Positions 1 to 64,000 of a DNA stretch of 64,000 bases are shown here, piece after piece (within the stretch, counting starts at the first letter, position 1; every line of letters starts with the position of its first letter). The notes below the pieces were generated by a model. It was given only the letters and a program-made list of their open reading frames with translations. It had not been told where the DNA came from and made no database searches. The stretch spans positions 1 to 64,000 of the forward strand of contig NZ_CYPR01000039.1 in NCBI RefSeq assembly GCF_001408515.1, given 5' to 3'. The translations under genes and the position numbers were made by a program. This DNA comes from Jannaschia seosinensis. Its GTDB lineage: Bacteria; Pseudomonadota; Alphaproteobacteria; Rhodobacterales; Rhodobacteraceae.

Positions 1-1
1 G

Positions 2-271
2 GACGTCGTGCTCGAAAGCCAACGCCAATCAGATGCGTCTGATGCTGCACGGCTGCGCCTACTGGGTCTGGTGGAAGCTTCGCGCGGCTTGCCCGAAGCC
101 TCACCGTGGCGCCGCGCCCAGTTCGACACGCTGCGGCTGCATCTCGTCAAGCTGGCCGCCACCATCGTCGAAAAGAAGACCCGGATCATCGTGACCCTGC
201 CGGCATCGTGTCCCCGAAAGGGACTTCTCCTCCTTCTCTTCGACGCCCTCGCCCCACCGAAAACAGCCTGA
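2..271 (+). pseudogene. IS1380-type transposase, 3' fragment with frameshift
   Basis: This is the C-terminal end of a DDE transposase cut by the window edge. Two reading frames each carry a piece. From base 3 the third frame reads ANANQMRLMLHGCAYW and ends near AACPKP. From about base 104 the second frame continues with SPWRRAQFDTLRLHLVKLAA and runs to the TGA at 269-271. Joined, the pieces resemble the end of IS1380-family transposases (a conserved ANQxRLLLH block, then an RLxLLKIAA block). No single frame spans both, so a one-base frameshift lies around 95-104 and the copy should be inactive. The family call is from memory of the motif pattern. Confidence 0.72.
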
Positions 272-440
272 CGCATGCGCCCCGAAAAACCCAGAAACAT
301 CAACCCGTATCGCCCAAGACCCAAGTCACCGGCCGGCCTGCCAACCGGACGCAAACACCGGGTGCGCGCGACAAGCCCGAGACCCAAGTAACCGGCCCCC
401 TAAGCAGAAGAATACGGCTTCATGAATTATCCGGGTTAAA
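272..440. mobile_element. Non-coding right end of the IS1380-type element
   Basis: There is no convincing gene between the transposase stop and the first recognisable mrpE codons at about 445. The stretch probably contains the right terminal region of the insertion sequence. A sequence reading catgaattatccggg at 421-435 resembles IS1380-family termini. The left end lies outside the window, so neither the inverted repeat nor the target duplication can be checked. The exact boundary is an inference. Confidence 0.45.
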
Positions 441-441
441 C

Positions 442-701
442 TACGAGCTCATCGTTTCGTTCCTTTCATTGGCTTGGGACGTACTGACCCCGCGCCACCG
501 CACGCGACCGAACATCATAGCGGCCTCGCTGAACACCCGGAGCGAGGCGGAGGTACTCCTTCGCTCACGCCCGCCACGCTCAGCCTCGACGTGAGCGATG
601 ATAACAGAACGGTCGTCGTCCACGCGGTGTTCGCCGAGGACCCGAAGGTAATCGCGTCCCAGAACGAGAGCGGCATGGAAAATGGATGCGGAGTCGCTGT
701 G
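442..701 (+). pseudogene. mrpE remnant (Na+/H+ antiporter subunit E)
   Basis: Translated fragments match the cytoplasmic C-terminal half of MrpE/MnhE. The first frame gives LSLAWDVLTPRHRTRP followed by TRSEAEVLL up to about 558. The third frame then gives SLTPATLSLDVSDDNRTVVV and HAVFAEDPKV. In intact MrpE these blocks are continuous (AWDVLTPR, EAEVLLLAN, SLTPGTLSLDVS, VHALFAEDP). The gene is therefore frameshifted near 555-560, where a few codons also seem to be missing. The N-terminal membrane half is gone, replaced by the insertion sequence. It sits immediately upstream of an mrpF remnant, the normal order in mrp operons. Confidence 0.72.
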
Positions 702-1036
702 ATGACCGGCAGCCTGACCAATGCGAAGCCAATTCTGGCCACCGCGGTTCAGGTGGCCCTTAGCCTGGTGCTTCTTGACGTCATCCTCGCGGTTTTCCGG
801 CTTATCAAGGTGCCGAGCCCGCCGGACCGGGTCGTGGCGCTCGGCACGATGACGGCGCTGGTGGTCGGCTTCTGCGGCCTCTTCATGCTCGACACCGGAT
901 CGCAGCCCTCCTCGCCGTGGCCGTGGTTCCTGCGCTGATCGGGTTCATCGCCACCGTCGCCTTCGCCCGCTTCACGGAGCGCGCAAGCCGGCTGCCAAGG
1001 CCGAAGACGCGTGACAACATGGAGGATAAGGGATGA
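702..1036 (+). pseudogene. mrpF remnant (Na+/H+ antiporter subunit F)
   Basis: From ATG 702 the third frame encodes an MrpF-like start: a hydrophobic segment (VALSLVLLDVILAVFRLI) and the family signature PSPPDRVVAL at about residues 32-41, then a second hydrophobic segment. That frame then runs off into nonsense and stops at 938. From about 899 the second frame picks up the missing third segment, ending ALIGFIATVAFARF, and stops at TGA 1034-1036. A frameshift near 890-899 therefore breaks the gene. MrpF is a small three-helix membrane subunit of the multisubunit cation/proton antiporter. Confidence 0.74.
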
Positions 1037-1235
1037 TCCCCGAAACTTTCCTCTCGGTTAAAGTGCTGCCAAGCGGATTCTTCGCCTTCGTCGCCGGCCT
1101 CATCATTCTGCCGTCGCGGTTGGCTTCGGGAATGGCCGACGGAGGCGCGGGTCACCGCGATCGTCCTGTTGCTGACGGCGCCGGTGGGGGCACATGATCG
1201 AACTGACGGCCTTCCGTGCGGGGGGCTGCTTTGAA
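1033..1235 (+). pseudogene. mrpG remnant (Na+/H+ antiporter subunit G)
   Basis: An ATG at 1033 overlaps the mrpF stop as ATGATC..., as in intact operons. It opens with LPSGFFAFVAGLIILP, like the first helix of MrpG. The frame then becomes unrelated and stops near 1197. Another frame carries the last helix, TAIVLLLTAPVGAH, and a third gives MIELTAFRAG. Together these resemble the MrpG C-terminus (LLLTAPVAAHxLxRAAYR). Most of the middle of the gene is missing. This is the most decayed of the three mrp remnants. Confidence 0.65.
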
Positions 1236-1263
1236 CGTCGACGAAGGGCGGCCCCGAGGAGAG

Positions 1264-1971
1264 CTAAGCGCCGCGCGCGCGCCTCATTCGCCACAGCGTT
1301 ACGGCCCCGATGACCAGCGCGGCGCCGAGAGCGAAGAGACCCACGAGGTTTGCACCGTTGGCCACCAGCACCGCCAGAAGCGCCCAGACAAGGGCCACCC
1401 CGTACATCAGCGTCGGCCGCGCGCGCAGGATCGCCAACGCAATCGCTAGCGCCAGAGACAGCGCCGCAATCGCCCAACCTTCCGCGCCGAAAGGGCCGAT
1501 CCCGTAGCCCGGCAGAACCACCCCGAGCGAGACGCAGGAGGCGGCCGTCAGCCATCCGGCATAAAGGCCGACCGGCGCCCGCAAGAGCCACCGATCGCGG
1601 TCGGGCGTACGCAGTAGCGCCGCGAGCGCGGCAAGGAGCATCGCCCAGATCAGCACCGTCGCCCAGACCGGCGAGGCCACCGCAACCGGCAACCAGATCG
1701 CGCCGACCCCGAAACTCACGATCAGCGGCCAGCGCGTCCGCGCCCAGCCGGGCGCCGCCGCGCGCCGCCACAGCCCGAACCCCGCCATGATGATCAGCCA
1801 GAGATAGATCGCGCCCCATATCGCGAAGGCGTAGCCCGCAGGCTGCACCGGCGGCTCCGGGATACGAACCGGAAATTGCGACGTATCGAAGCCTGCAAAA
1901 TCGCGCACGAATAGCGGCGACGCCGCGAAAGCGAGCGCGGCCACGAGCACGAGAACCGGCGCGGGCCTCAT
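1264..1971 (-). CDS. TspO/MBR-like tryptophan-rich membrane protein
   Basis: This is a 235-residue integral membrane protein with about seven hydrophobic stretches. The early block PAGYAFAIWGAIYLWLI resembles the start of TspO/MBR-related tryptophan-rich sensory proteins (typically PxxAFxxWxxIY). The rest is leucine- and alanine-rich with scattered tryptophans. I chose the ATG at 1971, which gives MRPAPVLVLVAAL and a first membrane segment. An upstream in-frame ATG at 2028 would add a polar arginine-rich stretch with no match to the fold. A ligand cannot be named. It is last in a set of minus-strand genes, and its neighbours give no functional hint. Confidence 0.68.
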   Translation of the reverse strand: MRPAPVLVLVAALAFAASPLFVRDFAGFDTSQFPVRIPEPPVQPAGYAFAIWGAIYLWLIIMAGFGLWRRAAAPGWARTRWPLIVSFGVGAIWLPVAVASPVWATVLIWAMLLAALAALLRTPDRDRWLLRAPVGLYAGWLTAASCVSLGVVLPGYGIGPFGAEGWAIAALSLALAIALAILRARPTLMYGVALVWALLAVLVANGANLVGLFALGAALVIGAVTLWRMRRARGA

Positions 1972-2043
1972 GCGCCCTGCCCTTTCGGTTGGAACGCGCC
2001 CCGAGGAGGCCCGCCGGAGGCTTCGCAATCCATCACGTGCGGC

Positions 2044-3498
2044 TCACTCGGTCCAGCGCACGCCGGTCAGGTCGTTGGCTTGGGTCGGCGCGTTCTCCCA
2101 CAAACCCTCGATCCGGGCATCAGCCACGCCGGTCTTGGCGAGCTGGAAGAGGTAGGCGTTGACGGCATCCTCGGCGATCGTCTCCTGCGCGCGCTGCAGC
2201 AGGGCGCCGCGCTCTTCGGCGCTGGTCACGCGGCCCGCCTCCTCGATCAGCGACTGGAACTCGGGGTTGTCGTACTGGAAGTAGTAGTCGGGACGCGCGT
2301 AGATGTTGATGTCCGCGGGTTCCGTGTGGCTGACGATGGTCAGGTCGAAATCCTTGTTGTTGAACACCTGCTCAAGCCACTGGGCCCATTCGAGATTGGT
2401 GATCTCCGTCTCGATGCCGACCTCGCGCAGCTGGCTGGCGATGATCTCGCCGCCGCGTCGCGCATAGGCCGGCGGCGGCAGCATCAGGCGCAGCGTCGGC
2501 ACCTCGCCCACCTCCGTCAGCAATTCCCGCGCGCGGTCGGGGTCGTAGGCCGACATCTCCGTCAGGTCCACGTAGTCGGGATTGTGCGGCGCGAAATGGG
2601 TGCCGATCGGCGTGCCGTAGCCGAACATCGCCCCGTCGATCACCGCCTGCCGGTCGATGGCATGCCCGATGGCCTGCCGCAGCCTCTTGTCCGTCAGGAC
2701 GGCATTGTTCATCGCCAGAACGGTTTCCCCCTCGGTGGAGCCGACGATGACCTCGAAGCGGGGATCGGACTCGAAGCTCGACAGGGTCTCCGGAGCGGGA
2801 AAGTTGGGAAAAGCGTCGATGTCGCCGGCCATCACCGCCGCAAAGGCGGCGTTCGGGTCAGAGATGAACTTGAAGGTTGCGCGCTCCAGCGCCGGCGCCT
2901 CGCCCCAGTAATCCTCGTAACGGGCGATCTCCACGCGATCCCCCTGCACCCAGTCCTCGAAGGCGAAGGGGCCGGTGCCGACCGGTTCGATCACGTTGGT
3001 CTCCGCGCTCTCGGGCGCGACGATCACGGCATCGCCCCAAGCGAGGTTGAACGGCAGGTTGCCATCCGCTTCGGCCAGCGTGATCCGCACGGTCCCGGGA
3101 TCCACGGCCTCGACCGTCTCGATATTCTCGAAAAGGACCTTCTGCGCGTTCGTGGAGTCCTCGCTTCGGGCGCGGTCGAGCGTGAAGACCACATCCTCGG
3201 CATCCATCGCGGTGCCGTCATGGAAGGTGACGCCCTCGTGCAGGTCGAACGTCCAGACCTTCCCGTCCTCGCTGACCTCCCAGCTTTCGGCCAGGGCGGG
3301 CTGTACCGTGCCGTCGGGGCCGAATCGCGTCAGCCCCTCAAAGACGTTGGCATAAACCACCTCGTCGATCGCGGCGGCGGCCCCGGCTGTCGGGTCGAGA
3401 TTCGGCGGCTCGAGCTGCATCCCGATGGTGATGTCGGTCTGCTGCGCCATGGCGGTTGTCGTCATGAGGGCCAGCGTGGCGGCGGTTCTGATGAGCAT
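2044..3498 (-). CDS. ABC transporter substrate-binding protein, peptide/nickel class (SBP_bac_5)
   Basis: This 484-residue periplasmic binding protein belongs to the dipeptide/oligopeptide/nickel class. Residues 1-18 are a signal peptide ending TAMA before QQ. The mature part has the family features: a start reading NLDPTAGAAAAIDEVVYANVFEGL, broken as usual by short loops, followed by LAESWEVSEDGKVWTF and LHEGVTFHDGT. Its length is normal. A strong ribosome site (GGAGG) precedes the ATG at 3498. No permease or ATPase genes adjoin it, so its partners must be encoded elsewhere or it may be an orphan. The substrate cannot be told from sequence. Confidence 0.9.
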   Translation of the reverse strand: MLIRTAATLALMTTTAMAQQTDITIGMQLEPPNLDPTAGAAAAIDEVVYANVFEGLTRFGPDGTVQPALAESWEVSEDGKVWTFDLHEGVTFHDGTAMDAEDVVFTLDRARSEDSTNAQKVLFENIETVEAVDPGTVRITLAEADGNLPFNLAWGDAVIVAPESAETNVIEPVGTGPFAFEDWVQGDRVEIARYEDYWGEAPALERATFKFISDPNAAFAAVMAGDIDAFPNFPAPETLSSFESDPRFEVIVGSTEGETVLAMNNAVLTDKRLRQAIGHAIDRQAVIDGAMFGYGTPIGTHFAPHNPDYVDLTEMSAYDPDRARELLTEVGEVPTLRLMLPPPAYARRGGEIIASQLREVGIETEITNLEWAQWLEQVFNNKDFDLTIVSHTEPADINIYARPDYYFQYDNPEFQSLIEEAGRVTSAEERGALLQRAQETIAEDAVNAYLFQLAKTGVADARIEGLWENAPTQANDLTGVRWTE

Positions 3499-3558
3499 GG
3501 GTTTCCTCCCCTTCGTCCGCCGCAGCCTAGGCGGCGGAGCGGACCTTCGGCAAGCGGA

Positions 3559-4194
3559 TCAAGCGGCCAAGGCCTCGCAAAACGCGGCAACGGGGCAGAC
3601 ATCGCAGCGCGGCGCCCGCGCGCGGCAGATCGTCTTGCCATGCGTCAGGATCAGCACGTGGCCATCCTTGCGGAAATCATCGGGAATGCGCGCCTCAAGG
3701 GACGTCGCCGTCTGTTCCTCGGTCCGGCCCGCGGCCAACCCCGTCCGGTTACAGACCCGGTGGACATGCGTGTCCACCGCGATCACCGCCTCACCGAACG
3801 TGAAGTGCAGCACGATGTCGGCGCATTTGCGCCCCACCCCGGGGAGCGCCATCAGCCCGGCACGCGTGCGCGGCACCTCCCCGTCCAGCTCATCAAGGAG
3901 ATATCGGCACATCTTGCGCAGATTGCGCGCCTTCATGTTGTAAAGGCCGCAGGGCCGGATCGCCGCGACGATCTCCTCGTCCTTCAGGGCAAGGATCCCC
4001 TCCGGCGTGTCGGCCAGCGCGAAAAGCGCATTCGACGCGGCCATCGTGTTCCGGTCGCGCGACTGCGCCGAGAGCATGCAGCCTACGACGGAGCGGAACG
4101 GATCGCGTCCGCCCTTGGTATCGGGCGCCTTGGCCTGCGGATAGGCGGCGCGCAGAAGTTCCATGGTCTCGCGCAGGGCGGCAGGGTCGAGCAT
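3559..4194 (-). CDS. nth: Endonuclease III
   Basis: This is a bifunctional DNA glycosylase / AP lyase that removes oxidised pyrimidines in base excision repair. At 211 residues the length is typical. The helix-hairpin-helix reads LPGVGRKCAD and contains the catalytic Lys123. The catalytic Asp141 sits in VDTHVHRVCNR. The C-terminal iron-sulfur cluster motif C-X6-C-X2-C-X5-C is complete at Cys190, 197, 200 and 206. Nothing looks damaged. The gene is 38 bases downstream of the M20 deacylase on the same strand, and the two may share a transcript. Confidence 0.96.
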   Translation of the reverse strand: MLDPAALRETMELLRAAYPQAKAPDTKGGRDPFRSVVGCMLSAQSRDRNTMAASNALFALADTPEGILALKDEEIVAAIRPCGLYNMKARNLRKMCRYLLDELDGEVPRTRAGLMALPGVGRKCADIVLHFTFGEAVIAVDTHVHRVCNRTGLAAGRTEEQTATSLEARIPDDFRKDGHVLILTHGKTICRARAPRCDVCPVAAFCEALAA

Positions 4195-4232
4195 GGGAAC
4201 TCATCTAGCCGAGCCGCCCCGCCGGGCAAGCG

Positions 4233-5498
4233 TCAGCGCCCGAGCAGCCGCTGCAGCGCCAGCGCCATCACCCCCCCGGCATCGACCATGTCGGCGATCC
4301 CGATCCATTCATCCGGCTGATGCGCGAGGTCGAGCACACCGGGTCCGTAGGCGATGCAGTTTCGCAGCCGCCCGATCCGGTCGATATGCTTCTGGTCGTA
4401 CGTTCCCGGCGAGACGACGAATTCCGCCGATTTGCCCATGACCTCGTGGACGGCCTCCTGCACGACGCGCACGACCGGGGCGTCCTCGGGGGTCATCGTC
4501 GGCAACACCTCGAAGAGGTCGCGGATCTCGTAGCGGAATTCCGGGCGTTCGGCGCGGATACGCTCCATCATCTCCGTCACCTCGCGCTTCACCTGCGCGA
4601 TGTCCTCCTCGATCAGGAAGCGGCGATCGATCGTCAGCACGCACCGGTCGGGCACGCAAGCCGAGGGCAATCCGGTGTAATCGGCGTCCTGCACCGGCTC
4701 GCCACCATGGACGGAATTGAGATTGAGCGTCGATTGCCGCGCGCCCTCGGGCACGACAGGCATGTCGGTGCGCCGGCCCGCCAGAAGCGGGAACAGCGTG
4801 TGCTCCATCTCCTCGATGACGGCGCCCATATGGCGAACCGCGCAATCCCCGAGGAACGGCATGGAGCCGTGGGCGATGCGGCCCTTGGTCTCGATCTCCG
4901 CCCACCAGACACCGCGATGCCCCAGACAGATGCGATCCTTGTTGAGCGGCTCGGGGATGATGACGTGGTCGACATGGGCGAACCGCCCCTTTTCGGCCAG
5001 ATAGGCGACCCCGCCATAGCCGCCCGATTCTTCGTCCGCCGTGGCGGAAATCTCGATGGCGCCGCGAAAATCGGGGTTGAGATCGGCGAAGGTTTCGGCG
5101 GCGATGATGGATGTGGCGATCCCGCCCTTCATGTCGCAAGCCCCGCGGCCATAGACCCGTCCGTCCGCCACCTCTCCGCCGAACGGATCGCGGGTCCACC
5201 CCTCGCCGACGGCGACGACGTCGTGATGGCCATTGAAGTGGACGGTCTCGCCGGGCGCCGCCCCTTCCAGCCGACAGACGACGTTCCAGCGGGGATGCAC
5301 GTCGCTGTCACCGCGGGCCCCTTCGGCGCGGACCATCTGCACATTCCAGCCGCGTGCGCCGAGCCGGCCGCCCACCATCTCGCAGACCTCGCGGTAATGC
5401 AGGCCCGGCGGGTTCAGGGTGGGGATGCGGATCAGCTCCTGGGTCAGCGCGATCAGCTCTCCTTCGCGCGCCGTGATCTCCGTCAGCAATCGGTCCAT
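4233..5498 (-). CDS. M20-family deacylase (ArgE/DapE type)
   Basis: This is a 421-residue zinc-dependent amidohydrolase of the acetylornithine deacetylase / succinyl-diaminopimelate desuccinylase group. The metal-site motifs are all present: GHHD at 90-93, GRGACDMKGG at 118-126 with the bridging Asp122, and DEESGG at 155-160 with the catalytic glutamate. I use the ATG at 5498 (MDRLLTEITA), preceded by GAGGGG. A longer in-frame start adds about 49 low-complexity residues. The substrate is not certain. ArgE, DapE and carbamoylamino-acid deacylases share these motifs, and no arginine or lysine biosynthesis gene adjoins. Confidence 0.88.
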   Translation of the reverse strand: MDRLLTEITAREGELIALTQELIRIPTLNPPGLHYREVCEMVGGRLGARGWNVQMVRAEGARGDSDVHPRWNVVCRLEGAAPGETVHFNGHHDVVAVGEGWTRDPFGGEVADGRVYGRGACDMKGGIATSIIAAETFADLNPDFRGAIEISATADEESGGYGGVAYLAEKGRFAHVDHVIIPEPLNKDRICLGHRGVWWAEIETKGRIAHGSMPFLGDCAVRHMGAVIEEMEHTLFPLLAGRRTDMPVVPEGARQSTLNLNSVHGGEPVQDADYTGLPSACVPDRCVLTIDRRFLIEEDIAQVKREVTEMMERIRAERPEFRYEIRDLFEVLPTMTPEDAPVVRVVQEAVHEVMGKSAEFVVSPGTYDQKHIDRIGRLRNCIAYGPGVLDLAHQPDEWIGIADMVDAGGVMALALQRLLGR

Positions 5499-5659
5499 TC
5501 CATTCCCCTCGTCTTGACCGGGCCACACTGGCGGGAAAACCCGGTGCACACCACTCCCGCGGAGGAGAATCCTGCGGTCCGCTCCAGCGCCGCCGCCATC
5601 GACAAGGATGGGCCTGCCATGCGACGAATGGCGAAGCGGCGGCAAGTGGAGGATAAGGC

Positions 5660-5968
5660 ATGAGCGGCATCATCCTGCCCCTGATCGTGCTCGCCTTGGC
5701 GGCCTGGATCATCCCGTGGCTTCTGGGCAAGTTGCTCCCCGAGGGGGTGCCTTGGCTCATCGCGATCGGCCTGCTCTCGGCGGCTTCGCTGACGGTGCTC
5801 TCGGCGGCGGTCTTCTGGTGGCTCTACGGCAAGGCGGGGGATGCGGTGCTGGCGGAAACGCCTGGGCATTTCGTCGCCCTCGCGGCACGGGCAGCGCTCG
5901 TCTGGGCCCCGATCATGGTGCTCTCGGTTGCGAACCTGCCGCGTGGATGGCGGAATGTGCAATGGTAA
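5660..5968 (+). CDS. Small membrane protein, three predicted helices
   Basis: The product has 102 residues with three hydrophobic stretches, at about 5-22, 32-55 and 70-90, and a short C-terminal tail (LPRGWRNVQW). I do not recognise a family. GGAGG lies eight bases before the ATG, supporting real translation. The gene is divergent from the M20 deacylase, with 161 bases between the two starts. Its function is unknown. Confidence 0.65.
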   Translation: MSGIILPLIVLALAAWIIPWLLGKLLPEGVPWLIAIGLLSAASLTVLSAAVFWWLYGKAGDAVLAETPGHFVALAARAALVWAPIMVLSVANLPRGWRNVQW

Positions 5969-6305
5969 GCAGAGTCCGTGAGCCACACACCATGCGGCGC
6001 AGTCACGAGGTACGGTTCATGCCTACGCTTGCCGCTTCGATCTTTCGGTTGAACATCGGATCCCGTACAAAAGCGTTGCGCACGGAGGCAGATTTCTCGT
6101 TGCAAGCCGCCGCTATCGGTGGACGGAGCGAACCCGGCCCGGGTGACGCGACGGCCGCTGGATCCCGCTTCACGCCCGGAACACCCCGCCGCTTGGCACA
6201 AAGAACCGGCCACCGCCGACGCAGTGCCTCTCCACCTAACGAGGCTGCCGGGCCCGATGCCGGAAATCGCGGCAATTTCCGGCCTTCAGAAGTCAGGAGG
6301 TCTCG
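5969..6305. other. Gene-poor interval with a stem-loop
   Basis: No supported gene lies in this 337-base stretch. Open frames here lack family features and plausible ribosome sites. The one clear element is a 9-bp perfect hairpin at 6259-6283 (GCCGGAAAT, 7-base loop, ATTTCCGGC), just before the ribosome site of the next gene. No thymine run follows the hairpin. Confidence 0.5.
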
Positions 6306-6572
6306 ATGCTCGGGTTGCTGAGACTGGTTGTGCTCCTGCTCATCCTGCTGACGACGGTCTATTGGTCTCTGGTATTGTGGTTCCGCGCCGGTGAGCGTGC
6401 GCGGCTCGAGGCCGAATGGCGCGAGGAGCAGCCGCCCCTGCCCATGCACACCCATGTCGAAATCGGATTGCGGGATTATGTCGGCGACCTGCACCGGAAG
6501 CTTATCTGGGGTGTCTACGTCGTGCCGCTCACCGCGATCGGTCTGCTCATCTACGTCCTGAACGAGGTCTGA
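6306..6572 (+). CDS. Small two-helix membrane protein, unknown function
   Basis: This 88-residue protein has an N-terminal membrane segment (about 3-26), a charged cytoplasmic-type middle section including RAGERARLEAEW, and a second segment at about 68-85. CAGGAGG precedes the ATG. I do not recognise a named family, but the organised topology and strong ribosome site suggest a real gene. A hairpin lies 23 bases upstream of the start. Confidence 0.65.
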   Translation: MLGLLRLVVLLLILLTTVYWSLVLWFRAGERARLEAEWREEQPPLPMHTHVEIGLRDYVGDLHRKLIWGVYVVPLTAIGLLIYVLNEV

Positions 6573-6692
6573 GGCCAGCCGCGCATCGGCATCATCATGG
6601 CTATCCGCGCGGGCGATCTCCCGCACGACATTTCCGAGGGTTGCCCATGTCCCGGCTTCTTTGTCCCGGCACATCCACACCCTTTGCAGAGA

Positions 6693-7169
6693 TCAGAGCA
6701 ACCCGAACCCGGTCAGGACGTCCGCGTAGAGGTCTCGCTTGAACGGCACGATCGCCTTGAGCACCTCGGCAGGGGCCATCCACCGCCATTCCGAAAACTC
6801 GCGCACGTGGTAATCCAGATCGACGGCATCATCTGGTCCGTCATAGGCAAAGTTGAACCAGTACTGCATCTGCCCGCGATAGCGCCCCTTCCAGAGTACC
6901 GGGACAAGGTCATGCGGGAGGTCATAAGCGATCGGGTCCGACAGACCGGTGATCAGCGTAACGGCTTCGGGACGCAATCCGGTCTCTTCGCGCAACTCGC
7001 GCAGGGCGGCGGCCTGCGGCGCCTCCCCGGCATCGATGCCCCCTTGGGGCATCTGCCAGGCGCCGGGCCGATCGATACGCTCTCCCACCCAGATCAACCC
7101 ATCCGGATTGGTCAGGCAGACGCCGGCACAGGGTCGGTAGGGCAGGAGGGCGATTTCGTCGGGGGTCAT
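6693..7169 (-). CDS. rppH: RNA pyrophosphohydrolase
   Basis: This 158-residue Nudix hydrolase removes pyrophosphate from the 5' end of RNAs and can also hydrolyse dinucleoside polyphosphates. The opening YRPCAGVCLTN and the substrate-site segment WQMPQGGID are typical of RppH. The Nudix box runs from about residue 43 to 65 (GGID...RELREETG). The C-terminal part ends in VPFKRDLYADVL, also characteristic. ATG 7169 (MTPDEIALLPYRP) is the right start by comparison with the family, although the ribosome site is weak. It lies 37 bases downstream of ctpA on the same strand and may be cotranscribed. Confidence 0.93.
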   Translation of the reverse strand: MTPDEIALLPYRPCAGVCLTNPDGLIWVGERIDRPGAWQMPQGGIDAGEAPQAAALRELREETGLRPEAVTLITGLSDPIAYDLPHDLVPVLWKGRYRGQMQYWFNFAYDGPDDAVDLDYHVREFSEWRWMAPAEVLKAIVPFKRDLYADVLTGFGLL

Positions 7170-7206
7170 GTTGCATCGGGGCGGCGCAAATGCCGCCCCT
7201 CCCTCG

Positions 7207-8547
7207 TCATTGCAGCTTAATGGCAGTGAGGCCCTTGAGGATGTCGATCGCATAGGCGAGCTGGTAATCCTCGTCGCGAAGCCGGGCGGCTTCTTCCGCG
7301 GCCTCCTGCTCCTGGCGAACCTGCTCCTGCTCGTCGGCACTCAGACTGTCGTTGACGAGCGATCCGCGCAGCGAACTCTCCGAGCGGCGGCGCGGAGTGG
7401 TCGTCTCCTCCTCGGACTCGTCGGTCTCCGCATCCGGGTCGCGCGGCGGCTGGACGACTACGATGTCGGGAGAGATGCCCAGCGCCTGGATCGAGCGGCC
7501 CGACGGCGTGTAGTAGCGCGCCGTCGTCAGGCGGATCGCACCATCGCCCTGAACCGGCATGATCGTCTGGACCGACCCCTTGCCGAAGGACTTGGTGCCC
7601 ACGACCACCGCGCGGCGGTGATCCTGCAACGCGCCGGCCACAATTTCGGAGGCCGAGGCCGAGCCGCCGTTGATCAGGACGACCATTGGCAGGCCCTCCA
7701 CGAGATCGCCGGCTTCCGCATTGAAGCGGTCGCCATCGGCGGCGTTCCGGGTCCGGGTCGAGACGATCTCGCCCTGCTCCAGAAACGCGTCGGCGAGATC
7801 GACCCCTGCCGTCAGCAGGCCACCGGGATTGTTGCGCAGGTCCAGCACGACACCTTCGACATTCTCGAGACCGCCGATCTCCTCGACGACCTCGGTAAAG
7901 CCGTCGCGAACGTTCGGCATGGTCTGGTCGTTGAAGGTGGAAGCACGGATGACGACCACGTCCCCCTGACGACGCACGCGCGCGGCGGTCAGCTTGATCG
8001 TGTCGCGGGTGATGGTGACGTCGATCGGCTCCTCCAGCCCCTCGCGCAGGAGCGTGACGGTGATCTCGGACCCGACCGGCCCGCGCATAAGCTCCACCGC
8101 CTCTTCCAGCGTATAGCCCAGGATGTTCTCGCCATCGACGGCGGTGATGTAATCACCCGCCTCGACGCCCGCCTCGTAGGCCGGCGTTCCGTCCATCGGT
8201 GTGATGACCTTGACGTAGCCGTCCTCCTGCGTGACCTCGATGCCGAGACCGCCGAATTCGCCGCGCGTATCGGTCTGCATGTCCTCGAAATCGCGCGGCG
8301 GCAGGTAGGAGGAGTGCGGATCGAGCGAGGTGAGCATGCCGTTAATGGCCGCTTCGATCAGCTCGCCCTCCTCGACATCCTCGACATACTGGTTGCGGAT
8401 CCGCTCGAACACGATCCCGAAGAGATCGAGCTGTTCGTAAACCGTCGCCCCCCGCGCCTCCTGCGCAAGGAGCGGGCCGGCGACCTGCGTTGTGGCCATA
8501 ATACCGGCCAGAATCCCCCCGGCGGCGGCCATCGCGATCTTCTTCAT
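7207..8547 (-). CDS. ctpA: C-terminal processing peptidase, S41 family
   Basis: This 446-residue periplasmic serine protease resembles CtpA/Prc. A signal sequence or anchor occupies residues 1-28. A PDZ domain lies at about 95-175 (GLGIEV, AGDYITAVDG). The S41 catalytic core has the LRNNPGG motif at 238-243, the serine within GGSASASEI at 294-302, and the general-base lysine at 323 in SFGKGS. The C-terminal tail is acidic and ends in a short helix. The start overlaps the stop of the EnvC-like gene as ATGA, so the two are translationally coupled. Such pairs control septal and peripheral murein hydrolases. Confidence 0.94.
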   Translation of the reverse strand: MKKIAMAAAGGILAGIMATTQVAGPLLAQEARGATVYEQLDLFGIVFERIRNQYVEDVEEGELIEAAINGMLTSLDPHSSYLPPRDFEDMQTDTRGEFGGLGIEVTQEDGYVKVITPMDGTPAYEAGVEAGDYITAVDGENILGYTLEEAVELMRGPVGSEITVTLLREGLEEPIDVTITRDTIKLTAARVRRQGDVVVIRASTFNDQTMPNVRDGFTEVVEEIGGLENVEGVVLDLRNNPGGLLTAGVDLADAFLEQGEIVSTRTRNAADGDRFNAEAGDLVEGLPMVVLINGGSASASEIVAGALQDHRRAVVVGTKSFGKGSVQTIMPVQGDGAIRLTTARYYTPSGRSIQALGISPDIVVVQPPRDPDAETDESEEETTTPRRRSESSLRGSLVNDSLSADEQEQVRQEQEAAEEAARLRDEDYQLAYAIDILKGLTAIKLQ

Positions 8548-9662
8548 TCCTGTTCTCCTCTGGATCGGCCCTGATCGGTGGCGAAATACTCCGCCGGATC
8601 GACGGGCGAGCCGTCCTCTCTGACTTCGATATAAAGCGTCTCGGGCGGCGAAGCGCCACCTCCGGTGACGGTCTGCCGCAGAAAATCGACCGGACCGGGC
8701 AACCGCCCCCCCACACGGCCGAGCGAGGCGCCTGCTTCGACGATGGTTCCGGCAGGGTGATAGACCTCGGCGAGGCCCGCGAAAACCATCAGCGTCCCGG
8801 GCCGCGGCTCCAGCACGATCACGTTCTTGTAATCCAGAAGCGGACCGGCATGGCGGATCGTGCCTGCGGCGGGCGCGGCGATTTGCGATTCAGGCGCAAC
8901 CGTCAGAACAAGACCGGGCCGGGAGATGCCGGCGGCGTCACGATCGCCGAAGCTCCGCAGGACCGTACCGGCCGCGGGCGCCGGAAGCGGCAGGACGAGA
9001 TCGTCGTCCGGGCCGGGCGGAAGGCCGCCCAAGCCGTTCGCGAAGGCGGTGAGCGTATCGGCGAGACTGACGAGCGCGGCGATTTGTGCGTCGTCCGCCC
9101 CCATCGGCGCGGGCAGGTCCGTCCGCTCCGCCACCGCCTCCGACAGGGCGGCACGCGCCGCCTGCACCGCGACGACCCCGCCCCCGAGCGCGTCGGCGGC
9201 GGCGGTTTCAAGCGTGCGAAGCCGGCGGAGCACGTCGAGATCGGCACGCAGGGCGGCGGCCTGCACCTCCATCTGCGGGGCCAACCCCTCCAGCGTCATG
9301 GAGGCACGCGCCGTTCCGACCGCGCCCGACGGATGCAGCAGCAGCAGGGGCACCGGCGCATGTTCCATCGCCTGAAGCGCCGCAACGAGACGGCCGATCT
9401 CCACCTCGCGCGCGGCCAGATCGGCGGAGAGCGCATCCTCGCGGGTCGCGGCCTGCCGCAGCCCGTCGCGCAACGCCGCAAGACCCGCCTCCTGTGCCCG
9501 CACCACCGCCGTCAGCGCCCGCAGCCGCGCGCTGGCCCCCTCGGCCACGCGAAGCGTCTCGGCCGCGCGCCCCAGATCGGCGGCCGCGATGCGTGCCGAT
9601 CGCGCCGCATCCTGCGCCTGTGCCGGCAGCGCGAGCAGAATGAGGAGCGCGATCGCCCTCAT
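8544..9662 (-). CDS. Murein hydrolase activator, EnvC-like (degenerate LytM)
   Basis: This 372-residue exported protein has a signal peptide to about residue 16 (LPAQA). An alanine/arginine-rich coiled coil follows (about 20-120), then a C-terminal LytM/M23-type domain (about 255-355). The LytM domain keeps the fold landmarks GTIRHAGPLLDYKNVIVLEP. The zinc-ligand HxH is replaced: where active enzymes read LYAHL, this reads MVFAGLAEV. It should therefore be a non-catalytic activator of amidases, as known for EnvC. It overlaps gpmI upstream (ATGA) and ctpA downstream (ATGA). Confidence 0.87.
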   Translation of the reverse strand: MRAIALLILLALPAQAQDAARSARIAAADLGRAAETLRVAEGASARLRALTAVVRAQEAGLAALRDGLRQAATREDALSADLAAREVEIGRLVAALQAMEHAPVPLLLLHPSGAVGTARASMTLEGLAPQMEVQAAALRADLDVLRRLRTLETAAADALGGGVVAVQAARAALSEAVAERTDLPAPMGADDAQIAALVSLADTLTAFANGLGGLPPGPDDDLVLPLPAPAAGTVLRSFGDRDAAGISRPGLVLTVAPESQIAAPAAGTIRHAGPLLDYKNVIVLEPRPGTLMVFAGLAEVYHPAGTIVEAGASLGRVGGRLPGPVDFLRQTVTGGGASPPETLYIEVREDGSPVDPAEYFATDQGRSRGEQE

Positions 9663-11170
9663 TCCAGAAGGCTCTCCCCGGTCATCTCCTTGGGCTTGTC
9701 CACGCCCATCAGCGCCAGAAGCGTCGGCGCAAGGTCCCCAAGCTTGCCGTCATGCAGCGCCGCCCCCTCTGGCCCGCCCCACAGGATCACCGGAACGGGG
9801 TTCAGCGTATGGGCCGTGTGCGGCTTGCCGGTCTCCGGATCGACCATCGTCTCGCAATTACCGTGGTCGGCGCAGACGATCATCGCGCCGTCGGTCTTCT
9901 CCAACGCTGCCAGCACCCGGCCAAGACCCGCATCGACGGCCTCGCAGGCGCGGGTCGCGGCGGCCAGATCGCCGGTATGGCCGACCATGTCGGGATTGGC
10001 GTAGTTCACGACGATCAGGTCGTAACCCTTTTCTACGGCCTCGACGAAGTGATCCGTGACCTCCCCGGCGGACATCTCGGGCTTCATGTCGTAGGTCGCC
10101 ACATCGGGCGATTTCGGCATCACGCGATCCTCGCCGGCCTCCGCATCCTCACGCCCGCCATTGAGAAAGAAGGTCACGTGCGGGTATTTCTCGGTCTCGG
10201 CGCAATGAAACTGCGTCAGGCCCTTTTCGGCGACCCAGTGACCCAGCGTGTTCGGGATGGTCTGCTTCGGGAAGACCGTGCGCATGTAGGTCTCGTGCCG
10301 CGTCGAGTAGTCCACCATACCAAGCATGTGCAGCTTCGGGCGATCGCGTGTCTCGAAAGCGTCGAAGTCGGGATCGGCCAGGGCAGCCAGAATTTCGCGG
10401 GCGCGATCGGCACGGAAGTTGAGGCAGAACACCCCGTCTCCGTCGCGCATCCCCTCGTAATCTCCGATGACGGTCGGCTCGATGAACTCGTCGCTCTGGT
10501 CGAGTTCGCGGGCGGTGGCGATGGCGGCCGCGGCGCTTTCGACATGCTCGCCCTCGCCCCAGACCATCGTGGCCCAGGCCCGCTCCACCCGATCCCAGCG
10601 GTTGTCGCGGTCCATCGCGAAGTAGCGGCCCGTCACCGTGACGACCTCTGCGCCGGCGGGGATCTCGCGACGCAGATGTTCCTCGAACGTCTCGGCGGAG
10701 CGGGGCGCGACGTCGCGGCCGTCGGTGATGGCATGGATCAGAACCGGGATCCCTTCCGCCACGATGGCCCGGGCGGCGGCCATCAGATGCTCGATATGAC
10801 CATGCACACCGCCGTCGGAGATCACGCCCATCAGATGCGCGCGCCCGCCGCTTTGCCTGAGGTCGGCGATCCAGTCGCGCAGCGCCTGTTCGTCGGCGAA
10901 GGTGTCGTCGGCGATCGCCTTGTCGATCAGACCGAGATCCATCCAGACGACGCGGCCCGCGCCGATGTTCATGTGGCCGACCTCGGAATTGCCCATCTGC
11001 CCCTCGGGCAGGCCCACGGCCGGGCCGAAGGTGGTCAGCGTCGCATTCGGGCAGGTGGCCATGAGCCTGTCGAAATTCGGCGTGTCCGCCTGATCGGGCG
11101 CGGATTGCTCCGGCCGGTCGGAAATGCCCCATCCGTCAAGGATGCAAAGGACGACGGGTTTCTTGTGCAT
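9659..11170 (-). CDS. gpmI: 2,3-bisphosphoglycerate-independent phosphoglycerate mutase
   Basis: This 503-residue glycolytic enzyme interconverts 3- and 2-phosphoglycerate using two manganese ions. The phospho-acceptor Ser62 lies in QMGNSEVGHMNIGAGR. The alkaline-phosphatase-like metal ligands appear at the start (LDGWG) and near the end (CADHGNCE and HTAHTLNPVP). ATG 11170 (MHKKPVVLCI) has GGAGGAG upstream. A longer frame only adds RlmH-overlapping sequence. It is 32 bases downstream of rlmH and overlaps the EnvC-like gene by four bases. Confidence 0.96.
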   Translation of the reverse strand: MHKKPVVLCILDGWGISDRPEQSAPDQADTPNFDRLMATCPNATLTTFGPAVGLPEGQMGNSEVGHMNIGAGRVVWMDLGLIDKAIADDTFADEQALRDWIADLRQSGGRAHLMGVISDGGVHGHIEHLMAAARAIVAEGIPVLIHAITDGRDVAPRSAETFEEHLRREIPAGAEVVTVTGRYFAMDRDNRWDRVERAWATMVWGEGEHVESAAAAIATARELDQSDEFIEPTVIGDYEGMRDGDGVFCLNFRADRAREILAALADPDFDAFETRDRPKLHMLGMVDYSTRHETYMRTVFPKQTIPNTLGHWVAEKGLTQFHCAETEKYPHVTFFLNGGREDAEAGEDRVMPKSPDVATYDMKPEMSAGEVTDHFVEAVEKGYDLIVVNYANPDMVGHTGDLAAATRACEAVDAGLGRVLAALEKTDGAMIVCADHGNCETMVDPETGKPHTAHTLNPVPVILWGGPEGAALHDGKLGDLAPTLLALMGVDKPKEMTGESLLE

Positions 11171-11202
11171 GGAATTGGCTCCTCCGGGTCGGGACGCCGC
11201 CT

Positions 11203-11664
11203 CTAGACCCGATGATAGGGGCCGCCCGCAAGGATGGAAGCGGCGCGGTAAAGCTGTTCGGCGAGCATGACGCGCACGAGCATGTGCGGCCAGACCATCG
11301 CCCCGAAGCTGATGGCGAGATCGGCACCGTCGCGCAACGCCGGATCGAGACCGTCGGCCCCGCCGATCACGAAGGCCACGTCCCGTGCGCCATCGCGCCA
11401 TGCACCAATACGCTCGGCGAAATCGGGCGAGGACAATTGCCGGCCACGTTCGTCGAGGATCACGCAGGCTGCGCCGGCGGGCAGGGCCTTGGCGATCGCG
11501 CCGGCCTCCGCGGCCATGCCGCCGCGCGTCTCGACCTCCTGCAACGTGACGGGGGGCAGGCCGAGCCCGCGCCCCGCCTTGGCGAAACGGTCGAGATAAT
11601 CGTCCACCAACGCCTTTTCCGGCCCCCTGCGCAGGCGGCCGACGGCGATCAGATGGATCCGCAA
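11203..11664 (-). CDS. rlmH: 23S rRNA (pseudouridine1915-N3)-methyltransferase
   Basis: This 153-residue SPOUT methyltransferase modifies helix 69 of 23S rRNA. The start LRIHLIAVGRL, the VILDERGRQLSS loop, the knot segment FVIGGADGLDP and the C-terminal HMLVRVMLAEQLYRA are all family-typical. The start is a TTG at 11664, which gives exactly the family N-terminus; no ATG or GTG lies there. It begins seven bases after the rsfS stop, the conserved rsfS-rlmH pairing. Confidence 0.94.
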   Translation of the reverse strand: MRIHLIAVGRLRRGPEKALVDDYLDRFAKAGRGLGLPPVTLQEVETRGGMAAEAGAIAKALPAGAACVILDERGRQLSSPDFAERIGAWRDGARDVAFVIGGADGLDPALRDGADLAISFGAMVWPHMLVRVMLAEQLYRAASILAGGPYHRV

Positions 11665-11671
11665 GCGGCGA

Positions 11672-12073
11672 TCAGCCCGGCCGGGTCGCCGGTGCGGGGC
11701 TGCCGTCCTGCCACATCTTCTCGAGCTGGTAGAACTCGCGCACCTCGGGCCGGAAGATATGGACGACCACGTCGCCCGCATCGAGCAGAACCCAGTCGCC
11801 CTGTCCCTTGCCCTCGGCGCGCGCCGACCGGCCGAGCCGGTCCTTGAGCCGCTCGGAGAGCTTTTCGGCCAAAGCGCTGACCTGTCGGGTCGAGCGTCCG
11901 GAGCAAACAACCATGTGGTCGGCCACGGCGGTTTTCCCGCGCAGGTCGATCTGGACGATATCCTCGGCCTTTTCGGCGTCAAGTGTCGAGACGATCAGCG
12001 CCAAGGTCGCGTCGCTGGCCTCGGTGCCATTCGGGGCGTCCGTTGCAGCGGGCGCAATGGGTTCGGCAGTCAG
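11672..12073 (-). CDS. rsfS: Ribosome silencing factor (probable CTG start)
   Basis: RsfS binds ribosomal protein uL14 and blocks subunit joining in starved cells. The core ALIVSTLDAEKAEDIVQIDL, the block VCSGRSTRQVSALAEKL, and DWVLLDAGDVVVH followed by EFYQLEKMW are diagnostic. The conserved core begins at an in-frame TTG (12004), but related proteins have about 20 residues before it. A continuous open frame extends to a CTG at 12073 (LTAEPIAPAA...), with GGAGGA eight bases upstream and no ATG, GTG or TTG between. I therefore place the start at CTG 12073 (133 residues). The minimal alternative from TTG 12004 is 110 residues. Confidence 0.88.
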   Translation of the reverse strand: MTAEPIAPAATDAPNGTEASDATLALIVSTLDAEKAEDIVQIDLRGKTAVADHMVVCSGRSTRQVSALAEKLSERLKDRLGRSARAEGKGQGDWVLLDAGDVVVHIFRPEVREFYQLEKMWQDGSPAPATRPG

Positions 12074-12196
12074 GGGTCCGATCCTCCGGAAAAGTGGGCA
12101 TCCGCATCGGTGCGGATTTCGCAGGGTAACGCGCCGGCGCGAACCCTACAACGGTCACGTCCCATGTGGGCGCTCCGCCGCGCGGATCCAAGGGTG

Positions 12197-13534
12197 TTAC
12201 TCCGCCGCCTGGGCCTCGATCTGCGCGGCACCGCCAAGCATGCGGACCTCCCGTTGCGGGAACGGGATGGAGATGCCGTGTTCCTTGAACGCATCCCACA
12301 GCGCGAGATAGACGTTGCCGCGGATGTTCGTCAGGCCCGCGGTCGGATCGCTGATCCAGAACCGCAGGATGTAATCCACCGAGGAATCGCCGAAGCCCAC
12401 GATGTGGCAGACCGGCGGCTTCGAGGACAGGACGCGCTTGGTGCCGGACGCCGCCTCGATCGCCACGCGCCGCACCAGATGCGGATCGTCGCCATAGGCG
12501 GTGCCGAAGAAGATATCGAGCCGCACAAAGCTGTTGGAATGGGACCAGTTCACCACCTGCCCGGTGATCAGGTCCTCGTTGGGGATGAGGAACTCCTTGC
12601 CGTCGCGCGTGGTGATCGACACGTAGCGCGAGGTCAGCGCCGTCACCCACCCGAATGTCTCGCCCAGAGAGATGACGTCGCCGGGCTTGATCGACTTGTC
12701 GAGCAGGATGATGACGCCCGACACGAGATTCGACACGACCTTCTGCAGGCCGAACCCGAGGCCCACGCCGATCGCCCCCGAAAGCACCGCAAGGCCGGTC
12801 AGGTCGAAGCCGACGGCCTTGAGGCCGATGAAGAACGCTCCGGCATAGAGCGTGATCTGCATCAGCTTGACGAGCAGCACCCGCATCGACGGACTGAGAT
12901 CCTCGTTGTGCGAAATGCGCGAGGACGCCGTGGCGGACAGGAATCGCGCCACGAAGAACAGAACCCCGATCACGACCGTCGCCGAGAGGATCCCGAGGAT
13001 GGAGATCCGGAACTCCCCGAACTCGATCGCGACCCGGTCGAGCGCGACGCGCGTCTGCGACCAGATCCCGAGGTAGAACAGCGTGACGTAGATCCACAGC
13101 CCCCAGCTCACGATCTTGCGCAGGAACGGATTGCGGATCAGGCGCGCGAGGAAGCTGACCACCATCAATGCGGTCCCGATCGTCGCGGCCAACCCCACGA
13201 GGTAGCTGCGCGAGGGCCAGGTCGCCTGCTGCATCACGAACCAGGTGCCCCAGGCGAATGCGGCGAAAAGAACCAAACCCAAGCGATTGCGGAAGATGAC
13301 GAGAAGGCGGAGCTGCCATTTCGGCCGTCCCGTCTGCTTGCGCATCCACGCCGTCATCCGTGCCGCGATCCAACGCCGCAGAAGCCAGGCGGCGAGCATC
13401 AGGCCGATGACGATGAGCACCTGCCACAGCTTCCAGCCGGGCCGAAGCACATCCTGCGAATAGGTCGTCACCTGCCCCCAGAGCGACAGGAATTCCCTTT
13501 CCAGAGGGATGGCGAACGGGCCTTCTTCATCCAT
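12197..13534 (-). CDS. Mechanosensitive channel, MscS family
   Basis: This is a 445-residue membrane channel that relieves osmotic downshock. Several N-terminal membrane helices (about 35-215) precede the pore-lining helix with the alternating Gly/Ala pattern LSGAIGVGLGFGLQKVVSN. The beta domain (IKPGDVISLGETFGWVTAL, SRYVSITTRDGKEFLIPNE) and a C-terminal alpha/beta domain follow. It ends in an alanine-rich tail. It is larger than E. coli MscS (286) because of extra N-terminal helices. It lies 123 bases upstream of rsfS on the same strand, probably as a separate unit. Confidence 0.93.
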   Translation of the reverse strand: MDEEGPFAIPLEREFLSLWGQVTTYSQDVLRPGWKLWQVLIVIGLMLAAWLLRRWIAARMTAWMRKQTGRPKWQLRLLVIFRNRLGLVLFAAFAWGTWFVMQQATWPSRSYLVGLAATIGTALMVVSFLARLIRNPFLRKIVSWGLWIYVTLFYLGIWSQTRVALDRVAIEFGEFRISILGILSATVVIGVLFFVARFLSATASSRISHNEDLSPSMRVLLVKLMQITLYAGAFFIGLKAVGFDLTGLAVLSGAIGVGLGFGLQKVVSNLVSGVIILLDKSIKPGDVISLGETFGWVTALTSRYVSITTRDGKEFLIPNEDLITGQVVNWSHSNSFVRLDIFFGTAYGDDPHLVRRVAIEAASGTKRVLSSKPPVCHIVGFGDSSVDYILRFWISDPTAGLTNIRGNVYLALWDAFKEHGISIPFPQREVRMLGGAAQIEAQAAE

Positions 13535-13872
13535 GTCGCCTTATGGGCGGCAAAGGCCGTGCAACGCAATCGACGCGGGCGGGGTAAACGGCGGCTGCGA
13601 CGATGCAGCCGGGAGCGGCCGGCATAGATAACGGGCCTGCCGCGGGCGAAGGGACGCGGGAACATCTTGTGGCGGATGCGGACAGGGATTATCCCCGGCG
13701 CGATGAGACGCGTGCACGACCTTTCCGATCATGCCTTCCTGCCCTGGCGGTTCTTCGGTCGTGCCTTCGGGGTGACGGCGCGCGGCTGATCGGCGCCTAT
13801 TCAGAATTTGGGGTCCTTTTCGGGGCCCCTTCACCCCAATTTGTACGAAACTCCTGACCGTGCGAGGCCGCC
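13535..13872. other. leuC upstream region
   Basis: This 338-base interval separates divergent mscS and leuC. It contains a possible 28-codon ORF at 13703-13789 (MRRVHDLSDHAF...), of uncertain status and without runs of leucine codons. It also holds an inverted repeat at 13808-13839 shortly before leuC. I see no other gene. A longer plus-strand frame at 13603-13857 is arginine-rich and unlike any family I know. Confidence 0.45.
13808..13839 (+). promoter_or_regulatory. Stem-loop in the leuC leader
   Basis: TTGGGGT at 13808-13814 pairs perfectly with ACCCCAA at 13833-13839, and the loop contains the self-complementary GGGGCCCC. The hairpin ends 33 bases before the leuC ATG. It lacks a thymine run, so it may be a translational or RNA-stability element rather than an intrinsic terminator. 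Direct evidence of regulation is absent. Confidence 0.4.
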
Positions 13873-15276
13873 ATGACCGGCAAGACGCTCTACGACAAGA
13901 TCTGGGACGCCCACCTGGCCCACGAGGCCGAGGACGGCACCTGTCTTCTGTATATCGACCGCCACCTCGTCCACGAGGTCACCAGCCCCCAGGCCTTCGA
14001 GGGCCTGCGCATGGCGAACCGCACCGTTCGGGCGCCCGAGAAAACCATCGCGGTGCCCGACCACAACGTGCCGACCACGCCAGACCGCGCATCCGGCGGC
14101 ATGAACGAGGAATCGCGCATCCAGGTCGAGGCGCTGGACCGCAATGCCAAGGAATTCGGGATCCACTACTATCCCGTCTCGGACGTCCGGCAGGGGATCG
14201 TGCACATCATTGGCCCCGAACAGGGCTGGACCCTGCCCGGCATGACCATCGTCTGCGGCGACAGCCACACCGCGACGCATGGGGCCTTCGGCGCGCTGGC
14301 CCACGGGATCGGCACGTCGGAGGTGGAGCACGTGCTGGCCACCCAGACCCTGATCCAGCGCAAGGGCAAGAACATGAAGGTCGAGATCACGGGCAAGCTG
14401 CGGCCCGGCGTCACGGCCAAGGACATCACGCTGTCGGTGATCGGCCGCACCGGCACCGCCGGCGGCACCGGCTACGTGATCGAATATTGCGGCGAGGCGA
14501 TCCGCGACCTGTCGATGGAAGGCCGCATGACCGTCTGCAACATGGCGATCGAGGGCGGCGCGCGCGCCGGGCTGATCGCGCCGGACGAGAAGACCTACGA
14601 ATACGTCAAGGGCCGTCCCCACGCGCCCGAGGGCGCGCAGTGGGATGCCGCGCTGGAATGGTGGAAGACGCTTCATTCCGACGACGATGCCCATTGGGAC
14701 AAGGTCGTCACCATCGCCGGCGACGAGATCGCGCCCGTCGTCACCTGGGGCACCTCGCCGGAGGACGTCCTGCCGATCACCGCATCCGTTCCGGCACCGG
14801 GCGATTTCAACGGCGGCAAGGTGGATGCGGCGAAACGGGCGCTCGAATATATGGGCCTCCAGCCCGGCACGCCGCTCCGCGAAATCGCCATCGACACCGT
14901 CTTCATCGGCTCCTGCACCAACGGGCGGATCGAGGATCTGCGCGCCGCGGCCTCCGTCCTGAAGGGCAAGAAGATCAAGGACGGGATGCGTGCCATGGTC
15001 GTCCCCGGATCCGGTCTGGTGCGCAAGCAGGCCGAGGAAGAAGGGCTGGCCGACATCTTCCGCGATGCCGGCTTCGAATGGCGCCTCGCCGGCTGCTCGA
15101 TGTGTCTGGCGATGAATCCCGACCAGCTTTCCCCCGGTGAGCGGTGCGCGGCCACGTCGAACCGCAACTTCGAGGGCCGGCAGGGTCGCGGCGGGCGCAC
15201 GCATCTCATGTCACCCGCCATGGCGGCGGCGGCGGCGGTGACCGGCCATCTCACCGACGTGCGGGAAATGATGTGA
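13873..15276 (+). CDS. leuC: 3-isopropylmalate dehydratase large subunit
   Basis: This 467-residue aconitase-family subunit isomerises 2-isopropylmalate to 3-isopropylmalate in leucine synthesis, together with LeuD. It begins [12 protein letters not shown]. It contains the [14 protein letters not shown] segment and the [4Fe-4S] cysteines in [12 protein letters not shown] and in [13 protein letters not shown]. The length is normal. The usual small subunit LeuD is not the next gene; an epimerase-like gene starts five bases later. leuD must be further away. Confidence 0.96.
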
Positions 15277-15280
15277 CCGC

Positions 15281-16174
15281 GTGACGGCGATCTTCGTCAC
15301 CGGCGCGTCGGGCATCCTCGGCTATGCGCTGGCCGGGGATCTGGCCCGCCGGGGGCGCGACGTCACCGCGATCACCCGCAGCCCCCTGCCCGGTCCTGTA
15401 CCGGGGGGGCTGCGCCGTATCCTCACGGCGGACCCGCTGATCCCTGATTGGGTCGCGGCGCAGGACGCCACCATTGTCCATTTCGCCGGCCTGTCGCGCG
15501 TGGCGCACGGTTTTGCCGATTGGGATACGCTCGAGCGATCGGAGATCGCGCCTCAGGTCGGGATGCTCGACGGGCTGGCCACGCGCGGCTGGCGCGGGCA
15601 CATGGTCTATGTCTCTTCGGCGGCGGTCTATGCCCCGGACGCGCGGCTACCGATTGCGGAGGATGCGCCGCTTGCCGCCGAAACGGAATACGGCCGCCAG
15701 AAGATCGCGCTCGAGGCCGCGCATGCCGAAGCCGCGGCGGCGGAGGGACGCGCGCTGACGATTCTGCGGGTGGCCAATCCCTACGGGATGACGGCCGGGC
15801 GGGACCGGGGGGTGATCCCGCTGGTGATCGACGCGGCCCAGCGCGGCACACGCTTCACCGTGAACGGGACGGGGCGGGAGATGCGGGACTACCTGCATGT
15901 CGATGATTTGTGCGCGGCATTCCGCGCCACGATCGACCGCCCCCCGGAGGCGGGGTCGCCCCGTATCCTCAACTTGGGCTCCGGGACCGGCACGACCCTG
16001 CCCGAGATCATCGCACTGGTGGAAGCGGCCGTGGGACGCGCGGTCGATTACCGCTTCGCCCCCGCGGATGTCGGATCGAGCGTCCTCTCGATCGACCGAA
16101 TCAACACCGTCTTGGGCTGGGCGCCGCGGATCCCTCTGGACGAAGGGATCGCGCGGCTGGCCGGCGCCCGCTAG
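15281..16174 (+). CDS. NAD(P)-dependent epimerase/dehydratase (extended SDR)
   Basis: This 297-residue Rossmann-fold protein has the extended SDR nucleotide motif GASGILG at residues 8-14. The catalytic signature is a serine in YVSSAAVY and the YGRQK Tyr-X3-Lys. A C-terminal substrate domain contains NPYGMT and an RDYLHVDDL-type block (here REMRDYLHVDDLC). It resembles nucleotide-sugar epimerases such as GalE-like proteins, but the substrate is unknown. The GTG start at 15281 lies five bases after the leuC stop, so it is probably cotranscribed with leuC. No polysaccharide genes adjoin it. Confidence 0.82.
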   Translation: MTAIFVTGASGILGYALAGDLARRGRDVTAITRSPLPGPVPGGLRRILTADPLIPDWVAAQDATIVHFAGLSRVAHGFADWDTLERSEIAPQVGMLDGLATRGWRGHMVYVSSAAVYAPDARLPIAEDAPLAAETEYGRQKIALEAAHAEAAAAEGRALTILRVANPYGMTAGRDRGVIPLVIDAAQRGTRFTVNGTGREMRDYLHVDDLCAAFRATIDRPPEAGSPRILNLGSGTGTTLPEIIALVEAAVGRAVDYRFAPADVGSSVLSIDRINTVLGWAPRIPLDEGIARLAGAR

Positions 16175-16190
16175 GTCGCTGGGCGGGGCC

Positions 16191-18902
<2,712 letters not shown>

Positions 18903-19083
18903 ACGTCGTCCCTGCCTCGCGCCCTTGCCGACTGTTCGAAGGCCCCATATCACGAGGGGGAAATCACGGGCGGACGCAGTGAAAATAAGCTTCCGCCGCA
19001 CTTACGTCCCGGCCTGACGCGTGTCAACGAAGGCGCCTCGGCTCACTTATCGAGAACGGCCTTGGGCCGGAAAGGAACATCTG

Positions 19084-19923
19084 ATGCGACATCTCCTGAT
19101 CGGCGCGGCCACCGCGCTCGTCCTCGCCGGCCCGGCTCTCTCCCAGACGCAGGGCAATCCGGACGCCGCGACCGTGCTGGCGACGGTGAACGGGACCGAG
19201 ATCACGCTCGGCAACCTGATCGTCCTGCGCGACCGCCTGCCCGAGCAGTACCAGCAGCTTCCCGACGACGTGCTCTACGAGGCGATGCTCGACCAGCTGA
19301 TCCAGCAGCAGGTCCTGGCCGACGCCATCGCGCGCGGCGCGCCCGAGGAGGCCGCGATCGAGAACGAGACGCGCGCCCTTCTGGCGACGCGCAAGCTCGA
19401 GGAGCTGACGAGCGAACCGCTCGACGATGACGAGGTGCAGGCCATCTACGACGCACGGTTCAGCGATGCCGATGCCCAGACCGAGTTCAACGCCAGCCAC
19501 ATCCTCGTGGAGACCGAGGAAGCGGCGCGCGAGATCGTGGCGGAGCTGGAGAGCGGGGCCGATTTCGCCGAGCTGGCGCGGGAGCGCTCCACCGGCCCCT
19601 CCGGCCCGAATGGCGGTGAACTCGGCTGGTTCGGCCCCGGCATGATGGTCCCGGAATTCGAGGCGGCCGTGACCGAGCTGGAGCCGGGCGAGATCAGCGC
19701 CCCCGTCCAGACGCAGTTCGGCTGGCACGTCGTCAAGCTCAACGAGATGCGGGACGCGGAGGCTCCTTCGCTCGAGGCGCTTCGCCCCGAGATCGAGGCG
19801 CAACTTCGCAACGAACGGCTTGAGGCCGAGATCGCGCAGCTGATGGAAGCGGCCGAGGTCGAGCGTGCGGGCGTCGATGTCGATCCGTCCGCGATGCGCG
19901 ACGATTCCCTGTTCGCGGAGTAA
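19084..19923 (+). CDS. Parvulin-type peptidyl-prolyl isomerase, periplasmic
   Basis: This is a 279-residue exported folding helper. Residues 1-20 form a signal peptide (LVLAGPALS). A SurA-like N-terminal helical region follows, then a parvulin PPIase domain at about 135-235: ASHILVETEEAA, STGPSGPNGGELGWFGPGMM (split here by the usual loop), EFEAAVTELEPGEIS and FGWHVVKL. ATG 19084 has AAGGAAC upstream. It stands between secA and argJ, and argJ begins three bases after its stop, suggesting joint transcription with argJ and mutT. Confidence 0.9.
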   Translation: MRHLLIGAATALVLAGPALSQTQGNPDAATVLATVNGTEITLGNLIVLRDRLPEQYQQLPDDVLYEAMLDQLIQQQVLADAIARGAPEEAAIENETRALLATRKLEELTSEPLDDDEVQAIYDARFSDADAQTEFNASHILVETEEAAREIVAELESGADFAELARERSTGPSGPNGGELGWFGPGMMVPEFEAAVTELEPGEISAPVQTQFGWHVVKLNEMRDAEAPSLEALRPEIEAQLRNERLEAEIAQLMEAAEVERAGVDVDPSAMRDDSLFAE

Positions 19924-19926
19924 GAA

Positions 19927-21264
19927 ATGGCGTTGTCGGCGAAAAAGAAGCTCAAGAAACTGAAGAAGAAGCGCGACCGCCTCAAGGAGCGCGTCTCGGA
20001 ACTCGAGGCGCGGCTCGAGGGGCCGCGGGGTCCGCTCGTTTCGCCGCTTGCGCCGGACTTCCCGGACCTGCCCGCCATCGACGGCATCCGCTTCGCCACC
20101 GCGCAGGCGGGCATCAAACAGGCGAACCGGACCGACGTGATGCTCGTGGAGATCGCGGCAGGCTCGGCCGTGGCGGGGGTGTTCACGCGCTCGGCCACGC
20201 GGTCGGGATCGGTCCTCGATTGCCAGGAGAAGCTCGCGGCGCGCGGCGGCTCCGGCGGTTGGGCGATCCTGGTCAATTCGGGCAATGCCAACGCCTTCAC
20301 GGGTGCGGCGGGCGCGGCCTCGGTGGAGGCGATCTGCGCCGCCGTCGGACAGGCTCTCGGCACGCCAGCGGCGCGGGTGCTGACCTCCTCGACCGGGGTG
20401 ATCGGGCAGCCGCTGCCGCATGAGCGCATCACGGGCGCGATGGACACGCTCGCCACCGACCTCGCCCCGGAAGGAATAGGCGATGCGGCGCGTGCGATCA
20501 TGACGACCGACACCTTTCCCAAGGGCGCAGTCCGGCGCGTCGATCTCGATGGCAAGGAGGTGACGATTGCCGGCATCGCCAAGGGATCGGGGATGATCGC
20601 GCCCGACATGGCCACGATGCTGGCCTATGTCTTCACGGATGCGAAGATCACCGACGACGCGCTTCAGGCGATGATGTCGGACCTGACGCAGCAGACGTTC
20701 AACGCGGTCACGGTGGATGGCGACACCTCCACCTCCGATTCGGTGATCGTTGCGGCGACCGGGCGGGCCGGAAACGAGGAGATCACGTCCGCGCGCACGA
20801 AGGCCGGGCGCGACTTCAAGGCGGCTTTGCACGAGGTTCTGCGCGATCTTGCGCTCCAGATCGTCATGGATGGCGAGGGCGCGACCAAGCTGATCGAGGT
20901 CCGGGTCTCTGGGGCCGCGAATGCCGCCGATGCCAGGCGCGTCGCGTCGTCCATCGCGAATTCGCCGCTCATCAAGACCGCCGCGGCCGGCGAGGATCCG
21001 AACTGGGGCCGCGTCGTGATGGCCGTGGGAAAATCCGGCGCGAAGGCGGACCGGGACCGCCTGACCATACGCTTTGGCGACATCCTCGTGGCGGAGAACG
21101 GACAGGTCGCCCCCGATTACCGCGAGGAGGCCGGCGCCGCCTACATGACGCGCGACCGCATCACGCTGTCCGTCGATCTGGGGCTTGGCGAAGCGGAGGA
21201 CACAATGTGGACCTGCGACCTCACCTACCGCTACGTGGAGATCAACGCGGATTACCGTTCTTGA
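19927..21264 (+). CDS. argJ: Bifunctional glutamate N-acetyltransferase / ornithine acetyltransferase
   Basis: ArgJ recycles the acetyl group in arginine synthesis, moving it from N-acetylornithine to glutamate. The 445-residue product contains the autoproteolysis site KGSGMIAPDMATML, with cleavage expected before Thr230 to give two chains. The FNAVTVDGDTSTSD active-site block and the C-terminal YVEINADYRS are also present. Unusually, about 36 residues precede the conserved start (SPLAPDFPDLP). This prefix is lysine-rich and helical (KKKLKKLKKKRDRLKERVSE), like a short coiled coil. The stop overlaps the mutT start (TTGA). Confidence 0.95.
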   Translation: MALSAKKKLKKLKKKRDRLKERVSELEARLEGPRGPLVSPLAPDFPDLPAIDGIRFATAQAGIKQANRTDVMLVEIAAGSAVAGVFTRSATRSGSVLDCQEKLAARGGSGGWAILVNSGNANAFTGAAGAASVEAICAAVGQALGTPAARVLTSSTGVIGQPLPHERITGAMDTLATDLAPEGIGDAARAIMTTDTFPKGAVRRVDLDGKEVTIAGIAKGSGMIAPDMATMLAYVFTDAKITDDALQAMMSDLTQQTFNAVTVDGDTSTSDSVIVAATGRAGNEEITSARTKAGRDFKAALHEVLRDLALQIVMDGEGATKLIEVRVSGAANAADARRVASSIANSPLIKTAAAGEDPNWGRVVMAVGKSGAKADRDRLTIRFGDILVAENGQVAPDYREEAGAAYMTRDRITLSVDLGLGEAEDTMWTCDLTYRYVEINADYRS

Positions 21265-21668
21265 GCGGCAAGCCCGTCGTCCTCGTCTCCGCCGTCGCGC
21301 TGATCGATGCGGACGGGCGCGTCCTGCTCGCGCGACGTCCCGAGGGGAAAACGATGGCTGGCCTGTGGGAGTTTCCCGGCGGCAAGGTCGAGGCGGGCGA
21401 GACACCGGAGGCCGCCCTGATCCGCGAGCTGGAGGAGGAGCTGGGAATCGGCACTTGGGCCTCCTGCCTCGCGCCGCTGACGTTCGCATCGCACGCCTAC
21501 GAAGGGTTTCACCTTCTGATGCCACTCTTTGCCTGCCGGAAATGGGAGGGGCAGCCGATGGCTCGCGAACGGCAGGAACTCCGCTGGGTCAGGCCGCGCG
21601 ACTTAAGAGATTACCCGATGCCGCCGGCCGATCTGCCCCTGATTCCGGTGTTGCGCGATTGGCTCTGA
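21261..21668 (+). CDS. mutT: 8-oxo-dGTP diphosphatase (MutT family Nudix)
   Basis: This 135-residue Nudix hydrolase cleans oxidised nucleotides such as 8-oxo-dGTP from the pool. The Nudix box GGKVEAGETPEAALIRELEEEL continues GI; only its ends are needed here (GGKVEAGE and RELEEEL). It sits after RPEGKTMAGLWEFPG, typical of MutT. The start is a TTG at 21261 that overlaps the argJ stop as TTGA, giving LSGKPVVLVSAVALID. An upstream start inside argJ would add unrelated residues. Coupling to argJ is by overlap. Confidence 0.9.
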   Translation: MSGKPVVLVSAVALIDADGRVLLARRPEGKTMAGLWEFPGGKVEAGETPEAALIRELEEELGIGTWASCLAPLTFASHAYEGFHLLMPLFACRKWEGQPMARERQELRWVRPRDLRDYPMPPADLPLIPVLRDWL

Positions 21669-21753
21669 ATTCCCACGCTGCGTAAAAAAGCCGCGCCATT
21701 CTTAACGCGCCGTTTATCTTTTAGCCTGAATAATGTCACTGTACCGTCATGAT

Positions 21754-21771
21754 GTCGGGCGGAAGCCCGAC
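21754..21771 (+). promoter_or_regulatory. Hairpin with GGAA tetraloop in a leader
   Basis: GTCGGGC, GGAA, GCCCGAC forms a 7-bp perfect stem closed by a GNRA-type tetraloop. It lies 30 bases before the start of the 42-residue ORF. No thymine run follows, so it is more likely a leader or protein-binding structure than a terminator. Confidence 0.45.
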
Positions 21772-21800
21772 AAACATGCAGGGCAAGAGAGGGACATGCC

Positions 21801-21929
21801 ATGCTTAGAACCGTATCCATTGGAAAGTACCTGTCGATTCAGGGCATCTTCGTGCAGAATCTGGCCGATGGCTTGGGCCAGGTCCGCGTCGGCACGCAAT
21901 TGTTCACCGGCCGCTTGATCGGGGGCTGA
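21801..21929 (+). CDS. Very small protein (42 aa), conserved-looking
   Basis: The product begins MLRTVSIGKYLSIQGIFVQN and continues with LADGLGQVRVGTQLFTGRLI. It resembles short hypothetical proteins I recall from Rhodobacteraceae that start MLRTVSIG..VSVQG and carry a VRVG...F.G block; this is from memory and unverified. It has no signal peptide or cysteines and is probably a small beta-rich protein. AGAGGGAC precedes the ATG, and a stem-loop lies in the leader. It is convergent with hemH. Function unknown. Confidence 0.6.
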   Translation: MLRTVSIGKYLSIQGIFVQNLADGLGQVRVGTQLFTGRLIGG

Positions 21930-21930
21930 T

Positions 21931-21966
21931 CCGGCCGGTTTGATCGACTGACTGAGAACTGGCCGG
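21931..21966. terminator. Possible terminator between the small ORF and hemH
   Basis: CCGGCCGGTT at 21931-21940 pairs with AACTGGCCGG at 21957-21966 (10 bp, one G-U pair) around a 16-base loop. The hairpin fills the short gap between two convergent genes. There is no obvious thymine run on either strand. Confidence 0.38.
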
Positions 21967-23031
21967 CTATATCCAGCCCGCCAGATTCTCCGCCGCGATA
22001 TCGGCCAACGCATCCATGTGCGCCTCGTCGTCGTTCAGGCACGGGATGTACGCGAAGCGCTCGCCGCCCGCTTCCTCGAAGCTCTCCCGTATCTCCTCGT
22101 TGATCTCTTCGAGCGTCTCGATGCAGTCCGAACTGAAGGCCGGCGCGATGACGGCGATGTTGCGCTTGCCATCCTCGCGCGCCAGCCGTGCTACCTCCTC
22201 CACCGTATAGGGCTTGAGCCATTCCTCGGGGCCGAACTTCGACTGGAATGTGGTCGTGATCCGATCCTTGTCCCAGCCCAGACGCTCACGCAGCAGGCGC
22301 GTCGTCTTCTGGCACTGACAATGATACGGATCGCCTTCCATCAGATACCGCTTCGGCACCCCGTGATAGGAGCAGACGAGGATCTCGGGCTCGATCTCCG
22401 CCGCCGCATAGGCCCGCTCCACCGATTGCGCGAGCGCCTCGATATAGCGCGGATCCTCAAAATAGGCAGGCACCGTGCGCGACGACGGCTGCCATTTCAG
22501 CTTCATCAGCGCGCGGAAGAACTGATCGTTGGCCGTCGCCGACGTCGCCCCGGCGTATTGCGGATAGAGCGGGAAGAAGACGATACGCTCGCAGCCCGCC
22601 GCCTGCATCTCGGCGACCTTGGTCATGGTCGACGGATTGCCGTAGCGCATGCAGTAATCGACCATCACCCGATCCCCGAAGCGCGCGCGCATCCGCGTCT
22701 TCATCTTGGCGACCTGCGCCTTGGTGATCGTGGCCAGGGGGCTTTCGCCCGCCTCGTTGTTCCAGATCGAGCGGTAGGCCGCACCGGACCGGAACGGGCG
22801 CGAGGTCAGGATGATCCCCTGCAGGAGCGGCTGCCACAGGAAGGGGGAGTAGTCGATGACGCGGCGATCGGACAGGAATTCACCCAGATAGCGCCGCATT
22901 GACCAGTAATCGTGGCCGTCCGGGGTGCCGAGATTGGCCATCAGCAGGCCGATCTTGCCCATCCGCACCTTCGGGTGGCCCTCAGGCGCGTGGGGCAGCG
23001 GCGTCTCGGGCGTCTGGCTCATCATGTTCAT
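21967..23031 (-). CDS. hemH: Ferrochelatase
   Basis: HemH inserts ferrous iron into protoporphyrin IX, the last step of protoheme synthesis. The 354-residue product has the family blocks MGKIGLLMANLGTPDG, MRYGNPS and FFPLYPQYAGATSATAND. The catalytic histidine lies in CSYHGVPKRYL, and the C-terminal acidic segment SDCIETLEEI is present. The methyltransferase gene is immediately downstream with a four-base ATGA overlap, so the two are translationally coupled. Nothing looks damaged. Confidence 0.96.
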   Translation of the reverse strand: MNMMSQTPETPLPHAPEGHPKVRMGKIGLLMANLGTPDGHDYWSMRRYLGEFLSDRRVIDYSPFLWQPLLQGIILTSRPFRSGAAYRSIWNNEAGESPLATITKAQVAKMKTRMRARFGDRVMVDYCMRYGNPSTMTKVAEMQAAGCERIVFFPLYPQYAGATSATANDQFFRALMKLKWQPSSRTVPAYFEDPRYIEALAQSVERAYAAAEIEPEILVCSYHGVPKRYLMEGDPYHCQCQKTTRLLRERLGWDKDRITTTFQSKFGPEEWLKPYTVEEVARLAREDGKRNIAVIAPAFSSDCIETLEEINEEIRESFEEAGGERFAYIPCLNDDEAHMDALADIAAENLAGWI

Positions 23032-23861
23032 TCCGGTGTCTTCCCCTTCGATCCTGTTTCCGGCACGCCGAGCGCATCGGCCAGCCGCGCCTGAGCCGAA
23101 CCGGGCCTGAGCGGTTTCTGCTGCGTCTCCGAAGGTGCCCAGCCGGTCAGGAACACGATCTCGAACGTCGCCGCGATGCCGTCCCCATCGGGGAACGCTT
23201 TCCTATAGAGCGCGTCGGCGCGCGCGAACAGGCCGCGCCGTGGCGCGACGCGGTGGCGGGCGGCGAGCGCGTTGGTTTCACCCATGGCCCGAAGGTCTTG
23301 CGCTAGGTGCGACAAATCGCGGTACCGCACACGCAGTGGCGTGACGTCCGCGACCGGCAGGGCCAGCCCCGCACGCTGCAACAGCGCGCCGAGATCGCGA
23401 ATCTCGCCCATCGGCGCGACGCGCGGGCTCAGCCCGCCAGTTATCTCGGTCTCCGCCTGCCCCATCGCGGCCCGCAGCTCCGTCAGGGTTTCCCCGCCGA
23501 GCGTGGCGACCATCATTAGTCCGTCCTCGCGGAGCGCCCGGCGGCACTGAATGAGCTGCCCCACGGGATCGTCGGCCCAGTGCAGGCTCATCGCGTGGAT
23601 CACGAGGTCATGGGCGCAGGTCTGCAGACCGAGCGTTTCGATATCGGCCACCAAGGCCGCGCCGGGCAGCGCGTTGCGCCAGATTTCGGGGTGCCCGGTC
23701 ACGATCGCCGGGTCCGTAAACGTCCTGTTAACGTCTTTGAGCCTTTCCTGAACCTCGTCGATCGCCGCCGCATGCAGGAACCACGCCCCGCTGCGCGGGT
23801 CGTCCGCGCGGGCGCGGTGCAGGTCGAGGGCGTGACGGTCGGTCAGGGACGGCATTTGCAT
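23028..23861 (-). CDS. SAM-methyltransferase-like protein lacking the usual glycine motif
   Basis: This 277-residue protein resembles the BioC/NDUFAF5-like methyltransferase group. It shows HDLVIHAMSLHWADDPVGQL, the 'motif IV-VI' region with GGETLTELRAAM, then GLSPRVAPMGEIRDLGALL and a QQKPLRPGSA tail. The glycine-rich SAM-binding motif I (DLGCGxG) expected after the N-terminal helix is absent; that region reads VTGHPEIWRNALPGAALVAD. It may therefore not be an active methyltransferase. MQMPSL at 23861 or MPSL at 23855 could be the start. It overlaps hemH by four bases and is divergent from comF. Confidence 0.75.
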   Translation of the reverse strand: MQMPSLTDRHALDLHRARADDPRSGAWFLHAAAIDEVQERLKDVNRTFTDPAIVTGHPEIWRNALPGAALVADIETLGLQTCAHDLVIHAMSLHWADDPVGQLIQCRRALREDGLMMVATLGGETLTELRAAMGQAETEITGGLSPRVAPMGEIRDLGALLQRAGLALPVADVTPLRVRYRDLSHLAQDLRAMGETNALAARHRVAPRRGLFARADALYRKAFPDGDGIAATFEIVFLTGWAPSETQQKPLRPGSAQARLADALGVPETGSKGKTPE

Positions 23862-23916
23862 GGGGCGGAGGTAAGGCTTGGAGAGCGGCTTGAAAAGCCC
23901 GCTGCGGCGGACGGTC

Positions 23917-24615
23917 ATGGCGTTACGCGACGCGCTTTATCCGGTGACCTGCATGATGTGCGACACCCGCGTGCAGGAGGACGGGGCGCTCTGCCCTGCC
24001 TGCTGGTCCGACACACCGTTCCTGACGGGCGCATGCTGCGATCTGTGCGGCGTGGCCCTGCCCGGCGCGGAGGACGGGCCCAGCCACTGCGACGAATGTC
24101 TGTCGCGCGGCCGCCCCTGGGACGAGGGGCGTGCGGCCTTGGCCTATGCCGGCGGCGCTCGGCGGCTCGTCCTTGCGCTCAAGCACGGTGACCGTACGGA
24201 ACTGGCTCATGGCGCGGCGGCCTGGATGCATCGCCGCGCCCGCGATCTGATCGGGCCGGAGACGATCTTCGTGCCGGTGCCGATCCACCGCTGGCGGTTG
24301 CTCAAGCGGCGCTACAACCAATCGGCCCTGCTGGCCAATGCGCTCGCGCGGCGGACGGGCGGACAGGCGGCGCCGCAACTCCTCACCCGCCACCGGCAGA
24401 CGAAGCGTCAGGACGAGGCCGTCAGCCGCTTCGAAAACATGGTGGATGCGATCTCGCTCACGCCGGGGGCGACGGTCGCGGGCGCGCATGTGGCGCTGGT
24501 GGACGATGTGATGACCTCGGGCGCCACGCTCACCGCCTGCGCCGAGGTGTTGCGCGCGCATGGGGCGGCGCGGATCACGGTGCTGCTGCTCGCTCGCGTT
24601 GCGAAGGGAGAGTGA
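23917..24615 (+). CDS. comF: ComF-family phosphoribosyltransferase-like protein
   Basis: This 232-residue protein has an N-terminal zinc-finger section with four Cys pairs (CMMC, CPAC, CDLC, CDEC). A type I PRTase domain follows, with VPVPIHRWRLLKRRYNQSALLA and the PRPP-loop VALVDDVMTSGATLTAC. In naturally transformable bacteria ComF acts in DNA uptake; elsewhere its role is unclear. I prefer ATG 23917 (MALRDALYP). An in-frame TTG at 23878 would add 13 residues and overlap nothing essential. Confidence 0.88.
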   Translation: MALRDALYPVTCMMCDTRVQEDGALCPACWSDTPFLTGACCDLCGVALPGAEDGPSHCDECLSRGRPWDEGRAALAYAGGARRLVLALKHGDRTELAHGAAAWMHRRARDLIGPETIFVPVPIHRWRLLKRRYNQSALLANALARRTGGQAAPQLLTRHRQTKRQDEAVSRFENMVDAISLTPGATVAGAHVALVDDVMTSGATLTACAEVLRAHGAARITVLLLARVAKGE

Positions 24616-24655
24616 CGGCATATATCGTGGTGCGACACTTTCGCATGAGGCCCCC

Positions 24656-24913
24656 ATGAAACCTGTCGAGATCTACACCCAACCGCTCTGCGGCTTTTGC
24701 ACGGCGGCAATCCGGCTTCTGTCGTCCAAGGGCGCGCAGATTACCGAGCACGACGTCGCCGCCACGCCGGGCAAGCGGGCGGAGATGACGCAGCGGGCGA
24801 ATGGCGGCCGGACGACGCCGCAGATTTTCGTGGGCGACACGCATGTCGGCGGCTGCGACGATCTCTTCGCGCTCGAAAGGACGGGCAAGCTCGACGCGCT
24901 CTTGCAGGAGTGA
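24656..24913 (+). CDS. grxC: Glutaredoxin 3
   Basis: This 85-residue thiol oxidoreductase reduces mixed disulfides with glutathione. The active site is CGFC at residues 12-15 in IYTQPLCGFCTAA instead of the textbook CPYC; a dithiol is still present. The glutathione-binding TTPQIFVG and GGCDDLF segments are intact. The stop overlaps the next start as TGATG, which makes grxC, the nitrilase and the MarR gene a coupled set. Confidence 0.93.
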   Translation: MKPVEIYTQPLCGFCTAAIRLLSSKGAQITEHDVAATPGKRAEMTQRANGGRTTPQIFVGDTHVGGCDDLFALERTGKLDALLQE

Positions 24914-25743
24914 TGCGCGTCGGCCTGATCCAGTCGAACGTGACCGACGATCCGGCGGCCAGCCTGCCTGTCATGCTCGATCTCGTGGCCGAGGCGGCAG
25001 CGCGGGGGGCGAAGTTCATCGCCACGCCGGAAGTCAGCAACTGCGTCTCGGCCAGCCGCAGCCATCAGCGCAAGGTCCTGCTGCCCGAGGCGCGGGATCA
25101 GACGCTGGCGGCATTGCGCGCGGCCGCGGCGCAGCACGGGGCGTGGATCCTGATCGGAAGCCTCGCGCTGCGTACGGCCGATCCCGAGGGGCGATTCGCC
25201 AACCGCTCCTTCCTGATCGACCCCGAGGGGCGGATCGCCGCGCGCTACGACAAGATCCACATGTTCGACGTGACTGTCAGCGAAACCGAAACCTACCGCG
25301 AATCCGCAGGCTACCGGCCCGGCACGCGGGCGACGCTGGCGGAGACGCCGTGGGGCAAGCTCGGCATGACGATCTGCTACGACGTGCGGTTTCCGGCGCT
25401 TTACCGGCGGCTCGCGCAGGGGGGAGCGGTGTTCCTGTCGGTCCCCGCGGCGTTCTCGCCCGAAACGGGTGCGGCTCATTGGGAAATCCTGCTGCGGGCG
25501 CGGGCGATCGAGACGGGCTGCTTCGTCCTTGCGCCCGCCCAGACGGGGACGCATGCCGCAACCTCCGGCCGCGCCCGGCGCACCCACGGACATTCGATGA
25601 TCGTGGCGCCCTGGGGCGAAGTCGTGCTGGATGCCGGGACCGAGCCGGGCGTGTATATCGCCGAGATCGATCCCGAGGAGGCCGCCCGCGCCCGCGCCCG
25701 GGTGCCGTCGCTTGGCGCCGACCGGCACTGGGACGGCCCATGA
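24913..25743 (+). CDS. Carbon-nitrogen hydrolase (Nit1/Nit2-like amidase)
   Basis: This 276-residue nitrilase-superfamily enzyme has the catalytic triad visible as Glu in IATPEVSNC, Lys in ARYDKIHMFDV and Cys in GMTICYDVRFP. The pattern CYDVRFP with the segment SETETYRES is that of the Nit1/Nit2 branch. That branch includes deaminated-glutathione amidase and omega-amidase. The direct overlap with grxC makes a repair role for deaminated glutathione plausible, but this is inferred from context. The marR-type gene overlaps its stop (ATGA). Confidence 0.88.
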   Translation: MRVGLIQSNVTDDPAASLPVMLDLVAEAAARGAKFIATPEVSNCVSASRSHQRKVLLPEARDQTLAALRAAAAQHGAWILIGSLALRTADPEGRFANRSFLIDPEGRIAARYDKIHMFDVTVSETETYRESAGYRPGTRATLAETPWGKLGMTICYDVRFPALYRRLAQGGAVFLSVPAAFSPETGAAHWEILLRARAIETGCFVLAPAQTGTHAATSGRARRTHGHSMIVAPWGEVVLDAGTEPGVYIAEIDPEEAARARARVPSLGADRHWDGP

Positions 25744-26195
25744 CGGATGCGCGTGACGGGGAAGCCGCGAAGCTGGCCGTCGCCCTCTTCAGCGAGATGC
25801 TCACCGCGGATCAGCTTGTGCGCGCACGGCTTGGCCGGGCGCTGCCCAAGGGAATGGAGCTGAGCCATTTCATCGTCCTCAATTACCTCGCCCAGCACCG
25901 CGAGGAGCGTTCGCCGGCGGAACTGGCCCGCATCTTCCACCTGTCGCGCGGGGCAATGACGAACACGTTGACCAAACTGGCATGGGCGGGCCACGTCCAT
26001 GTCCGCCCGGATTGGGACGATGCCCGGCGCAAGCGCGTGACGATCAGCGGCGCCGGTCTTGCGGCGCGCGAGGCCGCATTGAACGCGATCCGTCCGATCC
26101 TGACCGACGCGGTGGAGGAGATCGGGACCGAGCGGACACGCAGCGCCATTCCCGTCCTGCGCGAGATTCGGCAGCGGTTCGGCGAAACGGAGTGA
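25740..26195 (+). CDS. MarR-family transcriptional regulator
   Basis: This 151-residue winged-helix regulator has the recognition helix in SPAELARIFHLSRGAMTNTL and the wing in VHVRPDWDDARRKRVTISGAG, both typical of MarR proteins. The start overlaps the nitrilase gene by four bases, so it may control the grxC/nitrilase unit or a remote target. No cysteine near the N-terminus suggests a thiol switch. The ligand is unknown. Confidence 0.9.
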   Translation: MTDARDGEAAKLAVALFSEMLTADQLVRARLGRALPKGMELSHFIVLNYLAQHREERSPAELARIFHLSRGAMTNTLTKLAWAGHVHVRPDWDDARRKRVTISGAGLAAREAALNAIRPILTDAVEEIGTERTRSAIPVLREIRQRFGETE

Positions 26196-26249
26196 AACCT
26201 GCGCACCGCCATGCGTTGACCCCTGAATGCCAATTCCCAGGAGGCCAGC

Positions 26250-26645
26250 ATGGTCACGATCTACCACAACCCCGATTGCAGCCAGTCACGCGACGCGCTC
26301 TCGATGATCCGTCAGACCGGCATCGAGCCGGAGGTGATCCTCTACCTTGAGACGCCGCCGTCACGGCCCGAACTGGAATCGCTGATCGCGGCGATGCGGA
26401 TCGGCCCGCGCGACCTGCTGCGCCGGAAGGAGACGCTTTATGTCACGCTCGGGCTGGACGATCCGGACATGCCGGATGAGCGGATCATCGACGCGATGGC
26501 GGAACATCCGGTTCTGATCGAACGGCCGATCGTCGCCACGCCGAAGGGGACGAAACTTTGCCGCCCGCCCGAAGAGGTGCTGACGCTTCTGGACACGGAT
26601 GTCGCCGCTTTCACCAAGGAGAGCGGCGAGACCGTGCATCGCTGA
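26250..26645 (+). CDS. arsC: Arsenate reductase, glutaredoxin-dependent class
   Basis: This is a 131-residue ArsC-type protein. The catalytic cysteine is Cys10 in YHNPDCSQSRDAL. The arginine block RPIVATPKGTKLCRPPEEVL is intact, as is the LYVTLGLD region. Members reduce arsenate to arsenite using glutathione and glutaredoxin. Some, like YfgD, have uncertain roles. No ars efflux or ArsR genes lie nearby, so a true resistance role is not shown. CAGGAGG precedes the ATG, and a terminator follows the stop. Confidence 0.88.
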   Translation: MVTIYHNPDCSQSRDALSMIRQTGIEPEVILYLETPPSRPELESLIAAMRIGPRDLLRRKETLYVTLGLDDPDMPDERIIDAMAEHPVLIERPIVATPKGTKLCRPPEEVLTLLDTDVAAFTKESGETVHR

Positions 26646-26673
26646 GCAACCTGCCTCGTCTGTGCATGGAACA

Positions 26674-26702
26674 CCCGACGCCCCATGAGGCGCCGGGTTT
26701 TT
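26674..26702 (+). terminator. Intrinsic terminator after arsC
   Basis: CCCGACGCC and GGCGCCGGG form a nine-position stem (one A-C mismatch) around a six-base loop, followed by TTTTT at 26698-26702. It lies 29 bases after the arsC stop in the right orientation. Confidence 0.8.
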
Positions 26703-26722
26703 CCGTCTCCGCCTCAGCGGGT

Positions 26723-27427
26723 TCAGTCCACGCGGCGGACCATGAGTTGCGTGCCCTGCTTCTTGGTCTCCAGCCGCTTGATATCGGCCACGAGGTCCGA
26801 GAGCTTCCGCTTGCCATAGGTCCGGGTGTCGAAATCGGGCATCTGCGCGACGATCTGGCTGCCCAGCGCCCCGAGCGCGTACCAATCGTCGTCCTGATCC
26901 ATCCGCTCCATCGCCCGCAGGATCAGGGGCAGCGCATCCTGCGGCATGCGCTTTTTCGGGGGCGGGACGTTGCTGGTGGCCGGCTCGTCGACGATGTTCT
27001 CGATCAGGATGAAGCGGTTGCAAACGTTGCGCAGCGATTCCGGCGCCTTGCCCTCGCCGATGCCGATGACGTCGAGCCCCTCCTCCCGGATGCGGCTGGC
27101 CAGGCGGGTGAAGTCGCTGTCCGAGGAGACCAGCACGAAGCCGTCGAAGCGCCCGGAATGCAGGATATCCATCGCGTCGATCACCAGACCGATATCGGAG
27201 GCGTTCTTGCCCTTGGTATTGGCGGTTTCCTGATGCGCGACGAGACCAAGCTCCAGCACCTTGTCCGTCCAGCCGCGCAACTGCCCGGAGGACCAGTCAC
27301 CGTAGACGCGGCGCAGGGCCGGCTCGCCCAGCCCGGTGATCTCCTTGAGGATGCCTTCGGCGAACCGGGCGGGAATGTTGTCGGCGTCGATCAGAACGGC
27401 GAGGAGGGGGCGGTCGCGTTGGGGCAC
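26723..27427 (-). CDS. NYN-domain (PIN-like) protein with LOTUS/OST-HTH-like C-terminus
   Basis: This 234-residue protein has an N-terminal NYN nuclease-like domain with conserved acidic residues: LAVLIDADNI, KNASDIGLVIDAMDIL and FVLVSSDSDFTRLA. The C-terminal part (about 165-234, GSQIVAQMPDFDTRTYGKRK) matches the LOTUS/OST-HTH pattern for RNA binding. This architecture is common in LabA/DUF88-like proteins thought to act on RNA; a target is not known. The start is GTG 27427. Confidence 0.85.
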   Translation of the reverse strand: MPQRDRPLLAVLIDADNIPARFAEGILKEITGLGEPALRRVYGDWSSGQLRGWTDKVLELGLVAHQETANTKGKNASDIGLVIDAMDILHSGRFDGFVLVSSDSDFTRLASRIREEGLDVIGIGEGKAPESLRNVCNRFILIENIVDEPATSNVPPPKKRMPQDALPLILRAMERMDQDDDWYALGALGSQIVAQMPDFDTRTYGKRKLSDLVADIKRLETKKQGTQLMVRRVD

Positions 27428-27461
27428 GGTAGCGGGCCTTTCGGTTGAGCGGCGGGCGCCT

Positions 27462-27820
27462 TCAGGGACAGGGCGCCGCGCCGGCGATCTCGTCGCGGAG
27501 CGTTTGCGCCGACATGCCCTCCGCCACGGTCAGGAGCAAGGTGCCCCCGAAGATCGCATCGTGGATCACGGGCCGCATGATCGTGCGGCCACAGCGCGTC
27601 ACCCGGATCCGCTCGCCCAGGTGATCGCGCGTGAAGGCCCCGAACCGCAGTGCCGCATCCTCGGTCAACTGAACCGAAACGGCTCCGTCGCCGGGGCCCC
27701 CGGCGACGGCCGCCACATCCGTCGGCGCGAAGGACAGAACCACCTCCGCCGTGCCGACGGTGAACAGGTCGTCCGCCGCCACGGGCGATGCGAGAGCGGC
27801 AGACAGGAGGGCGATGCGGA

Positions 27821-27824
<4 letters not shown>
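27462..27824 (-). CDS. Small exported SecD P1-head-like protein
   Basis: This 120-residue protein has a signal peptide (about 1-17, ALASPVAA). The rest looks like the SecDF P1 head subdomain: VSVQLTEDAALRFGAFTRDHLGERIRV, split here as usual, then IMRPVIHDAIFGGTLLLT. In SecD this domain senses or binds substrate in the periplasm; here it stands alone. The start is a TTG overlapping the stop of the formaldehyde dehydrogenase gene (TTGA), so the two are coupled. A role beside that enzyme is not obvious. Confidence 0.72.
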
Positions 27825-28933
<1,109 letters not shown>

Positions 28934-29006
28934 GGGAATTCTCCTTCGTGCTATTGCCTTGCAACGTCCGGCATGTCCTCCTCGAATGCAATGGATGGAG
29001 GTGCCG

Positions 29007-29258
29007 ATGCGGCGAATGATGGTGATCCTGCTCATGCTGGGGGCCTGCAACGAGGCCACCGGGAAATCCGGCGACGAATGCGGCGCCGACGGCTACCGCG
29101 GCCTCGTCGGCGCGAATATCGCGGCGGTCACCCTGCCCGCCGAACTCAACGACCGCGTGATCGGGCCGGATACGATGGTGACGATGGATTACGATCCGAC
29201 GCGGCTCAATATCCGCGTGGACGAGGATGGCCGGATCGTGGAACTCTACTGCGGCTGA
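29007..29258 (+). CDS. Lipoprotein with peptidase inhibitor I78 fold
   Basis: This 83-residue product begins with a short hydrophobic segment and a lipobox-like LLMLGAC (Cys14). The rest carries the I78 family signature CGADGYRGLVG, followed by AELNDRVIGPDTMVTMDY and a DEDGRIVELYCG end. I78 proteins inhibit serine proteases. GGAGG lies five bases before ATG 29007, which decides against the ATG at 28995. The gene is divergent from the formaldehyde dehydrogenase. Confidence 0.78.
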   Translation: MRRMMVILLMLGACNEATGKSGDECGADGYRGLVGANIAAVTLPAELNDRVIGPDTMVTMDYDPTRLNIRVDEDGRIVELYCG

Positions 29259-29262
29259 CACG

Positions 29263-30801
29263 TCACGCCGGGACCGGGCCGCCCGCCGCGATCATCTGGT
29301 GATGCAGGCGGGCGAGGTCGTGATCCTTGCCGGCGGTCACGGCGGCCATGACACGGCCGTCCTTCACGTAGCGGGCAAGGAACGGACCCTCCGCCGGGTC
29401 GCCGTCGAACAGGACGTCATCCCATCCCTCCGCATGTCCGAGGTAACGGTATTGCCGGGCGAGCGCGGTCCAGAAGAACGGGATGTCGGGCTCGACCTCG
29501 GCAGGCTCCGGGCGGGCGATCCCGAGATGATCCATCATCGCATCGGCGGCGCGAATGCCGTGCTGGCGCGCGACCCGCCAATGCTCGATCCGGGCGGGAC
29601 CGAACGGCGTGGGCGCACGGGCGCAATCGCCGGCGACGAAGACAGAATCGAGACCCGGCACGCCAAGATCGGGACCAACGGCAACGCCGCCATCTTCTCC
29701 CGCAGCCAGCCCGGCGATGTCGCCGGTGACGGGAGTGACCCCGATAGCGAGCAGGACGAGGTCGGTCTCGATTTCCGTGCCGTCCTTCAGGCGCACGGCC
29801 GCGACGTGGCCCTCGCCCGTGAACGCCTCGACCGAAGCGCCGGTGCGGATATCGACACCCGCCGCTTTATGTTCGGCAAGGATGGCGCGGGCGACCCGCT
29901 CTCCGACCACTTTCGACAGCGGCAGGTCCTCCTGCACGATCAGCGTGACGTCGAGGCCGCGCTTCGTCAGCGACAGGGCCGCCTCCATTCCAATGAAGCC
30001 GCCCCCGATCAGAACCGCCCGCTTTGCCGCGTCCGCCGCCGCGGAAAGCCCGGCCGCGGAGGCGGCGGAGCGCAGGAGATGGACGCCCGGAAGGTCGCCC
30101 CCCGGCAGGTCCGGCCGGTTCGGCGCACCGCCCGGCGCCACGAGCAGCGCGTCGTAGGGCCGGATGGTGCCGTCGGCGAGCGTGACGCGGCCGGGCTCGA
30201 CGGCGGCGACTGTGCCTTTGATCGGCGTGATGTCGCGCGCGGCCAGCCCGTCGGCATCCGTCGTGGTCAGGCTCGCGGGATCCGTGCCGCGGGCCAGCAC
30301 CCCCTTCGACAGCATCGTGCGGTCGTAGGGCGCACGTTCCTCGGGAGAGATCATCTCGACCGCCCCCTCGAACCCCGCCTCGCGCAGCCGCAGCGCGCAG
30401 GCCTCGGCCGCCGCGCCCGCACCGATCAGCACGACGCGGCGCGTGTCGATCTTCTGGCGCGTGTGGTCCGGCACGACATGGGCCGGCGCGTCGTCGGGCA
30501 GATCCACCAGCACGCGACCATCGCGGATCTCCACGTCGAAACGCTGCAGGTCGCCATGGCCGGGCGGCTGCATCTGACGCCCGGTCGCGGTATCGAAACA
30601 GGCATGGTGGAAGGCACAGATCACCCGGTCTCCGTCCAGCGCGCCCTTCGAGAGCGGCAGGCCCAGATGCGGACATTCGTGGGTCAGCGCGGTCACGTCC
30701 CCTCCCCTGCGGATCAGCAGAATCGTACGCTCCCCGGCCTGCGCGGCATGCGGCGTGGCCTCGGGAATGTCGGACAGCGCGGCGACGTCGTATTGCGGCA
30801 T
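29263..30801 (-). CDS. Rieske-ferredoxin / pyridine nucleotide-disulfide reductase fusion (AIFM3-like)
   Basis: This 512-residue protein joins a Rieske [2Fe-2S] domain (about 1-105) to a FAD/NAD reductase (about 120-500). The cluster motifs are [11 protein letters not shown] and CAFHHACFD. The FAD fold reads [12 protein letters not shown] and the NAD fold [15 protein letters not shown]-terminal reductase domain with [15 protein letters not shown] follows. It has the layout of eukaryotic AIFM3 and of bacterial ferredoxin-NAD reductases serving oxygenases. No oxygenase component adjoins, so its electron acceptor is unknown. Confidence 0.88.
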
Positions 30802-30846
30802 GGGGAGCTCCTGCGGGGTGTGCGACGGTCAAACGATCCGCAGCGC

Positions 30847-30875
30847 TTGCATGTTCCGGACGCCTTGCCTATATC
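30847..30875 (+). promoter_or_regulatory. Sigma-70-type promoter for rimP-nusA-infB
   Basis: TTGCAT at 30847-30852 and TATATC at 30870-30875 are separated by 17 bases. This is 94 bases before the rimP start and just upstream of the leader terminator. No transcript evidence is available. Confidence 0.55.
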
Positions 30876-30920
30876 GCCTCTCGACAGCGGCGCCCGACGG
30901 GCTCCACCGGGAAAGATCGA

Positions 30921-30942
30921 CGGGCCGCGCGCCCGTTTTTTT
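30921..30942 (+). terminator. Terminator-like hairpin in the rimP leader
   Basis: CGGGC, CGCGC loop, GCCCG is followed by seven thymines at 30936-30942. It lies between the promoter and the rimP ATG, so it should act as an attenuator in the leader rather than at an operon end. Upstream bases (such as CGACGGGCTCC at about 30895) could form competing pairs. Rfam contains a rimP leader family with a similar place in the transcript; I cannot align to it here. Confidence 0.62.
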
Positions 30943-30968
30943 GTGCCTCGACTGACTTCTGGGGAATC

Positions 30969-31553
30969 ATGTCCGACCTCATCGCCAAGACCGCGCTCGA
31001 CAAGCGCCTCGCCGAGATCGCCGCTCCGGTCGTCGAAGACATGGGCTTCGAGCTGGTGCGCCTGCGGCTGATGGCGGGCAAGACCGCCACGCTTCAGGTC
31101 ATGGCGGACAAGCCCGAGGGCGGCATCGAAGTCGACGATTGCGCCCGGATTTCGACCGACCTTTCGGCGGTTCTCGATGTCGAGGATCCGATCGTGGACG
31201 AATACGCGCTCGAGGTTTCCTCGCCCGGGATCGACCGCCCTCTGACGCGGCTGAAGGATTTCGAGGCCTGGGCCGGTCACGAGGCACGCGTCGAGACAAC
31301 CGAGTTGATTGACGGGCAGCGACGCTTCAAGGGTGTCCTGCAGGGTGTCGAGGATGACGAGATCCTGATTGAGATCGAGCGGGGCGCCGAGACTCCGGTG
31401 ATCGGGCTCAAGTTCGACTGGCTGTCGGATGCCAAGCTGATCCTCACGGACGATCTGATCCGCGAGGTCCTGAAGAACAGAAAAGACGCGGGCCAGATCG
31501 ACGAGACCCGGTTCGACGAAGTGCAGACACATCTGGACGGTGAGGAAGACTGA
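30969..31553 (+). CDS. rimP: Ribosome maturation factor RimP
   Basis: This 194-residue protein is needed for 30S subunit maturation. The blocks [39 protein letters not shown] and [20 protein letters not shown] are diagnostic. The C-terminal SH3-like part ([20 protein letters not shown]) follows. GGGGAATC precedes the ATG. nusA follows three bases after the stop. This is the first gene of the classical rimP-nusA-ylxR-infB operon. Confidence 0.95.
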
Positions 31554-31555
31554 CC

Positions 31556-33331
31556 ATGGCCATCACATCCGCGAACCAGCTGGAGTTGCTCCAGATCGCC
31601 GACGCGGTCGCGCGCGAGAAGATGATCGACCCGGGCCTCGTGATCGAGGCCATGGAGGAGAGCCTCGCGCGGGCGGCGAAGTCCCGCTACGGCAGCGAGA
31701 TGGACATCCGCGTGTCCATCGACCGCAGGACCGGTCAGCCCACGTTCACCCGTGTGCGCGCCGTCACCGAAGACGACCTGATCGAGAACGAGAAGGCCGA
31801 GATCTCGCCCAAGGCGGCGCAGCAGACGGTCGCCGGTTCCAAGAACGACATGTTCGTCACCCAGACCAAGGTCCCCGTCTACGGCGAGGAAGGCCAGCAG
31901 ACCGGAACGCACCAGGTGCGCGTGTTCAACCTGCGCCGCCCGACCGAGGCCGACCGCAAGCGCATGGATGGCGTGGATCAGGACACGCCCCCGCAGCTCG
32001 GCGATCTTCTGTCCGACCAGGTTCCGCCGGTGGATATGGGCCGCATCGCCGCCCAATCGGCCAAGCAGGTGATCCTGCAGAAGGTCCGTGAGGCGGAGCG
32101 CGACAAGCAGTTCGAGGAATACAAGGACCGCGTGGGCCAAATCGTCAACGTGGCCGTCAAGCGTGAAGAATACGGCAACGTCATCGTCGACCTCAATCCG
32201 GGCGAAGGCTCGCTGCGCCGCAACGACAAGATCGGGCGCGAGACCTATCGCCCCGGCGACCGCGTCCGCGTCTACATCAAGGACGTGCGCCGCGAGCAGC
32301 GCGGCCCGCAGGTCTTCCTCAGCCGCACGGCGCCCGAGTTCATGGTCGAGTTGTTCCGCATGGAAGTGCCGGAAATCTACGACGGCGTCATCGAGATCAA
32401 GGCCTGCGCCCGCGATCCGGGAAGCCGCGCCAAGATCGCCGTGATTTCCTACGACAGCTCGATCGACCCCGTCGGCGCCTGCGTCGGCATGCGGGGCTCC
32501 CGCGTGCAGGCGGTGGTCAACGAGCTTCAGGGCGAGAAGATCGACATCATCCCGTGGAACGACGATGCGCCGACCTTCCTCGTCAACGCGCTGCAGCCCG
32601 CGGAGGTGACGAAGGTCGTCCTCGACGAGGAGGCCGAGCGGATCGAGGTCGTCGTGCCGGAGGAGCAGCTGTCGCTCGCCATCGGCCGCCGGGGCCAGAA
32701 CGTGCGGCTGGCGAGCCAGCTCACCGGTCTCGACATCGACATCCTCACCGAGGAAGAGGAATCGAAGCGCCGCCAGGCCGAGTTCGAGGAGCGCACGAAG
32801 CTCTTCATGGACACGCTCGACCTCGACGAGTTCTTCGCGCAGCTCCTCGTCTCCGAAGGGTTCACCAATCTCGAGGAAGTCGCCTATGTCGAGAGCGACG
32901 AGCTTCTGGTGATCGACGGCGTGGACGAGGATACGGCCACCGAGCTTCAGGCCCGTGCCCGCGACTACCTCGAGGCGCAGAACGCCAAGGCGCTGGAGAC
33001 GGCGCGTGCCAACGGCCTGCAGGACGATCTGGCGAATTTCGAAGGATTGTCGCCGCAGATGCTTGAGGCGCTGACGAAGGATGGCGTGACCACGCTTGAG
33101 GAATTCGCCACGTGTGCGGATTGGGAACTGGCCGGCGGCTGGACCGTCGAGAATGGCGAGCGCACCAAGGATGACGGCCTGCTGGAGCCTTTCGGCATCA
33201 CGCTGGAGGAGGCACAGGACATGATCATGACCGCCCGCGTGATGCTGGGATGGGTCGAGCCCGAAGACGTCGTCGGTCCGGCCGAGGACGAAGACGAAGC
33301 CGCGCTCCAGCCAGAGGAGGCCGGGGCGTGA
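31556..33331 (+). CDS. nusA: Transcription termination/antitermination factor NusA
   Basis: This 591-residue RNA polymerase-associated factor modulates pausing, termination and antitermination. The N-terminal RNAP-binding domain includes [14 protein letters not shown]. An S1 domain (about 140-210) and two KH domains follow, with [18 protein letters not shown] and the [17 protein letters not shown] segment. The C-terminal acidic repeats (about 375-560) are of the E. coli-like type, with [19 protein letters not shown] and a second copy. Length is typical for alphaproteobacteria. Confidence 0.97.
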
Positions 33332-33349
33332 TCGCCCCGGTATGTTCCC

Positions 33350-33982
33350 CTGACCCGCGGCGGCAGAGAAAAATCGCGCGACGAGCCTGAACGTCGCTGC
33401 ATCGTCACCGGCGAAACCGGCCCCAAGGAGGGGCTGATCCGTTTCGTGGTCGGTCCTGACGATCAAATCTATCCCGACCTCGCCGGAAAGCTTCCCGGAC
33501 GGGGAATTTATGTCACGGCCGCACGTGCCCCCTTGGAAAAGGCGGTGGCAAAGCGCATATTTTCGCGTGGAGCCAAGCGGCAGGTGCAGGTGCCCGACGG
33601 GCTGGTCGATCTGGTCGAAGCCGGATTGCTGCGACGGGTGCAGGACGCGCTCGCCATGGCCCGCAAGGCCGGACAGGCGGTTTCGGGCTATGAGAAGGTC
33701 AGGGCGATGCTCGACCGGGAGGAGGCACGGGTTCTCCTCCAGGCCCGCGACGGATCGGAGCGGGGCAAGGGCAAGCTCTCGACCCCGCAAGGAGGCCGCT
33801 GGATCGGCTTCCTGACCATGGACGAGCTGGGCCTCGCCTTCGGGCGGGAGCGTGTGGTGCATGCGGCCGTGGCCGCTGGAACCTTGGCCCGGCGTATTGT
33901 AGAGGAAGCCACAAGGCTTCAGGGCATCAGACACAGCGAGGACGGCGCATCGGCCGTCCAGAAGGATACGAAAAACGCATGA
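33350..33982 (+). CDS. YlxR-like RNA-binding protein with L7Ae-type domain (probable CTG start)
   Basis: This is a 210-residue protein of the DUF448 (YlxR) family fused to an L7Ae/L30e-like domain. The YlxR part has [21 protein letters not shown] and [10 protein letters not shown]. The L7Ae-like part has [18 protein letters not shown]. No ATG, GTG or TTG opens the conserved region: the first such codon in frame is GTG 33446, inside the RFVVGPD motif. The open frame instead extends to CTG 33350, giving [19 protein letters not shown]. This matches the MTRGG...PERKC start I remember for relatives. It ends overlapping infB (ATGA). Confidence 0.88.
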
Positions 33983-36453
33983 GCGATCAGGACGGCAAGA
34001 AACCCCTCGGCCTTTCCGGCGGCGCGCGTAGCGGCACGGTCAAGCAAAGCTTCGCCCGCGGGCGCACCAATAACGTGGTCGTTGAGACGAAGCGCAAGCG
34101 CGTCTCGGTACCCAAGCCCCAGGCGCAATCGGCGGCTGCGGTCAACGCGCAGGGCGGCAAGTCCAAGGGCGGCACCACCGACGCCGAGATGGAACGCCGT
34201 CTCAAGGCGCTTCAGGCCGCCCGCGCCCGCGAGGCCGAGGACACCGAACGCCGCGAGCGCGAGGAGCGCGAGCGTCAGGAGGAGCGCGATCGCCGTCGCG
34301 CCGAGATCGAGGCCAAGGAGCGCGAGGAGCAGGAGCGTGCCCAGCTCGCTCGCCAGCGCGCCGAAGAGGACGAGCGTCGCCAGCGCGAGGCCCAGGAGGC
34401 CCGCGAGCGGCCCGCGCCCGCCGAGCCCGTCGCGACCGAGCCGACCGCCGCGGCGGAACCCCGCAAGCGCGACATGGGCCCCGACGCCCGCCCCGGCCGC
34501 AGCGACGCCCCGCGTCGCCGCGACGACGAGGGTGGCAAGCCCAAGGGCGGCGACGCCGATCGCCGGTCGGGCAAGCTGACCGTGAACCAGGCGCTTCGCG
34601 GTGGCGAGGGCGGACGTCAGCGCTCGCTCGCCTCCATGCGCCGCAAGCAGGAGCGTCAGCGCCGCGGTGGCCCGAGCCAGCCGCAGGAGAAGGTGGCGCG
34701 CACGGTGCAGCTTCCCGAGACGATCGTCGTCTCCGAGCTGGCCAACCGCATGACCGAACGCGTCGCCGCCGTCGTCAAGGCGCTGATGCAGAACGGCATG
34801 ATGGTCACGCAGAACCAGGTGATCGACGCCGACACTGCCGAGCTCATCATCGAGGAGTTTGGCCACAAGGTGCAGCGCGTCTCCGAGGCCGACGTGGAGC
34901 AGGTGATCCGGACCGAGGAGGACACTGCCGCGGATCTCGAGCCGCGTGCCCCGGTCATCACGATCATGGGCCATGTCGACCACGGCAAGACGTCGCTTCT
35001 GGACGCGATCCGCAAGACCAAGGTCGTCTCCGGCGAGGCCGGCGGCATCACGCAGCACATCGGCGCCTACCAGGTCGAAGTGAACGACACGATGCTGACG
35101 TTCCTCGACACGCCGGGCCACGCAGCCTTCACCTCGATGCGGGCCCGTGGCGCGCAGGTGACGGATATCGTGGTTCTGGTCGTGGCGGCGGACGACGCGG
35201 TGATGCCGCAGACCATCGAGGCCATCAACCACGCCAAGGCGGCGGGGGTCCCGATGATCGTGGCGATCAACAAGGTCGACTTGCCGGCGGCGGATCCGAA
35301 TCGCGTGCGGACGTCCCTGCTCCAGCACGAGGTCGTGGTGGAGGAGATGTCCGGCGACGTGCAGGACGTCGAGGTCTCGGCCCATACAGGTAAGGGCCTC
35401 AACGAGCTGCTCGAGGCGATCGCGCTGCAATCCGAGATCCTGGAGCTGAAGGCGAACCCGAAGCGGGCCGCCCAGGGCGCGGTGATCGAGGCGCAGCTCG
35501 ACGTGGGCCGCGGACCGGTTGCGACCGTTCTGGTGCAGACCGGTACGTTGCGTCAGGGCGATATCTTCGTCGTCGGCGAGCAATGGGGTAAGGTCCGCGC
35601 GCTGGTCGACGATCACGGCAATCGCGTGAAGGAAGCGGGACCGTCCTTCCCCGTCGAGGTGCTGGGCATCAACGGCACGCCCGAGGCGGGCGACGTGCTC
35701 AACGTCGTCGAGACCGAGGCGCAGGCCCGTGAAATCGCCGAGTACCGCGCCAACGCCGCCAAGGACAAGCGTGCGGCGGCCGGTGCCGCGACCACCCTCG
35801 ACCAGATGATGGCGAAGGCCAAGGAGGATCAGGGCGTCAGCGAGCTGCCGATCCTCGTCAAGGCCGACGTGCAGGGTTCGGCCGAGGCGATCGTGCAGGC
35901 GATGGAGAAGGTCGGCAACGAGGAGGTGCGCGTCCGCGTGCTCCATTCCGGTGTCGGCGCCATCACCGAGAGCGACATCACCCTGGCCGAAGCGTCCGGC
36001 GCGCCGGTCATCGGCTTCAACGTCCGCGCCAACGCGCCCGCGCGCGCCGCGGCCAACCAGAAGGGCGTCGAAATCCGGTACTACTCGGTAATCTACGATC
36101 TGGTGGACGACGTGAAGAAGGCGGCCAGTGGTCTGCTCTCGGCGGAGATCAAGGAAACCTTCATCGGTTACGCCGAAATCCGCGACACCTTCCGCGTCAC
36201 CGGCGTGGGCACCGTTGCGGGCTGTCTCGTGACCGAAGGCATTGCCCGGCGGTCGGCGGGCGTTCGCCTGCTTCGCGACAACGTCGTGATCCACGAGGGC
36301 ACGCTGAAGACGCTCAAGCGCTTCAAGGACGAAGTGAAGGAGGTCCAGTCGGGCCAGGAATGTGGCATGGCGTTCGAGAACTACGACGACGTCCGCAAGG
36401 GCGACGTGATCGAGATCTTCGAGCGTGAAGAGGTGGAGCGCAGCCTCGCCTGA
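33979..36453 (+). CDS. infB: Translation initiation factor IF-2
   Basis: This 824-residue GTPase brings initiator tRNA to the 30S subunit. A long charged N-terminal region (about 1-230) is rich in Arg, Glu and Ala and probably helical. The G domain starts near residue 325: [27 protein letters not shown] (switch I), LDTPGHAAF and [10 protein letters not shown]. Domains II-IV follow, with [20 protein letters not shown]-type sequence (here [16 protein letters not shown]). The last 50 residues bind fMet-tRNA. Length is normal. It is the last gene of the operon, followed by a strong terminator. Confidence 0.97.
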
Positions 36454-36477
36454 TCCGCAACTTGCTGCGAATGAACA

Positions 36478-36506
36478 AACGGGGGCCTCGCGGCCCCCGT
36501 TCTCGT
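36478..36506 (+). terminator. Terminator after infB
   Basis: AACGGGGGCC, TCGC loop and GGCCCCCGTT form a 10-bp perfect stem 24 bases after the infB stop, followed by a T-rich CTCGTTTC. It also lies just after the stop of a convergent membrane-protein gene and may serve both directions. Confidence 0.72.
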
Positions 36507-36507
36507 T

Positions 36508-36951
36508 TCAGCGTATCGCTCTGACCTTGATGACCGGATCGCGCCGCGCCTCGCGCTCCGGCTTGTCCGCCGCGACAAAGGGAGCGCTGCGGACTGCGCC
36601 CTCTTCCCGCGATCCGGCCAAGCCGGCCCCAAGCGGCGCGGCTGACGGCCTCCCCACGCTCCCCTGCCCCGCGGCAAGGGACGCTCGGCTGATATCAGCG
36701 ATGTCGAACACGGCGCGCATGACCTGTGCCCCGGCAATCGCGGACGAGCCGATAAGCGCGACAGCCGCTCCGGTCGCCAGCCCGCTAAGTGCCGTCACCG
36801 CCTCCAGTCCCGTCACACTGCCGATGGCGAGGACGGAAACCGCGCCCGATGCAACCGTCAGCAGCCCGATCCCCGTCACGATCCAGCCGACAAAGCCGGC
36901 CACACCGACCATCATGCGGCCTGTCGTGTAGGTACGTTTGAACTCGGCCAT
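36508..36951 (-). CDS. Membrane protein with two hydrophobic segments, unknown function
   Basis: The 147-residue product begins MAEFKRTYTTGRMMVGVAGF. Two membrane segments lie at about 14-37 and 45-75 (GLATGAAVALIGSSAIAGAQVM). A disordered, Ala/Gly/Arg-rich tail follows, ending RRDPVIKVRAIR. AAGGAGGA precedes ATG 36951, which decides against the longer frame from 37050. I do not recognise the family. It is downstream of the petABC terminator and convergent with infB. Confidence 0.65.
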   Translation of the reverse strand: MAEFKRTYTTGRMMVGVAGFVGWIVTGIGLLTVASGAVSVLAIGSVTGLEAVTALSGLATGAAVALIGSSAIAGAQVMRAVFDIADISRASLAAGQGSVGRPSAAPLGAGLAGSREEGAVRSAPFVAADKPEREARRDPVIKVRAIR

Positions 36952-37015
36952 CTTCGCGGATCCTCCTTTGGGAGCTGGCGCGGCCGATATGTCCCGACCG
37001 GCGCGTCGCCACAAC

Positions 37016-37043
37016 GAAAAAGGCCGCCCCCGAAGGAGCGGCC
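37016..37043 (-). terminator. Terminator of the petABC operon
   Basis: Reading the minus strand, GGCCGCTCC, TTCG loop and GGGGGCGGCC form a stem followed by TTTTT. It lies 24 bases after the petC stop. The UUCG-type loop and the thymine run make it a strong intrinsic terminator. Confidence 0.85.
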
Positions 37044-37066
37044 CGATCATTCACGCGGCTGGCGGA

Positions 37067-37855
37067 TCACTCGCCCTTGCGGCCCTTGACCGGCGCCCAG
37101 ATCCGCTTGTTCGTCAGGTAGAGCAGCACAGACAGCACGGCGAGCATGATGACAGCCGTCAGGCCCATCTGCTTGCGCGCGGCGAGTTTCGGCTCCGCCG
37201 TCCACATGAGGAACGCGGCGACGTCTTTCGCGGCGCTCTCCATATCGCTCGGTGCGCCATCGTCGAACTCGACGTAATCGTCGCCCAGAACCGGCGCCAT
37301 GCTGATCCAGCGGCCTGGGAAGGCCTCGTTCTCGTAAAGAACAGTGCCCGCCTGCTCCATCTCCTCGCCGGTATAGCCGGTCAGGAGGGAGGCGATATAT
37401 TCCGCGCCTCCCATGCCCTTCACGATCTGGTTGATCCCGAGATTGGCCGGGCCGTGGAAGCCGGCCCGTGCCTTCGCCATCAGCGACAGGTCCGGCGCGC
37501 CCACGGCGTTGTTCGCCGGGAAGTTGTCCGTCGGCGCGGCATCGCGGAAGTCGCCCTGCTCGCCCAGTTCGGGATCGAAGACCTCGATCTGCGATGCGTA
37601 TGCGCGCACCTGCTCGGGGGAGAAGCCCGGGCCGCCACCATCACCCAGCGTCCGGATCGGGACGAACTTCAGGCCGTGACAGGCGGAGCAGATCTCCGTG
37701 TAGACCTTCAGCCCGCGCTGGAGCTGGTTCTGGTCATAGGTCCCGAACGGCCCCTCGAAGGAGAAGTCGTAATCCGTCACGTGGCCCAGTTCGGCCGCGA
37801 ACGCGGCCGTGCCGGACAATGCGAGTGCCGCCAGCGCGGTCTTGATCATCTTCAT
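37067..37855 (-). CDS. petC: Cytochrome c1 of the bc1 complex
   Basis: This 262-residue heme-c subunit passes electrons from the Rieske protein to cytochrome c. A signal peptide ends near GTAAFA (about residue 19). The heme motif CSACHG is at about 57-62. The axial methionine probably lies in [11 protein letters not shown]-terminal membrane anchor (about 228-250) ends with [15 protein letters not shown] use ATG 37855 with AAGGAG nine bases upstream. A GTG at 37873 overlapping the petB stop is the alternative. It is last in petABC. Confidence 0.95.
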
Positions 37856-37869
37856 GCCTCGCATCTCCT

Positions 37870-39231
37870 TCACTCCGCCGGGCTCGCGGCTTTTTCACCG
37901 GGCAGACGCTGACCGGCAAAGCTGCCCGTCTCGCCGTAATGGGCCACGAAGTCCTCCTCGATCGTCGCCGGGCGTGCCAGCGGCTTCTCGATCACGCCCA
38001 GAAGCGGCAGGATCACGAGGAAGTAGCCGAACCAGTAGGCCGATGCGATCAGCGAGATCGACGCCCAAGGCTCCTCCGCCGGCATCGCCCCCAGCCACAT
38101 CAGCAGGAAGAAATCGACGACGAGCAGCCAGAACCACCACTTGAACATCGGGCGGTAACGCCCCGAGCGGACGGATGACGTGTCGAGCCACGGCGCGAAG
38201 GCCATGACCAGGATCGCCCCGAACATCGCCAGCACGCCGAAGAACTTCGCATCGACGATGCCGCCGGTCAGCCAGTTCGCCGCAATCACGATCCAGACGT
38301 CGGCCGTGAAGGCGCGCAGGATCGCGTAGAACGGCAGGAAGTACCATTCCGGCACGATGTGCGCAGGCGTCGCGAGGGCGTTGGCCTCGATGTAGTTGTC
38401 CGGGTGGCCCAGATAGTTCGGCATGAAGCCGACCACCGCGAAAAAGCCGAGCAGGATCACGGCCATCGCGAAGAAGTCCTTGATCACGAAATACGGCCAG
38501 AACGGCAGCGTGTCCGCCTCGGCTTCGGCCTTCGAAGTGCGGCGCACCTCCACCCCGGTCGGGTTGTTGTTACCCGTCGAGTGGAAGGACCAGATCTTCG
38601 CGATCGTGAGGCCGAGGATGAGGAACGGCATCAGGTAGTGAAGCGAGAAGAAACGGTTCAGCGTCGCGTTATCGACCGCCGGTCCGCCCAGAAGCCAGGA
38701 TTGGAGCGACTCGCCCACGAAGGGAATTGCGCCGAACAGGCCGGTGATCACGGTCGCGCCCCAGAAGGACATCTGACCCCAGGGCAGAACGTAGCCCATG
38801 AAAGCAGTGCCCATCATCAGCAGATAGATGATGATGCCGAGGATCCACGTGATCTCGCGCGGGGCCTTGTAGGAACCGTAATACAGGTTGCGGAAGATGT
38901 GTGCATAGACCGCGATGAAGAACAGCGACGCGCCGTTGGCGTGGATGTAGCGCAGGGCCCATCCGCCGTTCACGTTGCGCATGATGTGCTCGACGCTGGA
39001 GAAGGCCAGATCGACATGCGGCGTGTAGTGCATCACCAGCACGATGCCCGTCACGATCTGCAACACCAGCGTGAAGGTCAGAACGATACCCCAGATCCAC
39101 ATCCAGTTGAGGTTCTTGGGCGTCGGGATCATCAACGTGTCGTAGAGGAGCGAGATCACCGGGAGACGGCGTTCGATCCATTTCTCTCCGCTGGTCTTCG
39201 GCTCATAATGGTCGTGTGGAATGCCAGCCAT
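37870..39231 (-). CDS. petB: Cytochrome b of the bc1 complex
   Basis: This 453-residue core subunit of the quinol:cytochrome c oxidoreductase has about eight membrane helices. Heme-binding histidines appear in [36 protein letters not shown] and [10 protein letters not shown]. The Qo-site motif PEWYF is intact in [12 protein letters not shown]. It is continuous, not split into b6 and subunit IV. It lies between petA (12 bases upstream) and petC (overlap or near-overlap). Confidence 0.97.
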
Positions 39232-39243
39232 ATCAGCCTCTCC

Positions 39244-39825
39244 TCAACCCAACTGAATCGTGTTTTCGTCGATGAACGACGCCACCGGGATCGGCAGGTT
39301 GCGCGGCGCGGGACCGCGGCGAATGCGTCCGGCGGTATCGTAATGCGACCCGTGGCACGGGCAGAACCAGCCATCGAAATCGCCCGCATCGCCCAGCGGC
39401 ACACACCCCAGATGGGTGCAAACGCCGACCATGACGAGCCATTCGCCCGTGGTTTCCTCCTCACCGAAGGCGGGGAGAGAGCGATTCACGTCAAGGGCGG
39501 GGGCGGTCCCGTCGATGTTCGCGTTGAACGCGTAGGGGTCGGGCAGGTCGTCGACGTCGACCAGACGCGCCGCCTCGATCTCCTCGACCGTGCGGCGGCG
39601 GATGAAGACCGGCTTGCCCAGGAATTTCACAGTCAGCTGCGTCCCCGGCTCGACGCCCGAGACGTCGACCGGAATCGAGGCCAGCGCCTGCACGTCGGCG
39701 GACGGATTCATCTGGTTCACCAGCGGCCAGACGGCGGCGCCGGTGACGACGATGGCGGCCCCACCGGTCGCGTAATAAAGGAAATCGCGGCGCGTGCCCG
39801 AATGATGATGTTCGGCGTTTGACAA
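39244..39825 (-). CDS. petA: Rieske iron-sulfur subunit of the bc1 complex
   Basis: This 193-residue subunit begins with a twin-arginine-type signal/anchor ([17 protein letters not shown]) that remains as the membrane anchor. The [2Fe-2S] motifs are CTHLGC and CPCHGSHYD, with the expected disulfide cysteines. A QNxMNPSAD-type hinge (here [13 protein letters not shown]) follows the helix. It is first in petABC and starts 12 bases before petB. Confidence 0.96.
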
Positions 39826-40012
39826 GAAGCCTTCTCCCGGTCGTGGTCACGGCGGCGGCGCCGCCATCTCGGACTACCCTGAGGGGGCCAGGGGGAATCC
39901 CGCAGCCCGCGTCTTCGCCACATAGCGCAATCGGGAAGGGAAGTTCCAGCGGACAAACGCGCACAGGGTGGCGAAATATCGCAGTTTCTCGCGCCCCGCC
40001 CCGGCCGCGCCC

Positions 40013-40450
40013 TCAGAGATCGCGCGTCATGTCGCGGTGCGGGATGCCGGCATCGTCGTAGACGGGCCCCTGCGCGACGAAGCCCAGACGCTCGTAGAAG
40101 CCGATCGCGTCGACCTGCGCGCCGAGTTTCGCGCGCACGAACCCTTCGGCGGCAAGCGCGGCCATCACGTGCCGCATCAGCGCCGCGCCGCGCCCGGTGC
40201 CCCGCGCCCGCCGCAACACCGCGACCCGCTGGATCTTGGCGGTCGTTCCCATCGGCGCGACCCGCAGCGTGGCGACCGGCCCCCGATCGTCCCGCGCAAG
40301 CCAGTGGACGCACGCCCCGTCTTGCCCGTCGATCTCCTCGGCAAGGCTCACCCCCTGCTCCTCCACGAAGACCTCGGTCCGGATCGCCAGCGGCGCGGTC
40401 AGGTCCTCGACCCGCTCGATTACATTCTGTGGATAAGTTTTCATAATCAT
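40013..40450 (-). CDS. GNAT-family N-acetyltransferase
   Basis: This is a 145-residue acetyltransferase of the ElaA/GNAT type. The acetyl-CoA loop reads LRRARGTGRGAALM, preceded by the ATLRVAP strand and the EEQGVSLAEEIDGQD region. The C-terminal part (FYERLGFVAQGPVYDDAGIPHRDM) is typical. The substrate is unknown. ATG 40450 or ATG 40444 could be the start. A perfect 16-bp palindrome lies 18 bases upstream. Confidence 0.87.
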   Translation of the reverse strand: MIMKTYPQNVIERVEDLTAPLAIRTEVFVEEQGVSLAEEIDGQDGACVHWLARDDRGPVATLRVAPMGTTAKIQRVAVLRRARGTGRGAALMRHVMAALAAEGFVRAKLGAQVDAIGFYERLGFVAQGPVYDDAGIPHRDMTRDL

Positions 40451-40467
40451 GTCAGTGGCTTGCGAGA

Positions 40468-40483
40468 ATTACCCATGGGTAAT
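40468..40483. promoter_or_regulatory. Perfect 16-bp palindrome upstream of the GNAT gene
   Basis: ATTACCCATGGGTAAT reads the same on both strands. It sits between the GST stop (which it touches) and the GNAT start, in the position expected for an operator of a dimeric regulator. No regulator gene is adjacent. It could instead be chance or part of an RNA hairpin. Confidence 0.45.
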
Positions 40484-41085
40484 CACTCGGGTTTCGTCGC
40501 ATCCATGGCCGGACGGGCGGCGAACCGACCCTCCCACGCGGCGAGGGTATCGCGCCCGTCGCGCCAGGCCCGGTCCCCGTGGCGCAGGTCAAGATAGCCA
40601 AGCGCACACCCCACCGCGATCTGCGCCACGTTGAGCGGCCCCTCCAGCAGCGGCATCGACCGCGCCTCCAGCGCATCGAGCGAACGGGCGATCTTGGCCC
40701 ATTGCGCATCGAGCCATTCCGGCCAGACCAGATCCCGCTCGCCGCGGAACCGCTTCTCGTAGGTCATGCCGACGGCGGCTTCCATGATCGCATCGGCATT
40801 GGCCTCGAGACTGAGCACCTCCCACATGCGGCCCACTGGGTAGAGGCTCGCGCCCGCGCGGTTGTCGAGAAACCGGCAGATCACCCGGCTGTCATAAAGC
40901 GCGGGTCCCTCCTCGCGCAGCAATGTGGGGATCTTCCCCGACGGATTGGCGGCATTGAGGTCGGCATCGCCGCCCAGCGGGCTCGCGCTCACGTCGCGGA
41001 TGTCGATGTCGTGCTGCGCGGTCTCCAGAAGCACGACGCGGCACTTGCGCGCGAACGGCGAGGCGGGAGAGCTGAGAAGTTGCAT
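40483..41085 (-). CDS. Glutathione S-transferase family protein
   Basis: This 200-residue protein has a thioredoxin-like N-terminal domain. MQLLSSPASPFARKCRVVLLE gives the usual beta1-alpha1 with Ser6/Ser9 near the glutathione thiol, and NPSGKIPTLL and ALYDSRVICRFLD form the gamma-glutamyl site. A helical C-terminal domain follows. ATG 41085 has GGAGTGA upstream. Substrate unknown. Confidence 0.92.
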   Translation of the reverse strand: MQLLSSPASPFARKCRVVLLETAQHDIDIRDVSASPLGGDADLNAANPSGKIPTLLREEGPALYDSRVICRFLDNRAGASLYPVGRMWEVLSLEANADAIMEAAVGMTYEKRFRGERDLVWPEWLDAQWAKIARSLDALEARSMPLLEGPLNVAQIAVGCALGYLDLRHGDRAWRDGRDTLAAWEGRFAARPAMDATKPE

Positions 41086-41492
41086 GGCGGTCACTCCGGC
41101 GGTTTTTGCGTCGGGCACGAGAGAAGCAGGGTCTTCGCCCCGATGCCAGAGCCTTCGACCGACGCGGTCCCCGCCGGATGCGCCGCGACGGGCTTCCGCC
41201 CCGCCCCGCCATCCGCACCGGACGGCCCGACGCGGCGCCTGTCGGGCCGGATGCCCTGCAAGGCGTCGCCCTCGGCCCCGACATCATGGCCGGAACCCTC
41301 CCGTCGCGCCACGACCGGAGAAGGCGGCCCGGATCGCGCACCGCGCCGGACGCGTCCGGCCCCGCGCGGGGAGCCGAAACCGCCTCCCCGCGCAAGGCCG
41401 CGCGGCCGGTTCGTGGAACATTGGCGGCGGCCGGGCTTTGGATACACGAGCTTCCGCACCAGCCGGAAAACCGCACCGCCAAGAGGACCGCC
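41086..41492. other. Gene-free interval
   Basis: This is 407 bases of GC-rich sequence between divergent GST and exchanger genes. All open frames here are arginine- and proline-rich shadows. I see no hairpin-plus-T element, tRNA or clear promoter pair. It presumably contains the two promoters. Confidence 0.45.
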
Positions 41493-42521
41493 ATGTTCGC
41501 GCAGCTTTCCAACCCCATCCTGCTGGGCCTGTTCGCCGCCGCCTCGATCGTCGTCTTCGTCGCCTCCTTCCGGATGACCCGGCTGGCGGACATCATCGCC
41601 GACCGCACCGGCCTCGGCGAAGCGATCGCGGGAGGGGTCTTTCTCGGGGCGGCGACGTCGCTTTCGGGGCTGACGGTCTCGGCGACGGCGGCCTGGGGCG
41701 GGGATGCCTCGCTCGCCGTATCGAACGGCGTGGGCGGAATCGCGGCGCAGACGGTCTTTCTGGCCGTCGCGGACCTGACGCTTCGCAAGGCCAATCTGGA
41801 ACATGCCGCCGCCGAACCGGCCAACCTGTTCCAGGCGGCGCTCCTGATGGCGCTCCTGACGCTGCCGGTGATGGCCTTTGCCATGCCGGCCTGGTCGATC
41901 TGGGGCGTACATCCGGTCAGTGTCGTGATGGCCGCGGGCTACCTCTACGGCGTCCGCGTCTCTCACCAGGTCCGCGAAGCGCCGATGTGGGAGCCCATCA
42001 GCACGCCCGAGACCCGCACCGACGAGCCGGAGGACGAAGAGGAACCAGGCCGGGACTGGCGCGGCCCCGCCCTCGCCTTCGCGGGGCTGGCGGCTCTGCT
42101 TGCCCTGTCGGGCTGGGTGATCTCCTCGACCGCGTCGGTCGCGACGGAGCGGTTCGGCATGTCGTCCTCGCTCGTCGGGGCGCTGGCGACGGCGCTGGTG
42201 ACGTCGATGCCGGAACTGGTGACGACGGTCACGGCCGTGCGGCGCGGCGCGCTTCAGCTCGCGGTCGGCGGGATCATCGGCGGCAACACGTTCGACACGA
42301 TGTTCCTTGTGATCTCCGACGGGTTCTACCGCGAGGGGCCGATCTTCAACGCCATGAACGAGCAGGATCTGTACTGGCTGGCGACGGGGCTTCTGATGAC
42401 CGCGATCCTCATCGCGGGCCTGATCCGGCGCCAGAAGCAGGGCCCCGGCGGGATCGGGGTGGAGACGGTGCTCCTGATCGCGGTCTATCTCGGGGCGGTC
42501 GGGGTGCAGGCTTTCCGCTGA
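41493..42521 (+). CDS. CaCA-type cation exchanger-like membrane protein (asymmetric alpha repeats)
   Basis: This 342-residue protein has about ten helices in two halves joined by an acidic loop (TDEPEDEEEPGRD). The second alpha repeat is recognisable: TALVTSMPELVTTVTAV with GGIIGGNTFD. The first repeat (LGAATSLSGLTVSATAA, LAVSNGVGG) has Ser-Gly where the family normally has Pro-Glu. The calcium-liganding glutamate is therefore missing from one half. ATG 41493 has AGAGGA upstream. It may carry a cation other than calcium or have altered coupling. Confidence 0.8.
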   Translation: MFAQLSNPILLGLFAAASIVVFVASFRMTRLADIIADRTGLGEAIAGGVFLGAATSLSGLTVSATAAWGGDASLAVSNGVGGIAAQTVFLAVADLTLRKANLEHAAAEPANLFQAALLMALLTLPVMAFAMPAWSIWGVHPVSVVMAAGYLYGVRVSHQVREAPMWEPISTPETRTDEPEDEEEPGRDWRGPALAFAGLAALLALSGWVISSTASVATERFGMSSSLVGALATALVTSMPELVTTVTAVRRGALQLAVGGIIGGNTFDTMFLVISDGFYREGPIFNAMNEQDLYWLATGLLMTAILIAGLIRRQKQGPGGIGVETVLLIAVYLGAVGVQAFR

Positions 42522-42546
42522 CAGCCCCCCGTGCGCCTTGGCTTCG

Positions 42547-43050
42547 TTACGGCAGGAGGACGCTGTCGATGCCGTGGATGACGCCGTTGGACGCCTTCAG
42601 GTCGGGGATGACGACGCGCGCGCCCTGGACATTGATGCCGCCCCCGGTGCCGTCGATCGTCAGGGGCGCCCAGCCCATGGTCGGCACCCGGCCGCGCGTG
42701 CCGGCGAGCGTCGGGGCCGGGAAATAATCCGGCGCCACGTGACCGGTCAGGATCGCCACGAGCCGGTCGCGATTTTCGGGGCGCAGCAGGTTTGCCAGCA
42801 TCCCCTCGGGCAGCGCCGCGAAGGCCGCGTCGGTCGGCGCAAACAGGGTGAACGGCCCCGCCCCCTCGAGCGTCGGGGCGAGATCCGCGGCCTCGAGCGC
42901 GGCCGTGAAGACGGTGAAGTTGCCCGTGGCGGCGGCGGTCTCGACAAGGTCCTCCTCCCCGAAGGCGGAGGTGCAGGCGGCAAGCGCGGCAACGCTTGCG
43001 GCACCGACAGCGAGCTTCAGGAGATGGCGACGGTCCGTTTGGTGCGTCAT
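42547..43050 (-). CDS. Fasciclin (FAS1) domain lipoprotein
   Basis: The 167-residue protein has an N-terminal RRHLLKLAVGAASVAALAAC region that could be read as a twin-arginine or lipoprotein signal, with the probable lipid-attachment Cys26. A single FAS1 domain follows, with the H1 motif GPFTLFAPTDAAFAALP and the H2 end NGVIHGIDSVLLP. FAS1 proteins act in adhesion; no binding partner can be named. Confidence 0.88.
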   Translation of the reverse strand: MTHQTDRRHLLKLAVGAASVAALAACTSAFGEEDLVETAAATGNFTVFTAALEAADLAPTLEGAGPFTLFAPTDAAFAALPEGMLANLLRPENRDRLVAILTGHVAPDYFPAPTLAGTRGRVPTMGWAPLTIDGTGGGINVQGARVVIPDLKASNGVIHGIDSVLLP

Positions 43051-43090
43051 GCGTCACTCCCTCTGCGCGGCGGCGAATTCGGGGCGCGGC

Positions 43091-44344
43091 TCAGGCGGCG
43101 ACCCCGCGCAGTTGCGTTCCGTCTTGTCCGGTTATCCGCGCGGGCACCACGCGGCCTTCGGGCTGATCGGCGTCGAACGTCACCTCGGCGAACTGCGCGG
43201 TGCGGCCCATGCGCGGGTTTTCCATCAGCACGGCATGATCGCGGCCAATCTGTGCGGCCAAGTGGCGCGCCACGGCCGCGTCCCCGGCGGCGCGCAACCG
43301 GGCGGCGCGTGCGCGGATCGTGCCGCCATCGATGGCGGGCATCCTTGCGGCGGGCGTGCCGGTGCGTGCGGAATAGGGAAAGACGTGCAGCCAGGTGAGG
43401 TCGCACTCCTCCACCAGCCGCAGCGAATCGGCGAAGTGATCCTCGGTCTCGGTCGGAAAACCCGCGATGATATCGGCGCCGAAGGTCATGTCGGGCCGCA
43501 GGCGACGTGCCTCGTGGCAGAAGGCGATCGCGTCGGCGCGCAGATGGCGCCGCTTCATCCGCTTGAGGATCAGATCGGAGCCGTGCTGGAGCGAGAGGTG
43601 GAGATGCGGCATCAGACGCGCCTCCTCCGCGATGCAGCGCATCAGCGCGTCATCCGCCTCGATCGAATCGATGGAGCTGATTCGCAACCGCGCCACCGCC
43701 GTCAGCTTCAGCACCCGCGCCACCAGATCGCCCAGACGCGGCGCCCCCGGCAGATCCGCGCCCCACGACGTCAGATCCACGCCGGTCAGTACGATCTCCG
43801 CGAATCCGCGATCGACCAGCCGGGCGATCTGCTCCACGACCACGCCCGCGGGAACGGATCGGGAATTGCCGCGCCCGTAGGGAATGATGCAGAACGTGCA
43901 GCGGTGATCGCAGCCGTTCTGGACCTGCACATAGGCGCGCGACCGTGTGCCAAACCCGTCGATGAGATGGCCGGCCGTCTCGGTCACGGACATGATGTCG
44001 TCGACCTGCACCGGCTCCGTCGCGCCGGTTGCGAGGCCCTGCCATGTGGCGGCGCGCATCTTCTCGGCGTTGCCCACGACATGATCGACCTCGGCCATGG
44101 CGGCGAAGGCGTCGGGATCCGTCTGCGCGGCACAGCCCGTCACCACGATCCGCGCGTCGGGATGGTCGCGGCGCAGGCGCCGGATGTCCTGCCGTCCCTT
44201 GCGCACCGCCTCGGCGGTGACGGCGCAGGTATTCACGATGACCACGTCGTCCAGCCCCGCCTCGCCCGCGAGGCCGCGCATCGCCTCGGCCTCGTAGGCG
44301 TTCAGGCGGCATCCGTGATTCGACAGGATCGGCGCCTTAGCCAT
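43091..44344 (-). CDS. mtaB: tRNA t6A37 methylthiotransferase MtaB
   Basis: This 417-residue radical-SAM enzyme converts t6A37 to ms2t6A37 in ANN-decoding tRNAs. It has the N-terminal UPF0004 cysteines ([26 protein letters not shown]), the radical SAM CxxxCxxC in [17 protein letters not shown] and a C-terminal TRAM-like segment. ATG 44344 ([12 protein letters not shown]) is preferred. It starts inside dapF, overlapping its last eight bases, so the two are likely coupled. Confidence 0.94.
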
Positions 44345-45155
44345 GCCAGACCCCGTCGAAGACATGCGCGACGGCGCCCGTCATCCAGACGCCGTCGTCG
44401 CGCCAGTCCACGTCGATCCGCCCGCCATCGAGGTCGATGCGCACCGCCTGCCCCGCCAGCCCCCGCCGCGTCGCGGCCACGGCGACCGCGCAGGACGAGG
44501 AGCCGGAGGCCAGCGTCACGCCCACGCCCCGCTCCCACACCCGCATCCGCAGGTGATCGGGGCCGACAAGGTGGGCGACCTGCACGTTGGTGCGTTCGGG
44601 AAAAAGGGGATCATGCTCATGCGCGCGCCCGAAGGCGGGCAGGTCCACCGTCTCCGCATCCTCCACGAAGAAGGTGCAATGGGGGTTGCCCATTCCCGTC
44701 GCCACCGGGTCGCCCTCGATGGGCAGGTGCAGGGTGTCGACCTCCCGCGCCAGCGGCACGTCGCGCCAGTCGAGGAGCGGCGCGCCCATGTTGACCGCCA
44801 CGAGGCCGCCCGCCCGCGCCTCCGCGCGCAACAGACCGCGTTCGGTCCGCAGGGTCAGCGAATCCGCCCCGCGCCGAGCCATTTCCCACGCGGCGACGCA
44901 GCGGGTCGCGTTGCCGCAGGCGCCCGCCATGCTGCCATCGGCGTTCCAGAACAGAAGCTCCAGATCGGCCTCCGCATCGTCGCGGATCACGGCAAGCTGA
45001 TCGAATCCCACGCCGCGGTGGCGGTCGCCCAGCGCGCGCGCGCGGTCCGCGTCGACCGCCGGGCCGGTGCGGCGTTCATCCACGACGACGAAATCGTTGC
45101 CGAGCCCGTGCATCTTCATGAAGGGCAGGCCGGTGGTGGGGACGGGCTGGGTCAT
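44337..45155 (-). CDS. dapF: Diaminopimelate epimerase (second active-site Cys replaced by Ser)
   Basis: DapF interconverts LL- and meso-diaminopimelate for lysine and murein. The 272-residue product has [12 protein letters not shown], the first catalytic Cys in ACGNATRC, and [12 protein letters not shown]. At the second site, where the family reads ACGTGAC, this reads ASGSSSCAV: the catalytic cysteine is Ser and a cysteine appears four residues later. I recall similar sequences in relatives, so it may be a lineage trait. ATG 45155 (MTQPVPTTG) is used rather than the longer frame. Confidence 0.93.
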
Positions 45156-45246
45156 GCCGCGGCCATATAGGGAAGGCGCCGCCGCTTCCATAGATATCCG
45201 GCGGGTGAAAATGCCGCTCTCTGTCACGCTAAGGCGCATCATGGTC

Positions 45247-45275
45247 TTGACCCACCGGCGGACGAGCGATAGGTG
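45247..45275 (+). promoter_or_regulatory. Promoter for tRNA-Lys
   Basis: TTGACC at 45247-45252 and TAGGTG at 45270-45275 are separated by 17 bases. The -10 element ends 11 bases before the tRNA 5' end, a suitable distance. Confidence 0.6.
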
Positions 45276-45286
45276 CCGCCCGGCGT

Positions 45287-45363
45287 GGGCCGGTAGCTCA
45301 GTTGGTTAGAGCAACTGACTTTTAATCAGTAGGTCCTCGGTTCGAATCCGAGCCGGCTCACCA
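45287..45363 (+). tRNA. tRNA-Lys (anticodon TTT)
   Basis: The acceptor stem GGGCCGG pairs with CCGGCTC (one G-U). The D arm is AGCTC...GAGC. The anticodon arm is ACTGA-CTTTTAA-TCAGT with anticodon TTT, and the T arm is CTCGG-TTCGAAT-CCGAG. The discriminator A is followed by encoded CCA. All arms pair fully, so this is a complete functional tRNA. Confidence 0.97.
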
Positions 45364-45558
45364 CTTTCACCACATCATCGTCGGATTGCGGCATCATGCT
45401 TCTGCAGAGCATGTCGCTCGGACCGGCGATCAAGCTGCCGCGTCGCCGCGCTGGTCTGCATGGAAGACCAGTCAGTCCGGGGACTCGGTAGGCTTGCACG
45501 AGGCACTGATGCTTCTTGGGGGGGGAGGGATCAGGCCCGCCGCCGGGCAAAGGGGCGG

Positions 45559-46323
45559 TCAGCCTGTTCGCTCCTCAAGGAAGCTGCGGGTGGTGTCGTA
45601 GATGCGGGTCGTGTGCGTCGCGACGGCGATGATGGCGGCCTCGACATCGCGCGCCTCGATCCCCGACAGGATGGCTTGATGGTCGGCGATGCTGATCGCG
45701 ATGGCGCCGGGCTGGGCGACGATGCGGCGGCGGTGATCGAGCAGGTGGTTGTGCAGCGACAGCGCGATATCCGCCAACACATCGTTTTCCGACGCCCGGT
45801 AGAGCAGTCCGTGAAACTCCCGATCCGCCAGCAGGAATCCGACGGCATCGTCGCCGCAGGCCTCCTGCGCGCCGAGCGAACGCCGCATCGCGGAAATCAG
45901 GCCGGGCGTGGCGCGGCGGGCCGCTTCGGCCGCGATCCGGCGCTCCACGAGAAGCCGCGTCTCGTGGACGGATGCGAGACTGTAGGGCCCCTCCAGGCGG
46001 GGCATCGGCACGGGCGCTTCCATGCGCGACAGGTCGGTGGTCGCCACGACGGTCCGCATGCCCTGCGCCACGCGCAGGATGCCGTGCTCGGCCAGGATGG
46101 CGATCGCGCCGCGGATCGTCTCGCGGCTGACAGACAGGGACACCGCCAGCTCCCGCTCGCCGGGCAGGGCATCGCCGACCGACAGGATGCCCGACGAGAT
46201 CAGCGCGGCGATCTTGCCGGCGATGACCTCGCGCACCGAATGACGCGGCACGTCGCCGAGCAACGCGCTGGCGCTTTGCATGGGCTGTCGTTGCGTTGCG
46301 TCCATCCGCACCTCCTGCGCCAT
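45559..46323 (-). CDS. FadR-type GntR regulator of the tetronate cluster
   Basis: This 254-residue protein has a winged helix-turn-helix at about 35-95 (ALPGERELAVSLSVSRETIRGAI, then AEHGILRVAQG) and a helical FCD effector domain. The metal/ligand pocket residues are visible as DREFHGLL, ADHQAIL and ATHTTRIYD. It is divergent from denD, with 379 bases between them, which contain a promoter and an inverted repeat. It very probably controls the acid-sugar operon, with a four-carbon sugar acid or intermediate as ligand. Confidence 0.9.
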   Translation of the reverse strand: MAQEVRMDATQRQPMQSASALLGDVPRHSVREVIAGKIAALISSGILSVGDALPGERELAVSLSVSRETIRGAIAILAEHGILRVAQGMRTVVATTDLSRMEAPVPMPRLEGPYSLASVHETRLLVERRIAAEAARRATPGLISAMRRSLGAQEACGDDAVGFLLADREFHGLLYRASENDVLADIALSLHNHLLDHRRRIVAQPGAIAISIADHQAILSGIEARDVEAAIIAVATHTTRIYDTTRSFLEERTG

Positions 46324-46397
46324 GATTAGCAGAGCCCGCTACTTCGCAACAGGCGGGGCAGGAGGCTTGCCCGCTATGTGCACGCCGCTTCCGGGCG

Positions 46398-46425
46398 TTG
46401 ACAGGGCCGCGCATTGGCCTAACGT
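46398..46425 (+). promoter_or_regulatory. Promoter of the denD-TRAP-ltnD-otn operon
   Basis: TTGACA at 46398-46403 is a perfect -35 element. TAACGT at 46420-46425 follows after 16 bases. The predicted transcript start near 46432 would coincide with the inverted repeat at 46434-46455. Confidence 0.6.
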
Positions 46426-46433
46426 GCGGACCA

Positions 46434-46455
46434 GTTGCGGAGGGGAGGCCGCAAC
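46434..46455. promoter_or_regulatory. Inverted repeat at the predicted start site (candidate operator)
   Basis: GTTGCGG, eight bases, CCGCAAC: a perfect 7-bp inverted repeat directly downstream of the -10 element. A repressor bound here would block initiation, making it a good candidate site for the divergent GntR regulator. As RNA it could also form a hairpin at the extreme 5' end. Confidence 0.5.
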
Positions 46456-46702
46456 GGCCGGGGGCCATGGATCGGGCGCAGCGGCGTCGGCTCCGGTTGT
46501 ACGGCCCGGAAAAGCTGGATCGTTTGGGAGGACGAGATAGACAATCGACATCGAGATATCGGCGGACACGGCCGGCCCCGGCAAGCGCGCGGGTTGCCGC
46601 CATCCCAGCCCGTGTCCGGTCCAGCCGATCCGCTGACGGCCGCCCTGCATCTTCGCTTCGGCGGCTTGGCCGCGCCACGCTTTCACATCGCGAAAGGCTG
46701 AC

Positions 46703-47695
46703 ATGCATCTTCTCGTCACCGGGGCCGCCGGGATGATCGGCCGCAAGCTTCTCGATCGGGTCGCGGAAAGCGGTCTGCCGGGTGGCGTGCCCGTCACCGC
46801 GATGACCCTCGCGGATGTGATTGAACCGGACGTGGCGGTCGGGTTCGGCGGGTCCCGCACCTGCGTCACCGCCGATCTGTCGCAGCCGGGGACGGCGGAA
46901 CGCCTGATCGCGGAACGCCCCGATGTCATCGTCCATCTGGCGGCGGTGGTATCGGGCGAGGCCGAGGCGGATCTGGAAAAGGGCTACCGCGTCAATCTCG
47001 ACGGGACGCGTGCGCTGTTCGACGCGATCCGGTTGGCGGAAGATTACATGCCGCGGGTTGTCTTCGCGTCGTCGCTGGCCGTCTTCGGGGCCCCCTTTCC
47101 GGAGCGTATCGCGGATGACTTCCACCTGACGCCGCTCACCTCCTACGGCGCGCAAAAGGCGATGGGGGAGCTTCTGCTCGACGACTATTCCCGGCGCGGG
47201 ATGCTCGATGGGGTGGGCCTGCGCTTTCCGACCATCTGCATCCGTCCGGGCAAGCCGAACAAGGCGGCCTCGTCCTTCTTCTCGGGGATCCTGCGCGAGC
47301 CGTTGAACGGACAGGACGCGGTGCTGCCGGTGGGCGACGACGTGCGCCACTGGTTCGCCAGCCCGCGCGCCGCCGTGGATTTCATCTTGCATGCGGCTGT
47401 GATGGACACCTCCGTTTTGGGCCAACGCCGCAGCTTGACCATGCCGGGCCTGTCGGCCACCGTCGCAGACCAGATCGAGGCGCTACGCGAGGTCGCGGGG
47501 GAGGACGCGATCGCACGTATCCGCCGCGAACCCGACCCCGACGTGGCTCGCATCGTCGCCGGCTGGCCGCGCGACTTCGACACGGCCCGCGCCCGCGAGG
47601 CCGGATTTCGCGCGGAGACGTCGTTCCGCCAGATCATCGACGTCTATCTGGAGGACGAGATGGGCGGCCGGGAACCGGGAGCCCCGGCCGCATGA
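46703..47695 (+). CDS. denD: D-erythronate dehydrogenase
   Basis: This 330-residue extended SDR protein matches the DenD type. It has the NAD motif GAAGMIG at 7-13, HLAAVVSGEAEADLEKGY, the catalytic FASSLAVFG and TSYGAQKAMGE, then LRFPTICIRPGKPNKAASSFF. DenD oxidises D-erythronate to 2-oxo-tetronate with NAD+. It is first in the operon and followed by the TRAP genes. AAGG precedes the ATG at a normal distance. Confidence 0.9.
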   Translation: MHLLVTGAAGMIGRKLLDRVAESGLPGGVPVTAMTLADVIEPDVAVGFGGSRTCVTADLSQPGTAERLIAERPDVIVHLAAVVSGEAEADLEKGYRVNLDGTRALFDAIRLAEDYMPRVVFASSLAVFGAPFPERIADDFHLTPLTSYGAQKAMGELLLDDYSRRGMLDGVGLRFPTICIRPGKPNKAASSFFSGILREPLNGQDAVLPVGDDVRHWFASPRAAVDFILHAAVMDTSVLGQRRSLTMPGLSATVADQIEALREVAGEDAIARIRREPDPDVARIVAGWPRDFDTARAREAGFRAETSFRQIIDVYLEDEMGGREPGAPAA

Positions 47696-47756
47696 CCGGC
47701 GGACCCGCGACATTGTCGCGCTCCACGCTTCGAAGAAACCAAGGGAGGAGAACACA

Positions 47757-48725
47757 ATGAAACATCTCATGACCGGGCTTGCCGCGGCGGCCACCCTCGC
47801 GGCGGGGACGGCGACGGCGCAGCAATCGATCGTGGTCGGCCATTCGCTGTCGCCGCAATCGCATTACGGCATCGGCGCGCAGGCCTTCATCGACACGCTG
47901 GAGGAGCTGTCGGGCGGCGAATGGACCGGCGAGCAGGCGCCCGCAGGCCAGCTCGGCGGCGAGCGTGACATGATCGAGGGGCTTCAGATCGGCTCGCTCG
48001 ACGTGGTCGTCACCTCGACCGGTCCTCTGGGCAACTTCGTGCCCGAGGTCTACGTCCTCGACCTGCCGTTCCTGTTTCGCGATTACGACCACGCGCGCGG
48101 CGTGCTCGACGGCGAGATCGGTCAGGAACTGCTCGATAGGATCGGGGAGAACGAACTGGTCGGACTGGCCTGGACGGAGAACGGGTTCCGCCACGTGACC
48201 AATTCGCAGCGTGCCGTGACGACGCCCGAGGATCTCGAGGGCCTCAAGCTGCGGACGATGGAGAACCGCGTTCACATGGAGGCGTTCAGCGATCTCGGCG
48301 CGGCGCCCACGCCGATGGCCTTTCCCGAACTCTTCACCGCCCTGCAGCAGGGCGTCGTGGACGGGCAGGAAAATCCGATCACCGTCATCTCCGCGTCGAA
48401 ATTCTGGGAGGTGCAGGATCACGTCTCGCTGACCGGACATGTCTATTCCCCGGCGGTGGTGCTGGCCTCGCCGATCCTGTTCGACGGGTTGAGCGAGGAG
48501 GAAAAGGGCTGGTTCCAGGAGGCCGCCGATGCCAGCGCCGCCGCCACGCGCGCGGAGGTCAACCGGCTGGAGGCGGAGGGCGTGGCCCTGCTGCGCGAGA
48601 ACGGGATGGAGGTCATCACCGATATCGACAAGGCGCCCTTCGCCGAAAAGGCCGAAGCGTCCTACGCGATCTATACCGACGAATACGGCACCGACATGGT
48701 CGACCGGATCAAGGCATTCGAGTGA
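47757..48725 (+). CDS. TRAP transporter solute-binding protein (DctP family)
   Basis: This 322-residue periplasmic receptor has a signal peptide to about residue 22 (AAGTATA). It contains the DctP signature with VVTSTGPLGNFVPEVYVLDLPFLF (broken by its loop) and the carboxylate-binding arginine in LRTMENRVHMEAF. VDGQENPITVI follows. Genomic context indicates four-carbon sugar acids (erythronate/threonate) as ligand. GGAGGAG precedes the ATG. A 13-bp hairpin follows the stop. Confidence 0.93.
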   Translation: MKHLMTGLAAAATLAAGTATAQQSIVVGHSLSPQSHYGIGAQAFIDTLEELSGGEWTGEQAPAGQLGGERDMIEGLQIGSLDVVVTSTGPLGNFVPEVYVLDLPFLFRDYDHARGVLDGEIGQELLDRIGENELVGLAWTENGFRHVTNSQRAVTTPEDLEGLKLRTMENRVHMEAFSDLGAAPTPMAFPELFTALQQGVVDGQENPITVISASKFWEVQDHVSLTGHVYSPAVVLASPILFDGLSEEEKGWFQEAADASAAATRAEVNRLEAEGVALLRENGMEVITDIDKAPFAEKAEASYAIYTDEYGTDMVDRIKAFE

Positions 48726-48743
48726 TCGCACGCTGACAGGATG

Positions 48744-48775
48744 ACCGGCCGGCGCGCCCCCCCGCGCCGGCCGGT
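48744..48775 (+). other. 13-bp hairpin between dctP and dctQ
   Basis: ACCGGCCGGCGCG and CGCGCCGGCCGGT pair perfectly around CCCCCC. No thymine run follows, so complete termination is unlikely. In TRAP and other binding-protein operons such intergenic stems can protect the upstream mRNA and raise receptor levels above membrane subunits. Confidence 0.7.
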
Positions 48776-48802
48776 TCGAACACCACGACGGCGGCACCCG
48801 AT

Positions 48803-49306
48803 ATGACGCGCATATTCCTGCGGCTCGAGAACATCACCACCGGCATCGCCCTGCGCGCCGCCATCGCCTTTCTGGCGATCGCCGCGGGTCTGGCCCTGTA
48901 TCAGGTCGTGACGCGTTTCGTGTTCGACGCGCCCTCCACCTGGTCTGAGGTCATCACCCGGTCGGCGATGGTGTGGTCGGTGTTTCTGGGCGTGGCCGCC
49001 GCGTTCCGCCACGGGGCCATGATCTCGGTCGACGTCATCATGAACAACCTGCCGCGCCGGCTGGGGCTGGGGTTTTTTCTGGTGGCGCACGGAGCCTCGC
49101 TCGTCTTCTTCGCGATCCTCGCATGGCAGGGATGGTTGATGACGGGCCGCGTGATGTCTCAGAACCTCGCCGCGCTCGAGATCTCGATCGCCTGGGTCTA
49201 TGCCGCTTTACCCACGGGATCCGCCTTCATCATGATCTCCATCGTCGCCGCGATGATCCGCGGCGCCAGAGGCGACTGGCCCGCGACGGCCGGGGCGGAC
49301 GCATGA
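48803..49306 (+). CDS. TRAP transporter small membrane subunit (DctQ family)
   Basis: This 167-residue protein has four predicted membrane helices. It carries the DctQ features TRFVFDAPSTWSEVITRSAMVW (split by a loop) and FRHGAMISVDVI. It connects the receptor to the large DctM permease. It ends overlapping dctM by four bases (ATGA). Confidence 0.92.
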   Translation: MTRIFLRLENITTGIALRAAIAFLAIAAGLALYQVVTRFVFDAPSTWSEVITRSAMVWSVFLGVAAAFRHGAMISVDVIMNNLPRRLGLGFFLVAHGASLVFFAILAWQGWLMTGRVMSQNLAALEISIAWVYAALPTGSAFIMISIVAAMIRGARGDWPATAGADA

Positions 49307-50583
49307 ACGCAGCGCTCGGCCTGTCACTGGCCATCCTGTTCCTGCTCGGCGTGCCGATCGCCGTCGCGATCGGCCTAGCCTCGGTCATCGGCATCGAGGC
49401 GCAGGGACGCCTGCCGCTGCTTCTGGTGGCGCAGCGGATGTTTACCGGCATCGACAGCTTTCCGCTCATGGCGATCCCGCTCTTCATCCTCGCCGGCAAC
49501 CTGATGTCGGCGGGCGGCATCTCGCAGCGGCTGGTGGCGCTGGCGAAATCCATCGTCGGCGGCGTCCAAGGCGGGCTGGCCTGCACCTGCGTCCTGACCT
49601 GCATGCTCTTCGCCTCGGTGTCGGGCTCCAGCGTGGCGACCACCTTCGCCATCGGCGCGATCCTCATCCCGGCCATGGTCACGCATGGCTATCCCCGGCC
49701 GCTCGCCGCCTCGATCCAGGCGTCGTCGGCCGAACTGGGCGTCCTGATCCCGCCGTCGATCCCGCTCATCCTCTACGGCGTCTCGACCGATACGTCGGTC
49801 GGCAAGCTCTTCATCGCCGGGCTCGGGCCGGGGCTTCTGATCGCGGCGTCGCTGATGGCGCTGGTGCTCATCCTCTGCCGGATACGCGGGATCGGGCGCG
49901 AGGACGGCGCGGGGCGCGAAGGCCTTGGGCGCGCGTTCGCCGCCGCCCTGCCCGCGCTCTTGGTGCCGGTCGTCATCCTTGGCGGGATCTATTCCGGCAT
50001 CTTCACGCCAACCGAGGCCAGCGCCGTGGCCGTCGCGGCGGCCCTCGTCGTGGGAATGGCCTTTTACCGGGAGCTTCGCGTCCGCGACCTGCCGGCGATC
50101 CTGACGCAGACGGTGATCTCGACCTCGGCCATCATGATCATCATTTCGGCGGCGGCGCTGTTTTCGTTCCTGATCACCCGGTCCGGCCTGCCCAACGACA
50201 TCGCCTCGTGGTTTCAGGGCGTCTTCGAAAGCAGGATTGCCTTTCTTCTGGTCGTGAACCTGATGCTGCTGATCGTGGGCATGTTCATCGAGACATCGGC
50301 GGCGATCCTCGTGCTCGCGCCGATCCTGACGCCGATCGCCGTCGGCTACGGGGTCGATCCGGTGCATTTCGGCCTGATCGTCGTGGTCAACCTGGCGCTT
50401 GGCATGATCACGCCGCCGCTGGGCGTGAACCTCTTCGCCGCCTGTCAGGTCGCCAACCTGCCGGTCGAGAAGATCATCCCGCAGCTTCTGTGGTTCGTCC
50501 TGACGGTCTTCGCCGCGCTGATGGTCATCACCTATGTTCCCGCCGTCTCGCTCTGGCCGGTGCAACTCATCACGGGAGGCTGA
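49303..50583 (+). CDS. TRAP transporter large permease (DctM family)
   Basis: This 426-residue permease has about twelve helices. Family marks are MFTGIDSFPLMAIPLFILAGN, ASVSGSSVATTFAIGAILIP and SSAELGVLIPPSIPLILYGV, plus NLALGMITPPLGVNLF near the end. It couples uptake to sodium or proton gradients. ATG 49303 overlaps the dctQ stop; a longer frame from 48973 merely shadows dctQ. Confidence 0.95.
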   Translation: MNAALGLSLAILFLLGVPIAVAIGLASVIGIEAQGRLPLLLVAQRMFTGIDSFPLMAIPLFILAGNLMSAGGISQRLVALAKSIVGGVQGGLACTCVLTCMLFASVSGSSVATTFAIGAILIPAMVTHGYPRPLAASIQASSAELGVLIPPSIPLILYGVSTDTSVGKLFIAGLGPGLLIAASLMALVLILCRIRGIGREDGAGREGLGRAFAAALPALLVPVVILGGIYSGIFTPTEASAVAVAAALVVGMAFYRELRVRDLPAILTQTVISTSAIMIIISAAALFSFLITRSGLPNDIASWFQGVFESRIAFLLVVNLMLLIVGMFIETSAAILVLAPILTPIAVGYGVDPVHFGLIVVVNLALGMITPPLGVNLFAACQVANLPVEKIIPQLLWFVLTVFAALMVITYVPAVSLWPVQLITGG

Positions 50584-50586
50584 CGC

Positions 50587-51471
50587 ATGATCGTTCATTT
50601 CGCCGGATTGGGGTCGATGGGGCTGGGCATGGCGCTGTCGCTCCTGCGGGCCGGGCACGAGGTGCACGGCACCGACCTTTCCGACGACCGCATGGCCCGG
50701 CTGACCGAGGCGGGCGGTCGGGCGCTGACGGCGGAATCCGGTCCGGCCGATGCGCTGATCTGCGTCGTCCTGAACGCCGAGCAGACGCGTGGCGTTTTGT
50801 TCGGGCCCGACGGGTTGGCCGCGCGCCTGCGGCCCGGCGGCGCGATCGTGTCCTGCGCAACCGTCGCCCCCGCCTTCGCGATCGAGATGGAGGCGGCGGC
50901 GGCGCGATCCGGCCTGCTCTATCTCGACGCGCCGATCTCGGGCGGGGCGGCAAAGGCGGCCGAGGGACGGCTGTCGGTCATGGCGTCCGGCAGACGCGCG
51001 GCGTTCCGCGCGGCCGCGCCCCTGCTCGACGCGATGGCCGAGACGGTTCACGATCTGGGTGACCACGCCGGACCGGGTTCGGCGATGAAGGCGGTGAACC
51101 AGCTTCTGGCGGGCACCCATATCGCCGCCATGGCCGAGGCGCTGGCCTTCGCCACGTCGCAAGGTCTGGAGCTCGGCCGCACATTCGAAGTGATCTCGGC
51201 TTCGGCCGGCACGTCCTGGATGTTCGAGAACCGCGCTCCGCATGTGATCGAGGGCGACTACGCCCCGCGCTCCAGTGTCGATATCTGGCCCAAGGATCTC
51301 GGCATCGTCGGGGCGATTGCGGCGGAAGCGGGGCTGCCCCTGCCGGTGGCCGCGGCCGCGCTGGCGCAGTTTCGGGATGCCTCGGCCGCGGGGCTGGGTG
51401 CAGAAGACGATGCCGCCCTGACCAAGCATGTCGCGGCGAAGGGCGGCGTGATCCTGCCCGGAGAGGCCTGA
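50587..51471 (+). CDS. ltnD: L-threonate dehydrogenase
   Basis: This 294-residue HIBADH-family dehydrogenase has the NAD motif GLGSMGLGMALSLLRAGHEV, the substrate loop DAPISGGAAKAAEG and the catalytic lysine in MKAVNQLLAGTHI. In tetronate clusters this is LtnD, which oxidises L-threonate to 2-oxo-tetronate. It starts four bases after dctM, and its last base is the first of the otnK start (TGATG). Confidence 0.88.
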   Translation: MIVHFAGLGSMGLGMALSLLRAGHEVHGTDLSDDRMARLTEAGGRALTAESGPADALICVVLNAEQTRGVLFGPDGLAARLRPGGAIVSCATVAPAFAIEMEAAAARSGLLYLDAPISGGAAKAAEGRLSVMASGRRAAFRAAAPLLDAMAETVHDLGDHAGPGSAMKAVNQLLAGTHIAAMAEALAFATSQGLELGRTFEVISASAGTSWMFENRAPHVIEGDYAPRSSVDIWPKDLGIVGAIAAEAGLPLPVAAAALAQFRDASAAGLGAEDDAALTKHVAAKGGVILPGEA

Positions 51472-52718
51472 TGCTTCTGGGCTGTATCGGCGACGATTTC
51501 ACCGGCTCGTCCGACCTTGGCAACACACTGACGCGGCGGGGCATGCGGTGCGTGCAATATGTGGGCGTACCGGAGGGACCGGCCACCGCGGATGTGGAGG
51601 CGGGCATCGTCGCGCTCAAATCCCGCTCCGTGCCGGTGGCCGAAGCCGTGCGCCAGTCGCTCGCCGCGCTCGACTGGCTGCGGGCGCAGGGGTGCCGGCA
51701 ATTCCTGTTCAAATATTGCTCCACCTTCGACTCGACGCCCGAAGGCAATATCGGGCCCGTGGCAGAGGCCTTGGCGAATGCCCTCGGCGCGCGCCGCGTG
51801 CTCGTCTGTCCGGCATTTCCGGCCACGGGACGCTCCGTCTATCAGGGGCACCTGTTCGTCGGCGACCGCCTCCTGAGCGAGAGCGGGATGGAGGCCCATC
51901 CCCTCACGCCGATGACCGATCCCGACCTGCGCCGGTGGCTGTCGCGGCAAGTCGGCGGAACGGTCGGCCACGTTCCCTTCGCCGACGTCGCCGCAGGCGC
52001 CGATGCCGTTCGCGCCCGAATGCGGACCGAGGATGCGGCGGGCCATCGCCTGCTGGTGGCCGATGCCATCCGCGATGCGGATCTGGAGGTGCTGGGCCGG
52101 GCGACCGCCGGGCTGCCGCTGGTGACCGGCGGCTCGGGCATCGCTCTGGGCCTGCCGGGGGTGTTTCGCGATGCGGGTCTGTTGGCGGACACGGCCGGGG
52201 CGTGGTCCGGCCAGAGCGGGCCGGCGGCGATCCTGTCGGGATCGTGCTCCCGGGCCACGCGGGCGCAGGTGGCCCGCCATGCCGAGACCGATCCCGCGCG
52301 CGAGGTTCACGCCGACGACGTGATGGCGGGCCGGATCTCTCCGGCGGAGCTGGCGGAATGGGCGCGGACGCAGGAAGGCGTGCCGCTCATCTACACCTCC
52401 GCCGATCCCGATGCCGTGCGCGCGGCGCAGGATCGCCATGGCCGTGCGGCGGTGGCCGGCGCGATCGAAGCCCTTTTCGCCGAGACGGCCCGCGCGCTGG
52501 TGGCGGCCGGGGTGACGCGCCTCGTGACGGCGGGGGGCGAGACGTCGGGCGCGGTGGTCGAGGGGCTCTCCCTCGACCGGCTCGAAATCGGCCCCGAGAT
52601 CGACCCCGGCGTGCCCATGATGCGCGCCGGCGCGGATCTGGTCCTGGCGCTCAAATCCGGCAATTTCGGCAGCCCCGACTTCTTCGCCAAGGCCGTGCGC
52701 ATGATGGAGGCCGCATGA
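51471..52718 (+). CDS. otnK: 3-oxo-tetronate kinase (DUF1537)
   Basis: This 415-residue acid-sugar kinase begins CIGDDFTGSSDLGNTL, the substrate-domain signature. It contains FKYCSTFDSTPEGNIGPVAEAL, PAFPATGRSVYQGHLF, LSGSCSRAT and TAGGETSGAVVEGL of the nucleotide-binding half. OtnK phosphorylates 3-oxo-tetronate at C4. It is coupled by overlap to ltnD and otnC. Confidence 0.93.
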   Translation: MLLGCIGDDFTGSSDLGNTLTRRGMRCVQYVGVPEGPATADVEAGIVALKSRSVPVAEAVRQSLAALDWLRAQGCRQFLFKYCSTFDSTPEGNIGPVAEALANALGARRVLVCPAFPATGRSVYQGHLFVGDRLLSESGMEAHPLTPMTDPDLRRWLSRQVGGTVGHVPFADVAAGADAVRARMRTEDAAGHRLLVADAIRDADLEVLGRATAGLPLVTGGSGIALGLPGVFRDAGLLADTAGAWSGQSGPAAILSGSCSRATRAQVARHAETDPAREVHADDVMAGRISPAELAEWARTQEGVPLIYTSADPDAVRAAQDRHGRAAVAGAIEALFAETARALVAAGVTRLVTAGGETSGAVVEGLSLDRLEIGPEIDPGVPMMRAGADLVLALKSGNFGSPDFFAKAVRMMEAA

Positions 52719-53359
52719 ACGACACGAAGCTGCGCGAGGACATCTGCCACTGGGCCGCGTCGATTTTCGAGCGGGGCCTGACGGGTGGCGCGTCCGGCAA
52801 CATCTCGGCACGGACCGAAGACGGGGGCCTGTTGGTGACGCCCACGGGCGTGAGCATGGGGCGGCTGGATCCCGCGCGCCTGTCGCAATTCGACGCCGAT
52901 GGCCGGCACATCTCGGGCGACGCGCCGACCAAGGAGATGCCGCTCCACGCCGCGTTCTACGAGACGCGGGCGTCGGCCGGTGCGGTGGTGCATCTGCATT
53001 CGACGCATTCGGTCGCCCTGTCGATGCTGCCGGAGACGGATCCGGACAACGCGCTGCCCCCGCTGACCGCCTATTCGGTGATGCGTGTGGGCAAGGTGGC
53101 GCTCTTGCCGTTCTTCGTGCCGGGCGATCCCGCGACCGCCGATGCCGTGCGCGGGCTGGCCGGGCGCCGGGCGGCCGTCCTGCTGGCCAATCACGGCCCC
53201 GTCGTCGCCTCTAGGGATCTCGAGGCGGCCGTCTTCGCGATGGAGGAGCTGGAGGAGACGGCAAAGCTGGCGCTTCTGTTGCGGGGCAGCGGCGCGCGAC
53301 CTCTGGACACGGCGCAGATCGACGCCGTCATCCGCAGATACGATCTGGAGTGGGATTGA
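52715..53359 (+). CDS. otnC: 3-oxo-tetronate 4-phosphate decarboxylase (class II aldolase)
   Basis: This 214-residue enzyme of the fuculose-aldolase fold decarboxylates the kinase product to dihydroxyacetone phosphate. It has GGASGNISART, TPTGVSMGRLDP, the zinc ligands in VVHLHSTHSVAL and the later His in LANHGPVVA. ATG 52715 overlaps otnK as ATGA; its last base is the start of otnI (TGATG). Confidence 0.92.
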   Translation: MNDTKLREDICHWAASIFERGLTGGASGNISARTEDGGLLVTPTGVSMGRLDPARLSQFDADGRHISGDAPTKEMPLHAAFYETRASAGAVVHLHSTHSVALSMLPETDPDNALPPLTAYSVMRVGKVALLPFFVPGDPATADAVRGLAGRRAAVLLANHGPVVASRDLEAAVFAMEELEETAKLALLLRGSGARPLDTAQIDAVIRRYDLEWD

Positions 53360-54138
53360 TGCGTTACGCCGCGAATCTCGGCTTTCTCTTCACCGACCTC
53401 GCCTTGCCCGATGCGGTGCGCGCCGCGGCGCAAGCGGGCTTCGACGCCGTCGAGTGTCACTTTCCCTACGAGACGCCCGTGGCCGACCTGCGCGCGGCTC
53501 TTGATGAGACCGGCCTGCGGATGCTTGCTCTCAACACCTGGCCCGGCGACCGGGACGCGGGGGAGTTCGGCCTCTGCGCCCTGCCCGGCCGGCAGGACGA
53601 CGCGCGCCGGGAAATCGCGCGGGCGGTGGATTATGCCGCCGCCGCAGGCATGGACGCCGTCCACGTGATGGCGGGCCGCACCGATGGCGGGGAGGCGGCC
53701 GATGCCTGCTTCTGCGCCAATCTGCGGTTCGCCTGCGACCTCGCCGCCGCGCGGAATCTTCGCATCCTGATCGAGCCGATCAACACGCGCGACGTGCCGG
53801 GCTATCACCTGTCGGGGACGGATCATGCCGAACGCGTCCTCGATGCGGTGCAGCACGACGCGCTCGGGCTCATGTTCGACTGCTACCACATGCAGATCAT
53901 GCAGGGCGATCTGGCGCGCACGCTCCGGCGCCTGATGCCGAGGATCGGCCATGTCCAGATCGCCGCGGTTCCCGATCGCGGGGAGCCCGACGCGGGAGAG
54001 GTGAATTATTCGTGGCTGATGCGGGAACTGGCAGAAATGGGCTATGGCGGGCATGTCGGCGCCGAATACAGACCCCGCGCCGGGGCGGGAAGCACCGCCG
54101 CGGGGCTGAGTTGGCTTTCGGCCTTCCGCGACGGCTGA
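53359..54138 (+). CDS. otnI: 2-oxo-tetronate isomerase (Hyi-like TIM barrel)
   Basis: This 259-residue xylose-isomerase-like TIM barrel resembles hydroxypyruvate isomerase. It has FDAVECHFPYE, MLALNTWPGD, the metal-site Glu in ILIEPINTRDVPGY and GLMFDCYHMQIMQGDL, then GAEYRPRAG. OtnI converts 2-oxo- to 3-oxo-tetronate, the step before the kinase. It is the last gene of the cluster. Confidence 0.91.
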   Translation: MRYAANLGFLFTDLALPDAVRAAAQAGFDAVECHFPYETPVADLRAALDETGLRMLALNTWPGDRDAGEFGLCALPGRQDDARREIARAVDYAAAAGMDAVHVMAGRTDGGEAADACFCANLRFACDLAAARNLRILIEPINTRDVPGYHLSGTDHAERVLDAVQHDALGLMFDCYHMQIMQGDLARTLRRLMPRIGHVQIAAVPDRGEPDAGEVNYSWLMRELAEMGYGGHVGAEYRPRAGAGSTAAGLSWLSAFRDG

Positions 54139-54199
54139 ACGCCGGGAGCGCGGAGGACGAAGCCGCCGCGGGCTTCGTCCGCAACAGAGCAGGGCCTGG

Positions 54200-54808
54200 T
54201 CAGGAACAGGTCTTCGCGCCCACCAGACCGGCCAGACCGCTGGCGCGCGTGCATTCGGGCGCGGCCGGCGCCTCCGGCAACAGACGCCCGCGCGGACCGA
54301 TGGCCGGCATCTTCGCCGCGCCTTGGTCGTAGCTCTGCCACAACTCCCCGCGCAGGCCCGTCGCACGCAGCAGGCCGCGCTTCTTGGCCTCGTAGTAGAA
54401 GCCCCGTGCGTACCACATCATTGCCGCTTTCTCGTCCCCATCGGAGACCATCCACGCCCCGCGCAGATACCGGGCGGAGTATTTGAGGGCGGTATCGGCA
54501 TCCAGAAGCTGCGCCGGATCGCCCCGCATCCCCATATTGCGCGCCGTGGCGGGCAGGATCTGCATCATCCCCCAATAGGGGCCGTTGCGCGCGCCGGGGC
54601 GGTAGTCGCTCTCGCGCTGGATGACGCGGTGCAGAAGGCTTCGCGGGATGGCGTAGTGATCCGCCCACTTGTTCACCAGCTTGCGGACCTCCGGCGTCTC
54701 GCCGGGATAGAGGGTATGGGTCGCGGTGGCGGCGCGGCTCACCTGCGGTTCGGGAGGCGCGGCGCAGGCGGCAAGAAGGAGCAGGAGCGGCAGGAGCAGT
54801 CGGATCAT
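54200..54808 (-). CDS. Lytic transglycosylase (SLT domain) lipoprotein
   Basis: This 202-residue protein has a lipoprotein signal with LLLLAAC. The SLT domain contains the catalytic glutamate in RVIQRESDYRPGARN, followed by YWGMMQILPATARNMG and LKYSARYLRGAW. It cleaves murein glycan strands with 1,6-anhydro formation. ATG 54808 has GGAG eight bases upstream. An upstream ATG at 54832 adds only RRRRS-type residues. Confidence 0.9.
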   Translation of the reverse strand: MIRLLLPLLLLLAACAAPPEPQVSRAATATHTLYPGETPEVRKLVNKWADHYAIPRSLLHRVIQRESDYRPGARNGPYWGMMQILPATARNMGMRGDPAQLLDADTALKYSARYLRGAWMVSDGDEKAAMMWYARGFYYEAKKRGLLRATGLRGELWQSYDQGAAKMPAIGPRGRLLPEAPAAPECTRASGLAGLVGAKTCS

Positions 54809-54932
54809 TCGTGATCTCCGTCGTCGTTTCACGATCCGGTAGCGTATTGCAAATCCGTTTCACAGACGGCCCGTCGGGCATAGGCGACTTACCGCGCTTG
54901 CGTCCGGGTCGCGGCTGCGCCACCTCAAGGGG

Positions 54933-55811
54933 ATGAAAATGCTGCTTTACCGGATGCAGGGGCTGGCGCTGCGGGCGCTGCTGCTCCTCGTCTCGATCCT
55001 GCCCCTGCCCGCGCGCCGCCGCGTACTGGGTGCGGTGACGGAATGGACCGTGCGCCTGTCCCCGCTGCGGCGGCGCGCGCAGGAGAACCTCGCGCGCGTC
55101 TGGCCCGACATGCCGCCGCAACGGCGTCGCACGCTGATGCATGACGCCGCGCGCAATATCGGGCGGACGCTCACGGGGATCTGGTTCAACGCCGAGTTCG
55201 CCAAGGAGGTGCGCGACCTCGACCCCGAGGGACCCGGCCTCGACGCGCTGCGTGCGGCGCGGGCTGCCGGGAAGGGTGCGATCATCGTGTCGGGCCATTT
55301 CGGGCAGTGGGAGGCGATCCGCCACATCCTCAAGCGCGAGGGGATGGAGACGGGCGCGATCTATCGCCCCAACAACAATCCGTACTATGAGCCGATCTTT
55401 CGCGCCGGAATCGAACAGGGCGGCGCCCCGATCATCCCCAAGGGCCGCGCGGGCAATCGCGACATGCTGCGGCATCTGCGGTCCGGCGGGTTCATGGCGC
55501 TGCTGCCGGATCAGCACGTCCGGCAGGGCGTGTGGCTCGACTTTCTCGGCCATCCCGCGCGCACCTCGCTCGCCGCCGCGGAACTCGCGCTGCGCTACGG
55601 CGCGCCGCTCGTTCCGGCCTTCGCACCCGAAGAGGCGGACGGCCGGCTGCGGGTGGTGATCGAGGCGCCGATCCCGCCTTCGGATCCGGAGACGATGATG
55701 CGCGACTTCAATGAGCGCCTCGGGTCGTGGGTGACGCGATATCCGTCGCAATGGCACTGGCTCCACCGGCGCTGGAAGATCAAACGGGACAAGGTGGCCA
55801 AGGCCACATGA
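54933..55811 (+). CDS. Lysophospholipid/lipid A acyltransferase (LpxL/HtrB family)
   Basis: This 292-residue membrane-associated acyltransferase has an N-terminal hydrophobic segment (about 8-24). The catalytic HX4E is in VSGHFGQWEA, with IYRPNNNPYYEPIF, LLPDQHVRQGVWLDFLGHPA and VPAFAPEEADG following. It adds a secondary acyl chain to lipid A or a related ornithine/phospholipid. sdaA starts 10 bases later. Confidence 0.9.
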   Translation: MKMLLYRMQGLALRALLLLVSILPLPARRRVLGAVTEWTVRLSPLRRRAQENLARVWPDMPPQRRRTLMHDAARNIGRTLTGIWFNAEFAKEVRDLDPEGPGLDALRAARAAGKGAIIVSGHFGQWEAIRHILKREGMETGAIYRPNNNPYYEPIFRAGIEQGGAPIIPKGRAGNRDMLRHLRSGGFMALLPDQHVRQGVWLDFLGHPARTSLAAAELALRYGAPLVPAFAPEEADGRLRVVIEAPIPPSDPETMMRDFNERLGSWVTRYPSQWHWLHRRWKIKRDKVAKAT

Positions 55812-55821
55812 GGAGGCCCCG

Positions 55822-57222
55822 ATGTTTCTGAGTATTTTCGACATCTTCAAGCCGGGTATCGGACCGTCCTCGTCGCATACGATGGGCCCCATGGTCGCCG
55901 CCGGGCGCTTTCTGTCGGCCCTGCGCGGTGGGGCGGAGCCGGAACCGGGCGCCGGCCCACCGACCCATGTGACCGCGACGCTGCATGGCTCGCTGGCCTG
56001 GACGGGCGCGGGGCATGCCACGGATCGGGCCGTCATGCTGGGCCTGTTGGGGTTCGAGGCGGCGAATGTCGATATGGACCGGGCCGAGGCCGCGCTCGCC
56101 GCCTTGCGCGAAAGCCGGACGTTGACGCCCGAGGACCTGCCGGCAATGCGCTTCGATCCGGATGCGGATGTCGTCTTCGACTGGGGCCCGCCCCTGCCCG
56201 GCCATGCGAACGGCCTCGTCTTCCGCGCCTTCGATGCGAACGACAAGCTGCATATGGAGGAGACGTATTACTCCGTCGGCGGCGGCTTCGTGGCCACCGC
56301 GCGCGAATTGTCGGAGCCGCCCGATCTCGGCTCTGCCAAGTCCGAAGCGGGTTTCCCCTACCCGTTCGGCACAGCCGCCGCGATGCTGGAAATGGGCGCG
56401 GCCTCAGGCCTGAGCATCGCGCGGATGAAATGGGCGAACGAGGCCGCCTCGACGCCCGAGGCGGAGCTTGGCGCACGGATCGACGCCATCTGGGAGGCGA
56501 TGGACGACTGCATCGATCGCGGCCTCGCCCAAGGGGGAATCCTGCCCGGCGGTCTGTCCGTCCGGCGGCGCGCCAAGGATATTTACGAGAAACTGCGCGC
56601 CGAGGCGGGTCTGAACCTCGCGCAGCCGCATGTCTGGGGCGATTGGCTGTCGGTCTATGCCATGGCCGTGAACGAGGAGAATGCCGCCGGCGGCCGGGTC
56701 GTGACGTCGCCGACGAACGGCGCGGCGGGCGTGGTGCCGGCGACGATCCGTTACTACCGCGACCACTGCGTGGGTGCGACGCCGGAAGGGATCCGCACGT
56801 TCCTGCTGACGGCGGCGGCGATCGGCGGATTGGTGAAGCACAACGCCTCGATCTCGGGCGCGGAGGTCGGGTGCCAGGGCGAGGTCGGATCGGCCTCGGC
56901 CATGGCGGCCGCCGGGCTTTGCGCCGCGCTTGGCGGCAGCAACGCGCAGATCGAGAATGCCGCCGAGATCGCGCTGGAGCATCATCTCGGCATGACCTGC
57001 GATCCGGCGGCGGGACTGGTCCAGGTGCCCTGCATCGAACGCAACGGGCTGGGCGCGATCAAGGCGGTCTCGGCGGCGTCACTGGCGCTCCGGGGTGACG
57101 GGACGCATTTCATGCCGCTCGACAACTGCATCGAGGCGATGCGGCAGACCGGGCAGGACATGTCCGACAAGTACAAGGAGACGAGCCGGGGCGGGCTGGC
57201 GGTGAACCTGCCGGAATGCTGA
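55822..57222 (+). CDS. sdaA: L-serine ammonia-lyase (iron-sulfur type)
   Basis: This 466-residue enzyme converts L-serine to pyruvate and ammonia. It starts with [19 protein letters not shown]. Cluster cysteines are in [17 protein letters not shown] and in [20 protein letters not shown]. It is the single-chain type with both regulatory and catalytic parts. AGGAGG precedes ATG 55822. It is linked to the acyltransferase by a 10-base gap, but no shared role is evident. Confidence 0.96.
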
Positions 57223-57715
57223 GGCGGTTTTTGGGAGCGTTTGAGCAGAGGCGGTGGCGGTCCCGCTGAAGCGTCGGCGCCGTCCACATTCCAGAGCTGC
57301 GTCAGGCCAACAGGGCCACGCTTGCAGGCGGCAGGGAATTTGTAGGCTCAGGCGGATCCAGGCCGACGTGATTGCGCGTCGGGATCGTGCCACTATGCCT
57401 GTTGCGGCACGCTTTCTGGGGGACGTTCTCAGGGTAGTTTCCGGCTCCATCGGCTTCGGCAACTTGCCGGCGGTGCCTTTTCCTGCGACCGGCAATGGCC
57501 AAGCTTTCCGTTCAAGCTGCCAAACGCGCCCGTGGAGAAACTTGCAAGCCGTGCGAGAGGTTTGTCCTGGTATTTACACCAGACGCAACTTGCGGCTGGG
57601 TAAAAAGGTTAAGAAACTGCCTGGCGACGCACGCCGCGCGCATCGCCAGCTTCCCGATCCGACCGCAGGAACTTGCATACCGGTCGAAAATCGGCTTGGA
57701 CCGGATAGTATCGCC
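57223..57715. other. Gene-poor interval before the ExeA-like gene
   Basis: This is 493 bases with somewhat lower GC than its flanks. No gene is supported; a frame from 57495 overlaps the next gene and has no recognisable features. No terminator-like hairpin follows sdaA. The promoter of the ExeA-like gene is probably here but I cannot place it. Confidence 0.45.
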
Positions 57716-59539
57716 ATGTATCTCGATCATTTCGGCCTCAGGGAATTTCCCTTCCGTATTACACCCGATTCGGCCTTCCTGTTCTGGACGGCCGATCATC
57801 ACCGCGCGTTCGATCTGTTGACGCGGGTGGCGGACGGCGAAGAAGCCGGGGCCGTGACCCTCGGGGAGCCGGGAACCGGGAAGACCACGCTTCTGCGACA
57901 CTTCGTGGCGACCCGGTCCGGGGACGTCCATGTCGGCATGATCTCCAACTATTCCAGCGGGCTGGGTGGGCTGGCGCATTGGGTTCACCGGGCCTTTGGT
58001 CTGCATCCGGAGGGCGCGGACAAGAGCTTGCATGCGGAGCTTGAGGCCTTCCTCGCCACACGGCATCGCGAAGGCGTTCGTTGCCTGCTGATCGTGGACG
58101 AGGCGCAGAACGTCTCCGACGGGGATATCGCGGCGCTGGTCAAGCTTTCGCAGAGGCCGGATGCATCGCTGCGGCTGGTCCTTTCCGGGCAGCCACAATT
58201 GGCCCGCAACCCCTATGCGACGCGGATCCTCGAAGAAAGCGGAGGTTCGGCCTTTGTGCAGATCGGGCCGATGTCGCCGGAAGACGTGGCGGGATATGTC
58301 CGTCACCGCATGGCGACGGCGGGATGCCCGGATCCGATTTTCGACGACGATGCGATGGCGGATATCGCGCGGCTTTCGGGGGGTGTTCCGGGCCTCGTCA
58401 ACATCCTGTGCGAATTGTTGCTCGTCCTGGCCTTCGAAGCCGGCGCACGCAAAATCGATGCGGCGCTCGTGACGCATGCGCTGCAGGAGGCCCGGCAGAC
58501 GGGCATGCTCGATCACCTGCTCGCGCCTCCTGCAAGGACCGTTTCAAAGCCCGCGACAAAGCCGGTGCGCGAGCCGTCACCTGCCGGTGCGACGCCCGCA
58601 GATGCGGCAGCCGATCAGGCTCCGCCTCCGGCACAAGATTTCGACCTTCGGGATGAGGCGGAGGTAGAGGTGCGGGCTATGCCCGGATCGGCGACCCTGC
58701 AGGATGCCGCGCCCGATCGCGGCGCACCGCCCATCGAGGCGGGCGAGCCGCGCAAGCGGAAGGTCGGTCTTGTGTATGTTGCCGCCGGAACCGCGGCCGC
58801 CGCTGTGTTGGTAGCTGTATTCTCAATGGGGCTCGTTACGTCGCCGGAAACCGTCGTGGGGCTTCAGCCGGGTACGAATACTGGGGCGGAGGCACCCGCC
58901 GCCCTTGTGGCAACGCCGGTTGCAATCGGCGGCGCACTTCCCCCGCCGGCCTCCGTGAGGGGGAGCGAAGCCACCCTGCTCCACGATCAGGCGTTGGCGG
59001 TTGGTGCGGAGGATGCCCGCATCGCGGCAATCGGCTTCGCGCGCGCGGCTCTGCGAGGGAATGCACGCGCCGCATATTATCTGGGCCAGCATTTCGAGGT
59101 CGGCGACGGTGTGCCGCGCAATGCCGCACTCGCTGCTGCATGGTATGCGTCGGCAGCGCAGACGCAAAGAAGTGCGCGTCGCGCGCTGCAGAACCTGACG
59201 GAGACGCCCGCTACGGCCGGGGGTGTTTCCGCCGCACCGCCTCGCCCGCTGATGGGCATCGCAGGGCCGGACGAAGGCGCGGAATTCGTTTGGGCGGCGC
59301 CGGACAACGCCGCGATGCGCTATCTGGTCGAACTGGCCGAGGCCCCCGATGCGTCACCGCAGCAATTCGGACCCTTCGATCTCTCGGCGGCGTTGATCGA
59401 TCCGGTGATGCCGGCCCGCATCTGGCGCGTCGTCTCGCTCACCCCGGACGGCGCCCGGAGCGGCGTGTCGGGCTGGCACCCGATTGCAACGGAAGAAGCA
59501 GCGGCGGCTCCTGCGACCGCCGAGGTGCAACAGCCCTGA
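57716..59539 (+). CDS. ExeA-like AAA ATPase fused to a membrane helix and Sel1 repeat
   Basis: This is a 607-residue multidomain protein. It begins MYLDHFGLREFPFRITPD, the ExeA/GspA start. The AAA domain has Walker A GEPGTGKTT at 50-58, Walker B LLIVDEAQN at 124-132 and a sensor LVLSGQPQLARN. A proline/alanine linker (about 270-348) and one membrane helix (351-373) lead to an outside part with a Sel1 repeat at 450-483 (AYYLGQHFEVGDGVPRN). A C-terminal beta domain looks FnIII-like (RIWRVVSLTPDG). No GspB or secretion genes adjoin. It is convergent with the TAXI gene. Confidence 0.88.
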   Translation: MYLDHFGLREFPFRITPDSAFLFWTADHHRAFDLLTRVADGEEAGAVTLGEPGTGKTTLLRHFVATRSGDVHVGMISNYSSGLGGLAHWVHRAFGLHPEGADKSLHAELEAFLATRHREGVRCLLIVDEAQNVSDGDIAALVKLSQRPDASLRLVLSGQPQLARNPYATRILEESGGSAFVQIGPMSPEDVAGYVRHRMATAGCPDPIFDDDAMADIARLSGGVPGLVNILCELLLVLAFEAGARKIDAALVTHALQEARQTGMLDHLLAPPARTVSKPATKPVREPSPAGATPADAAADQAPPPAQDFDLRDEAEVEVRAMPGSATLQDAAPDRGAPPIEAGEPRKRKVGLVYVAAGTAAAAVLVAVFSMGLVTSPETVVGLQPGTNTGAEAPAALVATPVAIGGALPPPASVRGSEATLLHDQALAVGAEDARIAAIGFARAALRGNARAAYYLGQHFEVGDGVPRNAALAAAWYASAAQTQRSARRALQNLTETPATAGGVSAAPPRPLMGIAGPDEGAEFVWAAPDNAAMRYLVELAEAPDASPQQFGPFDLSAALIDPVMPARIWRVVSLTPDGARSGVSGWHPIATEEAAAAPATAEVQQP

Positions 59540-59577
59540 CTACAGAAGGCCGCGCCGCCTCCAGCTTCACGCTCGGG

Positions 59578-60630
59578 TCAGCAGCCGACGGCGGAGCAGA
59601 TTTCCCGGCGATAGACGCGGTTCACCGAGCTTTCGGCCGCCGCGGGAGCGGCCGCGCCACCTTCGCAACGCAACTCGTAGCTCGGGCTCAGTCCGGTATT
59701 GACGCAATTTCCTACGTCCCAACCCGGCGGCAGGTCGGTCAGATCGACCTGTTGCCATTTCGGATGCCCGTTTTCCTGCAGATCGCGGAATCGCGTGCTG
59801 ATCACATGGGCGACGTCCGAGACGGCCTGACAGCTTTCGGCGTGATACGCGTTGCGCCGGGGATTGTATTCGTAGGTCATCAGGACGGCTTTCACCGCGA
59901 CGACGTCGACGGGATCGGATTGAAACGGATAGGTGCCCGCCGGAATGGATGTCTCCTGGTAAACCGCCTGCAACGTCGGGTCGGTGACCGGAAGCAGGTG
60001 GAACCGTTCCGCGTCAATCTGCGGCGACTCGAAAATCGAGGTCGGCGCACCGGCGACGTAGAAGAAGGCGTCGATCTCGTCGGCCAGCAGCTGATCCAGG
60101 GAATCGTCGGCGCTGAGCATCACCCGCTCGCTCGGCTCCACTTCCGCGAGATCGAGGACGAGCGACGCGGTCAGGAAGGTACCGCTGTCCTCCACCCCGA
60201 TCGACACGCGCTGCCCCGTCAGATCCTGCAGCGTCTCGATGTCGCGGCGCGCCAGCACATGCACCTCTTCGTTATAGAGCGGAAAAGCGATCCGCACGCC
60301 GGCGACGGCGCGTGCAAGCTCCTCATCCTCGGCCGCGAAGGTGTTGAGGTATTCCAGAACATCCGACTGCACGATGGCGAACTGGGTGTGGGGACGCGCC
60401 CGAACGCCGAGGAAGTTTTCCAGCGATCCGGCGCTTTCGCGGACCTTGAGCGTGACGTCGCATTTCTCCGCGGCGTCTGAGATGTCGCGTCCGAACTGGA
60501 TGTAGGTCCCGGTCGGCCCGCCGGTCAGGATGTTGCGTTCGAACCCCTGTGCGGCCAGAGGCCCGGTCAGCCCGACCATACCCAACGCGGCCATGCAGGC
60601 TCCGGTCAGAGCAGCTCCAAATCCCTTCAT
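59578..60630 (-). CDS. TAXI-family solute-binding protein
   Basis: This 350-residue exported protein has a signal peptide ending near GPLAAQ (about 29). The TAXI fold has ILTGGPTGTYIQFGRDI, ESAGSLENFLGVRARPHTQFAIVQSD (split by a loop) and RRDIETLQDLTGQRVSIGVEDSGT. No TRAP permease lies nearby. The C-terminal third carries six cysteines, counting one near residue 57 (EKCDV): SCQAV, GNCVN, LRCEGG and EICSAVGC. ATG 60630 has AAGGA upstream. It may act as a sensor-like binding protein rather than for transport. Confidence 0.87.
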   Translation of the reverse strand: MKGFGAALTGACMAALGMVGLTGPLAAQGFERNILTGGPTGTYIQFGRDISDAAEKCDVTLKVRESAGSLENFLGVRARPHTQFAIVQSDVLEYLNTFAAEDEELARAVAGVRIAFPLYNEEVHVLARRDIETLQDLTGQRVSIGVEDSGTFLTASLVLDLAEVEPSERVMLSADDSLDQLLADEIDAFFYVAGAPTSIFESPQIDAERFHLLPVTDPTLQAVYQETSIPAGTYPFQSDPVDVVAVKAVLMTYEYNPRRNAYHAESCQAVSDVAHVISTRFRDLQENGHPKWQQVDLTDLPPGWDVGNCVNTGLSPSYELRCEGGAAAPAAAESSVNRVYRREICSAVGC

Positions 60631-60659
60631 CTCGCGCTTCCTTCTCCTGGCGGTGACGC

Positions 60660-62489
60660 TCAACACGTCCCGAGCATCCTGACCAGCGCGACAAGCGTCT
60701 GGCGATTTATCGTCCCGAAGGTGTCGCGCAGCGCATTGGTCGGGCAGGCGCCGTCATTCAACAATTCGGTCAACTCACGCATTTCGGTCGAGTTGCGAGG
60801 TGGCAAACCGGGGGCGGAGGCAAGCGCCGCCGAAACCATACCGGGATTGCGCGCGGCGGACGCTTGGGCCGGTTCCGGCTCCGGCTCCGGCTCCGGTACA
60901 GCGGCGATCTCCGCTTCCGCCTCGGCGATCTGCGTGTCCAGATCCGACAGCTCGGCCGCACGCGCGGCGCGATCCTGCTCCAACCGCTCCACCTCTGCCC
61001 CGAGCTCCGAGCGGCGGTCTTCCAAGTCCGACAGGTCGGCCTGCGCTGCGACGACCTGGTTCGTCAGCGCCTCCGTCTCTTCCGCAAGTTCCGCCATCGC
61101 GTCGCGGCGATCGGCTTCCTGCGCGCCGGCTTCGGCGAGGGACTCGACGGCCTCGGCCAGTTCCGCCTGCAACTCGGCCAGCGCGGATTGCCGCTCCGAG
61201 CGCAGAGTTTCAACGTTCTCCTCCAGCTCCAGGCGTTCCGCGCGCAATGTGGCGACCTGCTGGTCCAATTCGGCCCGCGCCTCCTGTACGCCGTTCAAGC
61301 GGTCGGTTTCCTGCTCGATCTCTGTGCGCAGGGCCCCGAGCGCATCCCGCGACTCCGCCAGCTCCGCGATGACACGCGCCGCCTCGGCTTCGGCGGCCGC
61401 GCCCTCGGCGATCGTCGCGCGCAGATTTTCGACTTCGGAAGCAAGGGCCGCGCGCTCCGCCTCGGCCTCGGCCCGTGCAGCATCGATGGTTTCCAGCGCC
61501 TGCTGCGCCTCGGCCAGCGCGCTCTGCGCCGCGTCACGGCGGGCAGCGAGGTCCTCGACCTCCGCCTGCACCGCCTCGCTCTGCGTCTCCGCCTCGCTCA
61601 GACGGGCCGTAACCCGGTCGAGTTCCTGCTCACGGGCCAGAAGTTCCTCATCGCGCAGGTCGATCTGGCGCAGTAGTTCGGCCTCTTCGCTCCGCAGGTC
61701 TTCCAACGTGGTGCGCGCCGGCTCCAGTTCCGCCAGAATGCTGTCGAGCGCCTCCTGCCGGGCGGCGGATTCCGCCGCGAAACCCTCGCGCGTCGCCTCG
61801 GCGGCCGCGACTTCTGCCTGTATCTCGCCCATACGCGCCTCGGCCGCTTCTCGGGTCGCCTCGGCGCTTTCCAACGCGGCGCGGCTTGCCGTCAGATCAT
61901 CGGCCAGCGCCGCCCGTTCGGCCTCCTGCGCCGCCAGGATCCGGTCGCGCTCCGCACGGGCGCCCGCCACCTCTGCGCGCAAGGTCGCGGCTTCGTCCTG
62001 AAGCGCCTGGCGCGCCTGCTGCGCTTCGGCGACATCTGCCGCCAAGGCATCGCGCTCTGCCTGAAGCTCGGCCAGTTCCGCCTGCGTCTCGCCGAGCGCC
62101 TCGTCGTCCGGCATCGCGGCGCTGGTGGCCGCGATTTCCGCCTCCAGTTGCGCCTGCTGGTCCTGCAGATCGGCCAAACGAGCCGTGGCCGCCGTCTCGG
62201 CCTGCTGCAACTCCGCAATCTGTGCCTGCAGGGCGCCGGTCTCCTGGTTGGCCTGTTCCAGCGCGCCCGCCTCGGCATCGCGCGCCGCCGTCAAATCGGC
62301 GAGCTCGTCCTCCAACAGCGCGATTTCTTCTTCCAGCATCGCGATCACGCGCCGGAAGGAGGCCGCCTGTTCCGAGGGAGACGCCTCTCCCGCGCTGTCC
62401 ACGTCGTCGTTCTGGGCAAGAGTGGCTGTCGGCACGGCGAAAGTCGCAAGCGACAGGCAGAACAGGGCGGGAATTAGGCGCTGCGGCAT
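60660..62489 (-). CDS. Large exported coiled-coil protein
   Basis: The 609-residue product has a signal peptide ending near TATLAQ (about 25). Almost uninterrupted heptads rich in Ala, Glu, Gln and Leu run from about 40 to 530. A short Pro/Glu tract (PEPEPEPEPAQ) precedes a C-terminal cap of about 45 residues containing two cysteines (NDGACPTNALRDTFG and RMLGTC). I do not recognise a named family. Its stop lies 29 bases before the TAXI start on the same strand, so the two are likely one operon. The GAGGG site supports ATG 62489. Confidence 0.75.
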   Translation of the reverse strand: MPQRLIPALFCLSLATFAVPTATLAQNDDVDSAGEASPSEQAASFRRVIAMLEEEIALLEDELADLTAARDAEAGALEQANQETGALQAQIAELQQAETAATARLADLQDQQAQLEAEIAATSAAMPDDEALGETQAELAELQAERDALAADVAEAQQARQALQDEAATLRAEVAGARAERDRILAAQEAERAALADDLTASRAALESAEATREAAEARMGEIQAEVAAAEATREGFAAESAARQEALDSILAELEPARTTLEDLRSEEAELLRQIDLRDEELLAREQELDRVTARLSEAETQSEAVQAEVEDLAARRDAAQSALAEAQQALETIDAARAEAEAERAALASEVENLRATIAEGAAAEAEAARVIAELAESRDALGALRTEIEQETDRLNGVQEARAELDQQVATLRAERLELEENVETLRSERQSALAELQAELAEAVESLAEAGAQEADRRDAMAELAEETEALTNQVVAAQADLSDLEDRRSELGAEVERLEQDRAARAAELSDLDTQIAEAEAEIAAVPEPEPEPEPAQASAARNPGMVSAALASAPGLPPRNSTEMRELTELLNDGACPTNALRDTFGTINRQTLVALVRMLGTC

Positions 62490-62510
62490 CGGCCCTCTAA
62501 GAACTGAAAC

Positions 62511-62537
62511 AGATTACTCTAGGTAATTGCTAGTCAA
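62511..62537 (-). promoter_or_regulatory. Candidate promoter for the coiled-coil/TAXI pair
   Basis: On the minus strand TTGACT (62532-62537) and TAATCT (62511-62516) are separated by 15 bases, slightly short. The -10 element ends 21 bases before the ATG at 62489, leaving a very short leader. Confidence 0.42.
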
Positions 62538-62720
62538 CTTTGGGGAGCCGGTGCAACCCGTTTTCGGTAGCGGCCATCGTTGCGTACGGGGCCGCACGGA
62601 ATACGGCAGGAGAAAGTGGGCGCATCACGTGTCTTGACCACAGCGCCTGTGACCTGACTCACCTCGCCTGGCCCCGGGCGATTGCGCACAACCAGTCGCC
62701 TAGGCGGTCGATATGCGCGG

Positions 62721-63752
62721 CTATGCCCGGCGCGGCCGCATCGTGTCGCCGGGCAGGAAGCTTGGCGCAAATTCCACGTGGCGGTCGTCGCCTTCGAATA
62801 CATGCATGCCGGCGACGATACGGGCGGCGACCTGTCCTGTCTCGCGCCGTCGGCTGTCGACGGTGGCCAGCTTGCGCGGCAGCCCGTCGAGCAGCGAGAA
62901 CGACCCGAACCCGGCCAGCCCAAGCCCGTCACCCACGTCAAACCCCTGCTCCAGCGCGTACAGCAATCCGCCCGCCCCGGTCAGGTCGTTGGTGTAGAAC
63001 AGGAAATCCGTCGCGGGCCGACGTTCCAGAACAGCCGCGGTCATCTCCCGGCCCTTCGCGAAACCCGACCAGCCCGCATAGGTGATGTGCTCGGGCGGCG
63101 GCGTCCCCGCCTCGTGCAGCGCCCGCTCGAGCCCCTCGATCCGCTTGCGTGCACGGTGATCGCCTTCCATGCTCGTCCCGAGAACGGCGACCTGCCGATA
63201 GCCGCGGGCCACGATTTCGGTGCCGACCTCATAGCCCCCGCGCCAGTGACTGATGCCGACGGCGGCGTCCACGGGCTGCCCGTCCACATCCATGACCTCG
63301 ACCACCGGAACGCCGCAACCGGCCAACATCGCACGGCTCGCCTCCGTATGCTCCAGCCCCGCAATGATGACGCCGGAGGGCCGCCAGGACAGCATCTCGA
63401 ACAGCGTCCGCTCCTCTTTTTCGGGATCGTAATTCGTGGTGCCGACGACGGGCTGCAACGGCGTATCCGCCAGAACCTCGTCCACGCCGGCCAGCATTTC
63501 GGGAAAGACGAGGTTCGACAGGCTCGGCACGATCACCGCCACCAGGTTCACACGGTTGGAGGCGAGTGCACCGGCGATCTTGTTGGGAACGTAGCCCAGC
63601 CGCTTGGCCGCCGCCACGACGCGCGCGCGGGTCTTTTCGCTGACATCGCCGCGGTTGCGCAGAACGCGGCTGACGGTCATCTCGCTCACGCCCGATGCCT
63701 CGGAGACATCGCGCAGCGTCAGGTGCTGTCGTGGGCCATTACGACGGTTCAA
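62721..63752 (-). CDS. LacI-family transcriptional regulator
   Basis: This 343-residue protein has a LacI-type helix-turn-helix at about 12-40 (TLRDVSEASGVSEMTVSRVLRN), the hinge (RLGYVPNKIAGALASNRV) and a periplasmic-binding-like effector domain. It resembles the GntR/GntH group of the LacI family that senses gluconate-type sugars. No sugar transport genes lie inside the window next to it, so its targets are unknown. It is divergent from tRNA-Arg and upstream of the coiled-coil gene. Confidence 0.92.
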   Translation of the reverse strand: MNRRNGPRQHLTLRDVSEASGVSEMTVSRVLRNRGDVSEKTRARVVAAAKRLGYVPNKIAGALASNRVNLVAVIVPSLSNLVFPEMLAGVDEVLADTPLQPVVGTTNYDPEKEERTLFEMLSWRPSGVIIAGLEHTEASRAMLAGCGVPVVEVMDVDGQPVDAAVGISHWRGGYEVGTEIVARGYRQVAVLGTSMEGDHRARKRIEGLERALHEAGTPPPEHITYAGWSGFAKGREMTAAVLERRPATDFLFYTNDLTGAGGLLYALEQGFDVGDGLGLAGFGSFSLLDGLPRKLATVDSRRRETGQVAARIVAGMHVFEGDDRHVEFAPSFLPGDTMRPRRA

Positions 63753-63798
63753 GCTGTTCTCCCGTAAGCTCCGCGGTAATAGCCCGCGCCGGTCGCGG

Positions 63799-63828
63799 TG
63801 GACAAGCGGGCGCGGACGGCGCTATGCC
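63799..63828 (+). promoter_or_regulatory. Candidate promoter for tRNA-Arg
   Basis: TGGACA at 63799-63804 and TATGCC at 63823-63828 are separated by 18 bases. The -10 element ends 10 bases before the tRNA, the same layout as for tRNA-Lys in this window. Confidence 0.45.
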
Positions 63829-63838
63829 ATCCACATAC

Positions 63839-63915
63839 GGTCCCGTGGCTCAACTGGATAGAGCAGCCCCCTCCTAAGGGGCAGGTTGCAGGTTCGAATC
63901 CTGCCGGGATCACCA
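63839..63915 (+). tRNA. tRNA-Arg (anticodon CCT)
   Basis: Acceptor GGTCCCG pairs with CGGGATC (one G-U). The anticodon arm is GCCCC-CTCCTAA-GGGGC with anticodon CCT. The T arm GCAGG-TTCGAAT-CCTGC is complete, and the discriminator A is followed by encoded CCA. It reads AGG codons. tRNA-Arg(CCT) genes are common integration sites, but too little downstream sequence is present to judge. Confidence 0.96.
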
Positions 63916-63964
63916 CGCATCATAATGTGTCCTTTCATTTCTGCGTGTTAGCGGGATTGTTGGC

Positions 63965-63983
63965 GAACCTTTCGGGAAGGTTC
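63965..63983 (+). terminator. Hairpin after tRNA-Arg
   Basis: GAACCTT, TCGGG loop and AAGGTTC form a 7-bp perfect stem about 50 bases after the tRNA. No thymine run follows within the window. It may mark the end of the tRNA transcript. Confidence 0.35.
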
Positions 63984-64000
63984 ACCACGTTTCGTTCGCC

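Follow-up and report, generated by a model that had tools for sequence, protein, structure and literature searches.

A long exported coiled-coil (CC) protein and an orphan TAXI solute-binding protein form a core two-gene module, and an ExeA-like AAA ATPase is an optional add-on to it. All three genes are present in the window, the stretch of 64,000 nucleotides that we analysed. The three-gene set is probably an undescribed cell-envelope device: as the first-pass annotation had supposed, we found no account of a system of this composition in the open-access literature, a scope outside which most subscription journals fall.

Open reading frames read in the window agree with that annotation on the layout of the genes. 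The ATPase gene (57716..59539, forward strand, 607 aa) lies tail to tail with an operon on the reverse strand, in which the CC gene (60660..62489, 609 aa) ends 29 bp upstream of the TAXI start codon (TAXI gene 59578..60630, 350 aa). The stop codons of the convergent ATPase and TAXI genes are 38 bp apart. A bidirectional terminator between them was rejected, as no terminator-like hairpin was found in the gap (z = 0.99). The locus holds no permease, again as first described; the closest one, a DctM at 48973-50580, has a DctP-type binding protein of its own immediately upstream.

The ATPase consists of an AAA part (residues about 1-270), a Pro-rich linker, a membrane helix (350-368), a Sel1 repeat (450-482) and an FnIII fold (about 510-584). 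In Pfam it matched AAA_22 (E = 2.3e-16) and Sel1 (E = 5.2e-6, at 27.3 bits below the gathering score of 30.7), and there was no Pfam match for FnIII. The FnIII assignment comes from residues 428-607 as modelled by AlphaFold2 (mean pLDDT 88.3), for which the best PDB matches in Foldseek were FnIII domains (probability 1.00, best E 2.0e-4, six matches at E <= 0.001). The helix, the Sel1 repeat and the FnIII-like region named in the first reading were thus all recovered. Together with alignment A3, the model and the Foldseek matches place the Sel1 + FnIII region, predicted to be periplasmic, at 58997..59536 on the forward strand. Four K/R residues precede the hydrophobic stretch 350-368 and none follow it, a charge pattern that fits the proposed topology of an AAA domain in the cytoplasm and Sel1-FnIII outside. 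Among the 17 ATPases linked to a CC-TAXI pair in other species (described below), the charge around the helix is reversed or weak in three (L072, L073 and L100), the Walker B acidic pair is altered in five, and the Walker A Lys is replaced by Arg in one. In a tree of AAA domains, 24 of 25 ordinary ExeA-like relatives share one branch, and the 22 Sel1-FnIII ATPases lie outside it. The matches of a PDB profile search with the window ATPase were confined to Sel1 proteins and to AAA and P-loop proteins of a generic kind. Sel1-FnIII ATPases also exist apart from the CC-TAXI pair, and relatives of the Sel1-FnIII region occur elsewhere as stand-alone proteins.

The CC protein has a signal peptide at about residues 1-25, judged by eye, and a hydrophobic period of 3.50, with a power of 19.8 against a maximum of 7.1 in 300 shuffles. 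Heptad power exceeded the shuffle maximum in six of seven CC proteins tested, L069 being the exception. The "giant exported coiled coil" of the first-pass annotation is therefore a coiled coil by its periodicity, and "giant" overstates a protein of 609 aa. Alignment A4 and an AlphaFold2 model (pLDDT 88.0) define a conserved C-terminal four-helix domain, CC-CTD (60663..60869, reverse strand), with two invariant Cys, the second at the C-terminus. The domain of the window protein had no Pfam or NCBIfam match, and its model matched no PDB structure at E <= 0.001.

The association of CC and TAXI is strict. Separate searches for CC-CTD and for the TAXI subfamily found both in the same 10 of 248 genomes of the family, with the best candidates per genome scored, and in these ten the two genes are always neighbours on one contig and one strand, with 33-83 bp between them (the TAXI match in one genome, G189, has one internal stop). 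Across alphaproteobacteria, tblastn confirmed 151 candidate loci of the TAXI subfamily. We compared 80 loci of other species, 35 of Rhodobacterales type and 45 (L104-L148) mostly from Rhizobiales. CC lies upstream of TAXI in 79 of them (67 recognised by profile, 12 by inspection of the gene and its tail), and the remaining locus, L104, reaches its contig end 245 bp upstream of TAXI. A class-wide search found CC-CTD in 2 of 385 genomes (best 15 candidates per genome scored), a sample spread over many families that says little about Rhizobiales.

The ATPase joins this pair in some lineages. In 17 of the 35 Rhodobacterales-type loci an ATPase of the same architecture lies tail to tail with TAXI, the stop codons 0-232 bp apart, and the surrounding genes differ from locus to locus; the same tail-to-tail arrangement with TAXI is also annotated on a plasmid of Paracoccus seriniphilus. 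Because the arrangement recurs in 17 loci from other species, we rejected a sequence artefact or a chance neighbourhood. Another 17 of the 35, each with at least 4 kb readable, have no ATPase beside the pair, and none was seen in the other 45 loci, of which L106, L115 and L138 have less than 1.2 kb downstream of TAXI. Within the genus of the window, the ATPase is adjacent in one of four genomes with the pair. The expectation that the three genes co-occur across genomes thus holds strictly for CC and TAXI and in part for the triad, to which the ATPase is not obligate.

A BLAST search with the window ATPase had suggested that the ATPase is unlinked in relatives: in 60 relatives and in the 19 further genomes of the genus it recovered nothing beyond AAA domains at 30-37% identity, and no full-length ATPase. 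Open reading frame comparison of the TAXI loci, together with profiles, overturned this reading: the linked ATPases are 28-56% identical to that of the window, and BLAST with the window protein alone misses most of them. In the family sample, searches recovered a full-length ATPase from 4 of the 248 genomes; these four are among the ten that bear the pair, and each has the ATPase tail to tail with it (Fisher p = 1.4e-6, computed, like the other Fisher value given here, without regard to shared descent). These searches scored the best 5 candidates per genome for the ATPase and the best 8-24 for the others, so that diverged copies may be missed, and profiles A2-A4, being derived from linked loci, are biased towards linked copies. 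The identity between two ATPases correlates with that between the TAXI proteins beside them (r = 0.88, with none of 5000 permutations as high), a correlation for which species descent alone could suffice. No gene family beyond the three is conserved beside the 17 triad loci, which argues that no secretion system is attached, in keeping with the first-pass remark that type II secretion genes are absent; ExeB and type II secretion genes were absent among the genes scanned near the window locus.

The window TAXI matched TIGR02122 at 125.7 bits, above the cut-off of 84.35, and 16 of 16 A5 members matched it at E <= 0.001. PMC11574862 gives Y45, S75, Q93, E125 and Y200 as the side-chain contacts of glutamate-bound VcGluP. 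These correspond to Y43, S69, Q88, E121 and Y191 of the window TAXI, and all five are kept in 80 of 80 orthologues, compared with 6 of 26 other TAXIs. Elsewhere in the pocket some residues of VcGluP are replaced in the window TAXI (Y46 by I44, H123 by Y119 and M201 by V192). The protein also has four invariant Cys (57, 267, 309 and 322) and ends in ...ICSAVGC. Judged by its contact residues, the window TAXI is probably of the glutamate type. The earlier suggestion of "an envelope machine or a sensing device" stays a supposition, within which the invariance of the site favours ligand sensing or capture.

What the observations establish is that the genes are associated, how their products are built from domains, that the residues of the ligand site are conserved and that no permease is linked; from these we infer a ligand, a physical complex, a direction of signalling and an output. 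The orphan TAXI would capture L-glutamate or a close analogue in the periplasm, and the long exported CC protein would hold or display it in the envelope by means of its C-terminal domain. At roughly half the loci of Rhodobacterales type the inner-membrane ATPase would join, its outer Sel1-FnIII region docking on CC-TAXI. Its ExeA-type AAA domain inside would be the effector, with closure of TAXI on its ligand outside coupled to the state of the ATPase. Its output would probably be to control or build a structure of the envelope. Our first candidate is surface polysaccharide, since polysaccharide genes adjoin three of nine unlinked relatives of the Sel1-FnIII region. Taken as a whole, a receptor on a scaffold with an ATPase coupled in some lineages and an output in the envelope is the best explanation we can offer, held tentatively and at somewhat less than an even chance. 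The more specific form, a ligand-gated trans-envelope machine in which a TAXI glutamate receptor acts through a CC rod on the ATPase and so on envelope assembly, for example of surface polysaccharide, we regard as possible but on the unlikely side.

The glutamate-type site in all 80 orthologues would also suit an accessory for glutamate uptake, in which TAXI delivers its ligand to a permease encoded elsewhere (a TAXI-TRAP QM or some other transporter) and CC does no more than tether or dimerise TAXI. Such uptake is conceivable because all 13 pair-bearing genomes tested contain a TRAP-fused permease; 9 of 10 such permease places examined, in four pair-bearing genomes, nevertheless have a TAXI of their own, and no permease was found among the gene families scanned that are conserved beside the pair in the 80 loci. 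Of the 45 mostly Rhizobiales loci, 33 have one gene family in first place downstream of the pair; its member in L105 is a glutamine synthetase, with a P-II gene beyond, and this counts for uptake as well as for the receptor reading. There is also a precedent in BP0403, a TAXI dimerised via helices that works with a non-TRAP carrier (PMC12344293). GltS (PF03616) was rejected as the partner: three of the ten family genomes with the pair contain it, as against 27 of the 238 without (Fisher p = 0.11), and a search of the window's own genome did not recover it. Uptake would also leave the ATPase unexplained, and we consider this account rather unlikely.

D-glutamate is a component of murein. A machine centred on the ATPase could assemble envelope structures in the manner of ExeA/GspA, with TAXI as a structural or wall-peptide-binding element instead of a sensor. 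The AAA part is shared with the ExeA type (TIGR03015, 139.9 bits), and the polysaccharide genes beside relatives of the outer region are in line with such a role. However, most pairs are complete without an ATPase, the TAXI ligand site shows conservation and not decay, and the window ATPase has no peptidoglycan-binding domain in Pfam at E <= 0.1; we judge this improbable. Least probable, and in our view very unlikely, is that only CC-TAXI is functional and the ATPase a convenient neighbour held by convergent linkage. Its gene is convergent, separately transcribed and patchily distributed, unlinked copies exist, and the ATPases are highly diverse (mean pairwise identity 0.31 vs 0.62 for TAXI), yet it is found tail to tail with TAXI 17 times in changing surroundings, and all four full-length ATPases of the family sample are at the pair, an association whose Fisher value ignores descent.

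A TAXI protein is usually regarded as the binding subunit of a TRAP transporter. The present subfamily, a large one in alphaproteobacteria, has a complete glutamate-type pocket and is tied to an uncharacterised partner, not to a permease. The conservation of the glutamate contacts in 80 of 80 orthologues and the glutamine-synthetase gene abutting the pair in 33 of 45 loci are new here. If it senses, it may give these bacteria a means of perceiving glutamate from outside the cell or from the wall; if it transports, it would represent an uptake accessory of a new kind. The three-gene set is a compact experimental target.

How does this set compare with known systems? A defence system was rejected, as the PADLOC matches were all weak and concerned the coiled coil and P-loop, and so was a phage origin, as the families matched in PHROGs were generic ones (AAA, Sel1, TAXI-like). 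ExoR contains Sel1 repeats. It is a periplasmic regulator of ExoS-ChvI in Rhizobiales, connected with surface polysaccharide (PMC4550343); it shares a periplasmic Sel1 but comes without ATPase, TAXI or coiled coil, an analogy only. ExeA, of type II secretion, is an AAA ATPase with a single membrane helix; its outer part binds peptidoglycan, and the protein drives the assembly of the secretin (PMC4098917). ExeA/GspA shares with our ATPase the AAA part inside, the single membrane helix and a periplasmic domain, but here Sel1-FnIII replaces the peptidoglycan-binding domain and no ExeB or secretion gene was found among the genes scanned near the locus. The XrtA/PEP-CTERM system-associated ATPase (TIGR03015) is the best curated model of the AAA part, yet its 139.9 bits are below the cut-off of 324.5. 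TAXI-GltS of Bordetella pertussis (BP0403) shares a non-TRAP TAXI, a glutamate-type site and a long helical element. It differs in that no gltS lies at the window locus, and its helical element is within TAXI, whereas here it is a separate, much longer protein with a C-terminal domain of its own. The TAXI-TRAP system VcGluPQM of Vibrio cholerae shares the TIGR02122 family and the five glutamate-contact residues. There, the QM permease is linked to TAXI; in the window locus the operon with TAXI contains no QM permease, and the CC protein takes its place.

In the window, part of a genome of 3.83 Mb, the coiled-coil gene (60660-62489, minus strand) is the upstream and the TAXI gene (59578-60630, minus strand) the downstream member of a predicted two-gene operon, with 29 bp and a plausible ribosome-binding site between the coiled-coil stop and the TAXI start. 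The gene for the ExeA-like ATPase (57716-59539, plus strand) converges on TAXI, tail to tail. The coiled-coil protein shows heptad periodicity (period 3.50). Its conserved C-terminal domain consists of four helices and carries two invariant cysteines, the second of them at the very C-terminus. The module is patchily distributed, and a tRNA-Arg gene (63839-63915) that may mark an integration site lies 1.35 kb past its coiled-coil gene. A separate sugar-acid operon occupies 47757-54135; it encodes a DctP-type TRAP binding protein with DctM, a dehydrogenase, a four-carbon-acid-kinase-like protein (SBD_N/NBD_C) and an isomerase-like protein.

An independent test of co-occurrence covered 248 family genomes, each from a different genus. 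Ten of them had the TAXI subfamily (profile A1, E <= 1e-60), and a search for the coiled-coil C-terminus (A4) gave the identical 10 and none besides; in all 10 the two genes shared contig and strand and lay 33-83 bp apart. The module is therefore patchy but inherited as a unit. We are nearly certain that the coiled-coil-TAXI pair is a genuine functional unit. Full-length ATPases (A2) occurred in four genomes, all among the 10 and all tail to tail, while the Sel1-FnIII region (A3, E <= 1e-15) occurred in these four and in one genome without the pair (G126). The co-occurrence of all three genes, which the first-pass annotation had proposed as a check, held strictly for the pair and in part for the ATPase, which was found full-length in 4/248 genomes and at 17 of the 35 loci described below. 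Within the genus, 3 of 19 other genomes (G007, G011 and G017) carry TAXI orthologues (64-80% identity), each with a coiled coil upstream; none has an ATPase near the pair, so the window holds the sole triad among the four pair-bearing genomes of the genus.

A wider scan (pattern plus tblastn, four TAXI orthologues as queries) gave 151 loci. The best 80 went into the analysis: 35 Rhodobacterales-type (L069-L103, including L072 from an alphaproteobacterial MAG) and 45 mostly from Rhizobiales (L104-L148). A coiled-coil gene lies directly upstream of TAXI in 79 of these best 80, 67 recognized by the C-terminal profile and 12 by inspection of the gene and of its tail, which ends in Cys; the remaining locus, L104, offers 245 bp of upstream sequence. 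Single-sequence BLAST had made the ATPase appear unconserved, a view overturned by diverged ATPases of the same architecture, tail to tail with TAXI, at 17 of the 35 Rhodobacterales-type loci. Another 17, each readable over 4 kb or more, have no ATPase beside TAXI, and at the last (L098) the sequence available for this comparison is 715 bp; no ATPase was seen at the 45 mostly Rhizobiales loci. Plasmid copies occur in Rhodobacter sp. CZR27, where no ATPase adjoins the pair, and in Paracoccus seriniphilus, where the pair is accompanied by a protein annotated as an AAA family ATPase. In a Rhizobium locus (L118, 8854-9921) the coiled coil starts, by eye, with an apparent uncleaved membrane anchor instead of a signal peptide, and may therefore be anchored in the inner membrane. 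A MAG labelled Rhodospirillales (L141) has a pair with a Rhodobacterales-type TAXI tail ending in Cys, a hint of transfer between orders or of a mislabelled bin.

The window ATPase combines an AAA_22 domain with a proline-rich linker, a membrane helix (residues 350-368) and a Sel1 repeat; its final domain matches nothing in Pfam. In an AlphaFold2 model built from 15 relatives and covering residues 428-607 (mean pLDDT 88.3), a beta sandwich comes after four helices, and FnIII domains are its best matches in the PDB; the predicted fold agrees with the FnIII-like part of the earlier reading. Among 17 aligned ATPases, 16 keep the Walker A lysine, as does the one at L083; five of the 17 have an altered Walker B acidic pair, and in 14 the N-terminal flank of the membrane helix is the more positive. 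In a 47-row tree of AAA domains, 22 Sel1-FnIII ATPases fall outside the branch holding 24 of 25 ordinary ExeA-like relatives, the exception being a long-branch row (L026). Four non-triad cases (L078, L084, L099, L101) have a Sel1-FnIII relative elsewhere in the genome. Polysaccharide genes adjoin unlinked relatives of the Sel1-FnIII region in 3 of 9 fetched regions (glycosyltransferase, L192; Wzz-type protein, L193; polysaccharide flippase, L194). Stand-alone Sel1-FnIII proteins lacking the AAA domain and unlinked to the module (L065, L066, L067 and L193, the last among polysaccharide genes) have N-termini that look leader-like by eye. The L072 ATPase (11262-13706) is extended at its C-terminus by a part that matches LytR_C weakly and below threshold (E = 0.02); by eye, the L065 and L066 proteins have comparable ends.

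In the paper on VcGluP, the glutamate-binding TAXI of a Vibrio cholerae TAXI-TRAP transporter, L-glutamate is contacted by Y45, S75, Q93, E125 and Y200, loss of Y45 or Q93 lowers affinity most, and only 20% of the aligned TAXIs have an equivalent of Y200 (PMC11574862). Alignment to 8S4J, with residue numbers shifted by 28 in a manual calculation, places Y43, S69, Q88, E121 and Y191 at these positions in the window protein. All five residues are present in 80/80 orthologues versus 6/26 other TAXIs from relatives, suggesting glutamate or an analogue as ligand; because the pocket departs from that of VcGluP elsewhere (Y46 to I44, H123 to Y119, M201 to V192), it may be an analogue. Among the 45 mostly Rhizobiales loci, 33 have a convergent gene family of 469 aa next after TAXI (L105:11120-12952 and 32 more); the L105 member is a glutamine synthetase, with P-II further on. 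This neighbourhood fits a glutamate theme, though the linkage could also stem from common descent of the region.

As the first-pass annotation had noted, no permease is linked to the module. TAXI might nevertheless serve uptake through a borrowed, unlinked permease, and a TRAP-fused permease is indeed present in 13/13 pair-bearing genomes tested; however, 9 of 10 such permease places examined in four of these genomes have their own TAXI gene alongside, and at the tenth, a fragment, none was found. Borrowed uptake is thus possible but unsupported. GltS occurs in 3/10 pair-bearing family genomes versus 27/238 others (p = 0.11) and was not found in the genome of the window.

Starting from the observed gene association, architecture, conserved pocket and absence of a linked permease, we tentatively propose that TAXI would bind glutamate or an analogue, the coiled coil would act as its scaffold, and the ATPase, where present, would be the effector on the inner side, with an envelope-related output. 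We regard this mechanism as a whole as possible, somewhat short of probable. The bolder reading of an envelope ATPase gated by a ligand would, if true, add a new kind of system. All three proteins belong to, or include, known families, and the open-access literature describes TAXI-TRAP and TAXI-GltS and mentions orphan solute-binding proteins generally; the combination of coiled coil, TAXI and ATPase was, as first suspected, not found there.
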